Of a DNA stretch of 64,000 bases, positions 1 through 64,000 are shown in pieces (positions within the stretch are counted from its first letter, which is position 1; the number at the start of each line of letters is the position of its first letter). The translations under genes and the position numbers were made by a program. This stretch comes from Chloroflexota bacterium. Its GTDB lineage: Bacteria > Chloroflexota > Dehalococcoidia > Tepidiformales > Tepidiformaceae. The DNA lies in assembly GCA_026705605.1 (NCBI GenBank), contig JAPPAK010000001.1:62001-126000 (forward strand), given 5' to 3'. The notes beneath the pieces were generated by a model that was given only the letters and a program-made list of their open reading frames with translations, ran no database searches and was not told the origin of the DNA.

Positions 1-1114
1 GTTCGGGGCGGCCCCAGTAGCAGCCAGTTGCCAACAGGGCGACCGTCCGCTCTGAAAGGGTGCCGAACCGTCTAAACCGTGCGGCAACCTCCTCGGCGGT
101 GTTGTTCTCCTGCGCTGCGACCTCTTCCACCGTCAGGTGGGAGACCAACTCTTCAGTCGCCTCCCGCATGAAGTCATGGAGTCGGATCCGATGCCGTTCC
201 TCTGTCAGGTACCGCTTAAGGGTCTCGACGGCCGCCTGTGTCTCCATGGGGTGTCGCTGACCGCTGGCGTGGATGCCGGTGACCCGCTCCTCCAGTCCGA
301 CAAAGAAGGAGTCGGCGTCGCGGATGGTCACCAGCTGGGCCGCCCGGTTCTCCGCGACTGGCTTTGCATCGTCGTTGAGGTCACCCCGGGTGCACCAGTA
401 CGTTGTGAAGCGTCGGGACTTGCACCGGTCGAGAGCACTACGCAGCGCTTTGTCGTGCTCCCCTGACCAGCCGCAGACGATCAGGCCGTACTCGTCGAAA
501 ACCCTGTCGAGTAGCCTGTCCACTGCAGGGTCGTACTCTGCGAGTTCCTCCGCCGAGTTCTTGATGCGGGTATCGAGGTAGTCCCCGTGAACCTTGATGA
601 CGGTGCAGGGGTTGTGGGCTAGTGGGGGAGCCCCTTCGATCTGGTCTGGTGTCGCGATCACCACGGGACGTACCCCTGCGTCCTCGAGCGCCAGTTCAAG
701 GAGTTTGTCGAAGTTCGCGGTGACAACCACGCGGATCCAACCGGCCGCCACAAGGTCCGCGATCGCGCGGTGAGCCCGAGTCGGAGTCTTCTTGCCGTCA
801 TCGCGTTCCTCAGCTGTCGGCTCAAAGTACCCCTTCAACAGGGCCCGGCGCTCCGCCGGTGTGGGAGCAACTGCCGGGAGGAGGCTTGAATACTCTGGGG
901 CCTCGCCATGAGTCGCTTGGTACCAATCCTCGGGGTCGGCCTTAGGGTCGACGCCGGCGGCCTCGGCGAGCCTGCCAGCCAAGCGCCGCACGACTTCGTG
1001 GCCTGTCGGAATGTCCGCGCTTCGCGACACGCCCGAGCCGAGGAGCAGTGCGTACACACCGGGGTTGGCCACGACGTTCATGGCAAGCGCCAACTCGGAA
1101 CTGATGGGTGTCAC
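1..1114 (-). CDS. SIR2-like domain protein (NADase/defence-type), truncated by left window edge
   Basis: Manual minus-strand translation is open from GTG 1114 (or ATG 1081) to base 1: VTPISSELALAMNVVANPGVYALLLGSGVSRSADIPTGHEVVRRLAG...VVVTANFDKLLELAL...VIKVHGDYLDTRI...YGLIVCGWSGEHDKALRSAL. SIR2-like GSGxS..IPTG, ANFD, KVHGD and GWS..HD motifs. Absent from ORF track because no stop lies in the window. Confidence 0.8.
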   Translation of the reverse strand, partial: MTPISSELALAMNVVANPGVYALLLGSGVSRSADIPTGHEVVRRLAGRLAEAAGVDPKADPEDWYQATHGEAPEYSSLLPAVAPTPAERRALLKGYFEPTAEERDDGKKTPTRAHRAIADLVAAGWIRVVVTANFDKLLELALEDAGVRPVVIATPDQIEGAPPLAHNPCTVIKVHGDYLDTRIKNSAEELAEYDPAVDRLLDRVFDEYGLIVCGWSGEHDKALRSALDRCKSRRFTTYWCTRGDLNDDAKPVAENRAAQLVTIRDADSFFVGLEERVTGIHASGQRHPMETQAAVETLKRYLTEERHRIRLHDFMREATEELVSHLTVEEVAAQENNTAEEVAARFRRFGTLSERTVALLATGCYWGRPE

Positions 1115-1152
1115 CAGGTCGATTGTAGGGCGGCTGGCGTCAGACGCAGCCC

Positions 1153-1461
1153 CTACCCCGCAAGCTCCCGTAGCAGCGACTCCGCCCGCTCCAGGCGCTC
1201 CAGGATGCCCCACTGGCCGTGGATGTTGAGCGTCATGTTGGCCGCGTTGCCGCGCACGCCTGCCACCCGGCCTCCCTCCCCCACGTCGCGCTGGTAGCGC
1301 GCTACCTCGTCCGACTCCGCCCCGAACGCCGCCGTCAGCACCTCGACCGTGCGTGCGTCCCACTGGTCGTACTCGAAGGGGTTGGGACCCGTGCCGCGCA
1401 GGCGCGGAATGAGCGCGATCTGCGCCTCGATGCGGGTCCGGTCGGCATCGCTTGCGGGCAT
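1153..1461 (-). CDS. Hypothetical protein
   Basis: ORF MPASDADRTRIEAQIALIPRLRGTGPNPFEYDQWDARTVEVL...; no recognised domain. Confidence 0.55.
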   Translation of the reverse strand: MPASDADRTRIEAQIALIPRLRGTGPNPFEYDQWDARTVEVLTAAFGAESDEVARYQRDVGEGGRVAGVRGNAANMTLNIHGQWGILERLERAESLLRELAG

Positions 1462-1471
1462 GCGCGGGATT

Positions 1472-1951
1472 CTACCCACGAGCGTCGCTAGCCGCCCGCG
1501 CCTCATCCCCGAGCGCGAGCGTCATGATGACCGCGTCCTCGCCGTCGGGGTAGTAGCGGCGGCGCTCCCCCACCTCCTCGAACCCGCAGCCCCGATAGAG
1601 AGCCCGCGCCGCCCCGTTCGAGGCGCGCACCTCCAGCGTGGCCGCCTCCGCCCCCAGCGTCCCCGCCAGCGCCACCAGCGCCGTGACCAGCCGCCGCCCG
1701 TGACCCCGCCGCCGCGCCTCCCCCGCCACCGCCAGCGACGTGATGTGCGCGTCGTCGGGCGCCAGCCAGAGGCTCCCCACCGCCACGACCTCACCCCCCA
1801 CCTCCAGCACCACCGCCCGCGTGCGCTCGTCCCCGAGCTCCTGCTGGCGCGCCTCCAGCGACCGCGACGGCAGATCGGACGCTTCCTCGATCGCCGCTAC
1901 GGCCGCGAGGTCGGCCTCCATCAGGGGGCGCAGGACGAACGGTTCGGACAT
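1472..1951 (-). CDS. GNAT family N-acetyltransferase (RimI-like)
   Basis: MSEPFVLRPLMEADLAAVAAIEEA...ITSLAVAGEARRRGHGRRLVTALVALA...EVRASNGAARALYRGCGFEEVGERRRYYPDGEDAVIM. Confidence 0.85.
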   Translation of the reverse strand: MSEPFVLRPLMEADLAAVAAIEEASDLPSRSLEARQQELGDERTRAVVLEVGGEVVAVGSLWLAPDDAHITSLAVAGEARRRGHGRRLVTALVALAGTLGAEAATLEVRASNGAARALYRGCGFEEVGERRRYYPDGEDAVIMTLALGDEARAASDARG

Positions 1952-2000
1952 GTCCCGATCGTAGCGCCGCTTTGACAACACTCCCCATGACGGGTTCCCT

Positions 2001-2636
2001 GTGACCATGCGCGCCCTCGTCATCGCCAACGGCGACCCGCCCTCCGCCGTGCTCCTCGAGGAGCTGCGTGAGGGCGCCGCGCTCGTCGTAGCCGCCGACG
2101 GGGGCGCCCGCAGCGCCCTTGCCCTCGACGTCATGCCCGATGTCGTCACGGGCGATCTCGACTCCATCGGCGACGCCCGCGACGCCATCCCCCCCGACCG
2201 CATCCGCCTCAACGCCGACCCGAACGGCACCGACCTCGAGAAGGCCGTTGCCCTCTGCCTCGACGAGGGCTGCGACGCCGTCGACATCATCGGCGGCGGC
2301 GGCGGTCGCGCCGACCACGCGCTCGCGAACCTCAGTGTCCTCGTGCGCTTCGGGCGGCGAGCGCGCGTGCGCATGGTCGACGAGCGCTTCGCCATCGAGC
2401 TCGTCGATGGCGAGGCCGAGGTCGATGGCCCCGAGGGCACGGTCGTCTCGCTCGTCGGCATCGGGCGCTGCGAGGGCGTCACAACCAGCGGCCTCCGCTG
2501 GGAGCTCGACAGCGCCACGCTCGACTTCAGCGCCTACGGCGTCCACAACGAGATCGCCACCTCCCCCGCCCGCGTCTCCGTGCGCTCCGGCGACCTTCTC
2601 CTCTTCCGCGGCCGCTGGGTCGAGCACCACGCCTGA
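2001..2636 (+). CDS. thiN: Thiamine pyrophosphokinase
   Basis: ALVIANGDPP...VVAADGGARSAL...PDVVTGDLDSI...NADPNGTDLEKAVALCL...IIGGGGGRADHALANL. Confidence 0.85.
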   Translation: MTMRALVIANGDPPSAVLLEELREGAALVVAADGGARSALALDVMPDVVTGDLDSIGDARDAIPPDRIRLNADPNGTDLEKAVALCLDEGCDAVDIIGGGGGRADHALANLSVLVRFGRRARVRMVDERFAIELVDGEAEVDGPEGTVVSLVGIGRCEGVTTSGLRWELDSATLDFSAYGVHNEIATSPARVSVRSGDLLLFRGRWVEHHA

Positions 2637-2712
2637 GCGCCCCGCCCCCTCGCGGCCAACAGACACCGCGCTACACTGCCCTTCCGCCCTCCCGGGCCGC
2701 GAGGAACTTGCC

Positions 2713-3942
2713 ATGGAAGCCACAACGCTGGCCGTCGCCGACAGCCCTACCCTGAGCCCCGAGATCAACGAGATCCGGCAGCGCACCTCCGCCATCGTCA
2801 CCGAGGAGATTATCCCCAACGAGAACCTCCTCCGACGCGACGCCCCCGATTCGGGCGAGCTGCGCGGGCGCATCCAGGAGCGCGTCAAGGCCGAGGGCCT
2901 GTGGGCCCCCCACCTGCCGATCGAGTACGGCGGCATGGGCGTCGGCTTCCTCGGCCACGCCTACATGAACGAGGTGCTCGCCTGGAGCCCCTTCTCCAAC
3001 CCCCTCTTCGGCGTCGTCGCCCCCGACTCGGGCAACCAGACGATCCTCATCAAGTACGGCACCGAAGAACAGAAGAAGCAGTGGCTCGAGCCCTCCATCC
3101 GGGGCGAGATACGCTCCTGTTACTCCATGACCGAGCCCGACCAGCCCGGTTCTGACCCCTACTCCATCCAGACCCGCGCCACCCGCGACGGCGACGAGTG
3201 GGTCATCAACGGGCGCAAGTGGTTCACCTCCGGCGCCCACCGCGCGGCCTTCGCCATCGTCATGTGCCGCACCGAGGAGGAGGACGGCGAGGGCGGCGTG
3301 CGCGACAAGATGACCCAGATCATCGTCCCCACCGACGCCCCCGGCTTCAACATCATCCGCAGCGTCCCCGTCTGGGGTCACGACGGCGACCACTGCGAGA
3401 TCGACTACGACAATGTGCGCGTGCCCGTCACCAACCAGCTCGGGCGTACCGGCTCAGGCCACCAGGCCGCCCAGGACCGCCTCGGCGCCGGCCGCGTCTT
3501 CCACTGCATGAACTCCGTCGGCCAGATGTGGCGCGCCTTCGACGTCATGATGCAGCGCGTCATGACCCGCAACGTCCACGGCGGTCCTATGCAGGACAAG
3601 CAGTTCATCCAGGGCTTCATCGCCGACTCCTACATCGACATCCAGTCCGCCCGTCTCATGACGATCCACTGCGCCGAGCGCATCGACGCCGGCGTGAACG
3701 CGCGCTCCGACATCTCCGCCATCAAGATCGCCGTGCCCGCCGCCTTCGAGCGCGTCGTCGACCGGGCCATCCAGGTCTACGGGGCGAAGGGCGTCTCCAC
3801 CGACACCCCCCTGGAGGGGATGTACCGCGGCGCCCGCACCCTGCGCATCCTCGACGGTCCCGACGAGGTGCACCGCATCGTCATCGCCAAGAACGTCCTC
3901 CGCCGCTACCGCGACGGCATGTCCTGGGACTTCGGGGCGTAG
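2713..3942 (+). CDS. Acyl-CoA dehydrogenase
   Basis: YGGMGVGFLGHAYMNEVL...SCYSMTEPDQPGSDP...WVINGRKWFTSGAHRA...ILDGPDEVHRIVIAKNVLRRY. Confidence 0.9.
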   Translation: MEATTLAVADSPTLSPEINEIRQRTSAIVTEEIIPNENLLRRDAPDSGELRGRIQERVKAEGLWAPHLPIEYGGMGVGFLGHAYMNEVLAWSPFSNPLFGVVAPDSGNQTILIKYGTEEQKKQWLEPSIRGEIRSCYSMTEPDQPGSDPYSIQTRATRDGDEWVINGRKWFTSGAHRAAFAIVMCRTEEEDGEGGVRDKMTQIIVPTDAPGFNIIRSVPVWGHDGDHCEIDYDNVRVPVTNQLGRTGSGHQAAQDRLGAGRVFHCMNSVGQMWRAFDVMMQRVMTRNVHGGPMQDKQFIQGFIADSYIDIQSARLMTIHCAERIDAGVNARSDISAIKIAVPAAFERVVDRAIQVYGAKGVSTDTPLEGMYRGARTLRILDGPDEVHRIVIAKNVLRRYRDGMSWDFGA

Positions 3943-3968
3943 GGCTCGGACCCCGCCGCGGGGGCGCC

Positions 3969-4376
3969 ATGGTGACCGAGTTCGCCGACGCACACGCGAT
4001 CGACGAGTTCGCGACGAGCGTCGGGGAGTGGCTCCTCATGCAGTGCTTCGGCTCGGTCGTGCCCGTCGCCTTCCGGCACTTCCTCTGGGAACCGCCCGGC
4101 GACTGGCGAACCGACCCGCCACACGTCGTAATCGAGCTCACGGTCGAGGATCCCCCGCCGCCCCCGGACAACTGGCGCTCCCTCCCGTTCGAGGAACAGG
4201 TCCGGGCCTGGCACTGGCCCGAAGCCGACACCGACGCCGCCGAGATGGCCGCCCTCGCCTACGCGCTGACCCAGGAGATCCCCGCCGGCCTCGCCCCCCT
4301 CCGCCCGGTGAGCGTCAAGTTCCTGGCACGCAGCGAGGCGGAAGGAAACGGCCGGCCAGCTGCAGGGCTCGATTGA
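3969..4376 (+). CDS. Hypothetical protein, paralog of next gene
   Basis: MVTEFADAHAIDEFATSVGEWLLMQCFGSVVPVAFRHFLWEPP...VIELTVEDPPPPPDNWRSLPFEE. Confidence 0.6.
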   Translation: MVTEFADAHAIDEFATSVGEWLLMQCFGSVVPVAFRHFLWEPPGDWRTDPPHVVIELTVEDPPPPPDNWRSLPFEEQVRAWHWPEADTDAAEMAALAYALTQEIPAGLAPLRPVSVKFLARSEAEGNGRPAAGLD

Positions 4377-4404
4377 TTCTGTACAATGGTGTAGGGAAGA
4401 AGCA

Positions 4405-4806
4405 ATGGTCATTCGGGCCCGCGACGAGCAGACGATTGAGGAGTTCGCCCAAACCGTGGGCGAGTGGCTGCTTGCTCAGCGCTTTGGCTCAATCGAGCCG
4501 GTTGCGTTTCGCCATTACCTCGGGGAACCCCCGCTCGACTCGACCGATGAGCTGCCGCAGCTGGTGATCGAACTCACCGTCGAAGATCCTCCCCCTCCTC
4601 CGTCCGATTGGCGCTCGCGTCCGATCGAGGAAGCCACGAAATTGCTGCTGTGGCCGGAGAAAGACATGGAGGCTGTAGAGAGTGCGGCGATCCAATACGC
4701 CCACGACCTCGGCCTCCCAGACGGGATCAGGCTGCGTTGGCCGCTGAGAGTGGTGTGCCTGGAGCGCTCGGGAGTTGAAAGGCTGCGGAAAACGGCTGGT
4801 AGATGA
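4405..4806 (+). CDS. Hypothetical protein, paralog of preceding gene
   Basis: MVIRARDEQTIEEFAQTVGEWLLAQRFGSIEPVAFRHYLGEPP...VIELTVEDPPPPPSDWRSRPIEE. Confidence 0.7.
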   Translation: MVIRARDEQTIEEFAQTVGEWLLAQRFGSIEPVAFRHYLGEPPLDSTDELPQLVIELTVEDPPPPPSDWRSRPIEEATKLLLWPEKDMEAVESAAIQYAHDLGLPDGIRLRWPLRVVCLERSGVERLRKTAGR

Positions 4807-4955
4807 CGCAGCCGCCGGAGCGTTCTCCGCGCCCGTCACCCATATCGCCCGACGACCTGCTCTAGCATGCAAGGACGGCAGCGCCTCACTACCCCTCCCT
4901 GATCTACTCGGGTGAAGCGCCTTCCTCCGAGGAGATTGCGCGCGTCCTCGCCGGG

Positions 4956-5417
4956 TTGCCTTACCCCTCGGAGGCTGACTTCCGGCGCGCCGTCTCGGCG
5001 TCCTACTTCGCTCTCTTTCACGCAGTCACCCTGCGTGTCTCGGCCCTGTTGGCGCCTGGAGCGCCTCGCTCCGAGCTCTATCGAAACGCTCGGCGGATTG
5101 CACACAGGCACATCAGGGGTGTCTCCCTTGCGGTAACCGACGCCGGTACGCCGTCGTTGCCCGACGACGACGTGGTCGCCCGTGTACGGAGCAATCAACC
5201 AGTTCGACTGGTCGCGGAAGCGTTCTGCCGCCTGAGCGATGAGCGACGGGATGCCGACTACGACCACTTTGCCGAGTTCACGCAGGATCGAGCACTGAGG
5301 GGGATCAACCTCGCAACCGATGCCGTGCGAGTCACCGAATCCCCCGCCTTCGCACGTAGCCAGGCGGCGCAGTCCTACATCGGCATGATTACCAGTCGAG
5401 CGCGGGACAGTTCCTAG
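4956..5417 (+). CDS. HEPN-domain-like protein
   Basis: PSEADFRRAVSASYFALFHAVTLRV...LSDERRDADYDHFAEFTQDRALRGINLATDAV; RDADYDH fits HEPN Rx4-6H. Frame stays open upstream of the TTG start, so the true start may be earlier. Confidence 0.6.
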   Translation: MPYPSEADFRRAVSASYFALFHAVTLRVSALLAPGAPRSELYRNARRIAHRHIRGVSLAVTDAGTPSLPDDDVVARVRSNQPVRLVAEAFCRLSDERRDADYDHFAEFTQDRALRGINLATDAVRVTESPAFARSQAAQSYIGMITSRARDSS

Positions 5418-5421
5418 CCCC

Positions 5422-6183
5422 CTACCCCGCGACTTCCTCCGCGAACGCCGCCAGCTCTCGCGCGAACGACTCCGGTTCCAGCAGCATCTGCACGTGGCTC
5501 GAGCGCATCTCGCGAGTGGGCCACCCCTGCTCGCCCGCTGTCGCCGCCGCTGTGTCGTACGTCGCCGAGAGGTGCACGTAGCCGACGGGCGCGTCGGGCC
5601 AGCTCGCCGGAACCGGGAGCGGCTCCTCCAGCACCTCGATCGGCGTCGGCCGCTTCCCGGCGAACACCGTCGAGTTCACGTCGGCCATGTTGTTCGGGGC
5701 CAGGGTGACCGCGTCTCGCAGCAGGTCCAGCGGCCACTCCCGCACGGTTTGCGTTGCCACTGCCCGTGGGGCGTGCGGGGCCAGCCGGCCACGCGGCAAG
5801 GACGCCTCGCCCGCCGCCAGCCGGAACTCCTCGATGTGCGCCTCGTCCGCGAACATGTCGAAGAGGCTCGCCCCGTCCTTCGGCAGGTCCGCATCGACCA
5901 GCACGTAGGCCGCCGGCCCGTCGATCTGCTCGCCCAGCTTCGGCAGCAGCGGACCGGCTCCCTCGTGTCCCACCAGCACCGCCTCGCTCGTATCCATCGA
6001 GACATCCGCCAGTTCCAGCGCGAACAGGTCGCAGTGGTGCTTCCAGTACGTGCCCTCGCGCATGGCCGGCGAGTTAAGCGCCGGGAGGACCACGGACGCG
6101 CCCAGCTTCCGCAGCTCGGCGGCCACGGGCACCCACGTAAACGGTCCGATCAGGGGTCCGTGCACCAGGATGAACGGTCTCAT
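5422..6183 (-). CDS. Alpha/beta hydrolase
   Basis: MRPFILVHGPLIGPFTWVPVAAELRKLGASVVLPAL...AVLVGHEGAGPLL. Confidence 0.75.
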   Translation of the reverse strand: MRPFILVHGPLIGPFTWVPVAAELRKLGASVVLPALNSPAMREGTYWKHHCDLFALELADVSMDTSEAVLVGHEGAGPLLPKLGEQIDGPAAYVLVDADLPKDGASLFDMFADEAHIEEFRLAAGEASLPRGRLAPHAPRAVATQTVREWPLDLLRDAVTLAPNNMADVNSTVFAGKRPTPIEVLEEPLPVPASWPDAPVGYVHLSATYDTAAATAGEQGWPTREMRSSHVQMLLEPESFARELAAFAEEVAG

Positions 6184-6261
6184 GGGATTACCTCCGTCAC
6201 CCGCGGGCGATGCGCGTGATTCTAGCGAGATTCCGCCCCCGATCGAGGGCGGATCGGGCCG

Positions 6262-6369
6262 CTAGCTGCGGCGCAGCCCCCAGCCTTCCGGCAGGAACGA
6301 CGACACGCCCAGCAGCACGCCAACCCCGACCAGGGCCCAGCCCGCACAGGCGAATCCGCAGAGTTCCAT
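6262..6369 (-). CDS. Putative 35-aa single-TM small protein
   Basis: MELCGFACAGWALVGVGVLLGVSSFLPEGWGLRRS; hydrophobic core, sits 4 bp downstream of the SDR gene. Confidence 0.35.
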   Translation of the reverse strand: MELCGFACAGWALVGVGVLLGVSSFLPEGWGLRRS

Positions 6370-6373
6370 TTCC

Positions 6374-7276
6374 CTACTCCTGCTTCTTGGCCTCGAAAGC
6401 GGCGCGCGTCTCGCGTACCGACCACCAGACCTCGGAGTTGTCGAGCGTCGTGATCTCGTCCCAGCGCGCTTCCACGTCGTCCGCGGTCGCGTCCGGGATC
6501 GCGACGCGCTCATTCTGCACGATCGCGGCCCGCCCGAAGGAGCCGCTGGCAGCGGTGATGATCATCCCGCTGGTCTCGCACGAGTCGCTGGCCATGTAGG
6601 TCACCGCTGGCGCCACCAGGTCCGGGCTCATCGCCGCCTGCTGCTCCGCCGACACCTCCCGCACCGAGGTCGTCATGCGTGTGGCCGCCCCGGGATTCAG
6701 GCAGTTCACCATCACGTTGTACTTGTCGCCTTCGAGCTTGGCGACGTTCATGAGCCCGATCAGACCCGCCTTCGCGGCGGCGTAGTTCGACTGCCCGAAG
6801 TTCCCCAGGAAGCCCGAGTTCGAGGTCGTCAGGATGACCCGCCCGTAGTGCTGCTGGCGGAAGACCGGCCAGGCGTGGTGCAGCAGGTTGTAGCCGCCGT
6901 TCAGGTGGACGGCGAGCACCTTCAGCCAGTCGGCCTCGGGCAGGTTGTGCAACGCGCGGTCGCGCAGGATGCCCGCGTTCGACACGAGAATGTCGAGGCG
7001 GCCCCACGTGTCGATCGCCTGCTTGATCATGTTGTAGGCGTCTTCGTAGCTGGTGACGTCGCCGGTGTTGGCGGCGGCGGTTCCGCCTGCCGCCTCGATC
7101 TCGCGCACCACGGACTCGGCCACGGAGATGTCCTCGTCCTCGCCGTCGAGGGTGCCGCCGAGGTCGTTGACGATGACCTTCGCGCCGTGCCGCGCGAGGT
7201 CCATGGCGATGCTTCGGCCGACTCCGCGGCCCGCGCCCGTGACGAGGGCGACGCGTTCGAGCAGTGAAACTGGCAA
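6374..7276 (-). CDS. SDR family oxidoreductase
   Basis: VALVTGAGRGVGRSIAMDLARHGAKVIVNDLGG...SNAGILRD...YAAAKAGLIGL. Confidence 0.88.
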   Translation of the reverse strand: MPVSLLERVALVTGAGRGVGRSIAMDLARHGAKVIVNDLGGTLDGEDEDISVAESVVREIEAAGGTAAANTGDVTSYEDAYNMIKQAIDTWGRLDILVSNAGILRDRALHNLPEADWLKVLAVHLNGGYNLLHHAWPVFRQQHYGRVILTTSNSGFLGNFGQSNYAAAKAGLIGLMNVAKLEGDKYNVMVNCLNPGAATRMTTSVREVSAEQQAAMSPDLVAPAVTYMASDSCETSGMIITAASGSFGRAAIVQNERVAIPDATADDVEARWDEITTLDNSEVWWSVRETRAAFEAKKQE

Positions 7277-7375
7277 GCCAGGCTCCTTATCCTGAAAGAG
7301 GGTTCAGCAGGGAAGGGTGACGCGAACTCGCGCCCCCGTCCAGCGTGGGCGCCAGTTCAAAGCGGAGGCCAGCGT

Positions 7376-8191
7376 ATGCCAGGCAGAGTCGAGGGCAAGG
7401 TCGCGATCGTCGTCGGAGCCGGCCAGACGCCGGGGGCTACCATCGGCAACGGACGCGCCACCGCCATCCTCCTCGCCCGCGAAGGCGCCGCCGTCGTCGT
7501 CGCCGACCGCGACCTCGCGTCCGCCGAAGAGACGGTCGCGATGATCGTGGAGGAAGGCGGAACCGCCGGCGCCTGTCAGGTCGACGCCACCAGCGAGGAG
7601 AGCCTCGCCGCCATGGTTGCCGAGACGCTGGCCCGCCACGGCGGCCTCGATGTCCTCCACAACAACGTCGGCGCCAGCGTCGGCGCGGGCGACGCCTCCC
7701 CCATGGAGATGACCGAGGAGGGCTTCGACAACATCGTCGCCCTCAACCTGAAGAGCCACTGGCTCGCCTCGCGACAGGCCATCCCCGCCATGCGCAAACG
7801 TGGCGGCGGCTCCATCGTCAACATCTCCTCGATGGCCGCGCGCCACGCCTACCCCTTCCTCGGCTACAAGGCCACCAAGACCGCCCTCCTCGCCCTCACC
7901 GAGCAACTCGCCGCCCAGCACGCCCGCGACAACATCCGGGTGAACGCCATCCTCCCCGGCGCCATGAACACCCCCATGGCCATCGAGCCGCGCGTCGCCG
8001 CCGGTGCCGACCGCGCCGAGCTCGTGGCGAAGCGCGACAGCCGTATTCCCCTCGGAGGCAAGATGGGCACCGGCTGGGATGTCGGCTACGCCGCCCTCTT
8101 CCTCCACTCCGACGAAGCCCGCTTCATCTCCGGCGTCTCCCTCCACGTCGACGGCGCCGAGCACGTCAGCGACAACGTCGCCGGCCAGTAG
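7376..8191 (+). CDS. SDR family oxidoreductase
   Basis: VAIVVGAGQTPGATIGNGRATAILLAREGAAVVVADRD...YKATKTALLALTEQLA. Confidence 0.88.
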   Translation: MPGRVEGKVAIVVGAGQTPGATIGNGRATAILLAREGAAVVVADRDLASAEETVAMIVEEGGTAGACQVDATSEESLAAMVAETLARHGGLDVLHNNVGASVGAGDASPMEMTEEGFDNIVALNLKSHWLASRQAIPAMRKRGGGSIVNISSMAARHAYPFLGYKATKTALLALTEQLAAQHARDNIRVNAILPGAMNTPMAIEPRVAAGADRAELVAKRDSRIPLGGKMGTGWDVGYAALFLHSDEARFISGVSLHVDGAEHVSDNVAGQ

Positions 8192-8194
8192 CCG

Positions 8195-9496
8195 CTACCC
8201 CGGCGTCTCCCCGCCGCTGGACCGCATGCGGCGCAGCGATGGCTGCGTCAGCAGCACCGCCACGCCGATGGCCACGAGCGCGAGCCCGCAGGCCACGAAC
8301 CACTCCCGCGACCCCCACACGTCCGACATCAGGCCCGCCAGCAGCCCTCCGAGGGGCATGCCCCCCGCCATGCTGAGCGTGTAGATGCTCATCACCCGCC
8401 CCATCACCGCATGTGGGGTGTTCGCCTGGATCAGGGTCAGGTTCAGGTTGGTGAAGAAGCCCGCGTTCCACCCCGTCGCGAACATGATCGCGAGCGACAG
8501 GTAGTACCAGAGCGACAACCCGAACGCCGCGTTGAGCGTCCCGCCGCAGACCAGCGTCACGATGAACCAGAGGCCCGCCCGGTCGAGCCGCGAGAAGGAC
8601 GCCAGCAGGAGCGAGCTCATCAGCATGCCCACGCCCATCGCCGTGAAGAACATGGAGGTCCGGAAGGGGCCGACCTCCAGCTCCTCCAGGGAGATCTTCG
8701 GCAGCAGCGTCATGAAGGTGCCGGCCATCACGAGCGCCGTCGTCAACAGCACCAGCATCAGCGTGCGGATTCCCGGGTGGCGGGCGACGAAGACGAGACC
8801 CTCGCGCACCTCCGCCAGCATGTGGCGCGGCGGACCGGTCCGGTCGACCGCCGGAACCCGCAGGGGCAGCAGCGCCAGCAGCCCGATCCCGAGCAGCACC
8901 GCCTGACCGGCGAACGCCATCCCCACGCCGCCCAGCGCGACCATTGCGCCGCCCATCGCCGGGCCCGCGATCATCGAGACGTTCTGGCTCAGGCTCATCA
9001 GCGTCACGGCGTTCAGCAGCTTCGAGGGCTCGACCAGCGAGGGCACGATCGCGACCCGCACCGGCTGCCCGAATGCGACCGTCGCGCCGAGGGTCATCGC
9101 GAGCCCCATCGTGATCGGCGTCGTCATCGCGTCGGCCCAGATCAGCGCCGCCGTCAGCAAAGTGATGGCGATCCCGCCGACCTGGCTCGCGAAGAGCAGC
9201 AGGCGCCGGTCGACGCGGTCCGCCAGCGCCCCCGCCGGCAGCCCGAAGACGAGGATGGGCAACCCCAGCGCGAAGATGATCAGCCCCAGCGCCTGCCCGG
9301 TGTCGAACAGCTCCAGCGCCAGCCACGTGAAGGCGAACTGGCGAAACGACTGCGAGAGCGCGAACGTCAGGTTGTTCGCCCAGAGCAGCGCGAAGTTGCG
9401 CGACTGGAACGCCGAGAACGTCTGCAGCGAGAGCCGCCGCTCCGAGCGCGGGGGCGCGGAGTCGGCCCGCGTTACCGTCGCCACGGAGCCCCGCAC
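8195..9496 (-). CDS. MFS transporter
   Basis: 12-TM-like hydrophobic protein, LPILVFGLPAGALADRVDRRLLLFASQ (MFS motif A-like). Confidence 0.85.
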   Translation of the reverse strand: MRGSVATVTRADSAPPRSERRLSLQTFSAFQSRNFALLWANNLTFALSQSFRQFAFTWLALELFDTGQALGLIIFALGLPILVFGLPAGALADRVDRRLLLFASQVGGIAITLLTAALIWADAMTTPITMGLAMTLGATVAFGQPVRVAIVPSLVEPSKLLNAVTLMSLSQNVSMIAGPAMGGAMVALGGVGMAFAGQAVLLGIGLLALLPLRVPAVDRTGPPRHMLAEVREGLVFVARHPGIRTLMLVLLTTALVMAGTFMTLLPKISLEELEVGPFRTSMFFTAMGVGMLMSSLLLASFSRLDRAGLWFIVTLVCGGTLNAAFGLSLWYYLSLAIMFATGWNAGFFTNLNLTLIQANTPHAVMGRVMSIYTLSMAGGMPLGGLLAGLMSDVWGSREWFVACGLALVAIGVAVLLTQPSLRRMRSSGGETPG

Positions 9497-9554
9497 CTGC
9501 GTCTGCCGAGCTTGGCCACGAGCAACCTGCTCTCGCCGGTGTCCAAGCGCTCCC

Positions 9555-10370
9555 CTAGCGCACCGGCGTTCCGGCGATCGCCTCGTGGGGTGGCTTCGGG
9601 GGGCCGAGCTCGACCGGAACGCCCACCCAGGCGCCCACGTTCTCGCCCGTGCGCCCCTCTGGGCCCTCCCGGATGATGTCGAGGCCCAGGCCCGCGATCT
9701 GGCGTGGCGTCATCCACGTCGCCACGAAGTCCGGGTCCGGCTCGCCGTCGAAGAGGTTGCGCAGCATGGGCGCGTCCGTCGCCCCCATACAGAGGGCGTT
9801 CACACGGATGCCGTGCTCGGCCAGCTTCTGCGACCACGCCTGCGTGAGCCCGTTCATCGCCCATTTCGAGGAGGCGTAGAGGTCGGTGCCGGGCGGGTTC
9901 GTGCCTTCGCTGCGGGCCGGCAGCACGTAGTACGTGCTGATGTTGATGATGTTCCCGCCGCCGTTCGCGATCAGGTGCGGCACGCAGGCCCGCCCGAACA
10001 TGACCGTCCCCTTGAAGTTCGTGTCCATGATCAAGCCCCAGTCGGAAACGGCCTTCTCCCACTCGTCCGTCACCGGGCTCTGCGTCCAGCGGCCGGCGTT
10101 GTTCACGAGCAGGTCGAGCCCGCCTCCGGTCTCGACGGCGGCCTCCACCACCCGCTCCACGTCCTCGCGCCGGGAGACATCCGCCACCAACCCCTGCGCC
10201 TGGCCGCCCGCCGCGCGGATGCCGGCCGCCACCTCCAGCACGGTGTCCTGCACGTCGCAGAGCGTGACCGTCGCCCCCTCCTCGGCCAGCACTTCCGCGA
10301 AGCCCGCGCCGATCCCCCCGGCCGACCCCGTCACGATCGCCGATTGTCCGTCCAGCAGTCCCGGGCTCAT
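9555..10370 (-). CDS. SDR family oxidoreductase
   Basis: SAIVTGSAGGIGAGFAEVLAEEGATVTLCDVQ...VNNAGRW...YASSKWAMNGL. Confidence 0.88.
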   Translation of the reverse strand: MSPGLLDGQSAIVTGSAGGIGAGFAEVLAEEGATVTLCDVQDTVLEVAAGIRAAGGQAQGLVADVSRREDVERVVEAAVETGGGLDLLVNNAGRWTQSPVTDEWEKAVSDWGLIMDTNFKGTVMFGRACVPHLIANGGGNIINISTYYVLPARSEGTNPPGTDLYASSKWAMNGLTQAWSQKLAEHGIRVNALCMGATDAPMLRNLFDGEPDPDFVATWMTPRQIAGLGLDIIREGPEGRTGENVGAWVGVPVELGPPKPPHEAIAGTPVR

Positions 10371-11158
10371 GCCTGCGCCTCCGAGTAGATGTAGAGCGAG
10401 CCGGGCGGCGGCAGCTCGATCGGGTGGCTCGCGGCGATGTTGACGTTGTTCCCCGTGCGCCCCTCAGGACCCTCGTTGACCAGGTCGACCATGAGCGCCG
10501 CCACGTCCTCTGCCCGAATGGCGTTCTCGAGAATCCCCGAGTCCGGGTTCTGCTCGTGGAACGTCCGCGCCATGTGCGAATCGGTGGCCCCCATGCAGAG
10601 GCCGTTCACGCGGACCTTGTGCTCCCGCAGCGCCTTCGACCAGGGAATCGTGAAGCCGTTGATGCCCCACTTCGAAGCGTCGTACAGGTCCATGTCGGGC
10701 CCACCGCCCGTTGCGAGGTGGGCGCTGGAGATATGCACGATGTTCCCGCCGCCGCCCGCGATCATGTGCGGGATGACCGCCCGCCCGAACAGGTAGACGC
10801 CCTTCAGGTTGGTGTTCACGAGGAAGTCGTAGTCGTCGAGCGTTTTGTCGAGGTCGTCCGTCGCCGTGCTCGCGCGCCAGACGCCGGCGTTGCTCACGAG
10901 CACGTCGACCCCGCCGAAGCGGTCGACATGGCCGTCGACCACGCGCCGCACGTCCTCTGCCACGCCCACGTCGGCGACGAACGCCTGCGCCTGCACGCCG
11001 CTTGCCTCCAGCTCGGGCACGAGGTCGTTCACCTCCTCGCGCACGTCGCAGACCGTCACGTTGGCGCCTTCGCCCGCGAGCGCCCGCGCGAAGGCGTTCC
11101 CCAGCCCCAGCGCCGCCCCGGTGACGATCGCTGACTGTCCGTCCAGGGAACCCGGCAT
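10367..11158 (-). CDS. SDR family oxidoreductase (paralog of preceding)
   Basis: MPGSLDGQSAIVTGAALGLGNAFARALAGEGANVTVCDVRE...YDASKWGINGF; overlaps next gene by 4 nt. Confidence 0.88.
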   Translation of the reverse strand: MPGSLDGQSAIVTGAALGLGNAFARALAGEGANVTVCDVREEVNDLVPELEASGVQAQAFVADVGVAEDVRRVVDGHVDRFGGVDVLVSNAGVWRASTATDDLDKTLDDYDFLVNTNLKGVYLFGRAVIPHMIAGGGGNIVHISSAHLATGGGPDMDLYDASKWGINGFTIPWSKALREHKVRVNGLCMGATDSHMARTFHEQNPDSGILENAIRAEDVAALMVDLVNEGPEGRTGNNVNIAASHPIELPPPGSLYIYSEAQA

Positions 11159-11192
11159 ACTCCCTCCCCTCGCACGGTCGTACGATGGGCGC

Positions 11193-11738
11193 ATGATAGC
11201 CAGCCCGCGGATGTTCCGGAGAGGTTCCTCGGGCCTCCCGCCGGTGCGCGAGGCCCTTGCCCGCCTCTTCGATCCGCATCTCGTGATCCGTCGCAGCCTC
11301 CCCGTCGCCGCCTCGCCCGAGGCGGTCTGGGAAGCGCTCATCGACCTGCCCCGCTGGCCCGTGCGCGACCGCTACATCCGCTGGGTGCGCCCCATCGGCG
11401 AACCACCCCCCGCCGACGGCCGCTGGTTCTCCCTGGGCAGGCGCTACCGCGAGCAGGTCCGTCGCGGACCCTTCCTGCCCGTCTTCAACCTCACCGTCGT
11501 CGAGGTCGAGGAGGGCCACCGCGTCGCCTGGGCGGCGCGTTACCTCTGGGTCGACGCCATCCACGCCTGGGAGGTGGAGCCCGACGGCGACGGCGCCATC
11601 CTCACGAGCGAGGAGTCGTTCACCGGCCCGCGCGTCATCATGGCCGTCGCCCGCGTCGTCTTCCGCATCTTCACCGTCGAGCGCATGACCGACCGCCAAC
11701 TCGAGTTCATGGCGGGGGATGTGGTGACTGGTGACTAG
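11193..11738 (+). CDS. SRPBCC-family protein
   Basis: RRSLPVAASPEAVWEALIDLPRWPVRDRYIRWVRPIGEPP...; TACGAT box 6 nt before ATG. Confidence 0.65.
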   Translation: MIASPRMFRRGSSGLPPVREALARLFDPHLVIRRSLPVAASPEAVWEALIDLPRWPVRDRYIRWVRPIGEPPPADGRWFSLGRRYREQVRRGPFLPVFNLTVVEVEEGHRVAWAARYLWVDAIHAWEVEPDGDGAILTSEESFTGPRVIMAVARVVFRIFTVERMTDRQLEFMAGDVVTGD

Positions 11739-11758
11739 CGGCTAGTGACTGGTGAGGT
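11724..11758 (+). repeat. Heptanucleotide array 1
   Basis: GTGACTG GTGACTA GCGGCTA GTGACTG GTGAGGT; overlaps the 3' end of the SRPBCC CDS. Confidence 0.75.
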
Positions 11759-11850
11759 GACCAGGGCCTGTTCACCTTAGGAGGCGCTGCCAGGGCGTCC
11801 CGTTCCCCGTGCAACCCTGCGTGTGGATGCTCCTCGTAAGATGAGCGCTG

Positions 11851-12153
11851 ATGGAGTGGCTTATAGCAGTGGCCGTCCTCGGTGCCGCGCCGCTTCTCGG
11901 CGGCGCTGGGTTGGACAAACTTGGAACCTCGGTTCGTTGGTGGCGCTGGTGGTTCGCACCGCTGTTGGTAGGAGTCCCCGGGGCGATATTCACTACCTTC
12001 TATGGGCTGTTCGGTGAGGACGAGCCCGACCTCACTGTGGAGTTCTATGTCCTACTGTTCCTGTTCCTCCTTGTGCTCTGTCCGGCCGTTCTGGCCTCCG
12101 TGGGAGTGTTCGTCAGGAGGCTGGCGAGAGAGAAACCCCAAGCCAATGGCTAG
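11851..12153 (+). CDS. Small membrane protein (about 3 TM)
   Basis: MEWLIAVAVLGAAPLLGGAGLDKL...FAPLLVGVPGAIFTTFYGLFG...FYVLLFLFLLVLCPAVLASVGVFV. Confidence 0.6.
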   Translation: MEWLIAVAVLGAAPLLGGAGLDKLGTSVRWWRWWFAPLLVGVPGAIFTTFYGLFGEDEPDLTVEFYVLLFLFLLVLCPAVLASVGVFVRRLAREKPQANG

Positions 12154-12185
12154 TCACTAGCCACCAGCCACTAATCACTACTCCC
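12144..12185 (-). repeat. Heptanucleotide array 2 (inverted relative to array 1)
   Basis: TAGTCAC TAGCCAC CAGCCAC TAATCAC TACTCCC = reverse complements of GTGRYTR units. Confidence 0.75.
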
Positions 12186-12687
12186 GCCCGAAGTGGTACA
12201 CCGGGTCGTCGCGGTCGCGGCGGCCGTACTGCGTCTCCGGCGACCTTTCCCCGCTGCCGCCCACGACCGGGTCGTCGCGCTGCCAGTCGATCACGATCTG
12301 GCGCCGCGCGATGCGCCACTCCCCGTCGCGTCGCTCGAAGCGGTCGACGTAGCGCAGCCCCGCCACGCTGTCGTGGTCGGGAGCCCCGTCCTCGCCAGCG
12401 ATGCGGTGCCACGCCTGGCAGTACGTCTCCGTGTGCGCCACGTCCCCGTCGAGCTCGATGTGCATGTTCCCAAGGAAGTGCTGCGTCCCCTCGAACCGGG
12501 GCAGGACCTCGCCCAGGAACGCGATGAACCCCTCGACATCGCCCTTGTAGCTGCCGTGGTCGTCGTACGCGTCGGGGTGGTAGACCGTTCGCAGCAGATC
12601 CATGTCGATCGCCCGCGCGTAGCGGGTCAGGATGTGTGTGATCGCGCGTTCGTCGGCGGCGTCGCGGATGGCCTGTTTGGTGTCCAT
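12178..12687 (-). CDS. SnoaL/NTF2-like protein
   Basis: MDTKQAIRDAADERAITHILTRYARAIDMDLLRTVYHPDAYDDHGSYKG...WHRIAGEDG...RYVDRFERRDGEWRIARR. Confidence 0.8.
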   Translation of the reverse strand: MDTKQAIRDAADERAITHILTRYARAIDMDLLRTVYHPDAYDDHGSYKGDVEGFIAFLGEVLPRFEGTQHFLGNMHIELDGDVAHTETYCQAWHRIAGEDGAPDHDSVAGLRYVDRFERRDGEWRIARRQIVIDWQRDDPVVGGSGERSPETQYGRRDRDDPVYHFGRE

Positions 12688-12757
12688 GGCGGCGCGATTC
12701 TGACCCCTGCCCCCGCGCCCCACAACCCTCCGCCCCACCTGGTGGAGGCAGGGCGGG

Positions 12758-12788
12758 GACCAGCCACCAGCCGCCAACTACCAGGTAC
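12758..12788 (-). repeat. Heptanucleotide array 3
   Basis: CAGCCAC CAGCCGC CAACTAC CAGGTAC units. Confidence 0.6.
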
Positions 12789-12807
12789 CCACTGATACGC
12801 TCGCGCG

Positions 12808-13623
12808 ATGGCCGCCGACCCCTACGCCATCGACGCTGCCTTTTACGACGCCATCCACGGCGATGGCGGCGACGACCTCGACTTCTGGCTGCCCCTTGTC
12901 GCCGAGCACGGCGGCCCCGTGCTCGAGGTGGGCGCCGGCACGGGGCGCATCGCCCTGCCTCTCGCCCGCGCCGCCCACGCCGTCGCCGCCCTCGATCCCT
13001 CCCCCGCCGTCGCCGCCCTCGATCCCTCCCCCGCGATGCTCGCCATTGCTCGCCAACGCGCCGCCGAGGAGGGCCTCGCCGTCACCTTCGTCGACGGCCG
13101 CCTTCCCGGCGCGGAGTTGCCGCCAGCCGCCTTCGCCACCGTCATCCTCCCCAACGACGTCTTCCTCGCCTGCGCCTCCGAGGACGAGCAGGTCCGCGCC
13201 CTGCGCGCCGCGTCGACGCTCCTCGCGCCCCGCGGCCGCCTCGCCCTCGACGTCGCCGGCCCCGGCCACTGGCTCGACCCCGACGACAACGGCGAGCCCA
13301 TCCTCGCCTGGTCGGGCGATGCCGGAGGCGAACGTCTGGAGGTCTGGCACGTCCGCCACGACGACCTCGCGACACAGACTCGCCGCCTCCGCATCCGCTA
13401 CGAAGTCACCGTGGCGGACGGGCAGGTGCGCCAGACCGAGAGCGAGCACGTCTTGCGCTACGTAACGTTGCCCGAGCTCACATCGATGCTCGATGCCGCC
13501 GGGTTGCGCGTGCTCGATACGTGGGGAGACTACTTGCTGGGAGCATTGACGAATGCCAGCGAGCGGCTGATTGTTACCGCCGAACTCGTGGAAGGAGCAC
13601 CGCGCCGGAGGGTAGCGACCTGA
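12808..13623 (+). CDS. SAM-dependent methyltransferase
   Basis: VLEVGAGTGRIALPLARAAHAVAALDPSPA(VAALDPSPA)MLAIARQRA. Confidence 0.85.
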   Translation: MAADPYAIDAAFYDAIHGDGGDDLDFWLPLVAEHGGPVLEVGAGTGRIALPLARAAHAVAALDPSPAVAALDPSPAMLAIARQRAAEEGLAVTFVDGRLPGAELPPAAFATVILPNDVFLACASEDEQVRALRAASTLLAPRGRLALDVAGPGHWLDPDDNGEPILAWSGDAGGERLEVWHVRHDDLATQTRRLRIRYEVTVADGQVRQTESEHVLRYVTLPELTSMLDAAGLRVLDTWGDYLLGALTNASERLIVTAELVEGAPRRRVAT

Positions 13624-13627
13624 TGTG

Positions 13628-13724
13628 GAGCGAGCGCGAAGCGAAGCGAAGCAGTCGAGCGACCGAGCGCAGCGGGCACAAATGAGCGAGCGCGAAGCGA
13701 AGCGAAGCAGTCGAGCGACCGAGC
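13628..13724. repeat. Two 41-bp direct repeats, period 56 bp
   Basis: GAGCGAGCGCGAAGCGAAGCGAAGCAGTCGAGCGACCGAGC at 13628 and 13684. Confidence 0.9.
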
Positions 13725-13728
13725 TGGC

Positions 13729-14784
13729 ATGAGGCCACGAGTCGCCGTTGACGCCATGGGTGGAGACCACGGCCCCGCCGAGGTGGTGCGGGGCGCGCTG
13801 CTCGCGGCTCAGCGGCTCGAGGTGGAAGTCCTGCTTGTCGGCCGCACCGGGGAGCTGCGGCAGCACATCGATGAGCTGCCCGACAACGTCACCCTCGTCG
13901 ATGCCCCCGATGTCATCGAAATGGCCGACAAGATCGACGCCGTCAAGGCCAAGCCCGACGCTTCCATCAACGTCGGCATGAACCTGGTCAAGGAGGGCGG
14001 GGCCGACGCCTTCGTAACGGCCGGCAACACCGGCGCCACCCTCGCCGCCGCCCTCCTCCGCCTCGGCCGTATCCCGGGTATCGCCCGCCCCGCCCTCGGC
14101 ATGGTCGTCGCCACCAGCGAGAAGGGCCCCACCATGCTCCTCGACGTCGGCGCCAACGCCGACTCCCGCCCCGCCCACCTCATCCAGTACGCGCACATGG
14201 GCGCCGCCGTCATGCAGTTCAGCCACGGCATCCACTCGCCCCGCATAGGCCTCGTCTCCATCGGCGAGGAGGACTCGAAGGGCAGCCAGCTCATCATCGA
14301 GGTGAACCGCGCCCTCCGCGCCAGCGACCTCAACTTCGTCGGAAACGTCGAGGCCGGTCACATTCCCCACCACGTCGCCGATGTCGCCGTGATGGACGGC
14401 TTTACCGGCAACATCTTCATCAAGACGGTCGAGGGCGTGGCCGAGCTCTTCTTCGACGAGCTGCGCCGGGCCGTGAAGTTGACCCCCTGGAACCTCATCG
14501 CCGGCATGCTCCTTCGGCCCGAGCTGCGCAAGGCCCAGCGCCGCCTCGACTACGCCGAGTACGGCGGCGCCCAGCTCCTCGGCGTCGATGGCGTCGTCTT
14601 CATCTCCCACGGCCGCTCCGATGCGCGCGCCATCCTCGGGGGCATCCGCGCTGCCGGCGAGGCCGTCGAGAACGGCGTCCTCGCCCACATGCACGAGATC
14701 GCCGAGCGCGTCCCCGCCCGCGGCCTTGTCGAGTCCAGCGCCGCCAACGGCGAGGACCCCCCCGACGCGCAGGACTCGCAGTGA
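13729..14784 (+). CDS. plsX: Phosphate acyltransferase PlsX
   Basis: VAVDAMGGDHGPAEVVRGAL...FVTAGNTGATLAAAL...VAVMDGFTGNIFIKTVEGVAE. Confidence 0.93.
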   Translation: MRPRVAVDAMGGDHGPAEVVRGALLAAQRLEVEVLLVGRTGELRQHIDELPDNVTLVDAPDVIEMADKIDAVKAKPDASINVGMNLVKEGGADAFVTAGNTGATLAAALLRLGRIPGIARPALGMVVATSEKGPTMLLDVGANADSRPAHLIQYAHMGAAVMQFSHGIHSPRIGLVSIGEEDSKGSQLIIEVNRALRASDLNFVGNVEAGHIPHHVADVAVMDGFTGNIFIKTVEGVAELFFDELRRAVKLTPWNLIAGMLLRPELRKAQRRLDYAEYGGAQLLGVDGVVFISHGRSDARAILGGIRAAGEAVENGVLAHMHEIAERVPARGLVESSAANGEDPPDAQDSQ

Positions 14785-14993
14785 TGCGCACCGACTTCTA
14801 CGAGGCCGACGAGTTCACCGGCAGCAAGGGCCAGCACTACGCCACCATCGACTCCGACTACCGCTGGGAGAAGGGCGACGAGGTCTGGCTGGATACGGCC
14901 CAGGGTCGCTTCAAGCTGCGCATCACCTGGGTCGTCGTGAACGTGGCCACCGACGGCGCCGTCACCCGCGAGCTCCTGGGCCTGCGCGTCTGA
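14781..14993 (+). CDS. Small hypothetical protein (70 aa)
   Basis: MMRTDFYEADEFTGSKGQHYATIDSDYRWEKGDEVWLDTAQGRFKLRITWVVV; overlaps plsX stop. Confidence 0.6.
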   Translation: MMRTDFYEADEFTGSKGQHYATIDSDYRWEKGDEVWLDTAQGRFKLRITWVVVNVATDGAVTRELLGLRV

Positions 14994-15003
14994 GCCCCCG
15001 GCC

Positions 15004-15480
15004 TCACAGGTCGAGGGCGGCCCACTGCTCCCCGTCCTCGTCCACGCGCGTCGGCACGAAGCCGAGCTTCCGGTAGAAGTCGCCGGCGTTGCCTTCTTCT
15101 TCCGCCCAGCTGGTCTGGAGGCGCTTCACGCCCGGCCGCGTCCGGGCGTGGGCGATGATCAGCTGCATGGCCTCCCAGCCGAATCCCATCCCCTGGAAGC
15201 GCTCGTCGATCATGAACCGCCATAGGACGAGGTAGCCCGGCTCCCGTGGTTCGGCGCGCAGCGCTTCGTCGTGCAACATGGCGAACCCGACCGGCTCATC
15301 GTCGGCGTAGATCGCGCGGAACCAGGCCGCCTCCTCGAAGTGCGCCTGTGCGATCGAGCGCTCGTTCGAGGCCACGAGGTGCTTCTGAGAATCCGCCACC
15401 GAAAGCTTGAAGATGGCCTCGGCGTTCTCGGGCGTAATCTCGCGCAGCGTGACGGCGGACCCCTGCGTCATCGATGGCAT
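15004..15480 (-). CDS. GNAT family N-acetyltransferase
   Basis: VTLREITPENAEAIFKL...RFMIDERFQGMGFGWEAMQLIIAHAR...GNAGDFYRKLGFVPT. Confidence 0.85.
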   Translation of the reverse strand: MPSMTQGSAVTLREITPENAEAIFKLSVADSQKHLVASNERSIAQAHFEEAAWFRAIYADDEPVGFAMLHDEALRAEPREPGYLVLWRFMIDERFQGMGFGWEAMQLIIAHARTRPGVKRLQTSWAEEEGNAGDFYRKLGFVPTRVDEDGEQWAALDL

Positions 15481-15498
15481 CCGTCGAGCAGGGTCATG

Positions 15499-15750
15499 CT
15501 AGCGGCCGATGTCGTAGATCGCGATGAATTTCTCGCCCGCGACGGTGACGATATCGAACAGGATGAAGTAGTCCCCGAAGTCCCTGATTCGCTGTGTGAA
15601 GCCACCGACCTCTATCTCGAATGTCGTCTCGTTGTCCACCTGCGGGCTTCCGCAGATGTCGAGCACGCACTTGAGAATGAAGGCGCGGTCTTCGGGGTCC
15701 AGGAGAGAAACGTAGTCCAGGACTTGAGGTGTGAATCGGTAGTCGAACAA
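15499..15750 (-). CDS. RelE/ParE-like toxin-fold protein
   Basis: FTPQVLDYVSLLDPEDRAFILKCVLDICGSPQ...FTQRIRDFGDYFILFDIVTVAGEKFIAIYDIGR; TTG start abuts upstream stop. Confidence 0.5.
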   Translation of the reverse strand: MFDYRFTPQVLDYVSLLDPEDRAFILKCVLDICGSPQVDNETTFEIEVGGFTQRIRDFGDYFILFDIVTVAGEKFIAIYDIGR

Positions 15751-15978
15751 CTACTCGTCGAGGTCTTCCATCGTGAAGCCGCGTCCGCCGTTCTTGAAGT
15801 ACCGGTAGCCTTCATAGGCGCGCTGCATCGTGCCCTTCGGCGGCATCCACCAGAGACGGCGGGAGAGTCGCACCATCTGGTCTTCCTGGAACTCCGGGCT
15901 GGGGGCCACGGGCTTCGCGGCGCTCTCCATCGACATGAACACGCTCTCCTTGCCGGAAAATCGTGGGCGTACCTGCAC
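15751..15978 (-). CDS. Small protein upstream of RelE-like gene (possible antitoxin)
   Basis: MSMESAAKPVAPSPEFQEDQMVRLSRRLWWMPPKG...GGRGFTMEDLDE; directly adjacent; internal M at about 15939 may be the start. Confidence 0.45.
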   Translation of the reverse strand: MQVRPRFSGKESVFMSMESAAKPVAPSPEFQEDQMVRLSRRLWWMPPKGTMQRAYEGYRYFKNGGRGFTMEDLDE

Positions 15979-16009
15979 GGGGTGTCAAGACTGTCGGACT
16001 ATGCGGAGC

Positions 16010-17158
16010 CTACCCCGGCCCCGTCCTTACCGTCGCCAACGCCGCCTCGATCTCCTCCCGCACCCACGCCTCCTCCTCGACCCCGAGCCTCGCCACCAGC
16101 GCCCCCGCCGCCGCCTCGCCCCCGCCCTGCCGCCGCGCCACCTCCCCGAGGGCCCAGGCTGCGTGCCCCCGCACCAGCGCTGCCCCGTCCCCCAGTGCCC
16201 CCCTGAGCGCCTCGGCGTCCTCCGCCGTCCCCACGTTCCCCAGCGCCACGCAGACGTTCCGCAAGAAGCCGTCGCGCGTCGCCCGCTGCACCGCCCGCCC
16301 CCGGAAGCGCTCGCGGAACGCCGCCTCGTCGAGGGCCAGCAACTCGGTCAGCGGGGGGAACGCGTCGTCGGCGGTGGCGGGAGCGAGGTCGGGGTGGCTG
16401 GCTGCGTTCCCCGCCCCGACCGGGCACGAGTCCAGGCAGTCGTCGCAGCCGAAGATCCAGTCCCCGAACTTGCTCCGCAGCTCGCGCGGGATGGGCTCGC
16501 GGCTCTCGATCGTGTGGTAGCTGATGCAGAGCCGCGAATCGAGCACGCCCCCGTCCGGTGCGATCGCGTCCGTCGGGCAGGCGACGATGCAGCGCGTGCA
16601 GGTCCCGCACGTCTTCCGCAGGGGCTCATCGGGCGCGAGTTCCAGCGTCGTCGCGATCGCCCCCAGCAGCACCCACGGCCCGAATCCCGGCGCCAGCAGC
16701 ATCGTCGACTTCCCCAGCCACCCCAGCCCCGCCCGCGCTGCCAGCGGCCGCTCCAGCAGCGGCCCGTAGTCGACGGTCGCCCGCGCTTCCCCGCCCAGCT
16801 CCTCCCGGATCGCCCGCGCTATCCGCCGAAGCTTCGACTCGAACAGTCGGTGGTAGTCGCGGCCGCGCGCGTAGCGCGCCACCCGCCCCCGCGCGCGGCC
16901 GTCGGGCCGCTCCGGATCGGGCGCGTGCCCCGTGATCGCCAGCAGCACCATCGTGTTCGCCCCCGACAGGAAGGCCGCCGGCTCGGTCGCCCGCTCGATC
17001 CACTCGTCCGTCATCCAGTGCAGGTCCGCCAACCGCCCCGCCGCCCGCGACTCCAGCGCCGCCGCTCGCGCCCCCTCCAGCGCCTCCGCCCCGGCGAAGC
17101 GCACGAGGTCGAACCCGCCCTCCCCGGCCAGCTCCTCGATCCGCGCGCGAGCGTCCAT
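16010..17158 (-). CDS. queG: Epoxyqueuosine reductase QueG
   Basis: LGWLGKSTMLL...CGTCTRCIVACPTDAI...LCISYHTIESREPIPRELRSKFGDWIFGCDDCLDSCP; C-terminal HEAT-like repeats. Confidence 0.9.
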   Translation of the reverse strand: MDARARIEELAGEGGFDLVRFAGAEALEGARAAALESRAAGRLADLHWMTDEWIERATEPAAFLSGANTMVLLAITGHAPDPERPDGRARGRVARYARGRDYHRLFESKLRRIARAIREELGGEARATVDYGPLLERPLAARAGLGWLGKSTMLLAPGFGPWVLLGAIATTLELAPDEPLRKTCGTCTRCIVACPTDAIAPDGGVLDSRLCISYHTIESREPIPRELRSKFGDWIFGCDDCLDSCPVGAGNAASHPDLAPATADDAFPPLTELLALDEAAFRERFRGRAVQRATRDGFLRNVCVALGNVGTAEDAEALRGALGDGAALVRGHAAWALGEVARRQGGGEAAAGALVARLGVEEEAWVREEIEAALATVRTGPG

Positions 17159-17248
17159 GCCGCCAGGCAACCGCAGCCTCCCTCCTGCCGCACGGGCAGG
17201 TGTTCCGAACGCCCTTGACGATAAACCTCCCCCGTTGTTCAATACGAA

Positions 17249-17262
17249 CGAACATCCGTTCG
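17249..17262 (+). promoter_or_regulatory. LexA/SOS box (CGAAC-N4-GTTCG)
   Basis: CGAACATCCGTTCG 14 nt upstream of lexA; preceded by TTGACG-N17-TTCAAT. Confidence 0.8.
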
Positions 17263-17275
17263 CGCGAGGCGAGGT

Positions 17276-17911
17276 ATGAGCGACCTGTCGACCAAGCAAA
17301 GCCAGATCATGGAGTTCATCCGCGGCTTCATCGACGAGAAGGACTACCCGCCTTCCATCCGCGATATCCAGTTCGGCTGCGGCATCAGCAGCACCTCCGT
17401 CGTGGACTACAACCTCCGGCGGCTGGAGGAGAAGGGCCTCCTCCGGCGCGACCGCGAGGTCTCCCGTGGCATCGAGTTGCTCGATGGCACCCGTCGCGGG
17501 CGCACCGTCGATGTGCCCGTGCTCGGATCGATTGCGGCCGGCGAGCCCATCCCCGTCCCCACGAGCGATCGCTGGGCAAGCGATGTCGAGGACACCGTCA
17601 CCGTCACGCAGGACATGGTGCGCGGCCGCGAGAACGTCTTCGCCCTGCGCGTGAAGGGCGAGTCGATGATCGAGGACCTCATCGACGACGGCGACATCGT
17701 CTTCCTCGAACCGGCCACCACCGTCGACGACGGCGAGAAGGTCGCCGTCTGGCTCCAGGACCGCGAAGAGGTCACCCTCAAGCGCCTCTACCGCGAGAAG
17801 GACCGCATCCGCCTCCAGCCCGCCAACTCCACCATGCCCCCTATCTACGTCGACCCCGAGAACGTTAGGATTCAGGGGCGCTTCATCTCCTCCATCAGGC
17901 CCAGCGGCTAG
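17276..17911 (+). CDS. lexA: LexA repressor
   Basis: STKQSQIMEFIRGFIDEKDYPPSIRDIQ...VPVLGSIAAGEPI...FALRVKGESMIEDLIDDGDIVFLEP. Confidence 0.95.
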   Translation: MSDLSTKQSQIMEFIRGFIDEKDYPPSIRDIQFGCGISSTSVVDYNLRRLEEKGLLRRDREVSRGIELLDGTRRGRTVDVPVLGSIAAGEPIPVPTSDRWASDVEDTVTVTQDMVRGRENVFALRVKGESMIEDLIDDGDIVFLEPATTVDDGEKVAVWLQDREEVTLKRLYREKDRIRLQPANSTMPPIYVDPENVRIQGRFISSIRPSG

Positions 17912-17944
17912 CCTCCAGGGCGGTCCCCGGGCCGGACCTTCGAC

Positions 17945-18928
17945 ATGGCCCAGACCCTCGTCAGCATCCGCGACCTCTCCGTCCGCTATCGCTCGCGCGA
18001 CGACATGGCCTACGCCGTCGACCAGGTCTCGCTCGATATCGACCGCGGCAGCGTCTACGCCCTCGTCGGCGAGTCCGGCTCTGGCAAGACGACCATTGGC
18101 ATGTCCATCCTCAATCTTCTCCCCGACGAGGCCGATATCCTCGGCGGCGAGGTCTACTTCGGCCCCGACAACATGCTTACCCTGGACGAGCACTCCCTGC
18201 GCCACACCCGCGGCCGCCGCATCACGATGATCTTCCAGGACCCGGTCGCCGGTTTGAACCCCGTCATCTCCATCGGCGAGCAGGTCGGCGAGGTGCTCAC
18301 CACCCACCTCGGCATGGACAAGCGGGAGGCGCAGTCCGCCTCCGTCGACATCCTCCGCCAGATGGGCCTGGCCGACCCCGAGCGCGTCGCGAAGTCCTAC
18401 CCGTTCCAGCTCTCGGGCGGCATGTGCCAGCGCGTCATGATCGGCATCGCCACCGCCCTCAGCCCCGACCTCATCATCGCCGACGAGCCCACCGCCGCCC
18501 TCGACGTCACCGTCCAGGCCTCCATCCTCCACCAGCTCGATACCCTCCGCCGCGAACACGACACGGCCATCCTCCTGATCACGCACGACTTCGGCGTTGT
18601 GTCCCAGATCGCCGACCAGGTGGGCGTCATGTACGCCGGCCATCTCGTCGAGTCCGGCCCCGTCCGCGAGGTTCTCCGTTCGCCCCACCACCCGTACACG
18701 CATGGCCTCCTCGCCGCCCTCCCCCGCCTCGACGACGTTGGCCAGGAGCTCTACGCCCTCCCCGGGACCGCCCCCGAGCTGAAGGAGCCCGCCGGCCATT
18801 GCCCCTTCATCCCCCGCTGCCGCAAGGCCCTCCAGCAGTGCCGCGACGTCGGCCCCCCGCAGCTCACCCCCCTGCCCGGCCGCTCCGACCGCGCCCTCGC
18901 CTGCTACAACCCCGTCTGGCAGGAGTAG
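17945..18928 (+). CDS. Oligopeptide/dipeptide ABC transporter ATP-binding protein (DppD/OppD-like)
   Basis: LVGESGSGKTTIGMSIL...LSGGMCQRVMIGIAT...LIIADEPTAALDVTVQA...CPFIPRCRKALQQC. Confidence 0.92.
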   Translation: MAQTLVSIRDLSVRYRSRDDMAYAVDQVSLDIDRGSVYALVGESGSGKTTIGMSILNLLPDEADILGGEVYFGPDNMLTLDEHSLRHTRGRRITMIFQDPVAGLNPVISIGEQVGEVLTTHLGMDKREAQSASVDILRQMGLADPERVAKSYPFQLSGGMCQRVMIGIATALSPDLIIADEPTAALDVTVQASILHQLDTLRREHDTAILLITHDFGVVSQIADQVGVMYAGHLVESGPVREVLRSPHHPYTHGLLAALPRLDDVGQELYALPGTAPELKEPAGHCPFIPRCRKALQQCRDVGPPQLTPLPGRSDRALACYNPVWQE

Positions 18929-18929
18929 C

Positions 18930-20015
18930 TCAGGAAGCTCGCCGCCCCGCCCGCGGCGCCAGCGCGATCAGGCGTGTGACAGCCACCTCCAGCGCCAGTT
19001 CGTCCCGCACCTCGCCCGACTTCATCCCCCGGTCCGCCTCCACCAGGATCTCGTAGGCGCGGCGCACGCTCTCCCGACCCAGCCGCTGCGCCCGACGGAT
19101 CGCGGCGTCGCGCAGGCGCGGCCAGGGCCGCCGGATCGCCTTCCCGATATCGTCCGGACCCTTCCCGTCCTCGAGCAGGTCCAGCACCGTCGAGAGCGGC
19201 CGGTACGCCGCCGCCAGCTGCGAGAGCAGGCTGTTCACGCTCTCGCCCCGCGAGAGCAGGAAGCGCAGCGCCTGCAGCGCCTGCGCCGTCTCCCCGTCGA
19301 GCACCCCGTCGACGAGTTGCCAGACCGTCGTCTCCCGCTCGCCCCCGCAGAGCACGTCGATGTCGTCCACCGTCGCCTGCCGGCCCATCGTGTAGAGCGC
19401 CAGCTTCTCCAGCTCCCGCGCCAGCTCCAGCGTGTTCGGGTGGAGGGCCGCCAGGAGCTGCGCGGGGTCGTCCTCCCCCGGACGACGCCACTCCTCCTCC
19501 GCCGGCAACGGTCGCGCCGACCGCCCGCGCTGGAACTGCACCCCCTGCTGCTCCGCCTCCTCCCGCACGAACTGCACCAGCTCGCCCCGCTTCAGCTCGG
19601 GGAAGTGCTCCACCTCCACGTTGCCCGTCTCGTCCAGCCGCCGCAGGAGCGGGTTGCGGCCCGCGTTCAGCGCGCCCTCGACGAACACCAGCGTGGTCGT
19701 CTCCGGGATACCCGCCGCCACTGCCTCGATCAGCGGGTTGAAGGCATCGACGCGCGGGCCGCGCGGCCCCCCTCCCCGGCCCCCGCCTCCCGCCTCGAAC
19801 CGCCCCAGCAGCCCCTCAACCACCACTGTCCGTCGCGGCGAGAGGAACGGCGCCGTGAGCGCCGGACCCAGGACCTCCTCCGGCTTCACGTCGCGCCCGT
19901 CGAGCAGCGCCACGTCCGCGCCCGTCGCCCTCGCCTCGCCGCCGCCCTCGGCGCGAAGCGCCTCCAGCCGCCGCCGCAGGCGGAGCTCGTCCTGGCCGTG
20001 GAGAACGATGATCAC
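18930..20015 (-). CDS. holA: DNA polymerase III delta subunit
   Basis: VIIVLHGQDELRLRRRLEAL...TTLVFVEGALNAGRNPLLRRL...NTLELARELEKLALYTMGRQATVDDIDVLC; GTG start. Confidence 0.85.
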   Translation of the reverse strand: MIIVLHGQDELRLRRRLEALRAEGGGEARATGADVALLDGRDVKPEEVLGPALTAPFLSPRRTVVVEGLLGRFEAGGGGRGGGPRGPRVDAFNPLIEAVAAGIPETTTLVFVEGALNAGRNPLLRRLDETGNVEVEHFPELKRGELVQFVREEAEQQGVQFQRGRSARPLPAEEEWRRPGEDDPAQLLAALHPNTLELARELEKLALYTMGRQATVDDIDVLCGGERETTVWQLVDGVLDGETAQALQALRFLLSRGESVNSLLSQLAAAYRPLSTVLDLLEDGKGPDDIGKAIRRPWPRLRDAAIRRAQRLGRESVRRAYEILVEADRGMKSGEVRDELALEVAVTRLIALAPRAGRRAS

Positions 20016-20129
20016 GATGCTCTTGCCGTCGCGATGATACCCCGCCCCCGCCGCCCCTTGGCCGCCTTCCCCGTACAATCGCCGCCGGCGCGCCGCCCAC
20101 AGCCCGGGCGCGCCCCCGGAGGTATCGAA

Positions 20130-21215
20130 ATGGAAGCGAAAGCAGCGGTGATTCGTGGTTCCGGCACTCCCCTCGAAGTCAAGACCGTCACTGTCGACGA
20201 TCCCGGCCCCGGGCAGGTGCGCGTCAAGCTGGTCGCCTGCGGCCTCTGCCACACCGACCTGTCCGTGATGCAGTCGGTGCTGCCCCAGACCAACGCCATG
20301 GTCCTGGGCCACGAGGGCGCCGGCGTCGTTGAGTCGGTGGGCGAGGGTGTCACCTCCCTCGAACCCGGCGACCACGTCGTCATGACGACGACCGCCTTCT
20401 GCGGGCGCTGCCCCCTCTGTGTCGAGGGTATGTACGCCCAGTGCGAGCGCATGCCTCTGAATATGGGCGGCAACTTCCCCTACCACGTCGATGGGCTGGA
20501 CCTGATGCCCTTCGCCTCTATCGGCGGCCTCTGCGAGTACACCGTCGTCGCCGAGCACACCGCCATCAAGATCGACAAGGACATCCCCCTCGTCAGCGCC
20601 TCCCTCCTCGGCTGCGGCGTCATCACGGGGGTGGGCGCCGCCATCAACACGGCCGAGGTCCGCCCCGGCACGAGCTGCGCCATCTGGGGGTGCGGCGGAG
20701 TCGGCCTCAGCGTCTTGCAGGGCTGCCGCATCGCCGGCGCCTCGACGATGATCTCGATCGACATGAACCCGGCCAAGCTCGAGTACGCCAAAAAACTCGG
20801 CGCCACCCACGTCATCGACGCCTCCCAGGAGAACGCCGTCGAGCAGGTGATGGCGCTCACGGGCGGCCGTGGCGCCGACTACACCTTCGAGGCCATCGGC
20901 GTCGGCTCGGCCATGGAGGAGGCCTACATGGCGGCCCGCCGTGGGGGAACCTGCACAATCGTGGGTGTGGGGCGCTTCGACGACAATTTCTCGCTCTCGG
21001 CCGGCCTCGTCGCCATCATGGAGAAGACGCTGAAGGGCTCCTTCTGCGGGAAGGGCGCCAGCGTGCGCGACTTCCCCCGCATGATCGAGTGGTACCGCCA
21101 GGGCAAGCTCGACCTCGATTCCCTCGTGACCACCACCTACCCGATCGAGGACGTGGCCCAGGCCTACGCGGACATGGAAGCCGGTAAGAACGCCCGCGGA
21201 GTCGTCGTCTTCTAG
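20130..21215 (+). CDS. Zinc-dependent alcohol dehydrogenase
   Basis: CGLCHTDLSVMQ...VLGHEGAGVVESVGEGV...CGRCPLCVEGMYAQC...IWGCGGVGLSVLQG. Confidence 0.92.
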   Translation: MEAKAAVIRGSGTPLEVKTVTVDDPGPGQVRVKLVACGLCHTDLSVMQSVLPQTNAMVLGHEGAGVVESVGEGVTSLEPGDHVVMTTTAFCGRCPLCVEGMYAQCERMPLNMGGNFPYHVDGLDLMPFASIGGLCEYTVVAEHTAIKIDKDIPLVSASLLGCGVITGVGAAINTAEVRPGTSCAIWGCGGVGLSVLQGCRIAGASTMISIDMNPAKLEYAKKLGATHVIDASQENAVEQVMALTGGRGADYTFEAIGVGSAMEEAYMAARRGGTCTIVGVGRFDDNFSLSAGLVAIMEKTLKGSFCGKGASVRDFPRMIEWYRQGKLDLDSLVTTTYPIEDVAQAYADMEAGKNARGVVVF

Positions 21216-21238
21216 GTCGCGCTCACGGGCCGGGACGC

Positions 21239-22309
21239 TCAGTCCTGGCTGAGCGCGTTCTCCTCGATCCAGTGGTCGACGCGCCGCCACTGGGCGTGCA
21301 GCCACGAGGTGCGTCCCCCGATGTCCTCCGGCACCTCCGCCCGGGGCACGCGCCAGAACGCGATGCGCACTTCGCGACGCAGGATGCCGCCCGCCAGCAG
21401 GGAGCGGTAGCTGCCCCCCTCCAGCCCCGTGTGGGCGCAGAAGACCACGTCCGCGTGGGGCGCCCGCTCGAGCAGCGCCAGCGGTCCGCCGAGCTGTGGC
21501 GGCAGTACGTGGCGCAGTCCCTCTGCGAGCTGCGCCTCTTCCTCGTCGCCGCTGCGGCGCATGCGCGCCACCGCCCGCGCCAGCCGCGCCGGTGTGAAGA
21601 GTGCGCCTTCCGGGAACACCAGCACGCCCTCGCGCGGTTCGAGGTCGTCGGCCAGCGCCGAGACCTTCGCGATTTGCCGCGAGCCCTCGCGCGAGCCCAC
21701 CGTCAGGAAGGTGCTCCGCAGCCGGTGGCCGACGAAGTCGATGCACGGGTCTCGCACGAGCCACGAGTTCATCACCCAGCGCAGCCAGAGCCCGTGCCGC
21801 CCCTCCAGGAATACGAGCGGCAGCAGGTTGTCGACGGGCGAGACGTGCCGGCAGAACACGATCACCGGCCCCTCCGCCGCCTCCTCGTCCCCCTCCACGT
21901 CCACGCGCATCTCGAATAGCCGCACGATGCTCCAGAACACCCAGCGCGCCCACACGCGTGCGAACCAGTGGTGCAGGGCCAGCCGGCGGTGTTCGCTCCC
22001 CTGCCCCAGCAGCCAGAGCGGCAGGAAAAGCATCAGGCCGAACGTCTCCACCGCCAGGTACGCCCACAGCGCCAGGATGCAGCGCACGAAGATCGTGCCC
22101 CGCCCCCGTGCGAGGTCGCCGGTCAGCGCGACCACCAGGAAGATCGGCGCCGCCGCCGTGTTGATCAGGAACGACGCCAGGTAGATGGGCACGGTCACCG
22201 TTCGCCGCGCGTAGCGCAGCGCCAGCCGCTCGCGTGCGATGTCCCGTTCGCGCGTCAGCCGGTCGAGAAGCGAGGGCGGTCGTGACGGGGCCGGTGTCGC
22301 GGTGCTCAC
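21239..22309 (-). CDS. PlsC-like acyltransferase, membrane protein
   Basis: VIVFCRHVSPVDNLLP...LVFPEGALFTP; N-terminal TM segments. Confidence 0.7.
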   Translation of the reverse strand: MSTATPAPSRPPSLLDRLTRERDIARERLALRYARRTVTVPIYLASFLINTAAAPIFLVVALTGDLARGRGTIFVRCILALWAYLAVETFGLMLFLPLWLLGQGSEHRRLALHHWFARVWARWVFWSIVRLFEMRVDVEGDEEAAEGPVIVFCRHVSPVDNLLPLVFLEGRHGLWLRWVMNSWLVRDPCIDFVGHRLRSTFLTVGSREGSRQIAKVSALADDLEPREGVLVFPEGALFTPARLARAVARMRRSGDEEEAQLAEGLRHVLPPQLGGPLALLERAPHADVVFCAHTGLEGGSYRSLLAGGILRREVRIAFWRVPRAEVPEDIGGRTSWLHAQWRRVDHWIEENALSQD

Positions 22310-22410
22310 CGCGCGTAGGGTAGCGAACGCCGCCCCTGTGCGCCTTTCCCCATGCCTCTACGTCTGCCGTCGCTTAGAGTCTCGCTGACCAGCCGCGGGA
22401 GGGGGCGCAG

Positions 22411-23637
22411 GTGACCGTTTCCGATGAAGTCCGCGCCCGGCTGCAGGCCCGATCCGCCCAGCCGCCCGCACCCGAGCCCGTCCGCCTCCCCGCCCGCCGC
22501 TTCGTCGACCGCGCCTTCTACGAAGCCGAACGCGCCGAGATCTTCGGCAAGGCCTGGCTGCTTGCCGGACGCGTCGACGAGATCGCGCGGCCCGGCCTCT
22601 ACATGACCTGGGAGAAGACGCGCGTCCCACTCCTCGTCGTCCACGCCGTCGACGACGTGATCCGCTGCTTCTACAACTCCTGCCGCCACCGCGGCGCCCC
22701 CGTCGTGCGCGTCCCCCGCGGACGCAACCGCGCCCTCCGCTGCCAGTACCACAGCTGGACCTACGACACGTCCGGCAAGCTCGTCTCCGTTCCGGACGAA
22801 CGCGACTTCGTCGACCTCCGCCGCGAGGAGCGCGCCCTCGTGCCCGTTTCCTGCGAGGTCAGGAACAGCGCCATCTTCGTGAACGAGGGCCCCGAGGCGG
22901 ACCTCGGGAGCTGGTTCGGCGGCCCCGGCAAGGAGCTCACGGTCGAGAGCGAGGGGCTGCGTACCCTCGACCAGCGATCGGTCACCATCCCCGTCAACTG
23001 GAAGCGCGTCATGGGCCGGTTGCTGTCCTCGCCCCCAGCCCTCCCCCGACCCGGTGCGGGCGCCCTCGCGACCACCGATGCCGACGTCGAGCTGCTCGAC
23101 GGCGGCCACCTGCGCATCGTCGCCCCCTTCGACGACGCTGGCGCGTCCGCCCTCGGCCTCGCCGGCCCCCTCGACTGGGCGGACCTCAGCGACGCGGACC
23201 TCCCCCCGGTCCACGGCCTCGGCCCGATGCTCAGCTCGACCGCCACCACCTACCTGTTCTTCCCCAACCTGCTCGTCAGCTACACGCCCAGCGGCATCTT
23301 CAACTTCACGGTCTGGCCCGCCGACGAGGAGACGACCCTGCTCGAAGCGACCTGGCTCGCTCCCGACTGGGGCGAGGAGGACTCGCCTGCCGAGACGCCC
23401 GCATGGGCGGAGCGCATCGAGTGGGCGCAGGCCCGGCTCGATGCGATGGCCGCGGCCTTCGCCGGCGCCCAGGACGAGATGAAGGAGCCCGCCCGCCAGG
23501 GCCTCTCGCTGCAGGACGATTCCGAGGCCGTCCGCCTCTGGAACGAGGCGCTCGACGCCCATCTGCGCGAGGCCGTGCCCCCCGACACCCTCACCGGCGC
23601 CGCGCCCGGTGAGGTCCGCAGCCCGCTCCCGTCCTAG
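22411..23637 (+). CDS. Rieske [2Fe-2S] aromatic-ring-hydroxylating oxygenase-like protein
   Basis: FYNSCRHRGAPVVRVPRGRNRALRCQYHSWTYDTSGKL Rieske C-x-H..C-x2-H. Confidence 0.85.
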   Translation: MTVSDEVRARLQARSAQPPAPEPVRLPARRFVDRAFYEAERAEIFGKAWLLAGRVDEIARPGLYMTWEKTRVPLLVVHAVDDVIRCFYNSCRHRGAPVVRVPRGRNRALRCQYHSWTYDTSGKLVSVPDERDFVDLRREERALVPVSCEVRNSAIFVNEGPEADLGSWFGGPGKELTVESEGLRTLDQRSVTIPVNWKRVMGRLLSSPPALPRPGAGALATTDADVELLDGGHLRIVAPFDDAGASALGLAGPLDWADLSDADLPPVHGLGPMLSSTATTYLFFPNLLVSYTPSGIFNFTVWPADEETTLLEATWLAPDWGEEDSPAETPAWAERIEWAQARLDAMAAAFAGAQDEMKEPARQGLSLQDDSEAVRLWNEALDAHLREAVPPDTLTGAAPGEVRSPLPS

Positions 23638-23802
23638 GGCCTGTTTACACTCGTGACTACTTGCCAGCGGGCCTACGCGAACTCGACACACTCTCGCAGT
23701 ACCAGGAATCGCTCCGGGCTCGTGACCGCCGCCGGTGTTCCCGGTAGATCAGGCCAGCCGGGCGCTTGGAACGTTCCACGCAGGTAAGTAGGAGGGTTTC
23801 CC

Positions 23803-24084
23803 CTAGTCCCCGAGCCGACTCCGGATCCAATCGTTCCGTTCCTTCCCTAGGTTCCTTGTCGCCCACCAGGTAGGGACCATTATCGTGATGACGGAGACCT
23901 CGTCGTTTTCGTCGATCACGTCCCCGATCTTGTCTCGGATAGTCGCTGCCGTATCGGTACTCTCTATGAGCCAGTGCGATTCCGTAACGCGGCACCAGGC
24001 ACGCTGCTCCTTGAGGAGGTCATAGAGCGCTGCGTAGTCACGGCCTGGAGCCCTTAGGTCGTAGCTCACACTGTGGATTGTCAA
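23803..24084 (-). CDS. SinR/Cas2-like small protein (cargo)
   Basis: MTIHSVSYDLRAPGRDYAALYDLLKEQRAWCRVTESHWLIESTDTAATIRDKIGDVIDENDEVSVITI; resembles SinR/Cas2-fold SYDLxxPGxDY..L...L.....W......WLI....A..IRD.....D..DE. Confidence 0.6.
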   Translation of the reverse strand: MTIHSVSYDLRAPGRDYAALYDLLKEQRAWCRVTESHWLIESTDTAATIRDKIGDVIDENDEVSVITIMVPTWWATRNLGKERNDWIRSRLGD

Positions 24085-24087
24085 CTC

Positions 24088-24567
24088 TCAGTCGCCCTCT
24101 TCTTCGGTTCCTGCATTGGTCGGTCCTCGGGAAACGTACTCGATGAAGATGGATGTCAGTGGAACCCCACCACCAAGACTCACCGGAATCGCCCAGTGGG
24201 ATTCTGCGATGGCGGCTGAGATCGCTGCTACCGCCAGTAGTGATGAGGGAAGGTGCCTCATCGCCAAAGCGAAGATGACCTCGCGGTGGGAGATCTTCAT
24301 CTCGCTCTGAGCAAGGGTCATGTTCGCAACGTCAATCCGGTGACGATGGTCTCGCTCGATGTCCGCTCTACTGAAGAACCACTCCGGCGCATCAGGGTAG
24401 AGATCCGTGTACCCCCGCAACATGGTCGGCGGAGGAAAAGGGCCGGACGCCACCTCGACGGTGACCCCGCCTTTATCGTCCTTGGAGAGAACTATCTCAC
24501 CGTCTTGGGTGATGGGTTCAGGGTGGATTTCTTCTGGATCAGAACCCATGCTTGGCGTCGATCTCAC
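24088..24567 (-). CDS. DUF2335-like membrane protein (cargo)
   Basis: SGPFPPPTMLRGYTDLYPDAPEWFFSRADIERDHRHRIDVANM...VIFALAMRHLPSSLLAVAAISAAIAES...GGGVPLTSIFIEYV; two predicted TM segments. Confidence 0.6.
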   Translation of the reverse strand: MRSTPSMGSDPEEIHPEPITQDGEIVLSKDDKGGVTVEVASGPFPPPTMLRGYTDLYPDAPEWFFSRADIERDHRHRIDVANMTLAQSEMKISHREVIFALAMRHLPSSLLAVAAISAAIAESHWAIPVSLGGGVPLTSIFIEYVSRGPTNAGTEEEGD

Positions 24568-24814
24568 GGGCTAGGGCGAACATCGCGCCATGAAGATCCT
24601 GAGCGAGGAAGTAGCCGTCGATGGCGAAACTTGTCCTTATGTCGGGAGCGGGGATTGCCTGGCATGTGTAGGAGCGGTGTCCAGGGCGTCGCTTCCTAAT
24701 CCTCGCTCTGGAGGCATAGTCCTTGAACACCGTGTCCCGTGCTCCAATGAGCCTGTAAAGGACACTGGAGTCGTCTTGGGTGCGATCCTCAACTTCGGAA
24801 GTGGATGATGGCAT
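24539..24814 (-). CDS. Hypothetical protein, first gene of cargo operon
   Basis: 91 aa, MPSSTSEVEDRTQDDSSVLYRLIGARDTVFKDYASRARIRKRRPGHRSYTCQAIPAPDIRTSF...; overlaps next gene by 29 nt. Confidence 0.5.
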   Translation of the reverse strand: MPSSTSEVEDRTQDDSSVLYRLIGARDTVFKDYASRARIRKRRPGHRSYTCQAIPAPDIRTSFAIDGYFLAQDLHGAMFALAREIDAKHGF

Positions 24815-24913
24815 CAGGGGTTCCCTCTCCAGCGTAGATCGTGAGACCTAGGGGGTTCAATCCTTCCCAGAGCCCGTTAGGTTAGGAGTCAAGGTACACG
24901 CTGGCAACCCTAG

Positions 24914-25009
24914 CTACTCCGGGAGGTTGGCGTTCCACCGCGCTTTAGCCTCGTCCCGTTCCCTTCTCCCCTCCGCAATGGCTTCGCGTAGCTCGGTCGC
25001 TTGGAACAT
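24914..25009 (-). CDS. Possible 31-aa ORF
   Basis: MFQATELREAIAEGRRERDEAKARWNANLPE with purine-rich GGGAGGGAG upstream. Confidence 0.3.
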   Translation of the reverse strand: MFQATELREAIAEGRRERDEAKARWNANLPE

Positions 25010-25073
25010 GGGGGCTCCCTCCCGTGTAGTGAGCGACATCGTAGCGGATTGTGGGCTGACAGAGGATCAGGGG

Positions 25074-25211
25074 CTATGGGTGTCGCATGGCGATGAACCA
25101 ACCGGCTAGGTCGACGAAGGAGGGGCACCTTGCCACCAGCTTGCAGTAGTGCGTGACGAGGCCGCGGAAGTGCTTGAGTTCCGCGAAAGGGTCCTCGACC
25201 AAGTGGCGCAT
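25074..25211 (-). pseudogene. IS5-family transposase C-terminal relic
   Basis: (SYR)MRHLVEDPFAELKHFRGLVTHYCKLVARCPSFVDLAGWFIAMRHP* resembles IS5-type VExxFAxLKxFRRLxTRYxKLxxxxxxFVxLA. Confidence 0.6.
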
Positions 25212-25261
25212 GCGGTAGGACTCTTGGGGCGGCTACCTCTTCTGGCGAGTGTAAACAGGCC

Positions 25262-26824
25262 CTAGGTCAGGTCCGCGGTCATCCATTCGGCGATGCGCTC
25301 GCCGATCATCATGCAGGTGAAGTTCGTGTTCGCCCGGATGATCGTCGGCATGATCGACCCGTCCGCCACCCGCAGCCCCTCCACCCCGTGGACCCGCCCC
25401 TCGCTGTCGACCACCGCTCCCTCGGCCGGGTCCGGGCCCATCGGGCACGTGCAGGTCGGGTGGGCCATGCTCGATGCCGCGCCGTGAATCCACTGGTCGA
25501 GCTTCGCGTCGTCGTCCAGCGTCTCCTGGTCGAGGTCCACGGGGCCGGTGTGGAACGGCTCCAGTTCCGGTGAGTGCGCCAAGCGCCACGCCAGCCGCGC
25601 TCCCTCGCGCAGGCGTACGCGGTCGGACTCGTCCTCGTCGAACTTCAGGTCGATCACCGGCTTCACCGTGTAGTCGGCGCTCGCCAGCGTGACCGACCCG
25701 TACGAGTTCGGGAGCTGGACGCCCGGCGAAACCGCAAACACCCACTCCGGCTCGCCGTCCTCCTCGCCCTGCCAGGTTCCGTAGCGCCCCCCCGGCGCGA
25801 AGAAGATGTGGCCCAGCAGGTACACCTGCATGTCGTTGAACTCGCCCGTCGAGGAGGTGTAGCGCAGGAGGGTCTGCAGAAGCGGTTTCTCCGGGTCGAC
25901 AACCCCCGGTTTCGGGTGCAGGAGCAGCGGCGTCATCGGGTGGTCCATCAGGTGTTTGCCGACGCCCGGCAGGTCCGCGATCGACTCGATTCCCAGCTCC
26001 GCCAGCTCACCCGCCGGACCGATGCCGCTCCGCAGGAGGATCGCCGGACTCATGATCGCGCCCGCGGAGAGCACAATCTCCCGCCCCCGCACCTCCTGCA
26101 ACTCCCCGTCGCACTCGACCCGCAGCCCCACCGCGCGGCCGTTCTCGACCAGCACCCGGTCGACGAGGCAGTGGCTGCGGATGGTGAGGTTGAGCCGGTT
26201 GCGGGCGGGCGAGAGGAAGCCCAGGTTGGCCGACCAGCGTGTCATCTCGCCGGGGCCGCCCCGGTTCATGGCCGCGCGCGTGATGCCTGTCGTCTCCGGA
26301 TCGTTCTGGTCGCGGTCCTCTTCAAAGCCCGCCGCCAGGCAGGCGTCGTAGAAGCCCTGCTGCACCGGGGCCAGCTGCTCGCGCGTCCAGCGGCGCACGG
26401 GAATGGGACCGCCCTGACCGTGGAAGTCGCCGCGCTCGTCCCGGTCGTCCTCGATCGCGCGGAAGTAGGGGAGGCACTGCTCCCAGCCCCAGCGCTCGTC
26501 GCCGGTCATCTCCGCCCAGCGGTCGTAGTCGCCCGGCGCCCCGCGGATGGCGACCCCCGTGTTGATGGCGGACGAACCTCCGACCAGCTTCCCCCGCGGC
26601 AGCGGCGCCACGCGTCCCGGCACGAATGTCGCGTTGAACCCCCAGTCGTGGTGAACCGTCGAGGGCTCGTGGATGCTGTTCACGTCGTGCGGGAGCGACT
26701 CAAGCGTCGCGTAGTCTGGACCGGCGTCGAGCAGGAGCACCGACCGCGACCGGTCCTCACTCAGCCGCGAGGCGAGGACTGCTCCGGACGACCCCGCCCC
26801 CACGATGATGACGTCGTACTCCAT
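25262..26824 (-). CDS. GMC family oxidoreductase
   Basis: YDVIIVGAGSSGAVLASRLSED...VGGSSAINTGVAIRG...HLMDHP; C-terminal HPTCTCPMG. Confidence 0.93.
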   Translation of the reverse strand: MEYDVIIVGAGSSGAVLASRLSEDRSRSVLLLDAGPDYATLESLPHDVNSIHEPSTVHHDWGFNATFVPGRVAPLPRGKLVGGSSAINTGVAIRGAPGDYDRWAEMTGDERWGWEQCLPYFRAIEDDRDERGDFHGQGGPIPVRRWTREQLAPVQQGFYDACLAAGFEEDRDQNDPETTGITRAAMNRGGPGEMTRWSANLGFLSPARNRLNLTIRSHCLVDRVLVENGRAVGLRVECDGELQEVRGREIVLSAGAIMSPAILLRSGIGPAGELAELGIESIADLPGVGKHLMDHPMTPLLLHPKPGVVDPEKPLLQTLLRYTSSTGEFNDMQVYLLGHIFFAPGGRYGTWQGEEDGEPEWVFAVSPGVQLPNSYGSVTLASADYTVKPVIDLKFDEDESDRVRLREGARLAWRLAHSPELEPFHTGPVDLDQETLDDDAKLDQWIHGAASSMAHPTCTCPMGPDPAEGAVVDSEGRVHGVEGLRVADGSIMPTIIRANTNFTCMMIGERIAEWMTADLT

Positions 26825-27780
26825 CAGCCCTGGCTCCCCGCCACGGCCGCGTCGATGCGCGCCATCAGCTCGGCGTCGAGCGGCCCCTTCGCCTCGGCCT
26901 CCAGGCACTCCGATAGCTCGGCGCGGTTCTTCACCCCCAGGATTACGGTCGCGATGCCTTCCATCGAGAGCGTGTACCGGTGCGCGAGCGAGGCGGGCGA
27001 CTCCCCCACCTCCGCCGCCAGCGCCCGGAACGGCGCCGCCCGCCGGAAATCGACCACCTCCGGGTGGTCATCCGGCAGATCCCGGTCGATCGCGTCCGTG
27101 AGCGCGCCCGCCTGCACGGCGCGGATGCCCATCACCCCCACCCCCCGCGCGTTCGCCGCCGCGATCAGCTCCCGCGGGCGCGGATCCTCGTGGTAGGCGC
27201 GCATGCCGCCGGGTGAGTCGAGCAGGTTGGCCACGCACTGGATGGCCGCCGGCGCCGGGTCTTCCGCGAGCGTCTCCAGGAGCGCGCTCGGCACCCCCAC
27301 CCCGCTCACGCCCCACGCCCCGATCGTGCCCTCCGCCACCATCGCCTCGAAGGCGGGCCGCGCCGCCTCCACGAACAGGCTGCGGGGCGTCCCCCGTCCC
27401 TCGAATCCGTCCGGCACGACCATCCCGTGCAGGAAGAACAGGTCGACCCGCTCCAGCCGCAGCCGGTCGAGGCTCGCCGCCAGCGCCTGCCGCAGCGTTC
27501 CCGCCACCTCACCCCCGGGCACGTTCCCCAGGTGGTGCTTGGTCGAGATGCGCACGCCCTCGGGCAGCCGCCCCCCAAAGGCCTCCCCCACGACGCGCTC
27601 CGCCTCGCCGTTTCCGTACCCCGGCGCCACGTCGAGGAAGGTGATGCCGCCCTCGACCGCCGCGAGGACCGTCTCGACCGCTTCCTCGCGCGTCGTCGCG
27701 CCCCAGACCCCGCCGGTTCCGCCGCCCCCGAGCGTGAGGGCGCTGACCGGCCCGAGCTTCCCGAACGTTCGCGTTTCCAT
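26824..27780 (-). CDS. Aldo/keto reductase
   Basis: LGLGGGGTGGVWG-type N-terminus; ITFLDVAPGYGNGEAERVVGEAF...VDLFFLHGMV; TAGACT 7 nt before ATG. Confidence 0.88.
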   Translation of the reverse strand: METRTFGKLGPVSALTLGGGGTGGVWGATTREEAVETVLAAVEGGITFLDVAPGYGNGEAERVVGEAFGGRLPEGVRISTKHHLGNVPGGEVAGTLRQALAASLDRLRLERVDLFFLHGMVVPDGFEGRGTPRSLFVEAARPAFEAMVAEGTIGAWGVSGVGVPSALLETLAEDPAPAAIQCVANLLDSPGGMRAYHEDPRPRELIAAANARGVGVMGIRAVQAGALTDAIDRDLPDDHPEVVDFRRAAPFRALAAEVGESPASLAHRYTLSMEGIATVILGVKNRAELSECLEAEAKGPLDAELMARIDAAVAGSQG

Positions 27781-27790
27781 GCGCGCGAGT

Positions 27791-28630
27791 CTACCGGTCG
27801 GCTGGCGCCCCCGCCGTGTCCCCGATCCCCGTCCGCCGCAGCGCCGCGATAATGCGCTCCGCTGTCCCCTCGGACGGGTCCGCGCGGTAGGTCATGATCG
27901 CGACCGCGTCGACAAGTTCCACCCGCGCCAGCGTCGCCAGCGTCTCCTCGAAGGCGCGCCACGCCTCCTCCTCGCCCGCCGCTATTCGCGTCCGCAGCGC
28001 TTCCGGGGCGGGAATGTGCAGCCGCTCGCTGATCGCGTCCAGCGACTCCGGCGTGAGCAGCGGCATCGCCATCGCCACGACATGCGCGTCGGGCCGGACA
28101 GCCTTCACGAACCCGGCCGACCGCAACAGCGGCGCGAGGTCGAACACCGGCTGCGTCCAGATGCTGCGGGCTCCTGCCCGCAGCTTGGCGGCGAGCAGGT
28201 TATCGGAGCGTTCGTCCTTGCGGTACTGGTCGAGCGCCGCCCCGATCGCCATGCCGGGCGCCTGCTCCTGTACTACCGCGATCGCCTCCGTGACGCGCGT
28301 CCCCGGCGTGTCCGCGGCGTGGTCTCCCCGCAGGCAGAGCACATGGCCGAGGCCGGCCTCTTGCGCCCGCGTCACGTCCGTGGCGATCGCGTCCCGCGTG
28401 CGCCCGCCCGTGGCCAGGTGCCAGATCGGCTCCAGCCCCTCGCGCTTCAGTTCAAGCGCCGCCTCCAGGCTCGACTGCCGCTCGGGACGCTGGATGACGT
28501 TCACGGTCAGCGTGCGCGCTTCGAGCAGCCGCGCGCGCCTCAACAGCACCGCCGGCCTCGATGTGCGTGGCGGCGTGATCTCCAGCGAGACGGGGAACTC
28601 CCCCCGCTCCATCGCTTCCGCAAAGGACAT
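27791..28630 (-). CDS. Methylenetetrahydrofolate reductase-like protein
   Basis: FPVSLEITPPRTSRP...NVIQRPERQSSLEAALELKREGLEPIWHLATGGRTRDAIATDV...LCLRGD. Confidence 0.75.
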   Translation of the reverse strand: MSFAEAMERGEFPVSLEITPPRTSRPAVLLRRARLLEARTLTVNVIQRPERQSSLEAALELKREGLEPIWHLATGGRTRDAIATDVTRAQEAGLGHVLCLRGDHAADTPGTRVTEAIAVVQEQAPGMAIGAALDQYRKDERSDNLLAAKLRAGARSIWTQPVFDLAPLLRSAGFVKAVRPDAHVVAMAMPLLTPESLDAISERLHIPAPEALRTRIAAGEEEAWRAFEETLATLARVELVDAVAIMTYRADPSEGTAERIIAALRRTGIGDTAGAPADR

Positions 28631-28677
28631 CGGTCAAGCCTGTCCCGTGGGCCCGTAGGAGTCCAGCGAACCCGGCC

Positions 28678-30018
28678 CTACCGCCCCGTCACGCTCTCGC
28701 CCAGCACCGCCGTCCGCGCCGCCGCCACCGCGTACAGCGAGCCCGTCACGCAGATCAGGTCCGTATCCTCCGCCCGCTGCCGCGCCTGCGCGATGCCCTC
28801 CGCCACGCTTCCCGCCACCTCAACGTGCGGCGTCAGCGGCGCCAGCTCGGCGGCCATCTCCGCGGGGACGCGCGATCGCCGCGACGTGAGCTTGCAGCAC
28901 CAGATGCCGCTCGCGAGCCCGGACAGCTTGTACCCGATCCCGCGCAGGTCCTTCCCCGCCATCGCCCCCAGCACGAAGAAGCAGCGCCGCCACTCCAGGT
29001 ACTCGCGCAGCGCCTCCGCCAGCGCCGCCGCCGCCGCCGGATTGTGCGCCCCGTCGGCGACCAGCAGCGGACGCTGCCCCATCACCTCCAGCCTCCCGCC
29101 GATCCGCGTCCGCGCGATCCCTCCCGAGATCGCCTCCTCGTCGATTGCCGCGCCCCGCGCGCGCAGCTCCTGCGCCACCGCCACCGCCGTCATCGCGTTC
29201 CCCACCTGGTGGGCGCCCAGCAGGGGCGTCCGCAACTCCCGCGACCCGTCCGGCCCGTGCAGCAGGAACGACTGCCCGAACACGTACCGCTCCAGTACGT
29301 CGGTGCTCCACTCCTCGTCCACCAGCCGCAGCTCCGCCCCTACCTCGCGGCAGCGGTCGCGCACCACCTGCGTCACCGCCGGGTCGGGCTGGGGCGCGAG
29401 CACGCAGGTCGAGCCGGGCCCGACGATTCCCGCCTTGTCCCGCGCGATGGCGACCGGCGTCTCGCCCAGGATCGCGGTGTGGTCGAGCGCGATCGGCGTG
29501 ATCACCGCGATCTCCGCGCCCCCGTAAACGTTCGTCGCGTCGTAGGAGCCGCCCAGCCCGACCTCCACCACCTGCCAGCCGCCGTCCCCCAGCCGCTCCC
29601 GCGCGAGCCAGTGGAAGAGCGCCACGAGCACGCCGAACGTGCTCACCTGGCCCCCTGCCGACTCCTGCTCCGCCTCCACCGCGGCGCGGATGGCGCTCAG
29701 CCCCTCCGCCAGCTCCGGCATCGTCAGCGGCTCTCCGTCGATGCGGATGCGTTCCCCGTACGAGTGCAGGTGCGGGCTCGTGAACAGTGCCGTCCGCTCC
29801 CCGCCCGCCCGCAGGATGCCCTCGACCATCGCCGAGACGCTCCCCTTGCCGTTCGTGCCGGTCACGTGAACCGTCTCCCGCCCCTGCTGCGGGTCGCCCA
29901 GCCGCTTCAGCAGCGAGCGCATCGACGCGAGGTTCATGGGCGGGCTCTTCGAGGCTCCCGGATCCCGCTCCATGTCCACGAACGACTCGAGGAACCTGAT
30001 CGCTTCCCGCACGTTCAT
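28678..30018 (-). CDS. folC: Folylpolyglutamate synthase / dihydrofolate synthase
   Basis: VHVTGTNGKGSVSAMVEGILRAGG...LFTSPHLHSYGERIRIDGEP...DGAHNPAAAAALAEAL. Confidence 0.92.
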   Translation of the reverse strand: MNVREAIRFLESFVDMERDPGASKSPPMNLASMRSLLKRLGDPQQGRETVHVTGTNGKGSVSAMVEGILRAGGERTALFTSPHLHSYGERIRIDGEPLTMPELAEGLSAIRAAVEAEQESAGGQVSTFGVLVALFHWLARERLGDGGWQVVEVGLGGSYDATNVYGGAEIAVITPIALDHTAILGETPVAIARDKAGIVGPGSTCVLAPQPDPAVTQVVRDRCREVGAELRLVDEEWSTDVLERYVFGQSFLLHGPDGSRELRTPLLGAHQVGNAMTAVAVAQELRARGAAIDEEAISGGIARTRIGGRLEVMGQRPLLVADGAHNPAAAAALAEALREYLEWRRCFFVLGAMAGKDLRGIGYKLSGLASGIWCCKLTSRRSRVPAEMAAELAPLTPHVEVAGSVAEGIAQARQRAEDTDLICVTGSLYAVAAARTAVLGESVTGR

Positions 30019-30057
30019 GCGGCCATTGTAGGTTCGCTGTGCCATGCTTGGCGGGCC

Positions 30058-30654
30058 GTGACCGACAACCGCTTCGGACCGCGATTCGAGCGCGCCATCG
30101 CCCTCATCGACGAGGCCAACGCTCCCGACCCGGTGACCATCGAGGTCGACGGCCGGGACGTGCCCAAGGAGCTCACGCACGCGCGCATGCTTACCGCCTG
30201 GGTCGAACGCCTCCTGCCCGAGCCTGGCGAAGCGCTCCTGCTCGCCGCGCGCGCGCACCACATCCGCCGCTGGGAGTCCCCCCGCGACACCTTCCCCGCC
30301 GGACGCCGCGGTTACCTCCGCTGGCGCCGCGACCTCCAGGTCCGCCACGCCGCCCATGCCCGTGCCATCCTCGAGGAATGCGGCTACGACGAGGACACGA
30401 TCGCCCGCGTCGAGCGCCTCGTCCGCAAGGAGACCCCGAAGGGCGACCCCGAGGGTCAGGCCTTCGAGGACGGCCTCACCCTCGTCTTCCTCGAAACGCA
30501 GCTCCACGACTTCGCCCTCCGCACCGAACCGGAGACCATGGCGAACGTCATCCGCAAGACGTGGAGCAAGATCAGCCCTGCCGCCCGGGAGCTCGCCCTC
30601 GCCTCCGACCTCCCGCCCGAGGACCGCGCCCTGATCGAACGCGCCCTCGCCTGA
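30058..30654 (+). CDS. DUF4202 family protein
   Basis: ERAIALIDEANAPDP...ELTHARMLTAWVERL...AARAHHIRRWESPRDTFPAGRRGYLRWRRDL. Confidence 0.85.
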   Translation: MTDNRFGPRFERAIALIDEANAPDPVTIEVDGRDVPKELTHARMLTAWVERLLPEPGEALLLAARAHHIRRWESPRDTFPAGRRGYLRWRRDLQVRHAAHARAILEECGYDEDTIARVERLVRKETPKGDPEGQAFEDGLTLVFLETQLHDFALRTEPETMANVIRKTWSKISPAARELALASDLPPEDRALIERALA

Positions 30655-30689
30655 CCCCGGCCCCCGCCCCTACCTCCTACAATTGCCGC

Positions 30690-31349
30690 ATGGCTTCAGG
30701 CGAAGAGTTCGCACGCGAGTTGCTCGGGGCGCAGGCCGACCGCTTCGCCTCGCTGCTCGATGGCGTGCCCGAGCCCATGGCGCGCGACGCCGCCATGACC
30801 GCGCGCCAGCTCGCGACGCTCGTGCGGGCGACCCGCGCCAGCTACGTCCTCCTCGTCGAAGGCGAGCCGCCGCCGGACGCCGCCGGCCTCGACGCGAAGG
30901 CGGCCGAGCAGCTTGCCGCCGATCTCGCGTCCTATCGCGCCCTCCACATCGCGGGCGCGTTCGGCCACACCGGCCAGATCGAGGTCGTCGAGCGCGGCCC
31001 CAAGGTCGCCGATGGCATCCGCCGCGCCGCCGAGCGCCACGCCCTCGCCGAGCACGTGCGCGTCCACTCCGGCAAGCCCCCCGCCGTCGTCCACGCCCTC
31101 AACGGACCCTACGACCTCGTCGTGCTCGGGGGCCGCTGGCGGGAGTACGAGCGCATGGAGGAGGACCTGACCCGCCTCATCCGCATCGGCGGCTCCCTCA
31201 CCATCGTCAACGCCGCCGCCCTCGCCGCCTCCGAGGGCCGCGAGGCCGAGGCGCTGCGCCGGTTCCTCTCCTTCCTCGCCGCCGACGAGCGCTACCTGCT
31301 CAGCACCGGGCGCGACTTCGAGGGCGTCCTCGCCGCCCGCATCCGCTAG
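30690..31349 (+). CDS. O-methyltransferase-like protein
   Basis: LLGAQADRFASLLDGVPEPM...PYDLVVLGGRWREYERMEEDLTRLIRIGGSLTI; TACAAT 6 nt before ATG. Confidence 0.5.
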   Translation: MASGEEFARELLGAQADRFASLLDGVPEPMARDAAMTARQLATLVRATRASYVLLVEGEPPPDAAGLDAKAAEQLAADLASYRALHIAGAFGHTGQIEVVERGPKVADGIRRAAERHALAEHVRVHSGKPPAVVHALNGPYDLVVLGGRWREYERMEEDLTRLIRIGGSLTIVNAAALAASEGREAEALRRFLSFLAADERYLLSTGRDFEGVLAARIR

Positions 31350-31355
31350 CGCCGC

Positions 31356-31859
31356 GTGACCGAACCGCCCCGCCGCCGCGTCCCCGTCGCCGCCGAGCAG
31401 AGCGTCCGCGAAGAACGCCGGGGCTTCTTCCGCATCGCCGCCATCCTCGGCGTTGTCATCGGCATCCCCCTCGGCGTCCTGGGCATACCCCCCCTCCTCA
31501 ATGTCTTCTTCGATGAACCGACCATCCCCGTGAACGGCGCGTACAGCGAGGACGGCCTGGTCATGTGGGTGGAGTCCTGGGAGGTTGACGAGGCCAATCC
31601 GGAAAGAGTGACCGTCACGCTCCGTGTGCGTCCCACCGAGCCATCGACAATTGACCTGGAGGGCTTCGAGCTGGAGCTGTCCAAGGGGAATCCTATCCTC
31701 CATAAGGGGCTGTCCGAACCTCTGGTGATCGAAGCGGGGTTCGAGGTGATGATGACGCTCAACTTCGACCTCTCGGACGCTGAAGAGGGTGCAGCGCCCC
31801 GCGCCCTCCGCCTGGCGGAGCCGAAAGTCCGCTTCGCCCTCACGGAGGAGGACCATTGA
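31356..31859 (+). CDS. Membrane-anchored hypothetical protein
   Basis: One N-terminal TM (FFRIAAILGVVIGIPLGVLGIPPLLNVF) then extracytoplasmic domain. Confidence 0.6.
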   Translation: MTEPPRRRVPVAAEQSVREERRGFFRIAAILGVVIGIPLGVLGIPPLLNVFFDEPTIPVNGAYSEDGLVMWVESWEVDEANPERVTVTLRVRPTEPSTIDLEGFELELSKGNPILHKGLSEPLVIEAGFEVMMTLNFDLSDAEEGAAPRALRLAEPKVRFALTEEDH

Positions 31860-32422
31860 CGGGTCCCCTGCAGACCCTGCCCCACTACCTCCGCCCCGGC
31901 CTCCGCATCGTCTTCATCGGCTACAACCCCGCCATCTACTCCGCCGAGGCGGGGCACTACTACGCCCGGCGCGCCAACGTCTTCTGGAAGCAGCTCAACG
32001 AGAGCGGCCTCCTCGCTCGCCCCGCCGCCCCCGAGGATGACGCCTCCCTGATGGATGAAGCCGGCATCGGCTTCGTCGACCTCTGCCCCCGCCCCACCGT
32101 CCGCGCCGACGAGCTCACCGCTGACGAGATCGCTGCCGGCGCCCACCGCCTCCACGCCCAGCTCCAGGTGAACCAGCCCGCCTATGCCGTCTTCAGCGGG
32201 CGCGGCATCTACGTTCACTTCGCCCGCCACGCCCTCGGACTCCCCCGCGCCGCCCTGACCGGCCGCCCCGATGGCGTCCAGCCCGAACGCATCGGCGACA
32301 CCGTCCCCTACGTCGTGCCCTCCTCCAGCGGGCTCGCCAGCCGCTGGCGGGCCGAGCGCCTCGATCTGCTCAAGGCTCTCGCGAAGCTGCTCGGTCCCCC
32401 ACCCCCGTCCTCGCGCTCGTAG
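31856..32422 (+). CDS. mug: G/U mismatch-specific uracil-DNA glycosylase (Mug/TDG family)
   Basis: LRIVFIGYNPAIYSAEAGHYYARRANVFWKQLNESGL...GIGFVDLCPRPT...YVVPSSSGLASRWRAE. Confidence 0.88.
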   Translation: MTGPLQTLPHYLRPGLRIVFIGYNPAIYSAEAGHYYARRANVFWKQLNESGLLARPAAPEDDASLMDEAGIGFVDLCPRPTVRADELTADEIAAGAHRLHAQLQVNQPAYAVFSGRGIYVHFARHALGLPRAALTGRPDGVQPERIGDTVPYVVPSSSGLASRWRAERLDLLKALAKLLGPPPPSSRS

Positions 32423-32431
32423 GATCGCGCC

Positions 32432-33430
32432 ATGCGCGCCGCCGTGCTCGAACGCCCCGCCCCTGCCGGCGACGAACCCCTCGTCCTCGCTACCCGCCCC
32501 GATCCGGTCCCCGCGCCCGGAGAGCTCCTGCTGCGCGTCGATGCCTGCGCCGTCTGCCGCACCGACCTCCAGATCTGCGAGGGCGACATCGAGGCGCGCC
32601 GCCTCCCCGTCGTCCCCGGCCACCAGGCCGTCGGCACGGTCGAGGCGCTCGGCGACGGCGTTGAAGGCTGGCGTGTCGGCGACCGCGCCGGGGTCGCCTG
32701 GCTCGCGGGCGCCTGCGGCGCCTGCTCCCGTTGCGATGCCGGCCGCGAGAACCTCTGCGAGGTCGCCGAGTTCACCGGCTGGGACCGCGACGGCGGCTAC
32801 GCCGAACGCGTCACCGTGCGCTCCGGCTTCGCCGTCCCCCTCCCACCCGATCTCGACCCCGTCGAGGCCGCGCCCCTGCTCTGCGGCGGCATCATCGGCT
32901 ACCGCGCCCTGCGTCTCTCCGGCATCCAGCCCGGCGGCCGCCTCGGGCTCTACGGCTTCGGCGCCTCCGCGCGGCTGGCCCTGCAGGTGGCGAACCACTG
33001 GGGCTGCGAGGTTTACGTCGCCACCCGTTCCCCCCACGACCAGCAACGCGCCCGCGACCTCGGCGCCGCCTGGGCCGGGGGCACAGACGACGCCCCGCCC
33101 ACACCCCTCGATGCCGCCGTCACCTTCGCCCCCGCCGGCGAGGTTGTCGTTGCCGCCCTCAAGGCCGTCGACCGCGGCGGCACGGTCGCCGTCAACGCCA
33201 TCCACCTCGATCGCATCCCCGAGTTCCCCTACGAGCACCTCTGGTGGGAACGCAGCCTCCGCAGCGTCGCCAATTTCACGCGCCGGGACGCTCGCGAGTT
33301 CCTTGCCCTCGCCGTCGAGATTCCCATCCGCACCGAGACCGATGTCTACCCCCTCGACGACGCCAACCAGGCCCTCGCCGACCTCGCATCCGGCAGGGTC
33401 GAGGGCGCCGCCGTCCTCAACATCGGCTGA
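32432..33430 (+). CDS. Zinc-binding alcohol dehydrogenase (AdhP-like)
   Basis: RVDACAVCRTDLQICEGDIEARRLPVVPGHQAVGTVEALGDG...CGACSRCDAGRENLC. Confidence 0.9.
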   Translation: MRAAVLERPAPAGDEPLVLATRPDPVPAPGELLLRVDACAVCRTDLQICEGDIEARRLPVVPGHQAVGTVEALGDGVEGWRVGDRAGVAWLAGACGACSRCDAGRENLCEVAEFTGWDRDGGYAERVTVRSGFAVPLPPDLDPVEAAPLLCGGIIGYRALRLSGIQPGGRLGLYGFGASARLALQVANHWGCEVYVATRSPHDQQRARDLGAAWAGGTDDAPPTPLDAAVTFAPAGEVVVAALKAVDRGGTVAVNAIHLDRIPEFPYEHLWWERSLRSVANFTRRDAREFLALAVEIPIRTETDVYPLDDANQALADLASGRVEGAAVLNIG

Positions 33431-33471
33431 AGTCCCTAGACTCGCCGGACTGACCAGCAAGGGAGCCCGCC

Positions 33472-33954
33472 GTGTCCTCTGACTCCACATCCGAATCCCT
33501 CGACGAGATGCGCGCCCGGAACGCCGCCGCCCCCGTGCCGCTCGAGGAGATGCTCGCCCTCAACCGCAGGGTCATCGAGGAGTTCCGCGCGAACGACGGC
33601 AGGGTCACGGGCATGTTCGCGAACGAGCCCCTCCTCCTCCTCACCACCACCGGCGCGAAGAGCGGCCAGAAGCGCACCAACCCCCTCGTTCACACGCTGG
33701 ACCGCGACCGCGTCGTCATCATCGCCTCGTTCGGGGGAGCGCCGAAGCATCCCGCCTGGTTCCTCAACATTCGCGCCAATCCCGAGGTCACGATCGAGCT
33801 GCCCGGCGAGACGTTCACGTCGAAGGCCATCATCCCCGAGGGGGAGGAGCGCCAACGCATCTACGATCAGCACGCCGCCGAGATGCCGCGCTTCGCCGAG
33901 TACCGGGCGATGACGGCCCGCGAGATCCCCGTCGTCGTTATCCCCCGCCCGTAG
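33472..33954 (+). CDS. Deazaflavin (F420)-dependent nitroreductase-family protein
   Basis: LLLLTTTGAKSGQKRTNPLVHTLDRDRVVIIASFGGAPKHPAWFLNIRANPEVTIELPGE. Confidence 0.88.
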   Translation: MSSDSTSESLDEMRARNAAAPVPLEEMLALNRRVIEEFRANDGRVTGMFANEPLLLLTTTGAKSGQKRTNPLVHTLDRDRVVIIASFGGAPKHPAWFLNIRANPEVTIELPGETFTSKAIIPEGEERQRIYDQHAAEMPRFAEYRAMTAREIPVVVIPRP

Positions 33955-34020
33955 CGACCGGGGCGCAGCGCTAGCAATCGCGGGCGGCTAGACTCTGCCG
34001 ACGCACACCCCGGAGGCCCC

Positions 34021-34452
34021 ATGACATCCGAAGACCCCATCGCCCAGATGATCTCCTACAACAACCACCTCATCGAGCAGTTCCGCGCCAATGGCGGGAA
34101 GGTCACGGGCCGCTTCGCCGATGCGCCCCTCCTCCTCCTCACCACCACCGGCGCGAAGAGCGGCGAGAAGCGCACCACCCCCCTCGCCCACAGCACCGAC
34201 GGCGACAACATCATCATCATCGCCTCGTACGCCGGGAACCCGAAGCACCCCCAGTGGTACCACAACATCCGCGCCAACCCGGAGGTCACTATCGAGCTCC
34301 CGGACCAGACCTTCACCACGAACGCCATCATTCCCGAGGGCGAGGAACGCCAGCGCCTCTTCGACCAGCAGGCCGAGAAGATGCCCGCGTTCGCCGACTA
34401 CCAGGCCAAAACCACCCGCGAGATCCCCGTCATCGTCATCCCCCGCCCCTGA
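34021..34452 (+). CDS. Deazaflavin (F420)-dependent nitroreductase-family protein (paralog)
   Basis: LLLLTTTGAKSGEKRTTPLAHSTDGDNIIIIASYAGNPKHPQWYHNIRANPEVTIELPDQ. Confidence 0.88.
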   Translation: MTSEDPIAQMISYNNHLIEQFRANGGKVTGRFADAPLLLLTTTGAKSGEKRTTPLAHSTDGDNIIIIASYAGNPKHPQWYHNIRANPEVTIELPDQTFTTNAIIPEGEERQRLFDQQAEKMPAFADYQAKTTREIPVIVIPRP

Positions 34453-34482
34453 CCCGCCCATCGGCACACGAAAGGAACGACC

Positions 34483-35706
34483 ATGCCCCGACCCCGCGTC
34501 CTCACCGAGCTCGACGAGTGGCCCCGCCACCAGACCATCGACACCTTCAACTCCGTCCAGACCGCCAGCCCCGAGTGGAGCGACGGCTACTGGCACTGCT
34601 TCGGCGACCCCGCCGGCGAGGTCAACCTTATTACCGCCATCCGCCTCTACCCCAACACCGACGTGATGGACGCCTACGCCATCGTCAGCGTCGATGACGG
34701 CAAGCAGTACAACCTGCGCGCCAGCCGCCGCCTCCGCCCCCGCATCGACGAGCTCCGCGTCGGCCCCTTCTGGCAGGAGATCATCCGCGGCATGCGCACC
34801 CTGCGAATCGGCTGCGACGACAACGCCCACGGCATCGAGTTCGACATCCTCTGGGAGAGCAAGGCGCCCGCCTACGACGAAGCCCCGGGCGTCCAGTACC
34901 GGCTCGACGGCCGCCTCGTCGCCGAGCGTTCCAACTACATCCAGGCCGCGGACATCGCCGGCTGGATCAGGATCAACGGTCGCGAGTGGAAGTTCGACTT
35001 CGGCGACGGCTGGGGCGGCACGCGCGACCACTCCTGGGGTATAGGCGCGGGTACCGGCACGGGCGCCAAGCCCAACCCCTACGTCGCCCCGCCGCTCACG
35101 CCCCCCGAGCAGGGCAGCTTCCGCGCCGACGGCATGCGCCACTGGGCCGTCGTCAACATGCCCGACCGCTGCCTCTACTACGCCTTCCGCCTGGGCGAGG
35201 ACGGCGTCTACACCGCCTCCGGCACGGGTCGCCAGTCCGGGGCCGGCATCCACTCCTGGGTCGAGTACGCCTACGACTCCGACAAGGAGAGCTTCGCCTA
35301 CACCGATGTCCGCATCTCCGACCACGAGTGGGAGGACGGTTTCCCCCGCTTCAAGCGCGGCAAGATTCACCTCACCCGCCCCGACGGCGGAGTCGACAAC
35401 TTCCAGCTGGAGGTTGTCAGCGAGCCCGTCTACATGCTCGCCGGCGGCTACGCCCACGGCTGGAACGACCGCCTCGGGCGCGGCGTCTTCCGTGGCGAGC
35501 TGCTCGTCGAGGGCGAGGTCTGGGACGTTTCCCACCCCACAAAGGTCTTTGACGACGACGGCAACGAGATACCGCAGATGAGCGGCGGCGGCTCCTACGC
35601 CGAGCTCTCCACCGTCTACACCAACCTCGACGACCCCAGCGATACAGGCGTCGGCATCCTCGAGTGCGCGATCATGACCGAGTTCGAGGGGGTCAAGGGA
35701 CCGTAG
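34483..35706 (+). CDS. Hypothetical protein (407 aa)
   Basis: Long ORF with strong codon bias; MPRPRVLTELDEWPRHQTIDTFNSVQTASPEWSDGYWHCFGDPAGEV. Confidence 0.75.
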   Translation: MPRPRVLTELDEWPRHQTIDTFNSVQTASPEWSDGYWHCFGDPAGEVNLITAIRLYPNTDVMDAYAIVSVDDGKQYNLRASRRLRPRIDELRVGPFWQEIIRGMRTLRIGCDDNAHGIEFDILWESKAPAYDEAPGVQYRLDGRLVAERSNYIQAADIAGWIRINGREWKFDFGDGWGGTRDHSWGIGAGTGTGAKPNPYVAPPLTPPEQGSFRADGMRHWAVVNMPDRCLYYAFRLGEDGVYTASGTGRQSGAGIHSWVEYAYDSDKESFAYTDVRISDHEWEDGFPRFKRGKIHLTRPDGGVDNFQLEVVSEPVYMLAGGYAHGWNDRLGRGVFRGELLVEGEVWDVSHPTKVFDDDGNEIPQMSGGGSYAELSTVYTNLDDPSDTGVGILECAIMTEFEGVKGP

Positions 35707-35740
35707 CCGCTCCAGACCGACGGCGCACGTTGATCTGTTT

Positions 35741-36229
35741 GTGAAAAACATCTATGATCCGTGGCGAGCAACTGAGATGGTCACGGTCCAGCACAGCGAA
35801 GACGAGGAGAAGTACGCCGAGCTGAGCCTGCGCCTGCTTCAGCAGGCGCAGGAGGAGTTCGATAAAGGCGACCGCCTCCAGGCCTCGGAGAAGGCGTGGG
35901 GTGCGGCCGCCCACGCCATGAAGGCCGCCGCCGAACGCCGAGGCTGGAACCGCGGCAAGCACCGGCACCTCTTCGCCGTTGCCGGTCAGGTCGCGGATGA
36001 CGCTGACAATCCCGAAGTCCGACGGCTGTTCAGCATGGCCAGCTCCCTGCACCAGAACTTCTATGAGGACTGGCAGACCGACACGTCCGTGCAGGAGGGC
36101 CTCGGGGAGGTGAGGCGGCTGGTGGAGCTCATGGAAGAACTGCGTGCCCAGCCCGTTCGCCCCTCTGTCGTCACCGACGAGCAGCAGTGGCGCACCCTGA
36201 CCGAGCCTGCTCGCCAGCGAGCTACCTAG
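35741..36229 (+). CDS. PaREP1/HEPN-like protein
   Basis: LLQQAQEEFDKGDRLQASEKAWGAAAHAMKAAAERRGWNRGKHRHLFAVAGQV. Confidence 0.6.
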   Translation: MKNIYDPWRATEMVTVQHSEDEEKYAELSLRLLQQAQEEFDKGDRLQASEKAWGAAAHAMKAAAERRGWNRGKHRHLFAVAGQVADDADNPEVRRLFSMASSLHQNFYEDWQTDTSVQEGLGEVRRLVELMEELRAQPVRPSVVTDEQQWRTLTEPARQRAT

Positions 36230-36239
36230 GCCTACCCCT

Positions 36240-39230
36240 TCACTCCCCCAGCGCTTCCGCCAGCAGCTCCGCGACGTGCCGCGGTTTGCGCGATGTGAAG
36301 TGCCCGATCTGCTGCCGGCACGACACCCCCGTGACCGCCACCGCGACCTCCCCGCCGGCCGCCTCCACCGCCGGGAAGAGCCGGTACGCGCCCATCTCGC
36401 GCGAGACCTCGTAGTGCTCCCGCTCGAACCCGAACGACCCCGCCATCCCGCAACACCCTGAGTCCACCAGCGACGGCGCGTACCCGGCCGCCTCCAGCGC
36501 CCGCAGCGACGGTTCCGCCCCCGCCAGCGCCTTCTGGTGGCAGTGAGCGTGGACCAGCACCTCACCACCCGGACTGCCCGGGAGCAGGTCGCTGACGCCC
36601 TCGTCCTCCTCCGCCATCCGCGCGACCAGCTCGTCCAGCAGGACCGCCTGCTCCGCGACTGCCTCTGCCCGCCCATCCGGGAGCAGGTCGCGGTACTCGT
36701 CCCGAAGCGTGAGCAGGCAGGACGGCTCCGTCCCGACGATTGGCACCCCCCGCCGCGCGTACGGCTCCAGCCGCGCCACGTTCGCCTCCGCCCAGCCCCG
36801 CGCCAGCCCCAGCTGTCCCTTCGAGATCGCCGGACGCCCGCAGCACTCCAGCCCCGGCACGATCGTCACCGCGTACCCCAGCGCCTCCAGCACCTGCACC
36901 GCCGCCCGCCCCACCTCGGGGTGGAAGTACTCCGTGAACGTGTCGGCCAGGTACACGGCCTCCCCCCGCAGCGCCTCCCCTCTCGGGGCCGCCCGTCGCG
37001 ACCACCACCGCCCGAAGCGCCGCGACGCAAACGCCGGCAGCGGACGGCGCCGGTCGATGCCGCCCGCGCGCTCCAGGAGCGCCCGCGCCGGCCCCAGCCG
37101 TGCGACCCCGTTCGCAAGTGGCCCGAAGGGGCTCGCGAGGGCGCTCAGCAGCCGGATGCGTGCGAAGGCGCGGTCGCGCAGGGGCGCCCCATGCGCAGCG
37201 CTCGCCTGCGCCTGCACCTCGTACTTCAGCTTTGCGAAGTCCACCCCCGAGGGGCACTCCGTCTTGCACGCCTTGCACTCGACGCACAGGTCGAGCGCCT
37301 CGTGCATGCGCTCGCTTGTCAGGTCCTCGAGTGGCAGCGCCCCGTTCAGCGCCTGGCGGAGCAGGTTCGCCCGCCCCCGCGTCGAGTGCTCCTCGTCGCC
37401 GGTCACCATGAACGACGGACACATCCCGCCGTCGAGCTTCCGGCAGGCGCCCTGCCCGTTGCACTGCTCGGCCGCCCGCGCCAGACCGCCCTCGAAGCCG
37501 AAGTCGAGCTCCGTCCGCACCTCCGCGTTCTCCGTCGAAGGGCTCAGCCGCAGGTTGTCGGCGAAGGGCGGCGTGTCGACGATCTTTCCAGGGTTCAGCA
37601 GCCCCTGCGGGTCCCACAGCGCCTTCAGCTCCCGGAACGCCCGGGCGAGCTGCGGTCCGAACATCCGCTCCGTGAAGGCGCCCCGCACGATCCCGTCGCC
37701 GTGCTCACCGCTGAGCGAGCCGCCGAATTCGAGCACGAGGTCGGCGATCTCCTCCGCTAGCCCCTCCGCGTTCGCCAGCCCCTCCGCGTCCTTCAGGTCG
37801 ACCACCGGCCGGATATGCAGGCACCCGACGCTCGCGTGCCCGTAGTACGCCGGACGCAGCCCCCGCGCCTTCACGAGCGCGTCGAAGCGCGCCACGTACT
37901 CCGCCAGCCGCTCCGGCGCGACCGCCGTGTCCTCCACGAACGCCCCGGGCTTGGCGTCGCCCCGCACGCTCATCAGCAGCCCCAGTCCCGCCTCCCGCAT
38001 CCGCCACATGCGCTGCTGCTCCGCGGCCTCCCGCGCCACCACCCCTGCATACGCCCCGTTCTCCCCCACGAGCTCGTCCCGCAGCCCCTCGACCTTCCCC
38101 TCCACCTCTTCCGCCCGCTCCCCCGCGAACTCGACGAGGAGCAGCGCCCCCGGTTCCCCCTCCACGAACTCGACCAGCTCCCGGAAACCCGCACTCGCCC
38201 GGCAGCGCTCGACGATCGTGTCGTCCACGAGTTCGACGGCGGAGGGCCCGTGCGCGTTCGCCCGTACCGTTGCCGCGGCTGCCTCGACGACCGTCCGGAA
38301 GTGCAGAGCGGTGAGCATCTTCACCGGCGGGATGGGCACGACCCGGACCGTCGCCTCCGTCACGGTTGCCAGCGTCCCCTCCGACCCCACCACCAGCTTC
38401 GCGAGATTGAGCGGCCCGTCCTCCCCCACCTCGTCGAGGTTGTACCCGGAGACCCGCCGCAGGATCTTGGGGAAGCGCTTCTCCACCTCTGCCCGGTGCT
38501 CCCGCGCGATCGCCCGCACGCCCCGGTAGATGTCCCCCTCCAGCCCCTCGCGGCCACCCCGCTCCGCAGCCTCGTCCTCGTTCAGCGCCTCCAGCGCCGC
38601 CTCCGACCCGTCCGCCAGCACGACTTCGAGCGCGACCACGTTGTCGACGGTCTTGCCGTAGACGCCCGAGTGCGCCCCGCACGAGTTGTTCCCCACGCCC
38701 CCGCCGATCGTGGCGCGGTTCGCCGTCGAGGGGTCGATCGGGTACTGCAGCCCGTGCGGACGCAGCGCCTTGTTCAGCTCCGAGAGCACCACGCCCGGCT
38801 GCACCCGCGCCGTGCCGTTCTCCGCGTCGACTCCCAGGACCCTCGCCATGTGCAACGTGAAGTCGAGGACGATTGCGTGGTTCACCCCCTGGCCCGAGAG
38901 GCTGGTGCCCCCGCCCCGGGGCAGCACGGGCACGCCGTGCGCCCCCGCCACCCGCATCGCGTGCTGCACGTCTGCCGTCGAGCGCGGATAGACGACCGCC
39001 ACCGGCTCCATCTCGTAGATCGAGGCGTCTGTCGCGTAGAGCAGCCGCCGGTACCGGTCGATCTCGACGTCCCCGGATCCCCCCGACAACCCCGCCGCCA
39101 GGTCGCGCGCCAGCGGCGTCAGCGCCTCTTCGCCCCCGTGCAGTAGCTCCCGGGCGCGCGTGACCGTCCCGAACGTCGAGGGCGTGTCCCCCTCGATGGT
39201 GCGCCCCGCGACCGTCCCGGCGGGTGGCAT
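36240..39230 (-). CDS. FAD-linked oxidase / Fe-S oxidoreductase fusion (GlcD-like + CCG domains)
   Basis: VVYPRSTADVQHAMRVA...PRGGGTSLSGQGVN...IGGGVGNNSCGAHSGVYGKT...LCVECKACKTECPSGVD...GLECCGRPA...DSGCCGMAGSFGFE. Confidence 0.92.
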   Translation of the reverse strand: MPPAGTVAGRTIEGDTPSTFGTVTRARELLHGGEEALTPLARDLAAGLSGGSGDVEIDRYRRLLYATDASIYEMEPVAVVYPRSTADVQHAMRVAGAHGVPVLPRGGGTSLSGQGVNHAIVLDFTLHMARVLGVDAENGTARVQPGVVLSELNKALRPHGLQYPIDPSTANRATIGGGVGNNSCGAHSGVYGKTVDNVVALEVVLADGSEAALEALNEDEAAERGGREGLEGDIYRGVRAIAREHRAEVEKRFPKILRRVSGYNLDEVGEDGPLNLAKLVVGSEGTLATVTEATVRVVPIPPVKMLTALHFRTVVEAAAATVRANAHGPSAVELVDDTIVERCRASAGFRELVEFVEGEPGALLLVEFAGERAEEVEGKVEGLRDELVGENGAYAGVVAREAAEQQRMWRMREAGLGLLMSVRGDAKPGAFVEDTAVAPERLAEYVARFDALVKARGLRPAYYGHASVGCLHIRPVVDLKDAEGLANAEGLAEEIADLVLEFGGSLSGEHGDGIVRGAFTERMFGPQLARAFRELKALWDPQGLLNPGKIVDTPPFADNLRLSPSTENAEVRTELDFGFEGGLARAAEQCNGQGACRKLDGGMCPSFMVTGDEEHSTRGRANLLRQALNGALPLEDLTSERMHEALDLCVECKACKTECPSGVDFAKLKYEVQAQASAAHGAPLRDRAFARIRLLSALASPFGPLANGVARLGPARALLERAGGIDRRRPLPAFASRRFGRWWSRRAAPRGEALRGEAVYLADTFTEYFHPEVGRAAVQVLEALGYAVTIVPGLECCGRPAISKGQLGLARGWAEANVARLEPYARRGVPIVGTEPSCLLTLRDEYRDLLPDGRAEAVAEQAVLLDELVARMAEEDEGVSDLLPGSPGGEVLVHAHCHQKALAGAEPSLRALEAAGYAPSLVDSGCCGMAGSFGFEREHYEVSREMGAYRLFPAVEAAGGEVAVAVTGVSCRQQIGHFTSRKPRHVAELLAEALGE

Positions 39231-39234
39231 GGCC

Positions 39235-40506
39235 CTAGGCCGGGTCGAACTCGATCCAGAGCTCCCACGGATCGAGGCTGATCGCGATCGGCTTCGGGTC
39301 GGAGCCCGGCTTGAAGCGCGGGTTGCGCATCACGTCCATCAGCATGCGGCTGCCGATCACCGTTTCCGTCTGCGCCAGCTGGTAGCCCACGCAGAAGTGC
39401 TTCCCCAGCCCGAAGCCGAGGTGGCTGGCCTGCCCGTTGTCGTGGTACCCCGCCCGCAGCGCTCGCCCCACGTACAGGTCGGGCCGCATGACGTCGAACT
39501 TGTCCGGGTTCTCGAACACGCGCTCGTCCCGGTTACCTCCGTAGATCGACAGGTTCACGTACGCCCCTTCGGGGATGGTCACCCCGTACTCGGGGAAGGG
39601 GATGTCGTGGATCGTGCGGCGCGCCTGCCCGCCTGACGGCGGATGCACGCGCATCATCTCCGTGAAGGCCCGGTCCAGCAGCGACGGGTCGTTCCGTACC
39701 AGCTCCCACTGCTCCGGGTTTGCCAGCATCTGGTACCAGAGGTTCGCGATTGCCTTATCCGTCGTCTCTGCGCCCGCCACCAGCAGCAGGCTCGCGAACG
39801 ACTTGATCTCCTGGAACGTCATCCGGTGCCCGTCCACCTCTGCCACGCACAACCGCGAGATGAGGTCGTCGCCGGGCTTCTTGCTGCGCTCCTGCAGCAG
39901 CGGCTCCAGGTAGTCGTGGTACTCCTGGTTCGCCTTGATCCCCGCTGCCCGAATGTCCGGCGGGCCGCCGATGCCGTTCATCATCGCCGGGTACCACTCG
40001 TGGAACATGTCGTGCGCGTCCTGCGGCAGGTCCAGCACGTCCAGGATGACGTTTAGGGGCAGGCGCGTGGCGAAGTCGTCGACGATGTCGATGACGCCCG
40101 TCTTCGCCGCCTCCTCGGCGATGCGGCGCGCGTGCTTCTCCGTGTACTTCTCGATGAGCGCGATCGAGTTGCGCTCGATGATGGGCAGGAGCGCATCCAG
40201 CTTCCGACCCACGAACTCAGGCGCCACGATGTTGCGCAGCTTGTTGTGCTGCTCTCCGTCGTACTCCATCAGCGTCGGCCCGAAGACCGCGCCGATGCCG
40301 AGCGCGTTCGGCTGCGCCGAGTAGTTCTCCAGGTCCCGGAAGGCCGCGCAGACGTCGTCGTAGCGCGTGATCATCCAGTTGTCCCCGATCGGGTTGTAGT
40401 AGACCGGATGGTGGTCGCGCAGCAGCTTCAGCGTCGGGTACGGGTCGTCCTGGTACTCCCTGCTGAAAAAGATCTCCGGATCGATCTCCGGTTTCGTCAT
40501 CGTCAT
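39235..40506 (-). CDS. Cytochrome P450
   Basis: LLLVAGAETTDKAIANL...HLGFGLGKHFCVGYQLAQTE heme-binding motif. Confidence 0.93.
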   Translation of the reverse strand: MTMTKPEIDPEIFFSREYQDDPYPTLKLLRDHHPVYYNPIGDNWMITRYDDVCAAFRDLENYSAQPNALGIGAVFGPTLMEYDGEQHNKLRNIVAPEFVGRKLDALLPIIERNSIALIEKYTEKHARRIAEEAAKTGVIDIVDDFATRLPLNVILDVLDLPQDAHDMFHEWYPAMMNGIGGPPDIRAAGIKANQEYHDYLEPLLQERSKKPGDDLISRLCVAEVDGHRMTFQEIKSFASLLLVAGAETTDKAIANLWYQMLANPEQWELVRNDPSLLDRAFTEMMRVHPPSGGQARRTIHDIPFPEYGVTIPEGAYVNLSIYGGNRDERVFENPDKFDVMRPDLYVGRALRAGYHDNGQASHLGFGLGKHFCVGYQLAQTETVIGSRMLMDVMRNPRFKPGSDPKPIAISLDPWELWIEFDPA

Positions 40507-40636
40507 TGCTCGTCCTCCTGCCCCCGACGCCGCCCGCCGCAAGCAGATTCGCGCGTCATGGTAGCCGTTTGCCAGACTGCAAGGGCGCGGCCCTAGAAAC
40601 TTCGCTGAGATGGCAAGACCGTGTAGCCTGCAAAGA

Positions 40637-42430
40637 ATGGCAGAGCCGCACATCCGCATCTTCGTCAGCTCGGTGATGACCCAGGGGTATCTGAGCAACG
40701 AGCGAAATGCAGCCTGTGAGGCGATCGAGTCCCTGAAGCTGACTGTCCCGTGGGACTTTGCCCGCGAGCCAGCCCAGGCGGCTACCCCCGGTGCGGCCGC
40801 ACTTCAAGAACTTGCCCTCAGCGACATTGTTGTCCTGATTCTCGGCAACAGGCACACCCCACCTGTACAGGAGGAACTTGACGAGGCCGAGCGCCTCGGA
40901 AAGCCGATCCTCGCCTTTGTCGAGCGAGTGCCGAGCTCTGATGAGTCAAGTGAGCGGCAGGGTGTGGTTGCGTGGTTACGTGACCGTGTCAAGTACCAGG
41001 AATTCCTTGGCCTTGAACAGCTCAAGCGAGAGGTCGTGGCCGCTGTGCGGAAGGAGCTGGTTGATGGCTATCGTTCCCGATATCGGGACCGGCTGAAACC
41101 TGACGACATTCGGGAACTGACCCACGTTCAATCCACACCTGGCCTGCTCGTCCGGCAAGCAAAGGCAAGTGATCGCGACGCCGTGAGGGAGACGCTCATG
41201 GAGCTTGAGCAGTGGTATCCCGACATCCGGCAATGGGTTGAAGAGCGCCTCGAGAGCATCGATGAAGCGGATGACATCCGCGTCGCGGAGATGGATGGGG
41301 AGATCGGGGCCGTCGTTGTCGTGAGAAGCAAGAGCGACGACATCCGCAAGTTCGCCACTCTCTACGTGCGACCCACTGCGCGTGGCGCAGCGATTGGGCC
41401 CCACATCGTGCGGGAAGAGGTACTTCGTGCGGCCGAGGAGGGTGTTCGCAAGGCATACGTGACGTGCGCCGACGAAATCGCGGATCGCCTTGTCCCCATC
41501 CTCGCCCAGAGTGGATTCACACCCGAGGGGGTCTCCCGCGGGCGATATCGCGACGGTGCCGCGGAGTGGGTACTGGGGAAGAACTTTGTCTACGGAGAAG
41601 TCACCCCTTCAGACTTCCTGGACTTCGTGAAGACCCGGATGGTCACCGAGGCGGGAGGGGAGATTGTTGAAGACCAGGGCAACGTCTTTTCTGCTCGACT
41701 TCCCCGGCTTGGCTTGGCTGGCAGTGCGAGACCGGAACTGATCTGGTATGTGGTCTCTTCGGGGGACAGGCCTGAGGAAGACTACGTAGCGTACAAGGGG
41801 CGCTTCGAGCAGCAGTCGTGGACCTTCGTGAGCCTTGGAGGTCGGCCGGCAGATGTTTCCCATGAACTCCATGAGGCCGAGGCGTGGATGGATGCTGCCG
41901 ACCTCTCCTCGCAGTTCTACCCTGTGGAGCTCGCGAGCCACGGACAGCGGTCGTTGATTGTCACTATCCGGCCTGAGTTTGCTCAGGAGTTGATTCCATC
42001 AAGCCGAGCGCCGTCCATGCTGCCTCCGACTCGTCTGCAGGTTCGACCTGACAACGTCTACTACCGGGCTCCCGATCGGTACCAGGAGTTACGGAGGGGC
42101 TCCCGACTATTCTTCTACGTTAGCGATCCTGAGCAGCGCATTCGTGGCAGTGCCGGCATAACCGATGTCTTCGTGGGCAACCCCGAGGATTGCTTCGCTC
42201 GCTACGGCACGAGGGGCCTCTATGACTACCAGCGCCTTGAGGACATTGCCCAGAACCACGACGGAAAGGTGCTGGCCATCGCCTTTGACTGGTACCGTGA
42301 GTTCACGGCGGGGGTCAATCTCCCCAGGCTGCGCAGCATTATCCCGAACTACAACCCGCAGTCTGCCTATCTGGCAAGCGCCGAGTACGCGTCGGCCATC
42401 CTCCGAGAGGGATTTCGCCATGCAGAGTAG
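40637..42430 (+). CDS. DUF4062-like + GNAT + PUA/ASCH-like multidomain protein
   Basis: N-term IRIFVSSVMTQGYLSNERNAACEAI...SDIVVLILGNRHTPPVQEELDEAERLGKPILAFVE; middle LLVRQAKASDRDAVRETLMELE...ATLYVRPTARGAAIGPHIVREEVLRAAEEGVRKAYVT; C-term RGSRLFFYVSDPEQRIRGSAGITDVFVG. Confidence 0.7.
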   Translation: MAEPHIRIFVSSVMTQGYLSNERNAACEAIESLKLTVPWDFAREPAQAATPGAAALQELALSDIVVLILGNRHTPPVQEELDEAERLGKPILAFVERVPSSDESSERQGVVAWLRDRVKYQEFLGLEQLKREVVAAVRKELVDGYRSRYRDRLKPDDIRELTHVQSTPGLLVRQAKASDRDAVRETLMELEQWYPDIRQWVEERLESIDEADDIRVAEMDGEIGAVVVVRSKSDDIRKFATLYVRPTARGAAIGPHIVREEVLRAAEEGVRKAYVTCADEIADRLVPILAQSGFTPEGVSRGRYRDGAAEWVLGKNFVYGEVTPSDFLDFVKTRMVTEAGGEIVEDQGNVFSARLPRLGLAGSARPELIWYVVSSGDRPEEDYVAYKGRFEQQSWTFVSLGGRPADVSHELHEAEAWMDAADLSSQFYPVELASHGQRSLIVTIRPEFAQELIPSSRAPSMLPPTRLQVRPDNVYYRAPDRYQELRRGSRLFFYVSDPEQRIRGSAGITDVFVGNPEDCFARYGTRGLYDYQRLEDIAQNHDGKVLAIAFDWYREFTAGVNLPRLRSIIPNYNPQSAYLASAEYASAILREGFRHAE

Positions 42431-42890
42431 GGAGCCAAGGCGGATAGTCTTGGCAATTCACGGTCGGCATGCGCGTGCCATCTTGGCTGGTAGTAAGACT
42501 CATGAGCTTCGCCGGAGGCTCCCGGCCCTCTCTGCCGGCGACTGCGTGTATCTCTACGAGACGGCGCCGGAGTCCGCCGTCATTGGTGGTTTTCGCGTCA
42601 AAGGGGTCAGGCGCGAGTGCCCCAAGGCTATGTGGGATCTCGTTGGCGAAGATGGATTCAAGATCTCCAAGTCGGAGTTTCAAGCCTACGTGGATGGGGC
42701 GACAGAAGTGGTTGCCATCGAAGTCGCCGACCCGTTCCGCCTACGCCGTTCCGCCTCGGTGGCAGAACTTGCAGGTGTTGACTCCGCGTTTCGACCTCCA
42801 CAGAGCGCGACTTTCCTTCGGAGTAGCACTTTGCTGGCCCACTTGCAGGCGCTCGCCCGCAGCCTCCACTCCGTTACTGCCTCCGCCTAG
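42420..42890 (+). CDS. ASCH/PUA-like domain protein
   Basis: RIVLAIHGRHARAILAGSKTHELRRRLPALSAGDCVYLYETAPESAVIGGFRVKGVRRECPKAMWDLVGEDG; overlaps upstream gene by 11 nt. Confidence 0.75.
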   Translation: MQSREPRRIVLAIHGRHARAILAGSKTHELRRRLPALSAGDCVYLYETAPESAVIGGFRVKGVRRECPKAMWDLVGEDGFKISKSEFQAYVDGATEVVAIEVADPFRLRRSASVAELAGVDSAFRPPQSATFLRSSTLLAHLQALARSLHSVTASA

Positions 42891-42950
42891 ACGGTGCGCC
42901 CCGGTCCCCTATCGCGTAGCGTTCGAGAAACCGCGCAGGAGCCCCGTCCC

Positions 42951-44552
42951 ATGCCCGTCGATCCCAACCGCGAGAGCTGGAAGCCCGGCATGCCCTGGGA
43001 GCACGCCATCGCCGATGTCGAGTACATCCGCGGGCTCGGCCGCGAGATGGGCGGGCCCGAGCGCATCCAGCGCCAGCACGCCGGCGGCCGCTACACCGTC
43101 CGCGAGCGCATCGAGAAGATGGTCGACCCCGGAAGCTTCGTCGAGGCCGGACCCATGGTCGGCGCCGCCGAGTACGACGCAGACGGCAACCTCATCGGCT
43201 TCACGCCGGGCGCTTACGTCATGGGCCTCGCCGAGCTCGACGGGAGGCCCGTCGCGATCGGCGGCGACGACTTCACCATCTCCGGCGGCAGCCCCCATAA
43301 CGTGCGCAAGCACCCCCGCGACTTCATGCAGCCGCTCGCCGTCCAGTACGGCATCCCCTACGTGCAGCTCGTCGAGGGCGTCGGTCACAGCTCAAAGGCC
43401 GATGAGGCCGAGGGCCACATGGGCCTCCCCGCCGGCGACATGTGGTGGCGCGCCGTCGAGATGCTGCGCACCGTCCCCGTCGCCGCTGGCATCATGGGCT
43501 CCGTCGCGGGAGCCCCCGCCGCCTTCGCCCTCATGTCCCACTTCACCGTCATGGTGAAGGGCCAGTCCCAGATCTTCCCCTCCGGCCCGCCCGTCGTGCG
43601 CCGGGCCATCGGCGAGGATCTCGACAAGGAACAGCTCGGCGGCGCGAAGATGCACGTCCACGAGAGCGGCCAGGTCGACAACGAAGCCGAGTCCGAGGAG
43701 GACGCCTTCGACCAGATCAAGCGCTTCCTCTCCTATCTCCCCAACACGACCGGCGACGTCGCCCCCCGCGTCGAGACCGGCGACCCGCCCGACCGCTGCC
43801 CCGAGGCGCTGCTCAACCTCATCCCGCCCAACCGCAAGCGCGGGTACGACGCCCGCAAGCTCGTCGAGCACGTCGTCGACAACGGCGAGTTCTTCGAGAT
43901 GCGCCGCCACTACGCGGGCGCCATCATCACCGCCTTCGCCCGCCTCGACGGCTACCCAGTTGGCGTCCTCGCCAGCGACCCGATGAAGCTCGCCGGCGCC
44001 ATGGACGGGGACGTGGCCGACAAGTACACCCACTTCGTCGACCTCTGCGACACCTTCAACCTGCCCCTCCTGATCTTCCTCGACATGCCCGGCTTCATGC
44101 TCGGCTCCCACGCCGAGCGCAAGGCGACGATGCGCCGCGGCGTGCGCGCCCTCATCGCCAGCGCCGAGGCGGACGTGCCCAAGATCGAGTTCAACGTGCG
44201 CAAGTCCTACGGCGTCGCCGCCGACGCCCCCAACAGCGTCGGGCTCCCGAACGGACTCAACCTGCGCTTCGGCTGGCCCGCGGGTGAGTGGGGCGGCATC
44301 CCCATCGAGGGCGGCGTGGCCGCCGCCTACCGCCGCGAGATCGAGGCCGCCACCGACCCCGACGCCCACCGCGAGGCCATCGAGGAGCGCCTCCTCCGCC
44401 TCCGCTCGCCCTTCCGCGCCGCCCACCGCGGCGACGTCATCGACCTGATCGACCCCCGGGACACCCGCCGCCTCGCCTGCACGTTCGTCAAGCTCGCGCA
44501 GCCCGCCCTCGCGCGGCTCGCCAGCCGCCCCAAGCGCGCCGTCCGCCCCTGA
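42951..44552 (+). CDS. Acyl-CoA carboxylase carboxyltransferase (beta) subunit
   Basis: GGRYTVRERIEKMVDPGSFVEAG...GPPVVRRAIGEDLDKEQLGGAKMHVHESGQVDNEA...MKLAGAMDGDVADKYTHFVDLCDTFNLPLLIFLDMPGFMLG. Confidence 0.92.
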   Translation: MPVDPNRESWKPGMPWEHAIADVEYIRGLGREMGGPERIQRQHAGGRYTVRERIEKMVDPGSFVEAGPMVGAAEYDADGNLIGFTPGAYVMGLAELDGRPVAIGGDDFTISGGSPHNVRKHPRDFMQPLAVQYGIPYVQLVEGVGHSSKADEAEGHMGLPAGDMWWRAVEMLRTVPVAAGIMGSVAGAPAAFALMSHFTVMVKGQSQIFPSGPPVVRRAIGEDLDKEQLGGAKMHVHESGQVDNEAESEEDAFDQIKRFLSYLPNTTGDVAPRVETGDPPDRCPEALLNLIPPNRKRGYDARKLVEHVVDNGEFFEMRRHYAGAIITAFARLDGYPVGVLASDPMKLAGAMDGDVADKYTHFVDLCDTFNLPLLIFLDMPGFMLGSHAERKATMRRGVRALIASAEADVPKIEFNVRKSYGVAADAPNSVGLPNGLNLRFGWPAGEWGGIPIEGGVAAAYRREIEAATDPDAHREAIEERLLRLRSPFRAAHRGDVIDLIDPRDTRRLACTFVKLAQPALARLASRPKRAVRP

Positions 44553-44585
44553 GCGTTTGTGGCATCATGAGTGGCGAGGACTGAA

Positions 44586-44972
44586 ATGATTGTCACCGTC
44601 ACTGTCCGTGCCCGCTACTGCGACGGAACGCTGCAGCTGCTCGAGCCCCTCGATGTCGTCGACTTCGAGGAAGGCGCCGAGGTTGCGATGACGGTTCGCG
44701 GGATACTCCCGCCCGAGAGCAACGATGACCCGGACGACGCCTGGGCCGACCTGGACCGATCGCTCCGCGAGCGGCGGAATGGTCCCTCGGTCACCACCGC
44801 CACCTTCTGTCGAGGCGCCTTTACACCGGCAACGCCCCTGCAGTTCGAAGAGGGCGAAATGGTCAGGCTTACGGTAGGCAAAGTTCCGCCCGGCGAAGGC
44901 GAAGCAGACGAACTCATCGAGATAACTTTCGAACACCGGGTCACTAGTTCACGACCCGTGCCGGTCCCGTAA
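44586..44972 (+). CDS. DUF104/AF2212-like antitoxin-type protein, two copies of the motif
   Basis: VRARYCDGTLQLLEPLDVVDFEEGAEVAMTV and FCRGAFTPATPLQFEEGEMVRLTV. Confidence 0.55.
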   Translation: MIVTVTVRARYCDGTLQLLEPLDVVDFEEGAEVAMTVRGILPPESNDDPDDAWADLDRSLRERRNGPSVTTATFCRGAFTPATPLQFEEGEMVRLTVGKVPPGEGEADELIEITFEHRVTSSRPVPVP

Positions 44973-44990
44973 CCCGTTGGCGCCCGCTTC

Positions 44991-45353
44991 CTAGAGCCGC
45001 TCCAGTTCTCGTGCCCGCCGTTCTTCGAATTCCGCGTCAGTCAAGAGGCCGCGGTCTCGGAGTTCTGCCAACGTGAGTAGGTTGTCTGCCGCCTCACTCG
45101 ACCTAGGGGCTTGGGAACTCTCCGGTGCTTCTCTCAAGTTTGGCGCGACTAGCAGGACGACGAGGCCCACCACAAACCCCAGCCAGCCGAGCAGCGCCCA
45201 CAGCGCCCAAGCCCAGCTACGGCCTCGGTTCTTGGCTACCAAGTAGAGGATGAGTCCTGGCAGGGCCCAAACAAACGCCACGAAGAACAGCAGGATTACC
45301 AGTTCTAGCGGTCCCAATGGCCCCACCAACAATGCTAGGAGTATGAGCCCCAT
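44991..45353 (-). CDS. SHOCT-domain membrane protein
   Basis: Two TM segments then LLTLAELRDRGLLTDAEFEERRARELERL. Confidence 0.8.
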   Translation of the reverse strand: MGLILLALLVGPLGPLELVILLFFVAFVWALPGLILYLVAKNRGRSWAWALWALLGWLGFVVGLVVLLVAPNLREAPESSQAPRSSEAADNLLTLAELRDRGLLTDAEFEERRARELERL

Positions 45354-45354
45354 G

Positions 45355-46695
45355 TTATGCGGGCACGGCCTCCCGCGCCTTCGTGAACTCCAGGTGCAGC
45401 TCGTACAGCCCCAGCATGATGCCCGGCTGGTGCTTGAAGTCGTTCTTGGCCGTGGCCAGCTTCAACTCGTCGATGCGGTCCAGCATCACGTCCACGGCGA
45501 TGTTCTGCTCCAGGCGCGAGAGCCCCGCCCCCGGGCAGCCCCGCGGCCGGATCGAGAACGTCAGGTGCTTGCCCGGGCTCTTGCGGTCCAGCCGGATCTC
45601 GTCCGGCGCCTCGCACAGTTCCGGGTCGCGGTTCGCCGCCGCCCAGCGCAGATGCAGCAGCGACCCGGCGGGGATCTTTACGCCGCGGATCTCCGTATCG
45701 CGCGCGACCATGCGGCCCGAGAGCCCCTGCGTCGGCGCGTAGAGGCGCAACGCCTCCTCCACGAAGAAGCGCACCTTCGAGCGGTCCGCCCGCAGTTCCT
45801 CGACGATCTCGGGGTGCTGCGCCAGCAGCATCGCCTCCGAGGTGAGCGCGTACTGCGTTGTCTCGTTCCCGCCGATGTGCATCCCCGAGACGACGCTGAT
45901 GATGTCGCCGTCGGCCAGCGGCTTGCCCTGGTACTCGACCTCCGTCAGGAACGTGATCATGTCGTCCTTCGGGTTGCGGCGCTTCTCGTCGATCTGCTCC
46001 TGGATGTAGCGGTTGAACGCGACGAGGGCCTTGGCGTTGTCCTCCTCGTCCGGGTCCTCCATCTGGCTCTTCGGGCCGAAGCCGTAGACGAAGCGGCGCA
46101 CCTGCGCCTCCTCCCACTTCTTCGTCATCGGCATGTCCTCGAGCGGGAACCCCAGGATCGTCGAGATCACGGCCTGCGGCAGCGGGGCCGCGAACTCCGT
46201 CACGAACTCGACCTCGCCCCGGTCGATCCAGTTGTCCATCAACCGGTTCGCGTGGCCCGTGATCATCTCGCGGTGCTGGAGCGCCCCGGAGGCGCCCACC
46301 CACGGCTCCGTCAGCGTCTCGCGGTGCAGCTTGTGCGTCTCGATGTCGGGCCGCAGCCGCTCCCGCGCCGTCACGACCTCGCCGAAACCCTCGTCCTCGA
46401 AGATCTCGTCGTGGATCTTGCTCGTGCCCGAGGCCCCCGGGCCGACGCGTGAGGGAAACAGGTCCGGGTCGCGCACCACCTTGCGGATGTCCTCGTACTT
46501 CGTCAGCACGAAGGCGTCCGAGCCCGGCTCGTAGCCCTGGCCGGGCAGCCGCAGCACCGGCTCCTCTGCCTGCAGCAGCTTGTAGGAGTCGTACCAGTGC
46601 TCCTGGGCGCCCGGCGCGAAGAGGTCGACCTCTCCCACGCTCATCGGGCACGCCGCCTGGGGCATCGCCTCAAAGTCTTCTCGGTTCGCGGCCAT
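45355..46695 (-). CDS. Cytochrome P450
   Basis: GMHIGGNETTQYALTSEAMLLAQHPE...EALRLYAPTQGLSGR...LTFSIRPRGCPGAGLSRLEQ. Confidence 0.92.
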   Translation of the reverse strand: MAANREDFEAMPQAACPMSVGEVDLFAPGAQEHWYDSYKLLQAEEPVLRLPGQGYEPGSDAFVLTKYEDIRKVVRDPDLFPSRVGPGASGTSKIHDEIFEDEGFGEVVTARERLRPDIETHKLHRETLTEPWVGASGALQHREMITGHANRLMDNWIDRGEVEFVTEFAAPLPQAVISTILGFPLEDMPMTKKWEEAQVRRFVYGFGPKSQMEDPDEEDNAKALVAFNRYIQEQIDEKRRNPKDDMITFLTEVEYQGKPLADGDIISVVSGMHIGGNETTQYALTSEAMLLAQHPEIVEELRADRSKVRFFVEEALRLYAPTQGLSGRMVARDTEIRGVKIPAGSLLHLRWAAANRDPELCEAPDEIRLDRKSPGKHLTFSIRPRGCPGAGLSRLEQNIAVDVMLDRIDELKLATAKNDFKHQPGIMLGLYELHLEFTKAREAVPA

Positions 46696-46796
46696 CGTTG
46701 GTCCCTTTCGGGCCGGACACAGGAGGCTCCGGCCCTGCCGTAGCTGGAAAGTGCAGGAATTATAGCGACTATGACAGGTCGCCGAACCGGGCCCCG

Positions 46797-47564
46797 CTAC
46801 CTTGCCGAGCCCCCGGAAACCGTCAGTAGGGCCCCCGTCGTGAAGCTCGACGCCTCCGAGGCGAAGTAGAGCGCCGCCCCCGCGATCTCCCCCGCCTGCC
46901 CGCCCCGCGCCAGCAGGATCGTGCTCTCCGCCCGCGCCTCGAACGCCTCCATGTCCCACGCCTTCGAGATGTCGGTCAGGAACGGTCCCGGGATGATGCA
47001 GTTCACCCGCACCTTCGGGGCAAATGTGCGCGCGAACCCGATCGTCAGGTTGTTCAGCCCCGCCTTCGCCGCCCCGTAGGCGAGCGCGTTCGGACCAGGG
47101 CTCTGGGAGGCCGTGCTCGAGACCATGATCACCGAGCCCCCGTCCCCCTCGGCCATGCGCGTCGCGATGTTCGCCGTCAGACGGAACGGACCCTTCAGGT
47201 TCACGTCCAGCACTTTGTCGTACAGCGCTTCGCTCACGTTGCTGACGTGGTCGTACAGGGGCGACAGCCCCGCGTTGTTCACGAGCACGTCCACCCTGCC
47301 GAACTCGGCGTAGGCCCTCTCCGCCAGCGCGTCCAGCTGCTCCCACTCCCCCACGTGGCACGACACCGGCAGCGCCCGCCGCCCCGTCTCCGCCCGTACC
47401 TCCTCCGCCAGCGCCTCGCACGACTCCAGCTTGCGGCTCGCGATCACCACGTCCGCCCCCGCCCGCGCGAAGCTGCGCACCATCGCCGCCCCCAGCCCGC
47501 GGCTTCCGCCCGTCACGAGCGCCACCTTCCCGCCCAGGTCGAACAGCTCCGCCGCTTCGCTCAT
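46797..47564 (-). CDS. SDR family oxidoreductase
   Basis: VALVTGGSRGLGAAMVRSFARAGADVVIASR...NNAGLSP...YGAAKAGLNNL. Confidence 0.9.
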   Translation of the reverse strand: MSEAAELFDLGGKVALVTGGSRGLGAAMVRSFARAGADVVIASRKLESCEALAEEVRAETGRRALPVSCHVGEWEQLDALAERAYAEFGRVDVLVNNAGLSPLYDHVSNVSEALYDKVLDVNLKGPFRLTANIATRMAEGDGGSVIMVSSTASQSPGPNALAYGAAKAGLNNLTIGFARTFAPKVRVNCIIPGPFLTDISKAWDMEAFEARAESTILLARGGQAGEIAGAALYFASEASSFTTGALLTVSGGSAR

Positions 47565-47604
47565 GACGCCTCCTTCCGGCCAGCTGGCATGATACGGCCC
47601 GCCC

Positions 47605-47862
47605 CTAGCCGTGGTGGGAAGGCAAATCGCGCCAGGAGACGCGCCGGCGCGGCACCAGCGGCCGCACCTCGTCCCAGCGCTGGAACACCGTCACCGCCCC
47701 CGCCATGAAGGCCCGCGTCACGGTCTCGCGCAGCTCGCGCTCGCCTCCGCCCGGCTGCCCGCGAAGGGCTGGCGGCTGCTGCTTCCAGTACGCCTCCGCC
47801 CACTCCGCCACCATTTCGCCGAGCTTCTCGCCCGCTTCGTCGTTCGTCCGTTTCTCAGCCAT
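47605..47862 (-). CDS. Small hypothetical protein (85 aa)
   Basis: MAEKRTNDEAGEKLGEMVAEWAEAYWKQQPPALRGQPGGGERELRETVTRAFMAGAVTVFQRWDEV. Confidence 0.5.
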   Translation of the reverse strand: MAEKRTNDEAGEKLGEMVAEWAEAYWKQQPPALRGQPGGGERELRETVTRAFMAGAVTVFQRWDEVRPLVPRRRVSWRDLPSHHG

Positions 47863-48071
47863 GCGCCCGCTCCCCTGCTGGCCTTCCGCAGAGTGTACGG
47901 CGCGGGCGAAGCGGCGCGTTCGGAAAGAACGCCAGCCCCGATGGTTGCGATCGCAGTACGGATAGCCGAGAATCCCGTGAATCGCGCGGGGGCCGTGATC
48001 GGGCCCGTTCGCGCAAGGGGGGATGGCGAGACCGGCGGGAGGCACCCTTCCCGGCGCTCAGGTCAAAGCTC

Positions 48072-49022
48072 ATGACCCGTTACATCGTCCGCAGACTGAT
48101 TGCCGTCCCCTTCATGCTGCTGGGCATCTCCTTCGTGCTCTTCATGCTGCTCTACATCCGCCCGGGCAGCGCTGCCTTCGCGGCCATCGGGTCCGTCGGC
48201 GACGCCGACCCGCGCGCGTTCGAGAAGTTCGAGGAACGCTTCGGGCTCAACCGCCCCTGGTGGGAGCAGTACGGCGACTGGCTGTGGGGCGCCCTCCAGG
48301 GTGACCTCGGCGAGCGTCTCACCCCGCCCCACGACGACGTGATGGGCGACATCATCGAGGTCCTGCCCAACACCCTCGAAATCGGCCTCCTCACCATCTT
48401 CATCTCCGCCGTCATCGGCATTTCCGTGGGGGTCCTCTCCGCCGTTCGCAGAAACAGCATCCTCGACTATGCCTTCCGGGGGATCACGATCATGGGGATC
48501 TCGATCCCCAACTTCTGGTTCGCGATCCTCGTGATCTACCTGCCCGCTCTCTGGTGGGGATGGACCCCCGCCCGCCAGTGGGTCGTGTTCACTGATGACC
48601 CCATCTACAACCTCTCCCTCGCCGTCTGGCCGGCGGTGACGCTCGCCCTCGCCAGCGCCGCCGGCATGGCGCGCTTCGTCCGGACCTCCATGCTCGAGGT
48701 GCTCTTCTCCGACTACGTGCGCACGGCCCGCGCCAAGGGCCTCCGCGATCGCAGCGTCATCTGGGGCCACGTGTTCCGCAACTCCCTCATCCCCGTAATT
48801 ACGCTCGTCGGCCTGCAGCTCGGCGCGGTGCTGGGCGGGGTCGTGATCGCGGAGCAGCTCTTCACGGTACCCGGCCTCGGCAGGCTCTCTCTCGAAGGCG
48901 TGACGGATCAGGATTACCCGGTCGTGCTCGGCACGATCATGGTCTTCTCCTTCGTCTTCGTCCTCGTGACGCTCCTCGTCGACATCCTGTACACGGTCAT
49001 TGACCCAAGGATTCGGTACTAG
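48072..49022 (+). CDS. Peptide/oligopeptide ABC transporter permease (DppB-like)
   Basis: YIVRRLIAVPFMLLGISFVLFMLLYIRPG...FVRTSMLEVLFSDYVRTARAKGLRDRSVIWGHVFRNSLIPVITLVG. Confidence 0.93.
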   Translation: MTRYIVRRLIAVPFMLLGISFVLFMLLYIRPGSAAFAAIGSVGDADPRAFEKFEERFGLNRPWWEQYGDWLWGALQGDLGERLTPPHDDVMGDIIEVLPNTLEIGLLTIFISAVIGISVGVLSAVRRNSILDYAFRGITIMGISIPNFWFAILVIYLPALWWGWTPARQWVVFTDDPIYNLSLAVWPAVTLALASAAGMARFVRTSMLEVLFSDYVRTARAKGLRDRSVIWGHVFRNSLIPVITLVGLQLGAVLGGVVIAEQLFTVPGLGRLSLEGVTDQDYPVVLGTIMVFSFVFVLVTLLVDILYTVIDPRIRY

Positions 49023-49024
49023 CC

Positions 49025-49960
49025 ATGGCACAGGAGCAGTCAGCCCTCGAGCTCGAATACGCGATTCCGCCACGCCAGCGCTTCAACCCGCTCAAGTGGG
49101 CGCGCCGGGAGCCGTTCGGCGCCTTCGGGTTCTCCCTGATTGTCTTCATCGTCTTCATGTCCGCCGCGGCCCCCGTGCTCAGAACCGCGCCGCCCAACGA
49201 GTTCGCCGTTGGTCCGCCCCTTGCCGGCCCGAACACCGAAAACTGGTTCGGGACGACCGCGCGCGGCAAGGACGTCTGGTCCCGCGTGCTCTTCGCCGGA
49301 CGCATCTCGCTCAAGATCGGCGTCGCCACCGTGCTCCTCGGCACGCTCGGCGGAACCCTTATCGCGCTCCTCTCCGCTTACGCGGGCGGCGCCGTCGACT
49401 TCGCCGTCGGCCGAGTCGCGGACATGTTCATCGCGATCCCCGGCCTGCTCTTAGCACTGGTGCTGCACTCCTCGATCAGCGCCGACCTTCCTGACTTACC
49501 GGGGCTCCAACGCGAAGAGCTCTACCTGGTGGTAGCCATTTCCCTGTTCTTCATGCCGGGCACCTACCGGATCATGCGTGGCATCGTGCTCGAGCTGCGC
49601 GAGTCCACCTACGTCGAGGCTGCCCAGGTCATCGGGTCGAGCAGTTTCCGCATCATGTGGCGGCATATCGCCCCCAACATGTTCGGTCTCATGATCGTCA
49701 TCACGAGTATCTCGCTCCCGGCCGCCATCCTGGCCGAAGCCAGCCTGAGCTTCCTCGGTCTGGGCGTGCCCATCGGTGGCCTTGATGCCGTCCCGTCGTG
49801 GGGCGCCGACCTCTCCGGCAGCTCCCGCCGCTTCTTCAGCGTGGCGCCGTGGCTGGCGGTCTTCCCGGGTCTCGCGCTCGCGATCACCGTCTTCGGGTTC
49901 AACATTTTCGGGGACTCGCTCCGCGATACCCTCGACCCGAGGCTCCGGGGCCGGATCTAG
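49025..49960 (+). CDS. Peptide/oligopeptide ABC transporter permease (DppC-like)
   Basis: NWFGTTARGKDVWSRVLFAGRISLKIGVATVLLG...STYVEAAQVIGSSSFRIMWRHIAPN. Confidence 0.93.
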   Translation: MAQEQSALELEYAIPPRQRFNPLKWARREPFGAFGFSLIVFIVFMSAAAPVLRTAPPNEFAVGPPLAGPNTENWFGTTARGKDVWSRVLFAGRISLKIGVATVLLGTLGGTLIALLSAYAGGAVDFAVGRVADMFIAIPGLLLALVLHSSISADLPDLPGLQREELYLVVAISLFFMPGTYRIMRGIVLELRESTYVEAAQVIGSSSFRIMWRHIAPNMFGLMIVITSISLPAAILAEASLSFLGLGVPIGGLDAVPSWGADLSGSSRRFFSVAPWLAVFPGLALAITVFGFNIFGDSLRDTLDPRLRGRI

Positions 49961-50079
49961 CCGTCAACGCGTCTTTCCCGAAAATTGCCCGAGTGGGAAC
50001 GCTCGCTACCCTTCCCTGCGTATAGCTCTCAGGAGGCGCCATCGTGGCGCGAATTCCGAATTCGGGAGGAACTCAGTCC

Positions 50080-51996
50080 ATGCGCGATAACGAGAACTAC
50101 TGGCAGAGGCTCCGGCGCCGTCCGGTCACCCGCCGCAGTTTCCTGGTCGGGAGCGGCGTAGCCGCTGCCGGCTCCGCCGCAATCCTCGCGGGCTGTGGCG
50201 ACGACGATGACGACGACACCGCGGCGCCCGCGGCCACTCAGGCTGCTGCCGCCACGCAGGCCGCCGCAGCCGCCACCGAGGCTGCCGGCGACGATCAGGC
50301 CGCAGCCGCCACCGAGGCCGCTGCTACCGAAGCTGCCGCCCAGGCCGATCCCGATGCGGACAAGCGCGGCGGCACCCTCAACCTGTGGAAGACGGAAGAG
50401 GACGCCGGCCTCGATCCCGGCGTGTTCCACCTCAACAACACCGAGGTCATCTACTCGACGATGACCCAGCCCTACACCTATCAGCCCACCAAGAACCTCA
50501 TCGCCATGGACGGCATGGTGGGCTTCGAGCAGGTCGACCCGACGACCTTCGTGTGGAGCATCCGCCCCGGCATGAAGTTCCACAACGGCGATGCCGTCGA
50601 CTCCGAGGCCGTGGCCTTCAGCTTCGGCCGGCTGGAGAAGCTGTACCGCGCGCTGGACGGGACGCACACGACCCGCACCGGCTACGCCTTCGTCGACAGC
50701 TTCGAGGCGACCGACGAGCTGACGGTGGCGGAGCACTGGGCGCGGCCGAACGCGGACGCTCCCATCTACCGCGCGCGCCACTACTATTCCTTCCTGAACC
50801 CGCGGGTCGTGGAGGAGCACGGCAAGTTCGAGGGCTCCTACGAGCATGCGGACGGGACGGTCGAGGATGTGTATAGCGTCCAGGAGCTCCCGCACGGCTC
50901 CGGGAGCGGTCCCTACACGCTCACCAAGCGGGACGCCACCGGCACGCGCGTCGAGCGCTGGCCGGACTACCACAAGCACACCCCGGCGGATGACGGCTTC
51001 GTCGAGGACGGTCCCTACATCGACGCCTGGGAGACGCGAGTCATCCCCGACGCCGTTGCGGCCAAGGCCGCGTTCCTCGCCGGTGACCTCGACGTCTTCA
51101 CGACGGTCGACCCCCTCGAGGTTCCTGAGTTCGAGGGCCAGGACCACGTCAACATCGTCGAGATTCCCGGCGGTGGCCGCGCCATGCAAGGTATGGACGG
51201 CGGCAAATTCCACGACAAGCGCTCGCGGCAGGCGCTCCAGAAGGCGTTCGACTACGAGGGCTTCATCGCGGCCATCCGCCCCCTCGGCGGCATGTACGCG
51301 GCCCCTATCTCCGACCTCCTGCCGGCCTACCAGAAGCTGAGCCAGCAGGACCTGCAGCAGTGGTACCGCTTCGACCCGGCCGAGGCTCAGGCCCTCTGGC
51401 AGGCCGCCGACTTCGAGGTTCCCGTCGACAACATCAAGATCTTCCAGTCGACGGGCGCGCCCCTGCAGCACGAGATCAGCGACTTCCTGGCGCAGTCGAT
51501 TGAGAAGGCGCTGGGGCCGATCGGCATCACCGCCGAGGTGGAGGCTGTCGACGGCAACTCGTGGGCGGCCCGCGCGGTCGACCGCAGCACCGACGTCAAG
51601 GACTGGGAGATTCTCAGCTACGGCACGGGCGACCGGGGAAGCACGACCGGCATCCCCAACGACTCGTACCTCATCGACTACGACCCGCGCGCCTACGGCT
51701 TCAATGCGTTCAACCACTATCTGGAATCGCCGCGCAAGGAGATCGCCGAGGACTCCGCGACGATCATCGACATGCTGAACGCGCAGGAGGCGGAGACGGA
51801 CCCCGAGGCCCGCGCCGCCCTCCTCACCGAGGTGCAGACCTGGATCCTGGACCGGCACTGGTGCAACTGGCGTCTGCCGGTGAGCTCCGTCGCCTACTTC
51901 GGCTTCAGCTCGAGGCTGCAGGACCAGGGCGTTGCCGACTGGGTCAATCTGTACGACCGGCGCCGTGAGTCCATGTGGCTCAAGAAGGACGCCTAG
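50080..51996 (+). CDS. Family-5 ABC solute-binding protein, Tat lipoprotein, paralog 1
   Basis: RRRPVTRRSFLVGSGVAAAGSAAILAGCGDDDDDD (twin-Arg + lipobox LAGC); SBP_bac_5-like body WSIRPGMKFHNGDAVDSEAVAFSFGRL. Confidence 0.92.
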   Translation: MRDNENYWQRLRRRPVTRRSFLVGSGVAAAGSAAILAGCGDDDDDDTAAPAATQAAAATQAAAAATEAAGDDQAAAATEAAATEAAAQADPDADKRGGTLNLWKTEEDAGLDPGVFHLNNTEVIYSTMTQPYTYQPTKNLIAMDGMVGFEQVDPTTFVWSIRPGMKFHNGDAVDSEAVAFSFGRLEKLYRALDGTHTTRTGYAFVDSFEATDELTVAEHWARPNADAPIYRARHYYSFLNPRVVEEHGKFEGSYEHADGTVEDVYSVQELPHGSGSGPYTLTKRDATGTRVERWPDYHKHTPADDGFVEDGPYIDAWETRVIPDAVAAKAAFLAGDLDVFTTVDPLEVPEFEGQDHVNIVEIPGGGRAMQGMDGGKFHDKRSRQALQKAFDYEGFIAAIRPLGGMYAAPISDLLPAYQKLSQQDLQQWYRFDPAEAQALWQAADFEVPVDNIKIFQSTGAPLQHEISDFLAQSIEKALGPIGITAEVEAVDGNSWAARAVDRSTDVKDWEILSYGTGDRGSTTGIPNDSYLIDYDPRAYGFNAFNHYLESPRKEIAEDSATIIDMLNAQEAETDPEARAALLTEVQTWILDRHWCNWRLPVSSVAYFGFSSRLQDQGVADWVNLYDRRRESMWLKKDA

Positions 51997-52041
51997 CCAC
52001 TCCGAACACGGAGCGCTCACGGGCGCTCGACCAGCGCAGCG

Positions 52042-52070
52042 AAGGGCCCGCCCGCAAGGGTGGGCCCTTT
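52042..52070 (+). terminator. Intrinsic terminator after paralog 1
   Basis: AAGGGCCCGCCCGCAAGGGTGGGCCCTTT. Confidence 0.85.
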
Positions 52071-52102
52071 GGCTTGGCATATCCGCAGTAGACGGAAGTC
52101 CG

Positions 52103-52134
52103 TATACTGCGCAAATCCCAAATCTTGGGGAGGG
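52103..52134 (+). promoter_or_regulatory. TATACT -10 and leader hairpin CCCAA-ATC-TTGGG overlapping the SD, paralog 2
   Basis: TATACTGCGCAAATCCCAAATCTTGGGGAGGGG. Confidence 0.6.
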
Positions 52135-52143
52135 GAATCGCGC

Positions 52144-54066
52144 ATGCGTGATAACGAGAACTACTGGCAGAGGCTGAGGCGCCGACCGGTTAGCCGGCGC
52201 AGCTTCCTGGTCGGGAGCGGCTTGGCCGCGGCCGGCTCCGCCGCAATCCTCGCGGGTTGCGGCGACGACGACGATGACGACGACGACGCAGCTGCCCCCG
52301 CAGCCACACAGGCTGCTGCGACGCAGGCTGCCGCTGCCGCCACTGAGGCTGCTGCCGAAGAGCAGGCAGCCGCAGCCACCGAGGCCGCCGCAGCTACGCA
52401 AGCGGCTGCCCAGGAAGATACCGGCCCAGACAGGCACGGCGGCACCCTGCTGAACTGGAAGACGGAAGAGGATGCGGGTCTCGACCCCGGCGTCTTCCAC
52501 CTGAACAACCGCGAGATCCACAACGGCACGATGACGCAGCCGTACACGTACCAGGCGACCAAGAACCTGATCGCCATGGACGGCATGGTGGGCTTCGAGC
52601 AGGTCGACCCGACGACGTTCGTGTGGAGCGTCCGCCCCGGCATGAAGTTCCACAACGGCGACCCCGTGGACGCCGAGGCCGTGGCCTTCAGCTTTGGCCG
52701 CCTGGAGAAGCTCTACCGCGCGCTGGACGGCACGCACACCACGCGCACCGGCTATGCCTTCGTCGATAGCTTCGACGCGACTGACGAGCTGACGGTGACG
52801 GAGAGCTGGGCGAGGCCGAACGCGGATGCTCCCGTGTATCGCGCGGCCCACTACTACTCCTTCCTGAACCCCCGCATGGTCGACGAGTTCGGCAAGTTCG
52901 AGGGCTCCTACGAGCGCGCCGACGGAACCGTCGAGGACGTCTACAGCGTCCAGGAGCTCCCGGCCGGCTCGGGCAGCGGTCCCTACACGATGACGAAGCG
53001 GGATTCGACCGGCACGCGCATTGAGCGCTGGCCGGACTACCACAAGCACACCCCGGCCGACGATGGCTTCGTCGAGGATGGGCCCTACATCGACTCGTGG
53101 GAGACGCGCATCATCCCCGATGCGGTGGCCGCCAAGGCCGCCTTCCTCGCCGGCGACCTCGACGTCTTCACGACGGTCGACCCCCTTGAGGTTCCCGAGT
53201 TCGAGGGCCAGGACCACGTCAACATCGTCGAGATCAAGGGCGATGGCGGGCTCTGCATGCAGGGCATGGACGGTGGCAAGTTCCACGACAAGCGTTCGCG
53301 GCAGGCGCTGCAGAAGTCGCTTGACTACGAGGGCTTCATCGCGGCCATCCGCCCACTCGGTGGCCAGTACGCCGCCCCCATCACCGACCTCCTGCCGGCC
53401 TACCAGAAGCTGAGCCAGCAGGAGCTGCAGGAGTGGTACCGGTTCGATCCGGCCGAGGCCCAGGCCCTCTGGCAGGCCGCCGACTTCGAGGTTCCCGTCG
53501 ACAACATCAAGATCTTCCAGTCGACGGGCGCGCCCCTGCAGCACGAGATCAGCGACTTCCTGGCGCAGTCGATTGAGAAGGCGCTGGGGCCGATCGGCAT
53601 CACCGCCGAGGTGGAGGCTGTCGACGGCAACTCGTGGGCGGCCCGCGCGGTCGACCGCAGCACCGACGTCAAGGACTGGGAGATTCTCAGCTACGGCACA
53701 GGCGACCGCAGTGGCACGGACGGAATCCCCAACAACAGCTTCCTCATCAACTACGACCCGCGCGCCTACGGCTTCAACGCCTTCAACCACTATCTCGAGT
53801 CGCCGCGACCCGAGATCGCCGAGGGCTCGGCCACGATTATCGAGATGCTGAACGCTCAGGAGGCGGAGACGGACCCCGAGGCCCGTGGCGTCCTCCTCAC
53901 CGAGCTCCAGCGCTGGATCCTCGATAACCACTGGTGCAACTGGCGGCTGCCCGTCAGCTCCATCTCGTACTTCGGCTTCAGCTCCAGGCTGCAGGACCAG
54001 GGCAGCGCCGACTGGCTCAACGGCTACAGTCTGCGCCGCGAGTCCATGTGGCTCGAGCAGGGCTAA
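52144..54066 (+). CDS. Family-5 ABC solute-binding protein, Tat lipoprotein, paralog 2
   Basis: RRRPVSRRSFLVGSGLAAAGSAAILAGCGDDDDDDDD... Confidence 0.92.
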   Translation: MRDNENYWQRLRRRPVSRRSFLVGSGLAAAGSAAILAGCGDDDDDDDDAAAPAATQAAATQAAAAATEAAAEEQAAAATEAAAATQAAAQEDTGPDRHGGTLLNWKTEEDAGLDPGVFHLNNREIHNGTMTQPYTYQATKNLIAMDGMVGFEQVDPTTFVWSVRPGMKFHNGDPVDAEAVAFSFGRLEKLYRALDGTHTTRTGYAFVDSFDATDELTVTESWARPNADAPVYRAAHYYSFLNPRMVDEFGKFEGSYERADGTVEDVYSVQELPAGSGSGPYTMTKRDSTGTRIERWPDYHKHTPADDGFVEDGPYIDSWETRIIPDAVAAKAAFLAGDLDVFTTVDPLEVPEFEGQDHVNIVEIKGDGGLCMQGMDGGKFHDKRSRQALQKSLDYEGFIAAIRPLGGQYAAPITDLLPAYQKLSQQELQEWYRFDPAEAQALWQAADFEVPVDNIKIFQSTGAPLQHEISDFLAQSIEKALGPIGITAEVEAVDGNSWAARAVDRSTDVKDWEILSYGTGDRSGTDGIPNNSFLINYDPRAYGFNAFNHYLESPRPEIAEGSATIIEMLNAQEAETDPEARGVLLTELQRWILDNHWCNWRLPVSSISYFGFSSRLQDQGSADWLNGYSLRRESMWLEQG

Positions 54067-54111
54067 TCGTTTCGAACCCCGGGCGCTCGTAGAGCGCTCG
54101 ATCAGCACAGG

Positions 54112-54141
54112 AAAGGGCCCGCCCGCAAGGGTGGGCCCTTT
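54112..54141 (+). terminator. Intrinsic terminator after paralog 2
   Basis: AAAGGGCCCGCCCGCAAGGGTGGGCCCTTT. Confidence 0.88.
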
Positions 54142-54214
54142 CTATTTGCTGTACCCGTTCCCGAGCGGAAGTCCCTATACTGCGCGAATCCCAAATCTGA
54201 GGAGGGAATCTCGT

Positions 54215-56137
54215 ATGCGCGACAACGAGAACTATTGGCAGAGGCTCCGCCGCCGGCCCCTAACGCGGCGCAGCTTCCTCGTAGGCAGCGGCGTAGCCGC
54301 AGCCGGCTCCGCTGCAATCCTCGCGGGTTGCGGCGATGACGACGACGATGACGACGACGCGGCTGCGCCCGCCGCCACGCAGGCTGCCGCTGCGACGCAG
54401 GCCGCCGCTGCCGCGACCGAGGCTGCTGCCGAGGAGCAGGCCGCCGCAGCCACCGAGGCGGCCGCAGCCACGCAGGCTGCTGCCCAGGAGGAGGCCGGCC
54501 CCGACAAGCACGGCGGTACCCTCAAGCTCTGGAAGACGGAAGAGGACGCCGGCCTGGACCCGGGCGTGTTCCACCTGAACAACACCGAGGTCATCTACTC
54601 GACGATGACCCAGCCCTACACCTACCAGCCCACCAAGAATGTTTTTGCCATGGACGGCATGGTCGGCTTCGAGCAGGTCGACCCGACCACCTTCGTGTGG
54701 AGCATCCGCCCCGGCATGAAGTTCCACAATGGCGACCCCGTCGACTCCGAGGCCGTGGCCTTCAGCTTTGGCCGCCTCGAGAAGCTCTACCGGGCGCTGG
54801 ACGGGACGCATACGACGCGCACCGGCTTCGCCTTCGTCGACAGCTTCGAGCCGACCGACGACCTGACGGTGACCGAGCACTGGGCGCGGCCGAACGCGGA
54901 CGCTCCCGTGTACCGCGCGCGCCACTACTACTCCTTCCTGAACCCGCGCGTCGTCGATGAGTTCGGCAAGTTCGAGGGTTCCTACGAGCATGCCGATGGC
55001 ACCGTCGAGGACGTGTACAGCGTGCAGGAGCTCCCGCACGGCTCGGGCAGCGGTCCTTTCACGATGGTGAAGCGGGATGCCACCGGAACCCGCCTTGAGC
55101 GCTGGCCGGATTACCACAAGCACACTCCGGCGGACGACGGCTTCGTCGAGGACGGGCCCTACATCGACACCTGGGAGACGCGCGTCATCCCCGACCAGAC
55201 CGCAGCCAAGGCCGCGTTCCTGGCGAGCGACCTTGACGTGTTTGCCCCTGTCGACCCGCTGGAGCTTCCCGAGTTCGACGGCCTCGACCACATCAACATC
55301 GTTGAGCTTCCCGCCGGTGGCCGCTCCTCGCAGGGCATGGACGGCGGCAAGTTCCACGACAAGCGCGCGCGACAGGCGCTGCAGAAGGCCTTCGACTACG
55401 AGGGCTTCATTGCCGCCATCCGCCCGCTCGGCGGCAAGTACGCGGCCCCGATTACTGATCTTCTGCCGGCGTACCAGAAGCTCAGCCAGTCGGACCTCCA
55501 GCAGTGGCTTCGCTTCGATCCCGCTGAGGCGCAGGCCCTCTGGCAGGCGGCGGACTTCGTCGTTCCCGTCGACAACATCAAGGTGTTCATGCCGACGGGC
55601 TCGCCCCTGCAGCATGAGATCAGCGACTTCATGGCGCAGTCGCTGGAGAAGGCGCTCGGACCCATCGGCATTACCGCCGAGGTCGAGGCCGTTGACGGCA
55701 ACTCCTGGGCGGCCCGCGCGGTCGACCGCAGCACCGACATCAAAGACTGGGAGATTCTCAGCTACGGCGACGGCGCTGCCGGCGGCACGACGGGCGTCCC
55801 CAACGACTCAAGCCTCATCCACTACGACCCGCGCGCCTACGGCTTCAATGCGTTCAACCACTACCTCGAGTCGCCGCGCCCCGAGATTGCCGAGGGTTCC
55901 GCGACGATCATCGACATGTTGAACGCCCAGGAAGCCGAGACCGATCCCGAGGCCCGTGCTGTCCTCCTTACCGAGCTCCAGAGCTGGATCCTGGACAACC
56001 ACTGGTGCAACTGGGGTTTGCCCATCAGTTCCGTGTCCTACTACGGCTTCAGCGCGAGGCTGCAGGACCAGGGGGTCGCGGACTGGCTCAACTTCTACGA
56101 CCGGCGCCGCGAGTCCATGTGGCTCCAGAAGGGCTAA
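54215..56137 (+). CDS. Family-5 ABC solute-binding protein, Tat lipoprotein, paralog 3
   Basis: RRRPLTRRSFLVGSGVAAAGSAAILAGCGDDDDDDDD... Confidence 0.92.
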   Translation: MRDNENYWQRLRRRPLTRRSFLVGSGVAAAGSAAILAGCGDDDDDDDDAAAPAATQAAAATQAAAAATEAAAEEQAAAATEAAAATQAAAQEEAGPDKHGGTLKLWKTEEDAGLDPGVFHLNNTEVIYSTMTQPYTYQPTKNVFAMDGMVGFEQVDPTTFVWSIRPGMKFHNGDPVDSEAVAFSFGRLEKLYRALDGTHTTRTGFAFVDSFEPTDDLTVTEHWARPNADAPVYRARHYYSFLNPRVVDEFGKFEGSYEHADGTVEDVYSVQELPHGSGSGPFTMVKRDATGTRLERWPDYHKHTPADDGFVEDGPYIDTWETRVIPDQTAAKAAFLASDLDVFAPVDPLELPEFDGLDHINIVELPAGGRSSQGMDGGKFHDKRARQALQKAFDYEGFIAAIRPLGGKYAAPITDLLPAYQKLSQSDLQQWLRFDPAEAQALWQAADFVVPVDNIKVFMPTGSPLQHEISDFMAQSLEKALGPIGITAEVEAVDGNSWAARAVDRSTDIKDWEILSYGDGAAGGTTGVPNDSSLIHYDPRAYGFNAFNHYLESPRPEIAEGSATIIDMLNAQEAETDPEARAVLLTELQSWILDNHWCNWGLPISSVSYYGFSARLQDQGVADWLNFYDRRRESMWLQKG

Positions 56138-56185
56138 TCGTTCTTTCCAGCAGGGCGCTCGCCGAGCGTCCCAACTGGCCAGCAG

Positions 56186-56213
56186 AGGGCCCGCCCAGAT
56201 GGGCGGGCCCTTT
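56186..56213 (+). terminator. Intrinsic terminator after paralog 3
   Basis: AGGGCCCGCCC-AGAT-GGGCGGGCCCTTT. Confidence 0.88.
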
Positions 56214-56287
56214 CCTTTGTCCTCCCTACCCCCTTGCGCCCGTGCGTATACTGTGCCAATCCCAAATTCCTGGGGAGGGGTATCTGA

Positions 56288-58198
56288 GTGCGCGATAACG
56301 AGAACTATTGGCAGAGGCTCCGCCGCCGGCCGGTGAGCCGGCGCAGTTTCCTTGTTGGCAGCAGCGTCGCTGCGGCTGGCTCCGCCGCCATCCTCGCGGG
56401 TTGTGGCGACGACGACGATGATGACGAGCCCGCCGCCGCCACCCAGGCAGCCGCCGCCACCGAGGCTGCCGCGACCGAAGCTGCCGCCGCCGCCACTGAG
56501 GCAGCGACCGAAGCTGCCGCCGCTGCGACGGCTGCCGCCACCGAGGCTGCCGCTGCTGCGGCGGACGACTCCCACAAGCGCGGCGGCACCCTCAAGATGT
56601 GGAAGACGGAGGAGGACGCGGGTCTCGACCCCGGCGTGTTCCACGTTGCCAACACCGAGGTTCTGTACTCGACGTTGACTCAGCCCTACACCTACCAGCC
56701 CACCAAGAACCTGTTCGCGATGGACGGCATGGTGGGCTTCGAGCAGGTCGATCCGACGACCTTCGTGTGGAGCATCCGCCCCGGCATGAAGTTCCACAAC
56801 GGCGATGCCGTCGACTCCGAGGCCGTGGCCTTCAGCTTCGGCCGCCTGGAGAAGCTGTACCGCGCGCTGGATGGGACGCACACCACGCGAACCGGCTTCG
56901 TCTTCGTCGACAGCTTCGAACCGTCGGACGAGTTGACGGTCACGGAGCACTGGAACCGCCCCAACGCGGACGCGCCGGTGTACCGGGCCCGTCACTACTA
57001 CTCGTTCATCAACCCCCGCATGGTCGATGAGCACGGCAAGTTCGAGGGCTCCTACGAGCATCCCGATGGGACGATCGAGGACATCTACAGCATCCAGACG
57101 CTTCCCCCCGGGTCCGGAAGCGGTCCCTACACGCTCACGAAGCGGGACACGACCGGCACGCGCGTGGAGCGCTGGCCCGACTACCACAAGCACAGCCCGG
57201 CGGACGATGGCTTCGTCGAGGACGGCCCCTACATCGATGCCTGGGAGACACGCATCATCCCCGACAACGTGGCCGCCAAGGCCGCCTTCCTCGCAGGCGA
57301 CCTTGATGTCTACGCCGGCGTGGACCCGCTCGAACTTCCCGAGTTCGACGGCCAGGACCATGTCAAAATCGTCGAGCTGCCTGCCGGCGGCTTCGCCGGG
57401 CAGGGCATGGACGGTGGCAAGTTCCACGACAAGCGCTCGCGGCAGGCACTGCAGAAGGCCTTCGACTACGAGGGCTTCATCGCGGCCATCCGCCCCCTCG
57501 GCGGCGCCTACGCCGCTCCTATCTCCGACCTCCTCTCGGCCTACCAGAAGCTGGGCCAGGAGGATCTCAAGCAGTGGCTTCGCTACGACCCGCAGGAAGC
57601 CCGCCAGCTCTGGGCGGCTGCCGACTTCGAGGTGCCCGTCGACAAGATCAAGGTCTTCCAGTCGACCGGAGATCCGCTGATGCACGAGATCAGCGACTTC
57701 ATGGCGCAGACCCTGGCGAAGGCGCTCGACATCGAGACGGAAGTCGAAGCCGTCGACGTCAACACCTGGGCGGCTCGCGCCGTCAACCGCGACGAGCCGG
57801 TCAAGGACTGGGAGATCCTCAGCTACGGTACCGGCACCAGCGGTGGGACGACGGGCGTGCCCAACGACACCCACCTCATCCACTACGACCCGCGAGCCTA
57901 CGGCTTCAACGCCTTCAACCACTACGCGGAGTCGTCACGCAAGGAGATCGCCGAGGGCTCGGTCACGATCTCCGAAATGCTGAACGCCCAGGAGGCCGAG
58001 ACGGACGTCGAGGCCCGGGCCGAGCTGCTCACCGAGGTCCAGCGCTGGATCCTCGACAATCACTGGTGCAACTGGAAGCTGCCCAACAGCACGGTCTCCT
58101 ACTACGGCTTTAGCTCGAGGCTGCAGGACCAGGGCATCGCGGACTGGTTGAACTTCTACGACCGGCGCCGCGAGTCCATGTGGCTCCAGGAGTCCTAA
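56288..58198 (+). CDS. Family-5 ABC solute-binding protein, Tat lipoprotein, paralog 4 (GTG start)
   Basis: RRRPVSRRSFLVGSSVAAAGSAAILAGCGDDDDDD... Confidence 0.92.
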   Translation: MRDNENYWQRLRRRPVSRRSFLVGSSVAAAGSAAILAGCGDDDDDDEPAAATQAAAATEAAATEAAAAATEAATEAAAAATAAATEAAAAAADDSHKRGGTLKMWKTEEDAGLDPGVFHVANTEVLYSTLTQPYTYQPTKNLFAMDGMVGFEQVDPTTFVWSIRPGMKFHNGDAVDSEAVAFSFGRLEKLYRALDGTHTTRTGFVFVDSFEPSDELTVTEHWNRPNADAPVYRARHYYSFINPRMVDEHGKFEGSYEHPDGTIEDIYSIQTLPPGSGSGPYTLTKRDTTGTRVERWPDYHKHSPADDGFVEDGPYIDAWETRIIPDNVAAKAAFLAGDLDVYAGVDPLELPEFDGQDHVKIVELPAGGFAGQGMDGGKFHDKRSRQALQKAFDYEGFIAAIRPLGGAYAAPISDLLSAYQKLGQEDLKQWLRYDPQEARQLWAAADFEVPVDKIKVFQSTGDPLMHEISDFMAQTLAKALDIETEVEAVDVNTWAARAVNRDEPVKDWEILSYGTGTSGGTTGVPNDTHLIHYDPRAYGFNAFNHYAESSRKEIAEGSVTISEMLNAQEAETDVEARAELLTEVQRWILDNHWCNWKLPNSTVSYYGFSSRLQDQGIADWLNFYDRRRESMWLQES

Positions 58199-58240
58199 CC
58201 CTTCCGGCCACCGGGCGCCTCCGCGCGCTCGACCAGCACA

Positions 58241-58270
58241 GCAAGGCCCGCCCCCCGGGGCGGGCCTTGC
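58241..58270 (+). terminator. Intrinsic terminator after paralog 4
   Basis: GCAAGGCCCGCCCC-CC-GGGGCGGGCCTTGC, 14-bp perfect stem. Confidence 0.85.
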
Positions 58271-58293
58271 TCTTGCGTACGGTCGCCACTGGG

Positions 58294-58324
58294 TATACTG
58301 GGGCAACCCCAAATCTGGGGAGGG
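58294..58324 (+). promoter_or_regulatory. TATACT -10 and leader hairpin CCCCA-AATC-TGGGG overlapping the SD, paralog 5
   Basis: TATACTGGGGCAACCCCAAATCTGGGGAGGG. Confidence 0.6.
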
Positions 58325-58334
58325 ATCGGTCTCC

Positions 58335-60242
58335 ATGCGTGACAACGAAAACTATTGGCAGAGACTCCGCCGCCGGCCGCTGAGCCGTCGCAGTTTCCTT
58401 GTTGGCAGCGGCGTTGCCGCGGCCGGCTCCGCCGCCATCCTCGCGGGTTGCGGCGACGATGATGATGACGACGCGGCTGCGCCTGCGGCCACCCAGGCCG
58501 CCGCGGCCACGCAGGCTGCCGCTGCCGCCACCGAGGCTGCTGCCGAAGAGCAGGCCGCTGCCGCCACCGAGGCTGCCGCAGCCACCGAAGCCGCCGCGCA
58601 GGCCGAACCCGAGGCCGACAAGCACGGTGGCACGCTGAGGTTGTGGAAGACCGGGGAGGACGCCGGTATGGACCCGGGCATCTTCCACGTGCTCAACACC
58701 GAAGTGACCCATGCCACCATGACCCAGCCGTACACCTACCAGCCGACGAAGAACCTCTTCGCGATGGATGGCATGACCGGCTTCGAGCAGGTGGACCCCA
58801 CGACCCTCGTGTGGACCCTCCGCCCGGGCATGCAGTTCCACAACGGCGACCCCGTGACCTCGGAGGCGGTGGCCTTCAGCTTTGGTCGCCTCCCCAAGCT
58901 GTATCTGGCTCTGGGTGGTACGCACGTCACCAGCTCCGGGTTCGACTTCGTGGACGAGTTCGAGGCCTCGGACGAGAGCACGATTGTCGAGCACTGGAGC
59001 CGCCCCAACGCCGACGCCACCATCTACCGTGCGCGCCACTACTACTCGTTCATCAACCCCCGCATGGTCGAGGAACACGGCAAGTTCGAGAGTGCGGTCG
59101 AGCTGCCCGACGGCACGACGGAAGACATGTACAGCATCCACGACCTGCCCGAGGGCACGACGAGCGGCCCCTACAGGCTTGTCGAACGAAACGCGACGGG
59201 CACCCGGCTGGAGCGCTGGGCCGACTACCACAAGCACACCCCCGCCGACGACGGCTTCGTCGAGGACGGGCCCTACATCGACGAATGGCAGACGCGAATC
59301 ATCCCCGACCAGGTGGGCGCGAAGGCCGCCTTCCTGGCCGGCGACCTCGACGTCTTCGCGGCCGTCGACCCGCTGGAGCTTCCCGAGTTCGAGGGCCAGG
59401 ACCACGTGAAGGTGTACGAGGTGCCTGCCGGCGGGCGCTCCTCCCAGGGCATGGACGGGGGCAAGTTCCACGACAAGCGCTCCCGCCAGGCGCTGCAGAA
59501 GGCGTTCGACTACCAGGGCTTCATCGAGGCCATTCGCCCACTCGGTGGCCAGCTGGCCGCCCCGATTTCCGACCTCCTGCCCCACTACCAGAAGCTGAGC
59601 CAGCAGGAGCTGGCCACCTGGTACCGCCACGACCCGCAAGAGGCCCGCGCCCTCTGGGCGGCGGCGGACTTCATCCATCCCATCGAGAAGCTCAAGGTCT
59701 TCCAGTACACCGGCCCGCCTCTGCAGCATGAGATCAGCGACTATGTCGCTCAGTCGATCGCCACCTCGCTCGGCATCGAGACCGAGGTCGAGGCCGTCGA
59801 CATCAACAGCTGGGCGGCCCGCGCGAACGACCAGAGCCAGGATGTGAAGGACTGGGACATCCTCAGCTACGGTACCGGCGACAGCGGCGGTACCACCGGC
59901 CTCCCCAACGACAGCCACCTCATCAACTACGACCCCCGTGTCTACGGGTACGTCGCCTTCAACCACCGCGCCGACTCACCCCGCAAGGAGATCGCCGAAG
60001 ACTCGGTCACCCTCATCGGGATGCTGGAGGCGCAGGAGGCGGAGACCGACACCGAGGCCCGCGCCGAGATCCTTACCGATGTCCAGCGCTGGATCCTCGA
60101 CAACCACTGGTGCAACTGGGGCCTCCCCATCAGCTCCGTGTCGTACTACGGCTTCAGCTCCCGCATGCGGGACTTCGGCCTCAACGACTGGCTCAACCTC
60201 TATGGCCTCCGTCGCGAGTCCATGTGGCTCGACCGGTCCTAG
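58335..60242 (+). CDS. Family-5 ABC solute-binding protein, Tat lipoprotein, paralog 5
   Basis: RRRPLSRRSFLVGSGVAAAGSAAILAGCGDDDDDD... Confidence 0.92.
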   Translation: MRDNENYWQRLRRRPLSRRSFLVGSGVAAAGSAAILAGCGDDDDDDAAAPAATQAAAATQAAAAATEAAAEEQAAAATEAAAATEAAAQAEPEADKHGGTLRLWKTGEDAGMDPGIFHVLNTEVTHATMTQPYTYQPTKNLFAMDGMTGFEQVDPTTLVWTLRPGMQFHNGDPVTSEAVAFSFGRLPKLYLALGGTHVTSSGFDFVDEFEASDESTIVEHWSRPNADATIYRARHYYSFINPRMVEEHGKFESAVELPDGTTEDMYSIHDLPEGTTSGPYRLVERNATGTRLERWADYHKHTPADDGFVEDGPYIDEWQTRIIPDQVGAKAAFLAGDLDVFAAVDPLELPEFEGQDHVKVYEVPAGGRSSQGMDGGKFHDKRSRQALQKAFDYQGFIEAIRPLGGQLAAPISDLLPHYQKLSQQELATWYRHDPQEARALWAAADFIHPIEKLKVFQYTGPPLQHEISDYVAQSIATSLGIETEVEAVDINSWAARANDQSQDVKDWDILSYGTGDSGGTTGLPNDSHLINYDPRVYGYVAFNHRADSPRKEIAEDSVTLIGMLEAQEAETDTEARAEILTDVQRWILDNHWCNWGLPISSVSYYGFSSRMRDFGLNDWLNLYGLRRESMWLDRS

Positions 60243-60283
60243 TCGCTCCGACTTCCGGGCGCCCCCGGGCGCTCGTCCAGCAC

Positions 60284-60315
60284 AGAAGGCCCGCCCTCCG
60301 GGGCGGGCCTTTTCT
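60284..60315 (+). terminator. Intrinsic terminator after paralog 5
   Basis: AGAAGGCCCGCCCTCCGGGGCGGGCCTTTTCT. Confidence 0.88.
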
Positions 60316-60363
60316 TTACCTCCTTCGCATACTCGACTCCGCCAGAGCGGTAGCATCGTCCGG

Positions 60364-61686
60364 GTGAACCGCCTGGCCCTCCCGTTCATCGCGACCGTCC
60401 TCGTCCTCGCCGCTGCCTGCGGCGACGACGCCCCCAAGACCCGCCCAACCCCCGACGCTGCCACCCCAACTCCCGCCGCCACCACCCCAACCCCCGCGAC
60501 CCCCGCTCCCACTCCCACTGCCGCGGCAGCCCCGGTCGAGGAGGAGGTCGAGTGCCCCTATGCCCACCACACCGACCCCTCCGGCCACGTCGACATCGTC
60601 CGCCTGCCCCCCGACTTCTGCCGCGACTGGCCCGATCAGGACTGGTCCCGCCACACCGTGCCCTTCGGCCAGATCATCCGCGGCTGCGGCGCCCGCGACT
60701 GCATCGTCGCCCTCGACGCCCCCGGCGCCGTCTCCACCGACGGCCCCTACGGGGTCGCCCGCTTCGCCCCCCTCGACGAAGTCGACTACGCCGGGAACCT
60801 GCCCATTGGCGTCCTTCGCGTCGGCGAGGTCGTCCGCGGCTACCCCCTCCATGTGCTCACCTTCCACGAGATCGTCAACGACGTCGTTGACGGCGTGCCC
60901 GTCGTCGCCTCCTTCTGTCCGCTCTGCAACACCGTTCTCGCCTTCGACCGCCGCGTCGACGGCGAGGTGCTCGACTTCGGCGTCTCCGGCAACCTGCGCC
61001 ACTCCGACCTCATCATGTGGGACCGCCAGACCGAGACCTGGTGGCAGCAGGCGACCGGCGAGGGCATTGTCGGACGCCACGCCGGCATCTATCTCCGCGC
61101 GCTGCCCATGAGCGTCATCTCCTTCGCCGACTTCAAGCGCTCCTTCCCCAATGCCGACATCCTCACCGAGGAAACCGGCTTCAACTTCCGCTACGGCACC
61201 AACCCCTTCCCCAACTACGACACCGGCGGCCTCACTCGCTACTTCATGTGGCGGCCCGACTCCCGCCTCCCCGCCCTCGAACGCGTCGTGGCTGTCGCGG
61301 CTGAAGGGGACGCCGTCGCCGTCCCCTTCTCGACGCTCCGCGATCTCGCCCTTGTTACCGTCGACCTCGCCGGAACCGAGGTCGTGGTCTTCTGGGCGCC
61401 GGGTACCCTCTCACCCCTCGACGACTTCGAGATCGCGGCCTCCCGCGACATCGGCAGCGCCGCCGCCTATCTTGCCGAGGTCGATGGCCGTGCCCTCACC
61501 TTCACGGTCGTGGCCCCCGGCCGCTTCGAGGACGAGCAGACCGGCTCGACCTGGGATGTCACGGGCCTCGCCCTCGACGGCCCCCTCGCCGGTTCGCGCC
61601 TGGCGCCCTTCAATCACGGCACGCCCTTCTGGTTCGCCTGGGCGGCCTTCAATCCCCGCGGCATGATCTGGGAGCCATCGCCCTGA
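60364..61686 (+). CDS. DUF3179-domain lipoprotein
   Basis: LAAAC lipobox, Pro/Thr linker, VDYAGNLPIGVLRVGEVVRGYPLHVLTFHEIVNDVVDGVPVVASFCPLCNTVLAFDR. Confidence 0.88.
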   Translation: MNRLALPFIATVLVLAAACGDDAPKTRPTPDAATPTPAATTPTPATPAPTPTAAAAPVEEEVECPYAHHTDPSGHVDIVRLPPDFCRDWPDQDWSRHTVPFGQIIRGCGARDCIVALDAPGAVSTDGPYGVARFAPLDEVDYAGNLPIGVLRVGEVVRGYPLHVLTFHEIVNDVVDGVPVVASFCPLCNTVLAFDRRVDGEVLDFGVSGNLRHSDLIMWDRQTETWWQQATGEGIVGRHAGIYLRALPMSVISFADFKRSFPNADILTEETGFNFRYGTNPFPNYDTGGLTRYFMWRPDSRLPALERVVAVAAEGDAVAVPFSTLRDLALVTVDLAGTEVVVFWAPGTLSPLDDFEIAASRDIGSAAAYLAEVDGRALTFTVVAPGRFEDEQTGSTWDVTGLALDGPLAGSRLAPFNHGTPFWFAWAAFNPRGMIWEPSP

Positions 61687-61775
61687 GCCCGCGGCGCGGC
61701 TGGGGTCGCGAACCGGTAGGCTAGGCGCGCTGCATTTGGGTGTGGGGTTCCCCGCCCGCCACCCGGGAGGACTCC

Positions 61776-62663
61776 GTGGAATTCGGCGTGAGCTACGCCC
61801 CAACGCACTACAACGCGAGCCCCGTCGTTGTCGCCCGCGAGGCCGAGCGCCTCGGCTTCGAGTCGCTCTTCGTTCCCGAACACTCGCACATGCCGCTCGC
61901 GACCGATTTCCCGCTCGCTCCCGAGACGCCCATGATCTACAAGAGCATGTACGACCCCTTCGTCGCGCTCGCCGCCGCCGCTGCCGTCACGGAGAACCTG
62001 AGGCTCGGCACCTCCATCGCCCTTATCCCCCAGCGCGACCCCATCCACACCGCCAAGGAAGTCGCCACCCTCGACCAGATCTCCAACGGGCGCGTGGTCC
62101 TCGGCATCGGCGCCGGTTGGAACGAGGAGGAGATGGAGGCGCACGGCACCGACCCGAAGACGCGCTTCCGGGTGATGCGCGAGAAGGTCGAGGCCATCAA
62201 GACCCTCTGGACGAACGAGGTGGCCGAGTACCACGGCCGCCACGTCGAGGTGCCGCCTACCTGGCAGTGGCCCAAGCCCGTGCAGGACCCCCACCCGCCC
62301 ATCCTCATGGGCGGCGCCGGCCCCAACGTCCTCAACCGCGTCGTCAACTACTGCGACGGCTGGCTCCCCGCCGTCCACATGAACTTCACCGAAGACCTGC
62401 GCGGGCGCTTCACCCCCGTCGAGGAGTTCCCCGACGAGGTGGCGAAGCTCCAGCGCATGGCCGAGGAGCGTGGCCGCCACCGGCCTCATGTGCAGTGCGG
62501 CTCCGAGATCCTGACCCGCATCCCCCTCGGTCAGCTCGAGGAGATCGGCGTCACCCGTCTCATGGTGGGCGTCGGCGGAGGCGGTCTCGATGCCGTCGAT
62601 GACGACGGCGTCCGGCCCGCCCTCGAGCAGGCCCGCGAGCGCGTCGACGCCCTGACCGGCTAG
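61776..62663 (+). CDS. LLM-class F420-dependent oxidoreductase
   Basis: AREAERLGFESLFVPEHSHMPL...IPQRDPIHTAKEVATLDQISNGRVVLGIGAGWNEEEMEAHGTD. Confidence 0.92.
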   Translation: MEFGVSYAPTHYNASPVVVAREAERLGFESLFVPEHSHMPLATDFPLAPETPMIYKSMYDPFVALAAAAAVTENLRLGTSIALIPQRDPIHTAKEVATLDQISNGRVVLGIGAGWNEEEMEAHGTDPKTRFRVMREKVEAIKTLWTNEVAEYHGRHVEVPPTWQWPKPVQDPHPPILMGGAGPNVLNRVVNYCDGWLPAVHMNFTEDLRGRFTPVEEFPDEVAKLQRMAEERGRHRPHVQCGSEILTRIPLGQLEEIGVTRLMVGVGGGGLDAVDDDGVRPALEQARERVDALTG

Positions 62664-62705
62664 CCGCTACCTTCCACTCCGCCACCAGACACCGGGAGGT
62701 CACTC

Positions 62706-63590
62706 ATGGAATTCGGCCTGAACTACGCCCCCATGCACTTCAACGCGAGCATCGTCAACGTCGCCCGCGAGGCCGAGCGCGTCGGCTTCGAGTGCCTCGG
62801 CGTACCCGAGCACTCGCACATGCCCCTCGCCACGGACTTCCCCCTCGCGGCGGAGACGCCCATGGGCTACAAGAGCATGTTCGACCCCTTCGTCTCCCTG
62901 GCCGCGGCCGCCGCCGTCACGGAGAAGCTCAAGGTCATCACCAGCCTTGCCCTCGTTCCCCAGCGCGACACCATCCACACCGCCAAGGAAGTCGCCACCC
63001 TCGACCAGATCTCCAACGGGCGCGTCGTCTTCGGCATCGGCGCCGGCTGGAACATCGAGGAGATGGAGGCGCACGGCGTCGACCCCTCCACCCGCTTCCG
63101 CCTCATGCGCGAGAAGGTTGAGGCCATGAAGACCCTCTGGACGAACGAGGTGGCCGAGTACCACGGGCGCCTCGTCGACATTCCCCCCACCTGGCAGTGG
63201 CCCAAGCCCGTCCAGGACCCGCACCCGCCGATCATCCTCGGCGGCGCCGGCCCAACCGTCCTCAACCGCGTCGTCAACTACTGCGACGGCTGGATGCCCG
63301 CCATCCACATGCGCTTCACCGAGGACCTGCGTGGCCGCTTCACCCCGATCGAGGAGTTCGCCGACGAGGCGGCGAAGCTGCAGCGGTTGGCCGAGGAGCA
63401 GGGCAAGCCCAGGCCCCAGATCCAGTGCAGCACGGCCGTCCTCTCGCGCATGCCCCTCGGGCAGCTCGAGGAGATCGGCGTCACCCGCCTGATGATGGGC
63501 CGCGAGGACTTCCTCGGGAATCTCCAGGACGAGGACGTTCCCTCCGCCATGGAGAAGATGCGCGAGGACCTCGACAAGCTGATCGCCTAG
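62706..63590 (+). CDS. LLM-class F420-dependent oxidoreductase (paralog)
   Basis: AREAERVGFECLGVPEHSHMPL...VPQRDTIHTAKEVATLDQISNGRVVFGIGAGWNIEEMEAHGVD. Confidence 0.92.
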   Translation: MEFGLNYAPMHFNASIVNVAREAERVGFECLGVPEHSHMPLATDFPLAAETPMGYKSMFDPFVSLAAAAAVTEKLKVITSLALVPQRDTIHTAKEVATLDQISNGRVVFGIGAGWNIEEMEAHGVDPSTRFRLMREKVEAMKTLWTNEVAEYHGRLVDIPPTWQWPKPVQDPHPPIILGGAGPTVLNRVVNYCDGWMPAIHMRFTEDLRGRFTPIEEFADEAAKLQRLAEEQGKPRPQIQCSTAVLSRMPLGQLEEIGVTRLMMGREDFLGNLQDEDVPSAMEKMREDLDKLIA

Positions 63591-64000
63591 GCCTGCGGCG
63601 CCGCGATCTCGATGCCGCCCAGCGCCTTCGCCGTCTCCTGGCAGGTCGAGACATAGGCGGCCGCCCCCACGCCGCCCTCCACCATCGCTTCGCCCACCGC
63701 CCGCATCATCGTGGCGAACACGCAGAAGCGCAGGCCCTCGCGGGCCTGCCACGCCCGCGACACCTCGTCGCGCTCGTGCATCGCCCGCAGCTCCGAGGGC
63801 AGGTAGAGCCCCGAGCCCTGCGCCAGCCGGTGCGTCGCCAGCACGGCGTGTGCCCGCGGGTCCACGTGCGAGCTGTGCGGGAACGTCTGCGCGTTCACGA
63901 TCGGGAACCGCTCGAAGGCGTCCATCATCCACGACTCCGAACGCTTCTCCGCCACCTCCGCCGCCTGCACCGCCGCGTCCGCGTCCTCCAGCTCCGTCCC
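63587..64000 (-). CDS. Hypothetical protein, truncated by right window edge
   Basis: Frame stays open to base 64000: GTELEDADAAVQAAEVAEKRSESWMMDAFERFPIVNAQTFPHSSHVDPRAHAVLATHRLAQGSG... Confidence 0.6.
   Translation of the reverse strand, partial: GTELEDADAAVQAAEVAEKRSESWMMDAFERFPIVNAQTFPHSSHVDPRAHAVLATHRLAQGSGLYLPSELRAMHERDEVSRAWQAREGLRFCVFATMMRAVGEAMVEGGVGAAAYVSTCQETAKALGGIEIAAPQA

Follow-up and report, generated by a model that had tools for sequence, protein, structure and literature searches.

A DUF4062-GNAT-ASCH protein with an overlapping ASCH gene in a Dehalococcoidia genome: a candidate anti-phage system of a known kind with a DUF4062 N-terminus

Introduction

Two overlapping genes of the window (the whole 64,000-nucleotide stretch of Chloroflexota DNA that was analysed) raise the question of whether a DUF4062 domain joined to GNAT and ASCH domains belongs to an anti-phage system, and which of these domains would act in it as effector. 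Bell et al. 2020 (PMC7641849) described pairs of the kind (PIN)-GNAT-EVE + ASCH, without experiments, and regarded them as putative modules of defence or of toxin-antitoxin type; DUF4062 is not mentioned in that work. In the literature searched, no activity, trigger or antiphage protection was reported for GNAT-EVE/ASCH pairs, and DUF4062 was found alongside an acetyltransferase only in a plasmid description. According to a 2026 preprint, DUF4062 proteins are TIR-like NADases that break down NAD+ by hydrolysis and act against phages through abortive infection, the Swarozyc antiphage NADase working through a conserved Glu (PMC13174449); its main text mentions neither GNAT nor ASCH.

Results and Discussion

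Domain organization of gene A

Two open reading frames with an overlap of 11 nt, as first annotated, were confirmed. The features of the locus are the following:

40637-42430 (+), gene A, DUF4062-GNAT-middle domain-ASCH/EVE protein of 597 aa (ORF, Pfam, profile comparison, Foldseek, models)
40655-41071 (+), DUF4062 (TIR-like NADase family) domain, residues ~7-145 (Pfam PF13271; predicted fold)
40874-40876 (+), E80 codon, putative NADase catalytic Glu (invariance in homologues; motif)
41144-41584 (+), GNAT acetyltransferase-like domain, residues ~170-316 (profile comparison, Foldseek)
41600-41887 (+), middle alpha/beta domain, residues ~322-417 (model; gap against PIN-GNAT-EVE)
41924-42409 (+), C-terminal ASCH/EVE (PUA-superfamily) domain, residues ~430-591, with Y494 and an N-P-Q motif at 573-575 (model, profile comparison)
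42420-42890 (+), gene B, ASCH protein of 156 aa, overlapping gene A by 11 nt (ZmASCH match, PADLOC PDC-M11B)
40574-42888 (no strand), whole inserted segment, ~2.3 kb (empty site in same-genus genomes; GC3)

The DUF4062-type N-terminus was recovered by Pfam with 31.3 bits (cut-off 24.7), and the model predicts a five-strand alternating beta/alpha fold for it. For the GNAT and ASCH domains, the Pfam scores of gene A itself were weak, but other routes gave strong support. The GNAT region of the model matched GNAT structures (Foldseek, E ~1e-6), and a homologue with the same layout (L138) scored 38.7 for GNAT, above the Pfam cut-off of 20.7; in the protein of genome G584 the cut-offs were passed by DUF4062 and GNAT alike. 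The acetyl-CoA motif of gene A, R249-G-A-A-I-G254, is only partly canonical, and reads QGLGVG in L138. The middle domain is well predicted (H-E-E-E-H-E in the model) and kept in all four DUF4062-GNAT-ASCH proteins.

The full-length model, built from three sequences, had a poor C-terminus (pLDDT 56), and residues 319-597 were modelled again from 31 sequences (pLDDT 82.8, pTM 0.81). The best PDB match of this second model was ZmASCH (E 1e-9, TM 0.74-0.81), and gene A thus ends with an ASCH/EVE domain of its own, in agreement with the PUA/ASCH-like segment annotated at first.

A sigma-70 promoter scan gave no match. The sequence GTGTAGCCT is common to window positions 40610-40660 and to the same-genus genome G004 (L041 ~7460-7500), just 5' of the gene A ATG, and is possibly the -10 box of a leaderless transcript.

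Relationship to (PIN)-GNAT-EVE and ASCH pairs

The PADLOC models PDC-M11A and PDC-M11B matched gene A (E 4e-17) and gene B (E 1.4e-21), respectively. As in that family, a GNAT is followed by a C-terminal EVE/ASCH domain within one protein, and there is a second ASCH gene, which overlaps gene A here and is overlapping or adjacent in known systems; gene B is a member of PDC-M11B. In the profile comparison, residues 173-591 of gene A could be aligned with PIN-GNAT-EVE (profile residues 163-498, E 2.9e-13), to which they are homologous, and no alignment was obtained before residue 173. Since the part that follows PIN aligns and the N-terminus does not, DUF4062 occupies the slot of PIN, a domain that marks one subtype and is optional in the family. 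Gene A also differs in its middle domain, ~95 extra residues that fall in a gap of the comparison and are missing from PIN-GNAT-EVE, and the window pair has no adjacent AAA_17 gene, unlike (PIN)-GNAT-EVE systems. On these sequence comparisons, the pair is a known kind of candidate anti-phage system, the novelty being its DUF4062 N-terminus.

The putative catalytic residue of DUF4062, E80, was invariant in 15 DUF4062 sequences and also in the four DUF4062-GNAT-ASCH proteins; from the motif it would be the equivalent of E97 of KpSwz. Gene A therefore resembles Swarozyc in an N-terminal DUF4062 with a conserved Glu, which makes it a candidate antiphage NADase. KpSwz carries a C-terminal portal-binding HTH/winged-helix auxiliary domain, whereas gene A has GNAT and ASCH instead, together with a partner gene. 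The source genome encodes one more DUF4062 protein (G000:C5, L146:3318-5981, minus strand), in which the DUF4062 domain is joined to a weak NACHT-like NTPase and resembles its counterpart in gene A (A1 profile, E 5.9e-20).

The ASCH partner

Gene B, the overlap of which with gene A is ATGCAGAGTAG, was identified as an ASCH protein, as had been claimed, by its close homology (phmmer, E 3.7e-14) to ZmASCH (PDB 5gus), an ASCH protein of Zymomonas that acts as a single-strand RNase (PMC5615036). Gene B aligns with this structure over residues 7-136, and Y47, Y90, Q127 and S128 of ZmASCH correspond to Y46, Y90, Q128 and S129. Among the nuclease residues compared, Tyr47 and Ser128 are kept, but Lys53 is replaced by Ser (S52). 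Residues Y46, Y90, P127 and Q128 were invariant among 16 homologues of gene B. ZmASCH was studied alone, while gene B belongs to a gene pair.

The ac4C amidohydrolase YqfB has an ASCH fold and a Thr/Ser-Lys-Glu triad with T24 as nucleophile (PMC6972931). Its fold is shared by gene B and its K21 and R26 positions are kept as K26 and R31; however, the nucleophile is replaced by E29, a Glu found in 16/16 gene B homologues. Hydrolysis of ac4C in the manner of YqfB was considered for gene B and rejected, being unlikely with an invariant Glu in that position. The protein tree of gene B was mostly unresolved and is compatible with one as well as with several origins of the DUF4062 form.

Distribution

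Three overlapping samples of Chloroflexota (196, 400 and 393 genomes) were searched. DUF4062-GNAT-ASCH loci were found in four genomes of three Dehalococcoidia families, namely that of the window, G004 of the same genus (59%), G173 (46%) and G584, always with an overlapping ASCH gene. A genome-wide scan with a three-sequence alignment returned only two relatives already known, and no DUF4062-GNAT-ASCH protein was detected in the viral contigs, phage records or plasmid records searched.

Other homologues of gene B are paired with PIN-GNAT-EVE, GNAT-PIN-GNAT-like-EVE or GNAT-EVE alone. At L005, L010, L019 and L140, proteins of ~670-710 aa with the order GNAT-PIN-EVE, and perhaps a degenerate GNAT before EVE, are paired with the gene B ASCH family. 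In viral loci, GNAT-EVE lies directly upstream of the ASCH gene in 79 of 80 cases, and nearly all of the viral GNAT-EVE proteins have ~350-370 aa and no N-terminal effector. Plasmid homologues of gene B mostly adjoin a GNAT-EVE gene; one has an Eco29kI restriction-modification pair on one side and McrBC-like genes on the other. Versions of gene B with an HTH-ASCH organization occur in Alphaproteobacteria.

In an E. coli lambdoid prophage (L018:3947-5375), a GNAT-EVE/ASCH pair is flanked by a CI-like repressor and by Bet/Exo-like genes. Of 5426 complete E. coli genomes, 989 had a match to this pair, and in 275 of them the match covered at least 80% of the query.

Insertion site and foreign origin

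The G+C content of genes A and B is 0.609 and 0.613, and their GC3 values are 0.70 and 0.67 versus 0.93-0.96 in five neighbours, which bears out the lower GC content that had been noted by eye. The pair had also been said to interrupt P450 and carboxylase genes: it lies between the two but inside neither. In six same-genus genomes without the pair (five with flanks ~86-96% identical, and G008 with ~77-80%), the P450 and carboxylase genes are joined by ~4-30 bp at this site, showing gain or loss at one site. Low GC3 and the empty sites in relatives were together counted in favour of horizontal acquisition.

The pair of G004 (GC 0.545) is found at the same P450-side junction, and the two pairs may have been acquired either once or separately. 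Genome G005 has a different insert of ~0.8 kb at the P450/carboxylase junction (L039 ~1822-2662), the ORF of which may encode a superoxide-dismutase-like protein; the junction is a possible insertion hotspot. No target-site duplication was seen by eye at the insert ends, no mobility gene was found at the chromosomal locus of the window pair, and no defence island was found in the examined flanks of the DUF4062 loci, which sit among metabolic genes. The locus is flanked by a PaREP1/HEPN-like protein (35741-36229, plus strand) and an AF2212-like (antitoxin-type) small protein (44571-44972, plus strand).

Proposed function and alternatives

We propose that the window pair is a horizontally acquired anti-phage cassette, with GNAT-ASCH and gene B as sensor or marker and the DUF4062 NADase as effector, a reading to which we give about an even chance. 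The GNAT-ASCH part of gene A and the translationally coupled gene B would bind RNA or modified nucleobases as a sensing or marking unit; infection would engage or disturb this sensor and release DUF4062, which would hydrolyse NAD+ and stop the infected cell, by abortive infection or in a toxin-antitoxin-like way. Gene B would be a regulator or co-sensor. The role of DUF4062 as NAD+-depleting effector is suggested by the NADase preprint together with the invariant E80, and that of a defence cassette by the matches of both genes to the PADLOC models and by the viral and plasmid pairing of GNAT-EVE with ASCH. Both DUF4062 and ASCH were supported by the domain searches, and the patchy distribution of the pair is not that of a conserved housekeeping operon; on these two points the first-pass annotation had exposed itself to refutation, and its conflict or defence role and foreign character are retained.

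The part of that annotation which made the GNAT an RNA-acetylating effector is possible but not the best fit, because the N-terminal slot, with a PIN RNase in relatives and DUF4062 here, resembles an effector position, and DUF4062 proteins have proved to be antiphage NADases (PMC13174449). In such a scheme, the GNAT would acetylate aminoacyl-tRNA or other RNA chosen by ASCH, as some GNAT toxins do with aminoacyl-tRNA (cited in PMC7641849), and DUF4062 would be a regulatory or oligomerisation domain. The GNAT fold supported by Foldseek and the homology of gene B to an ssRNA-binding RNase agree with it; nevertheless, it is considered unlikely, since RGAAIG is only partly canonical and its fourth residue is K or R in relatives, DUF4062 carries a putative catalytic Glu of its own, and phage GNATs are common without an N-terminal effector, where marking or counter-defence fits at least equally. 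Base modification, given a similarly small chance, follows what Iyer et al. 2013, as cited in PMC7641849, proposed for GNAT-EVE: the GNAT would acylate a DNA or RNA base, the two ASCH domains would read the mark, and DUF4062 or PIN would attack cells or nucleic acid according to whether the mark is present or absent. Modified bases are bound by ASCH/EVE domains, and HTH-ASCH fusions and restriction-modification neighbours would suit this scheme, but no modified base is known, and erasure of ac4C by gene B is unsupported, T24 of YqfB being an invariant Glu in the ASCH family of gene B. A purely selfish addiction module, not directed against phages in particular, in which gene A is the toxin and gene B an antitoxin-like RNase or repressor, appears quite improbable: the gene overlap, the Alphaproteobacterial HTH-ASCH versions and the patchy distribution agree with it, but the chromosomal site is empty in relatives and has no mobility gene, and the DUF4062 proteins assayed until now act against phages.

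For the preferred cassette reading, the phage-borne copies without an N-terminal effector imply that the GNAT-ASCH core must have its own function, and the RNase activity possible in ASCH members means that DUF4062 need not be the sole effector. More broadly, and as a rather doubtful extension, GNAT-ASCH with its ASCH partner might serve to detect chemically marked nucleic acid in general and be combined with interchangeable killers (none in phages, a PIN RNase in many bacteria, a TIR-like NADase in the window pair); if so, the window pair would be the first case of a DUF4062 NADase controlled by nucleic-acid chemistry.

Significance

Since their first description, the role of GNAT-EVE/ASCH pairs has stayed undecided, despite matches to the lambdoid prophage pair in ~18% of complete E. 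coli genomes. The alternation of an RNase family with an NADase family at the N-terminus points to an effector slot there, and the replacement of PIN by DUF4062 suggests a swappable-effector design. A readout of NAD+ would be a simple way to find what the GNAT-ASCH unit senses, and DUF4062 NADases would in this way be linked to another type of sensor, in addition to portal binding.
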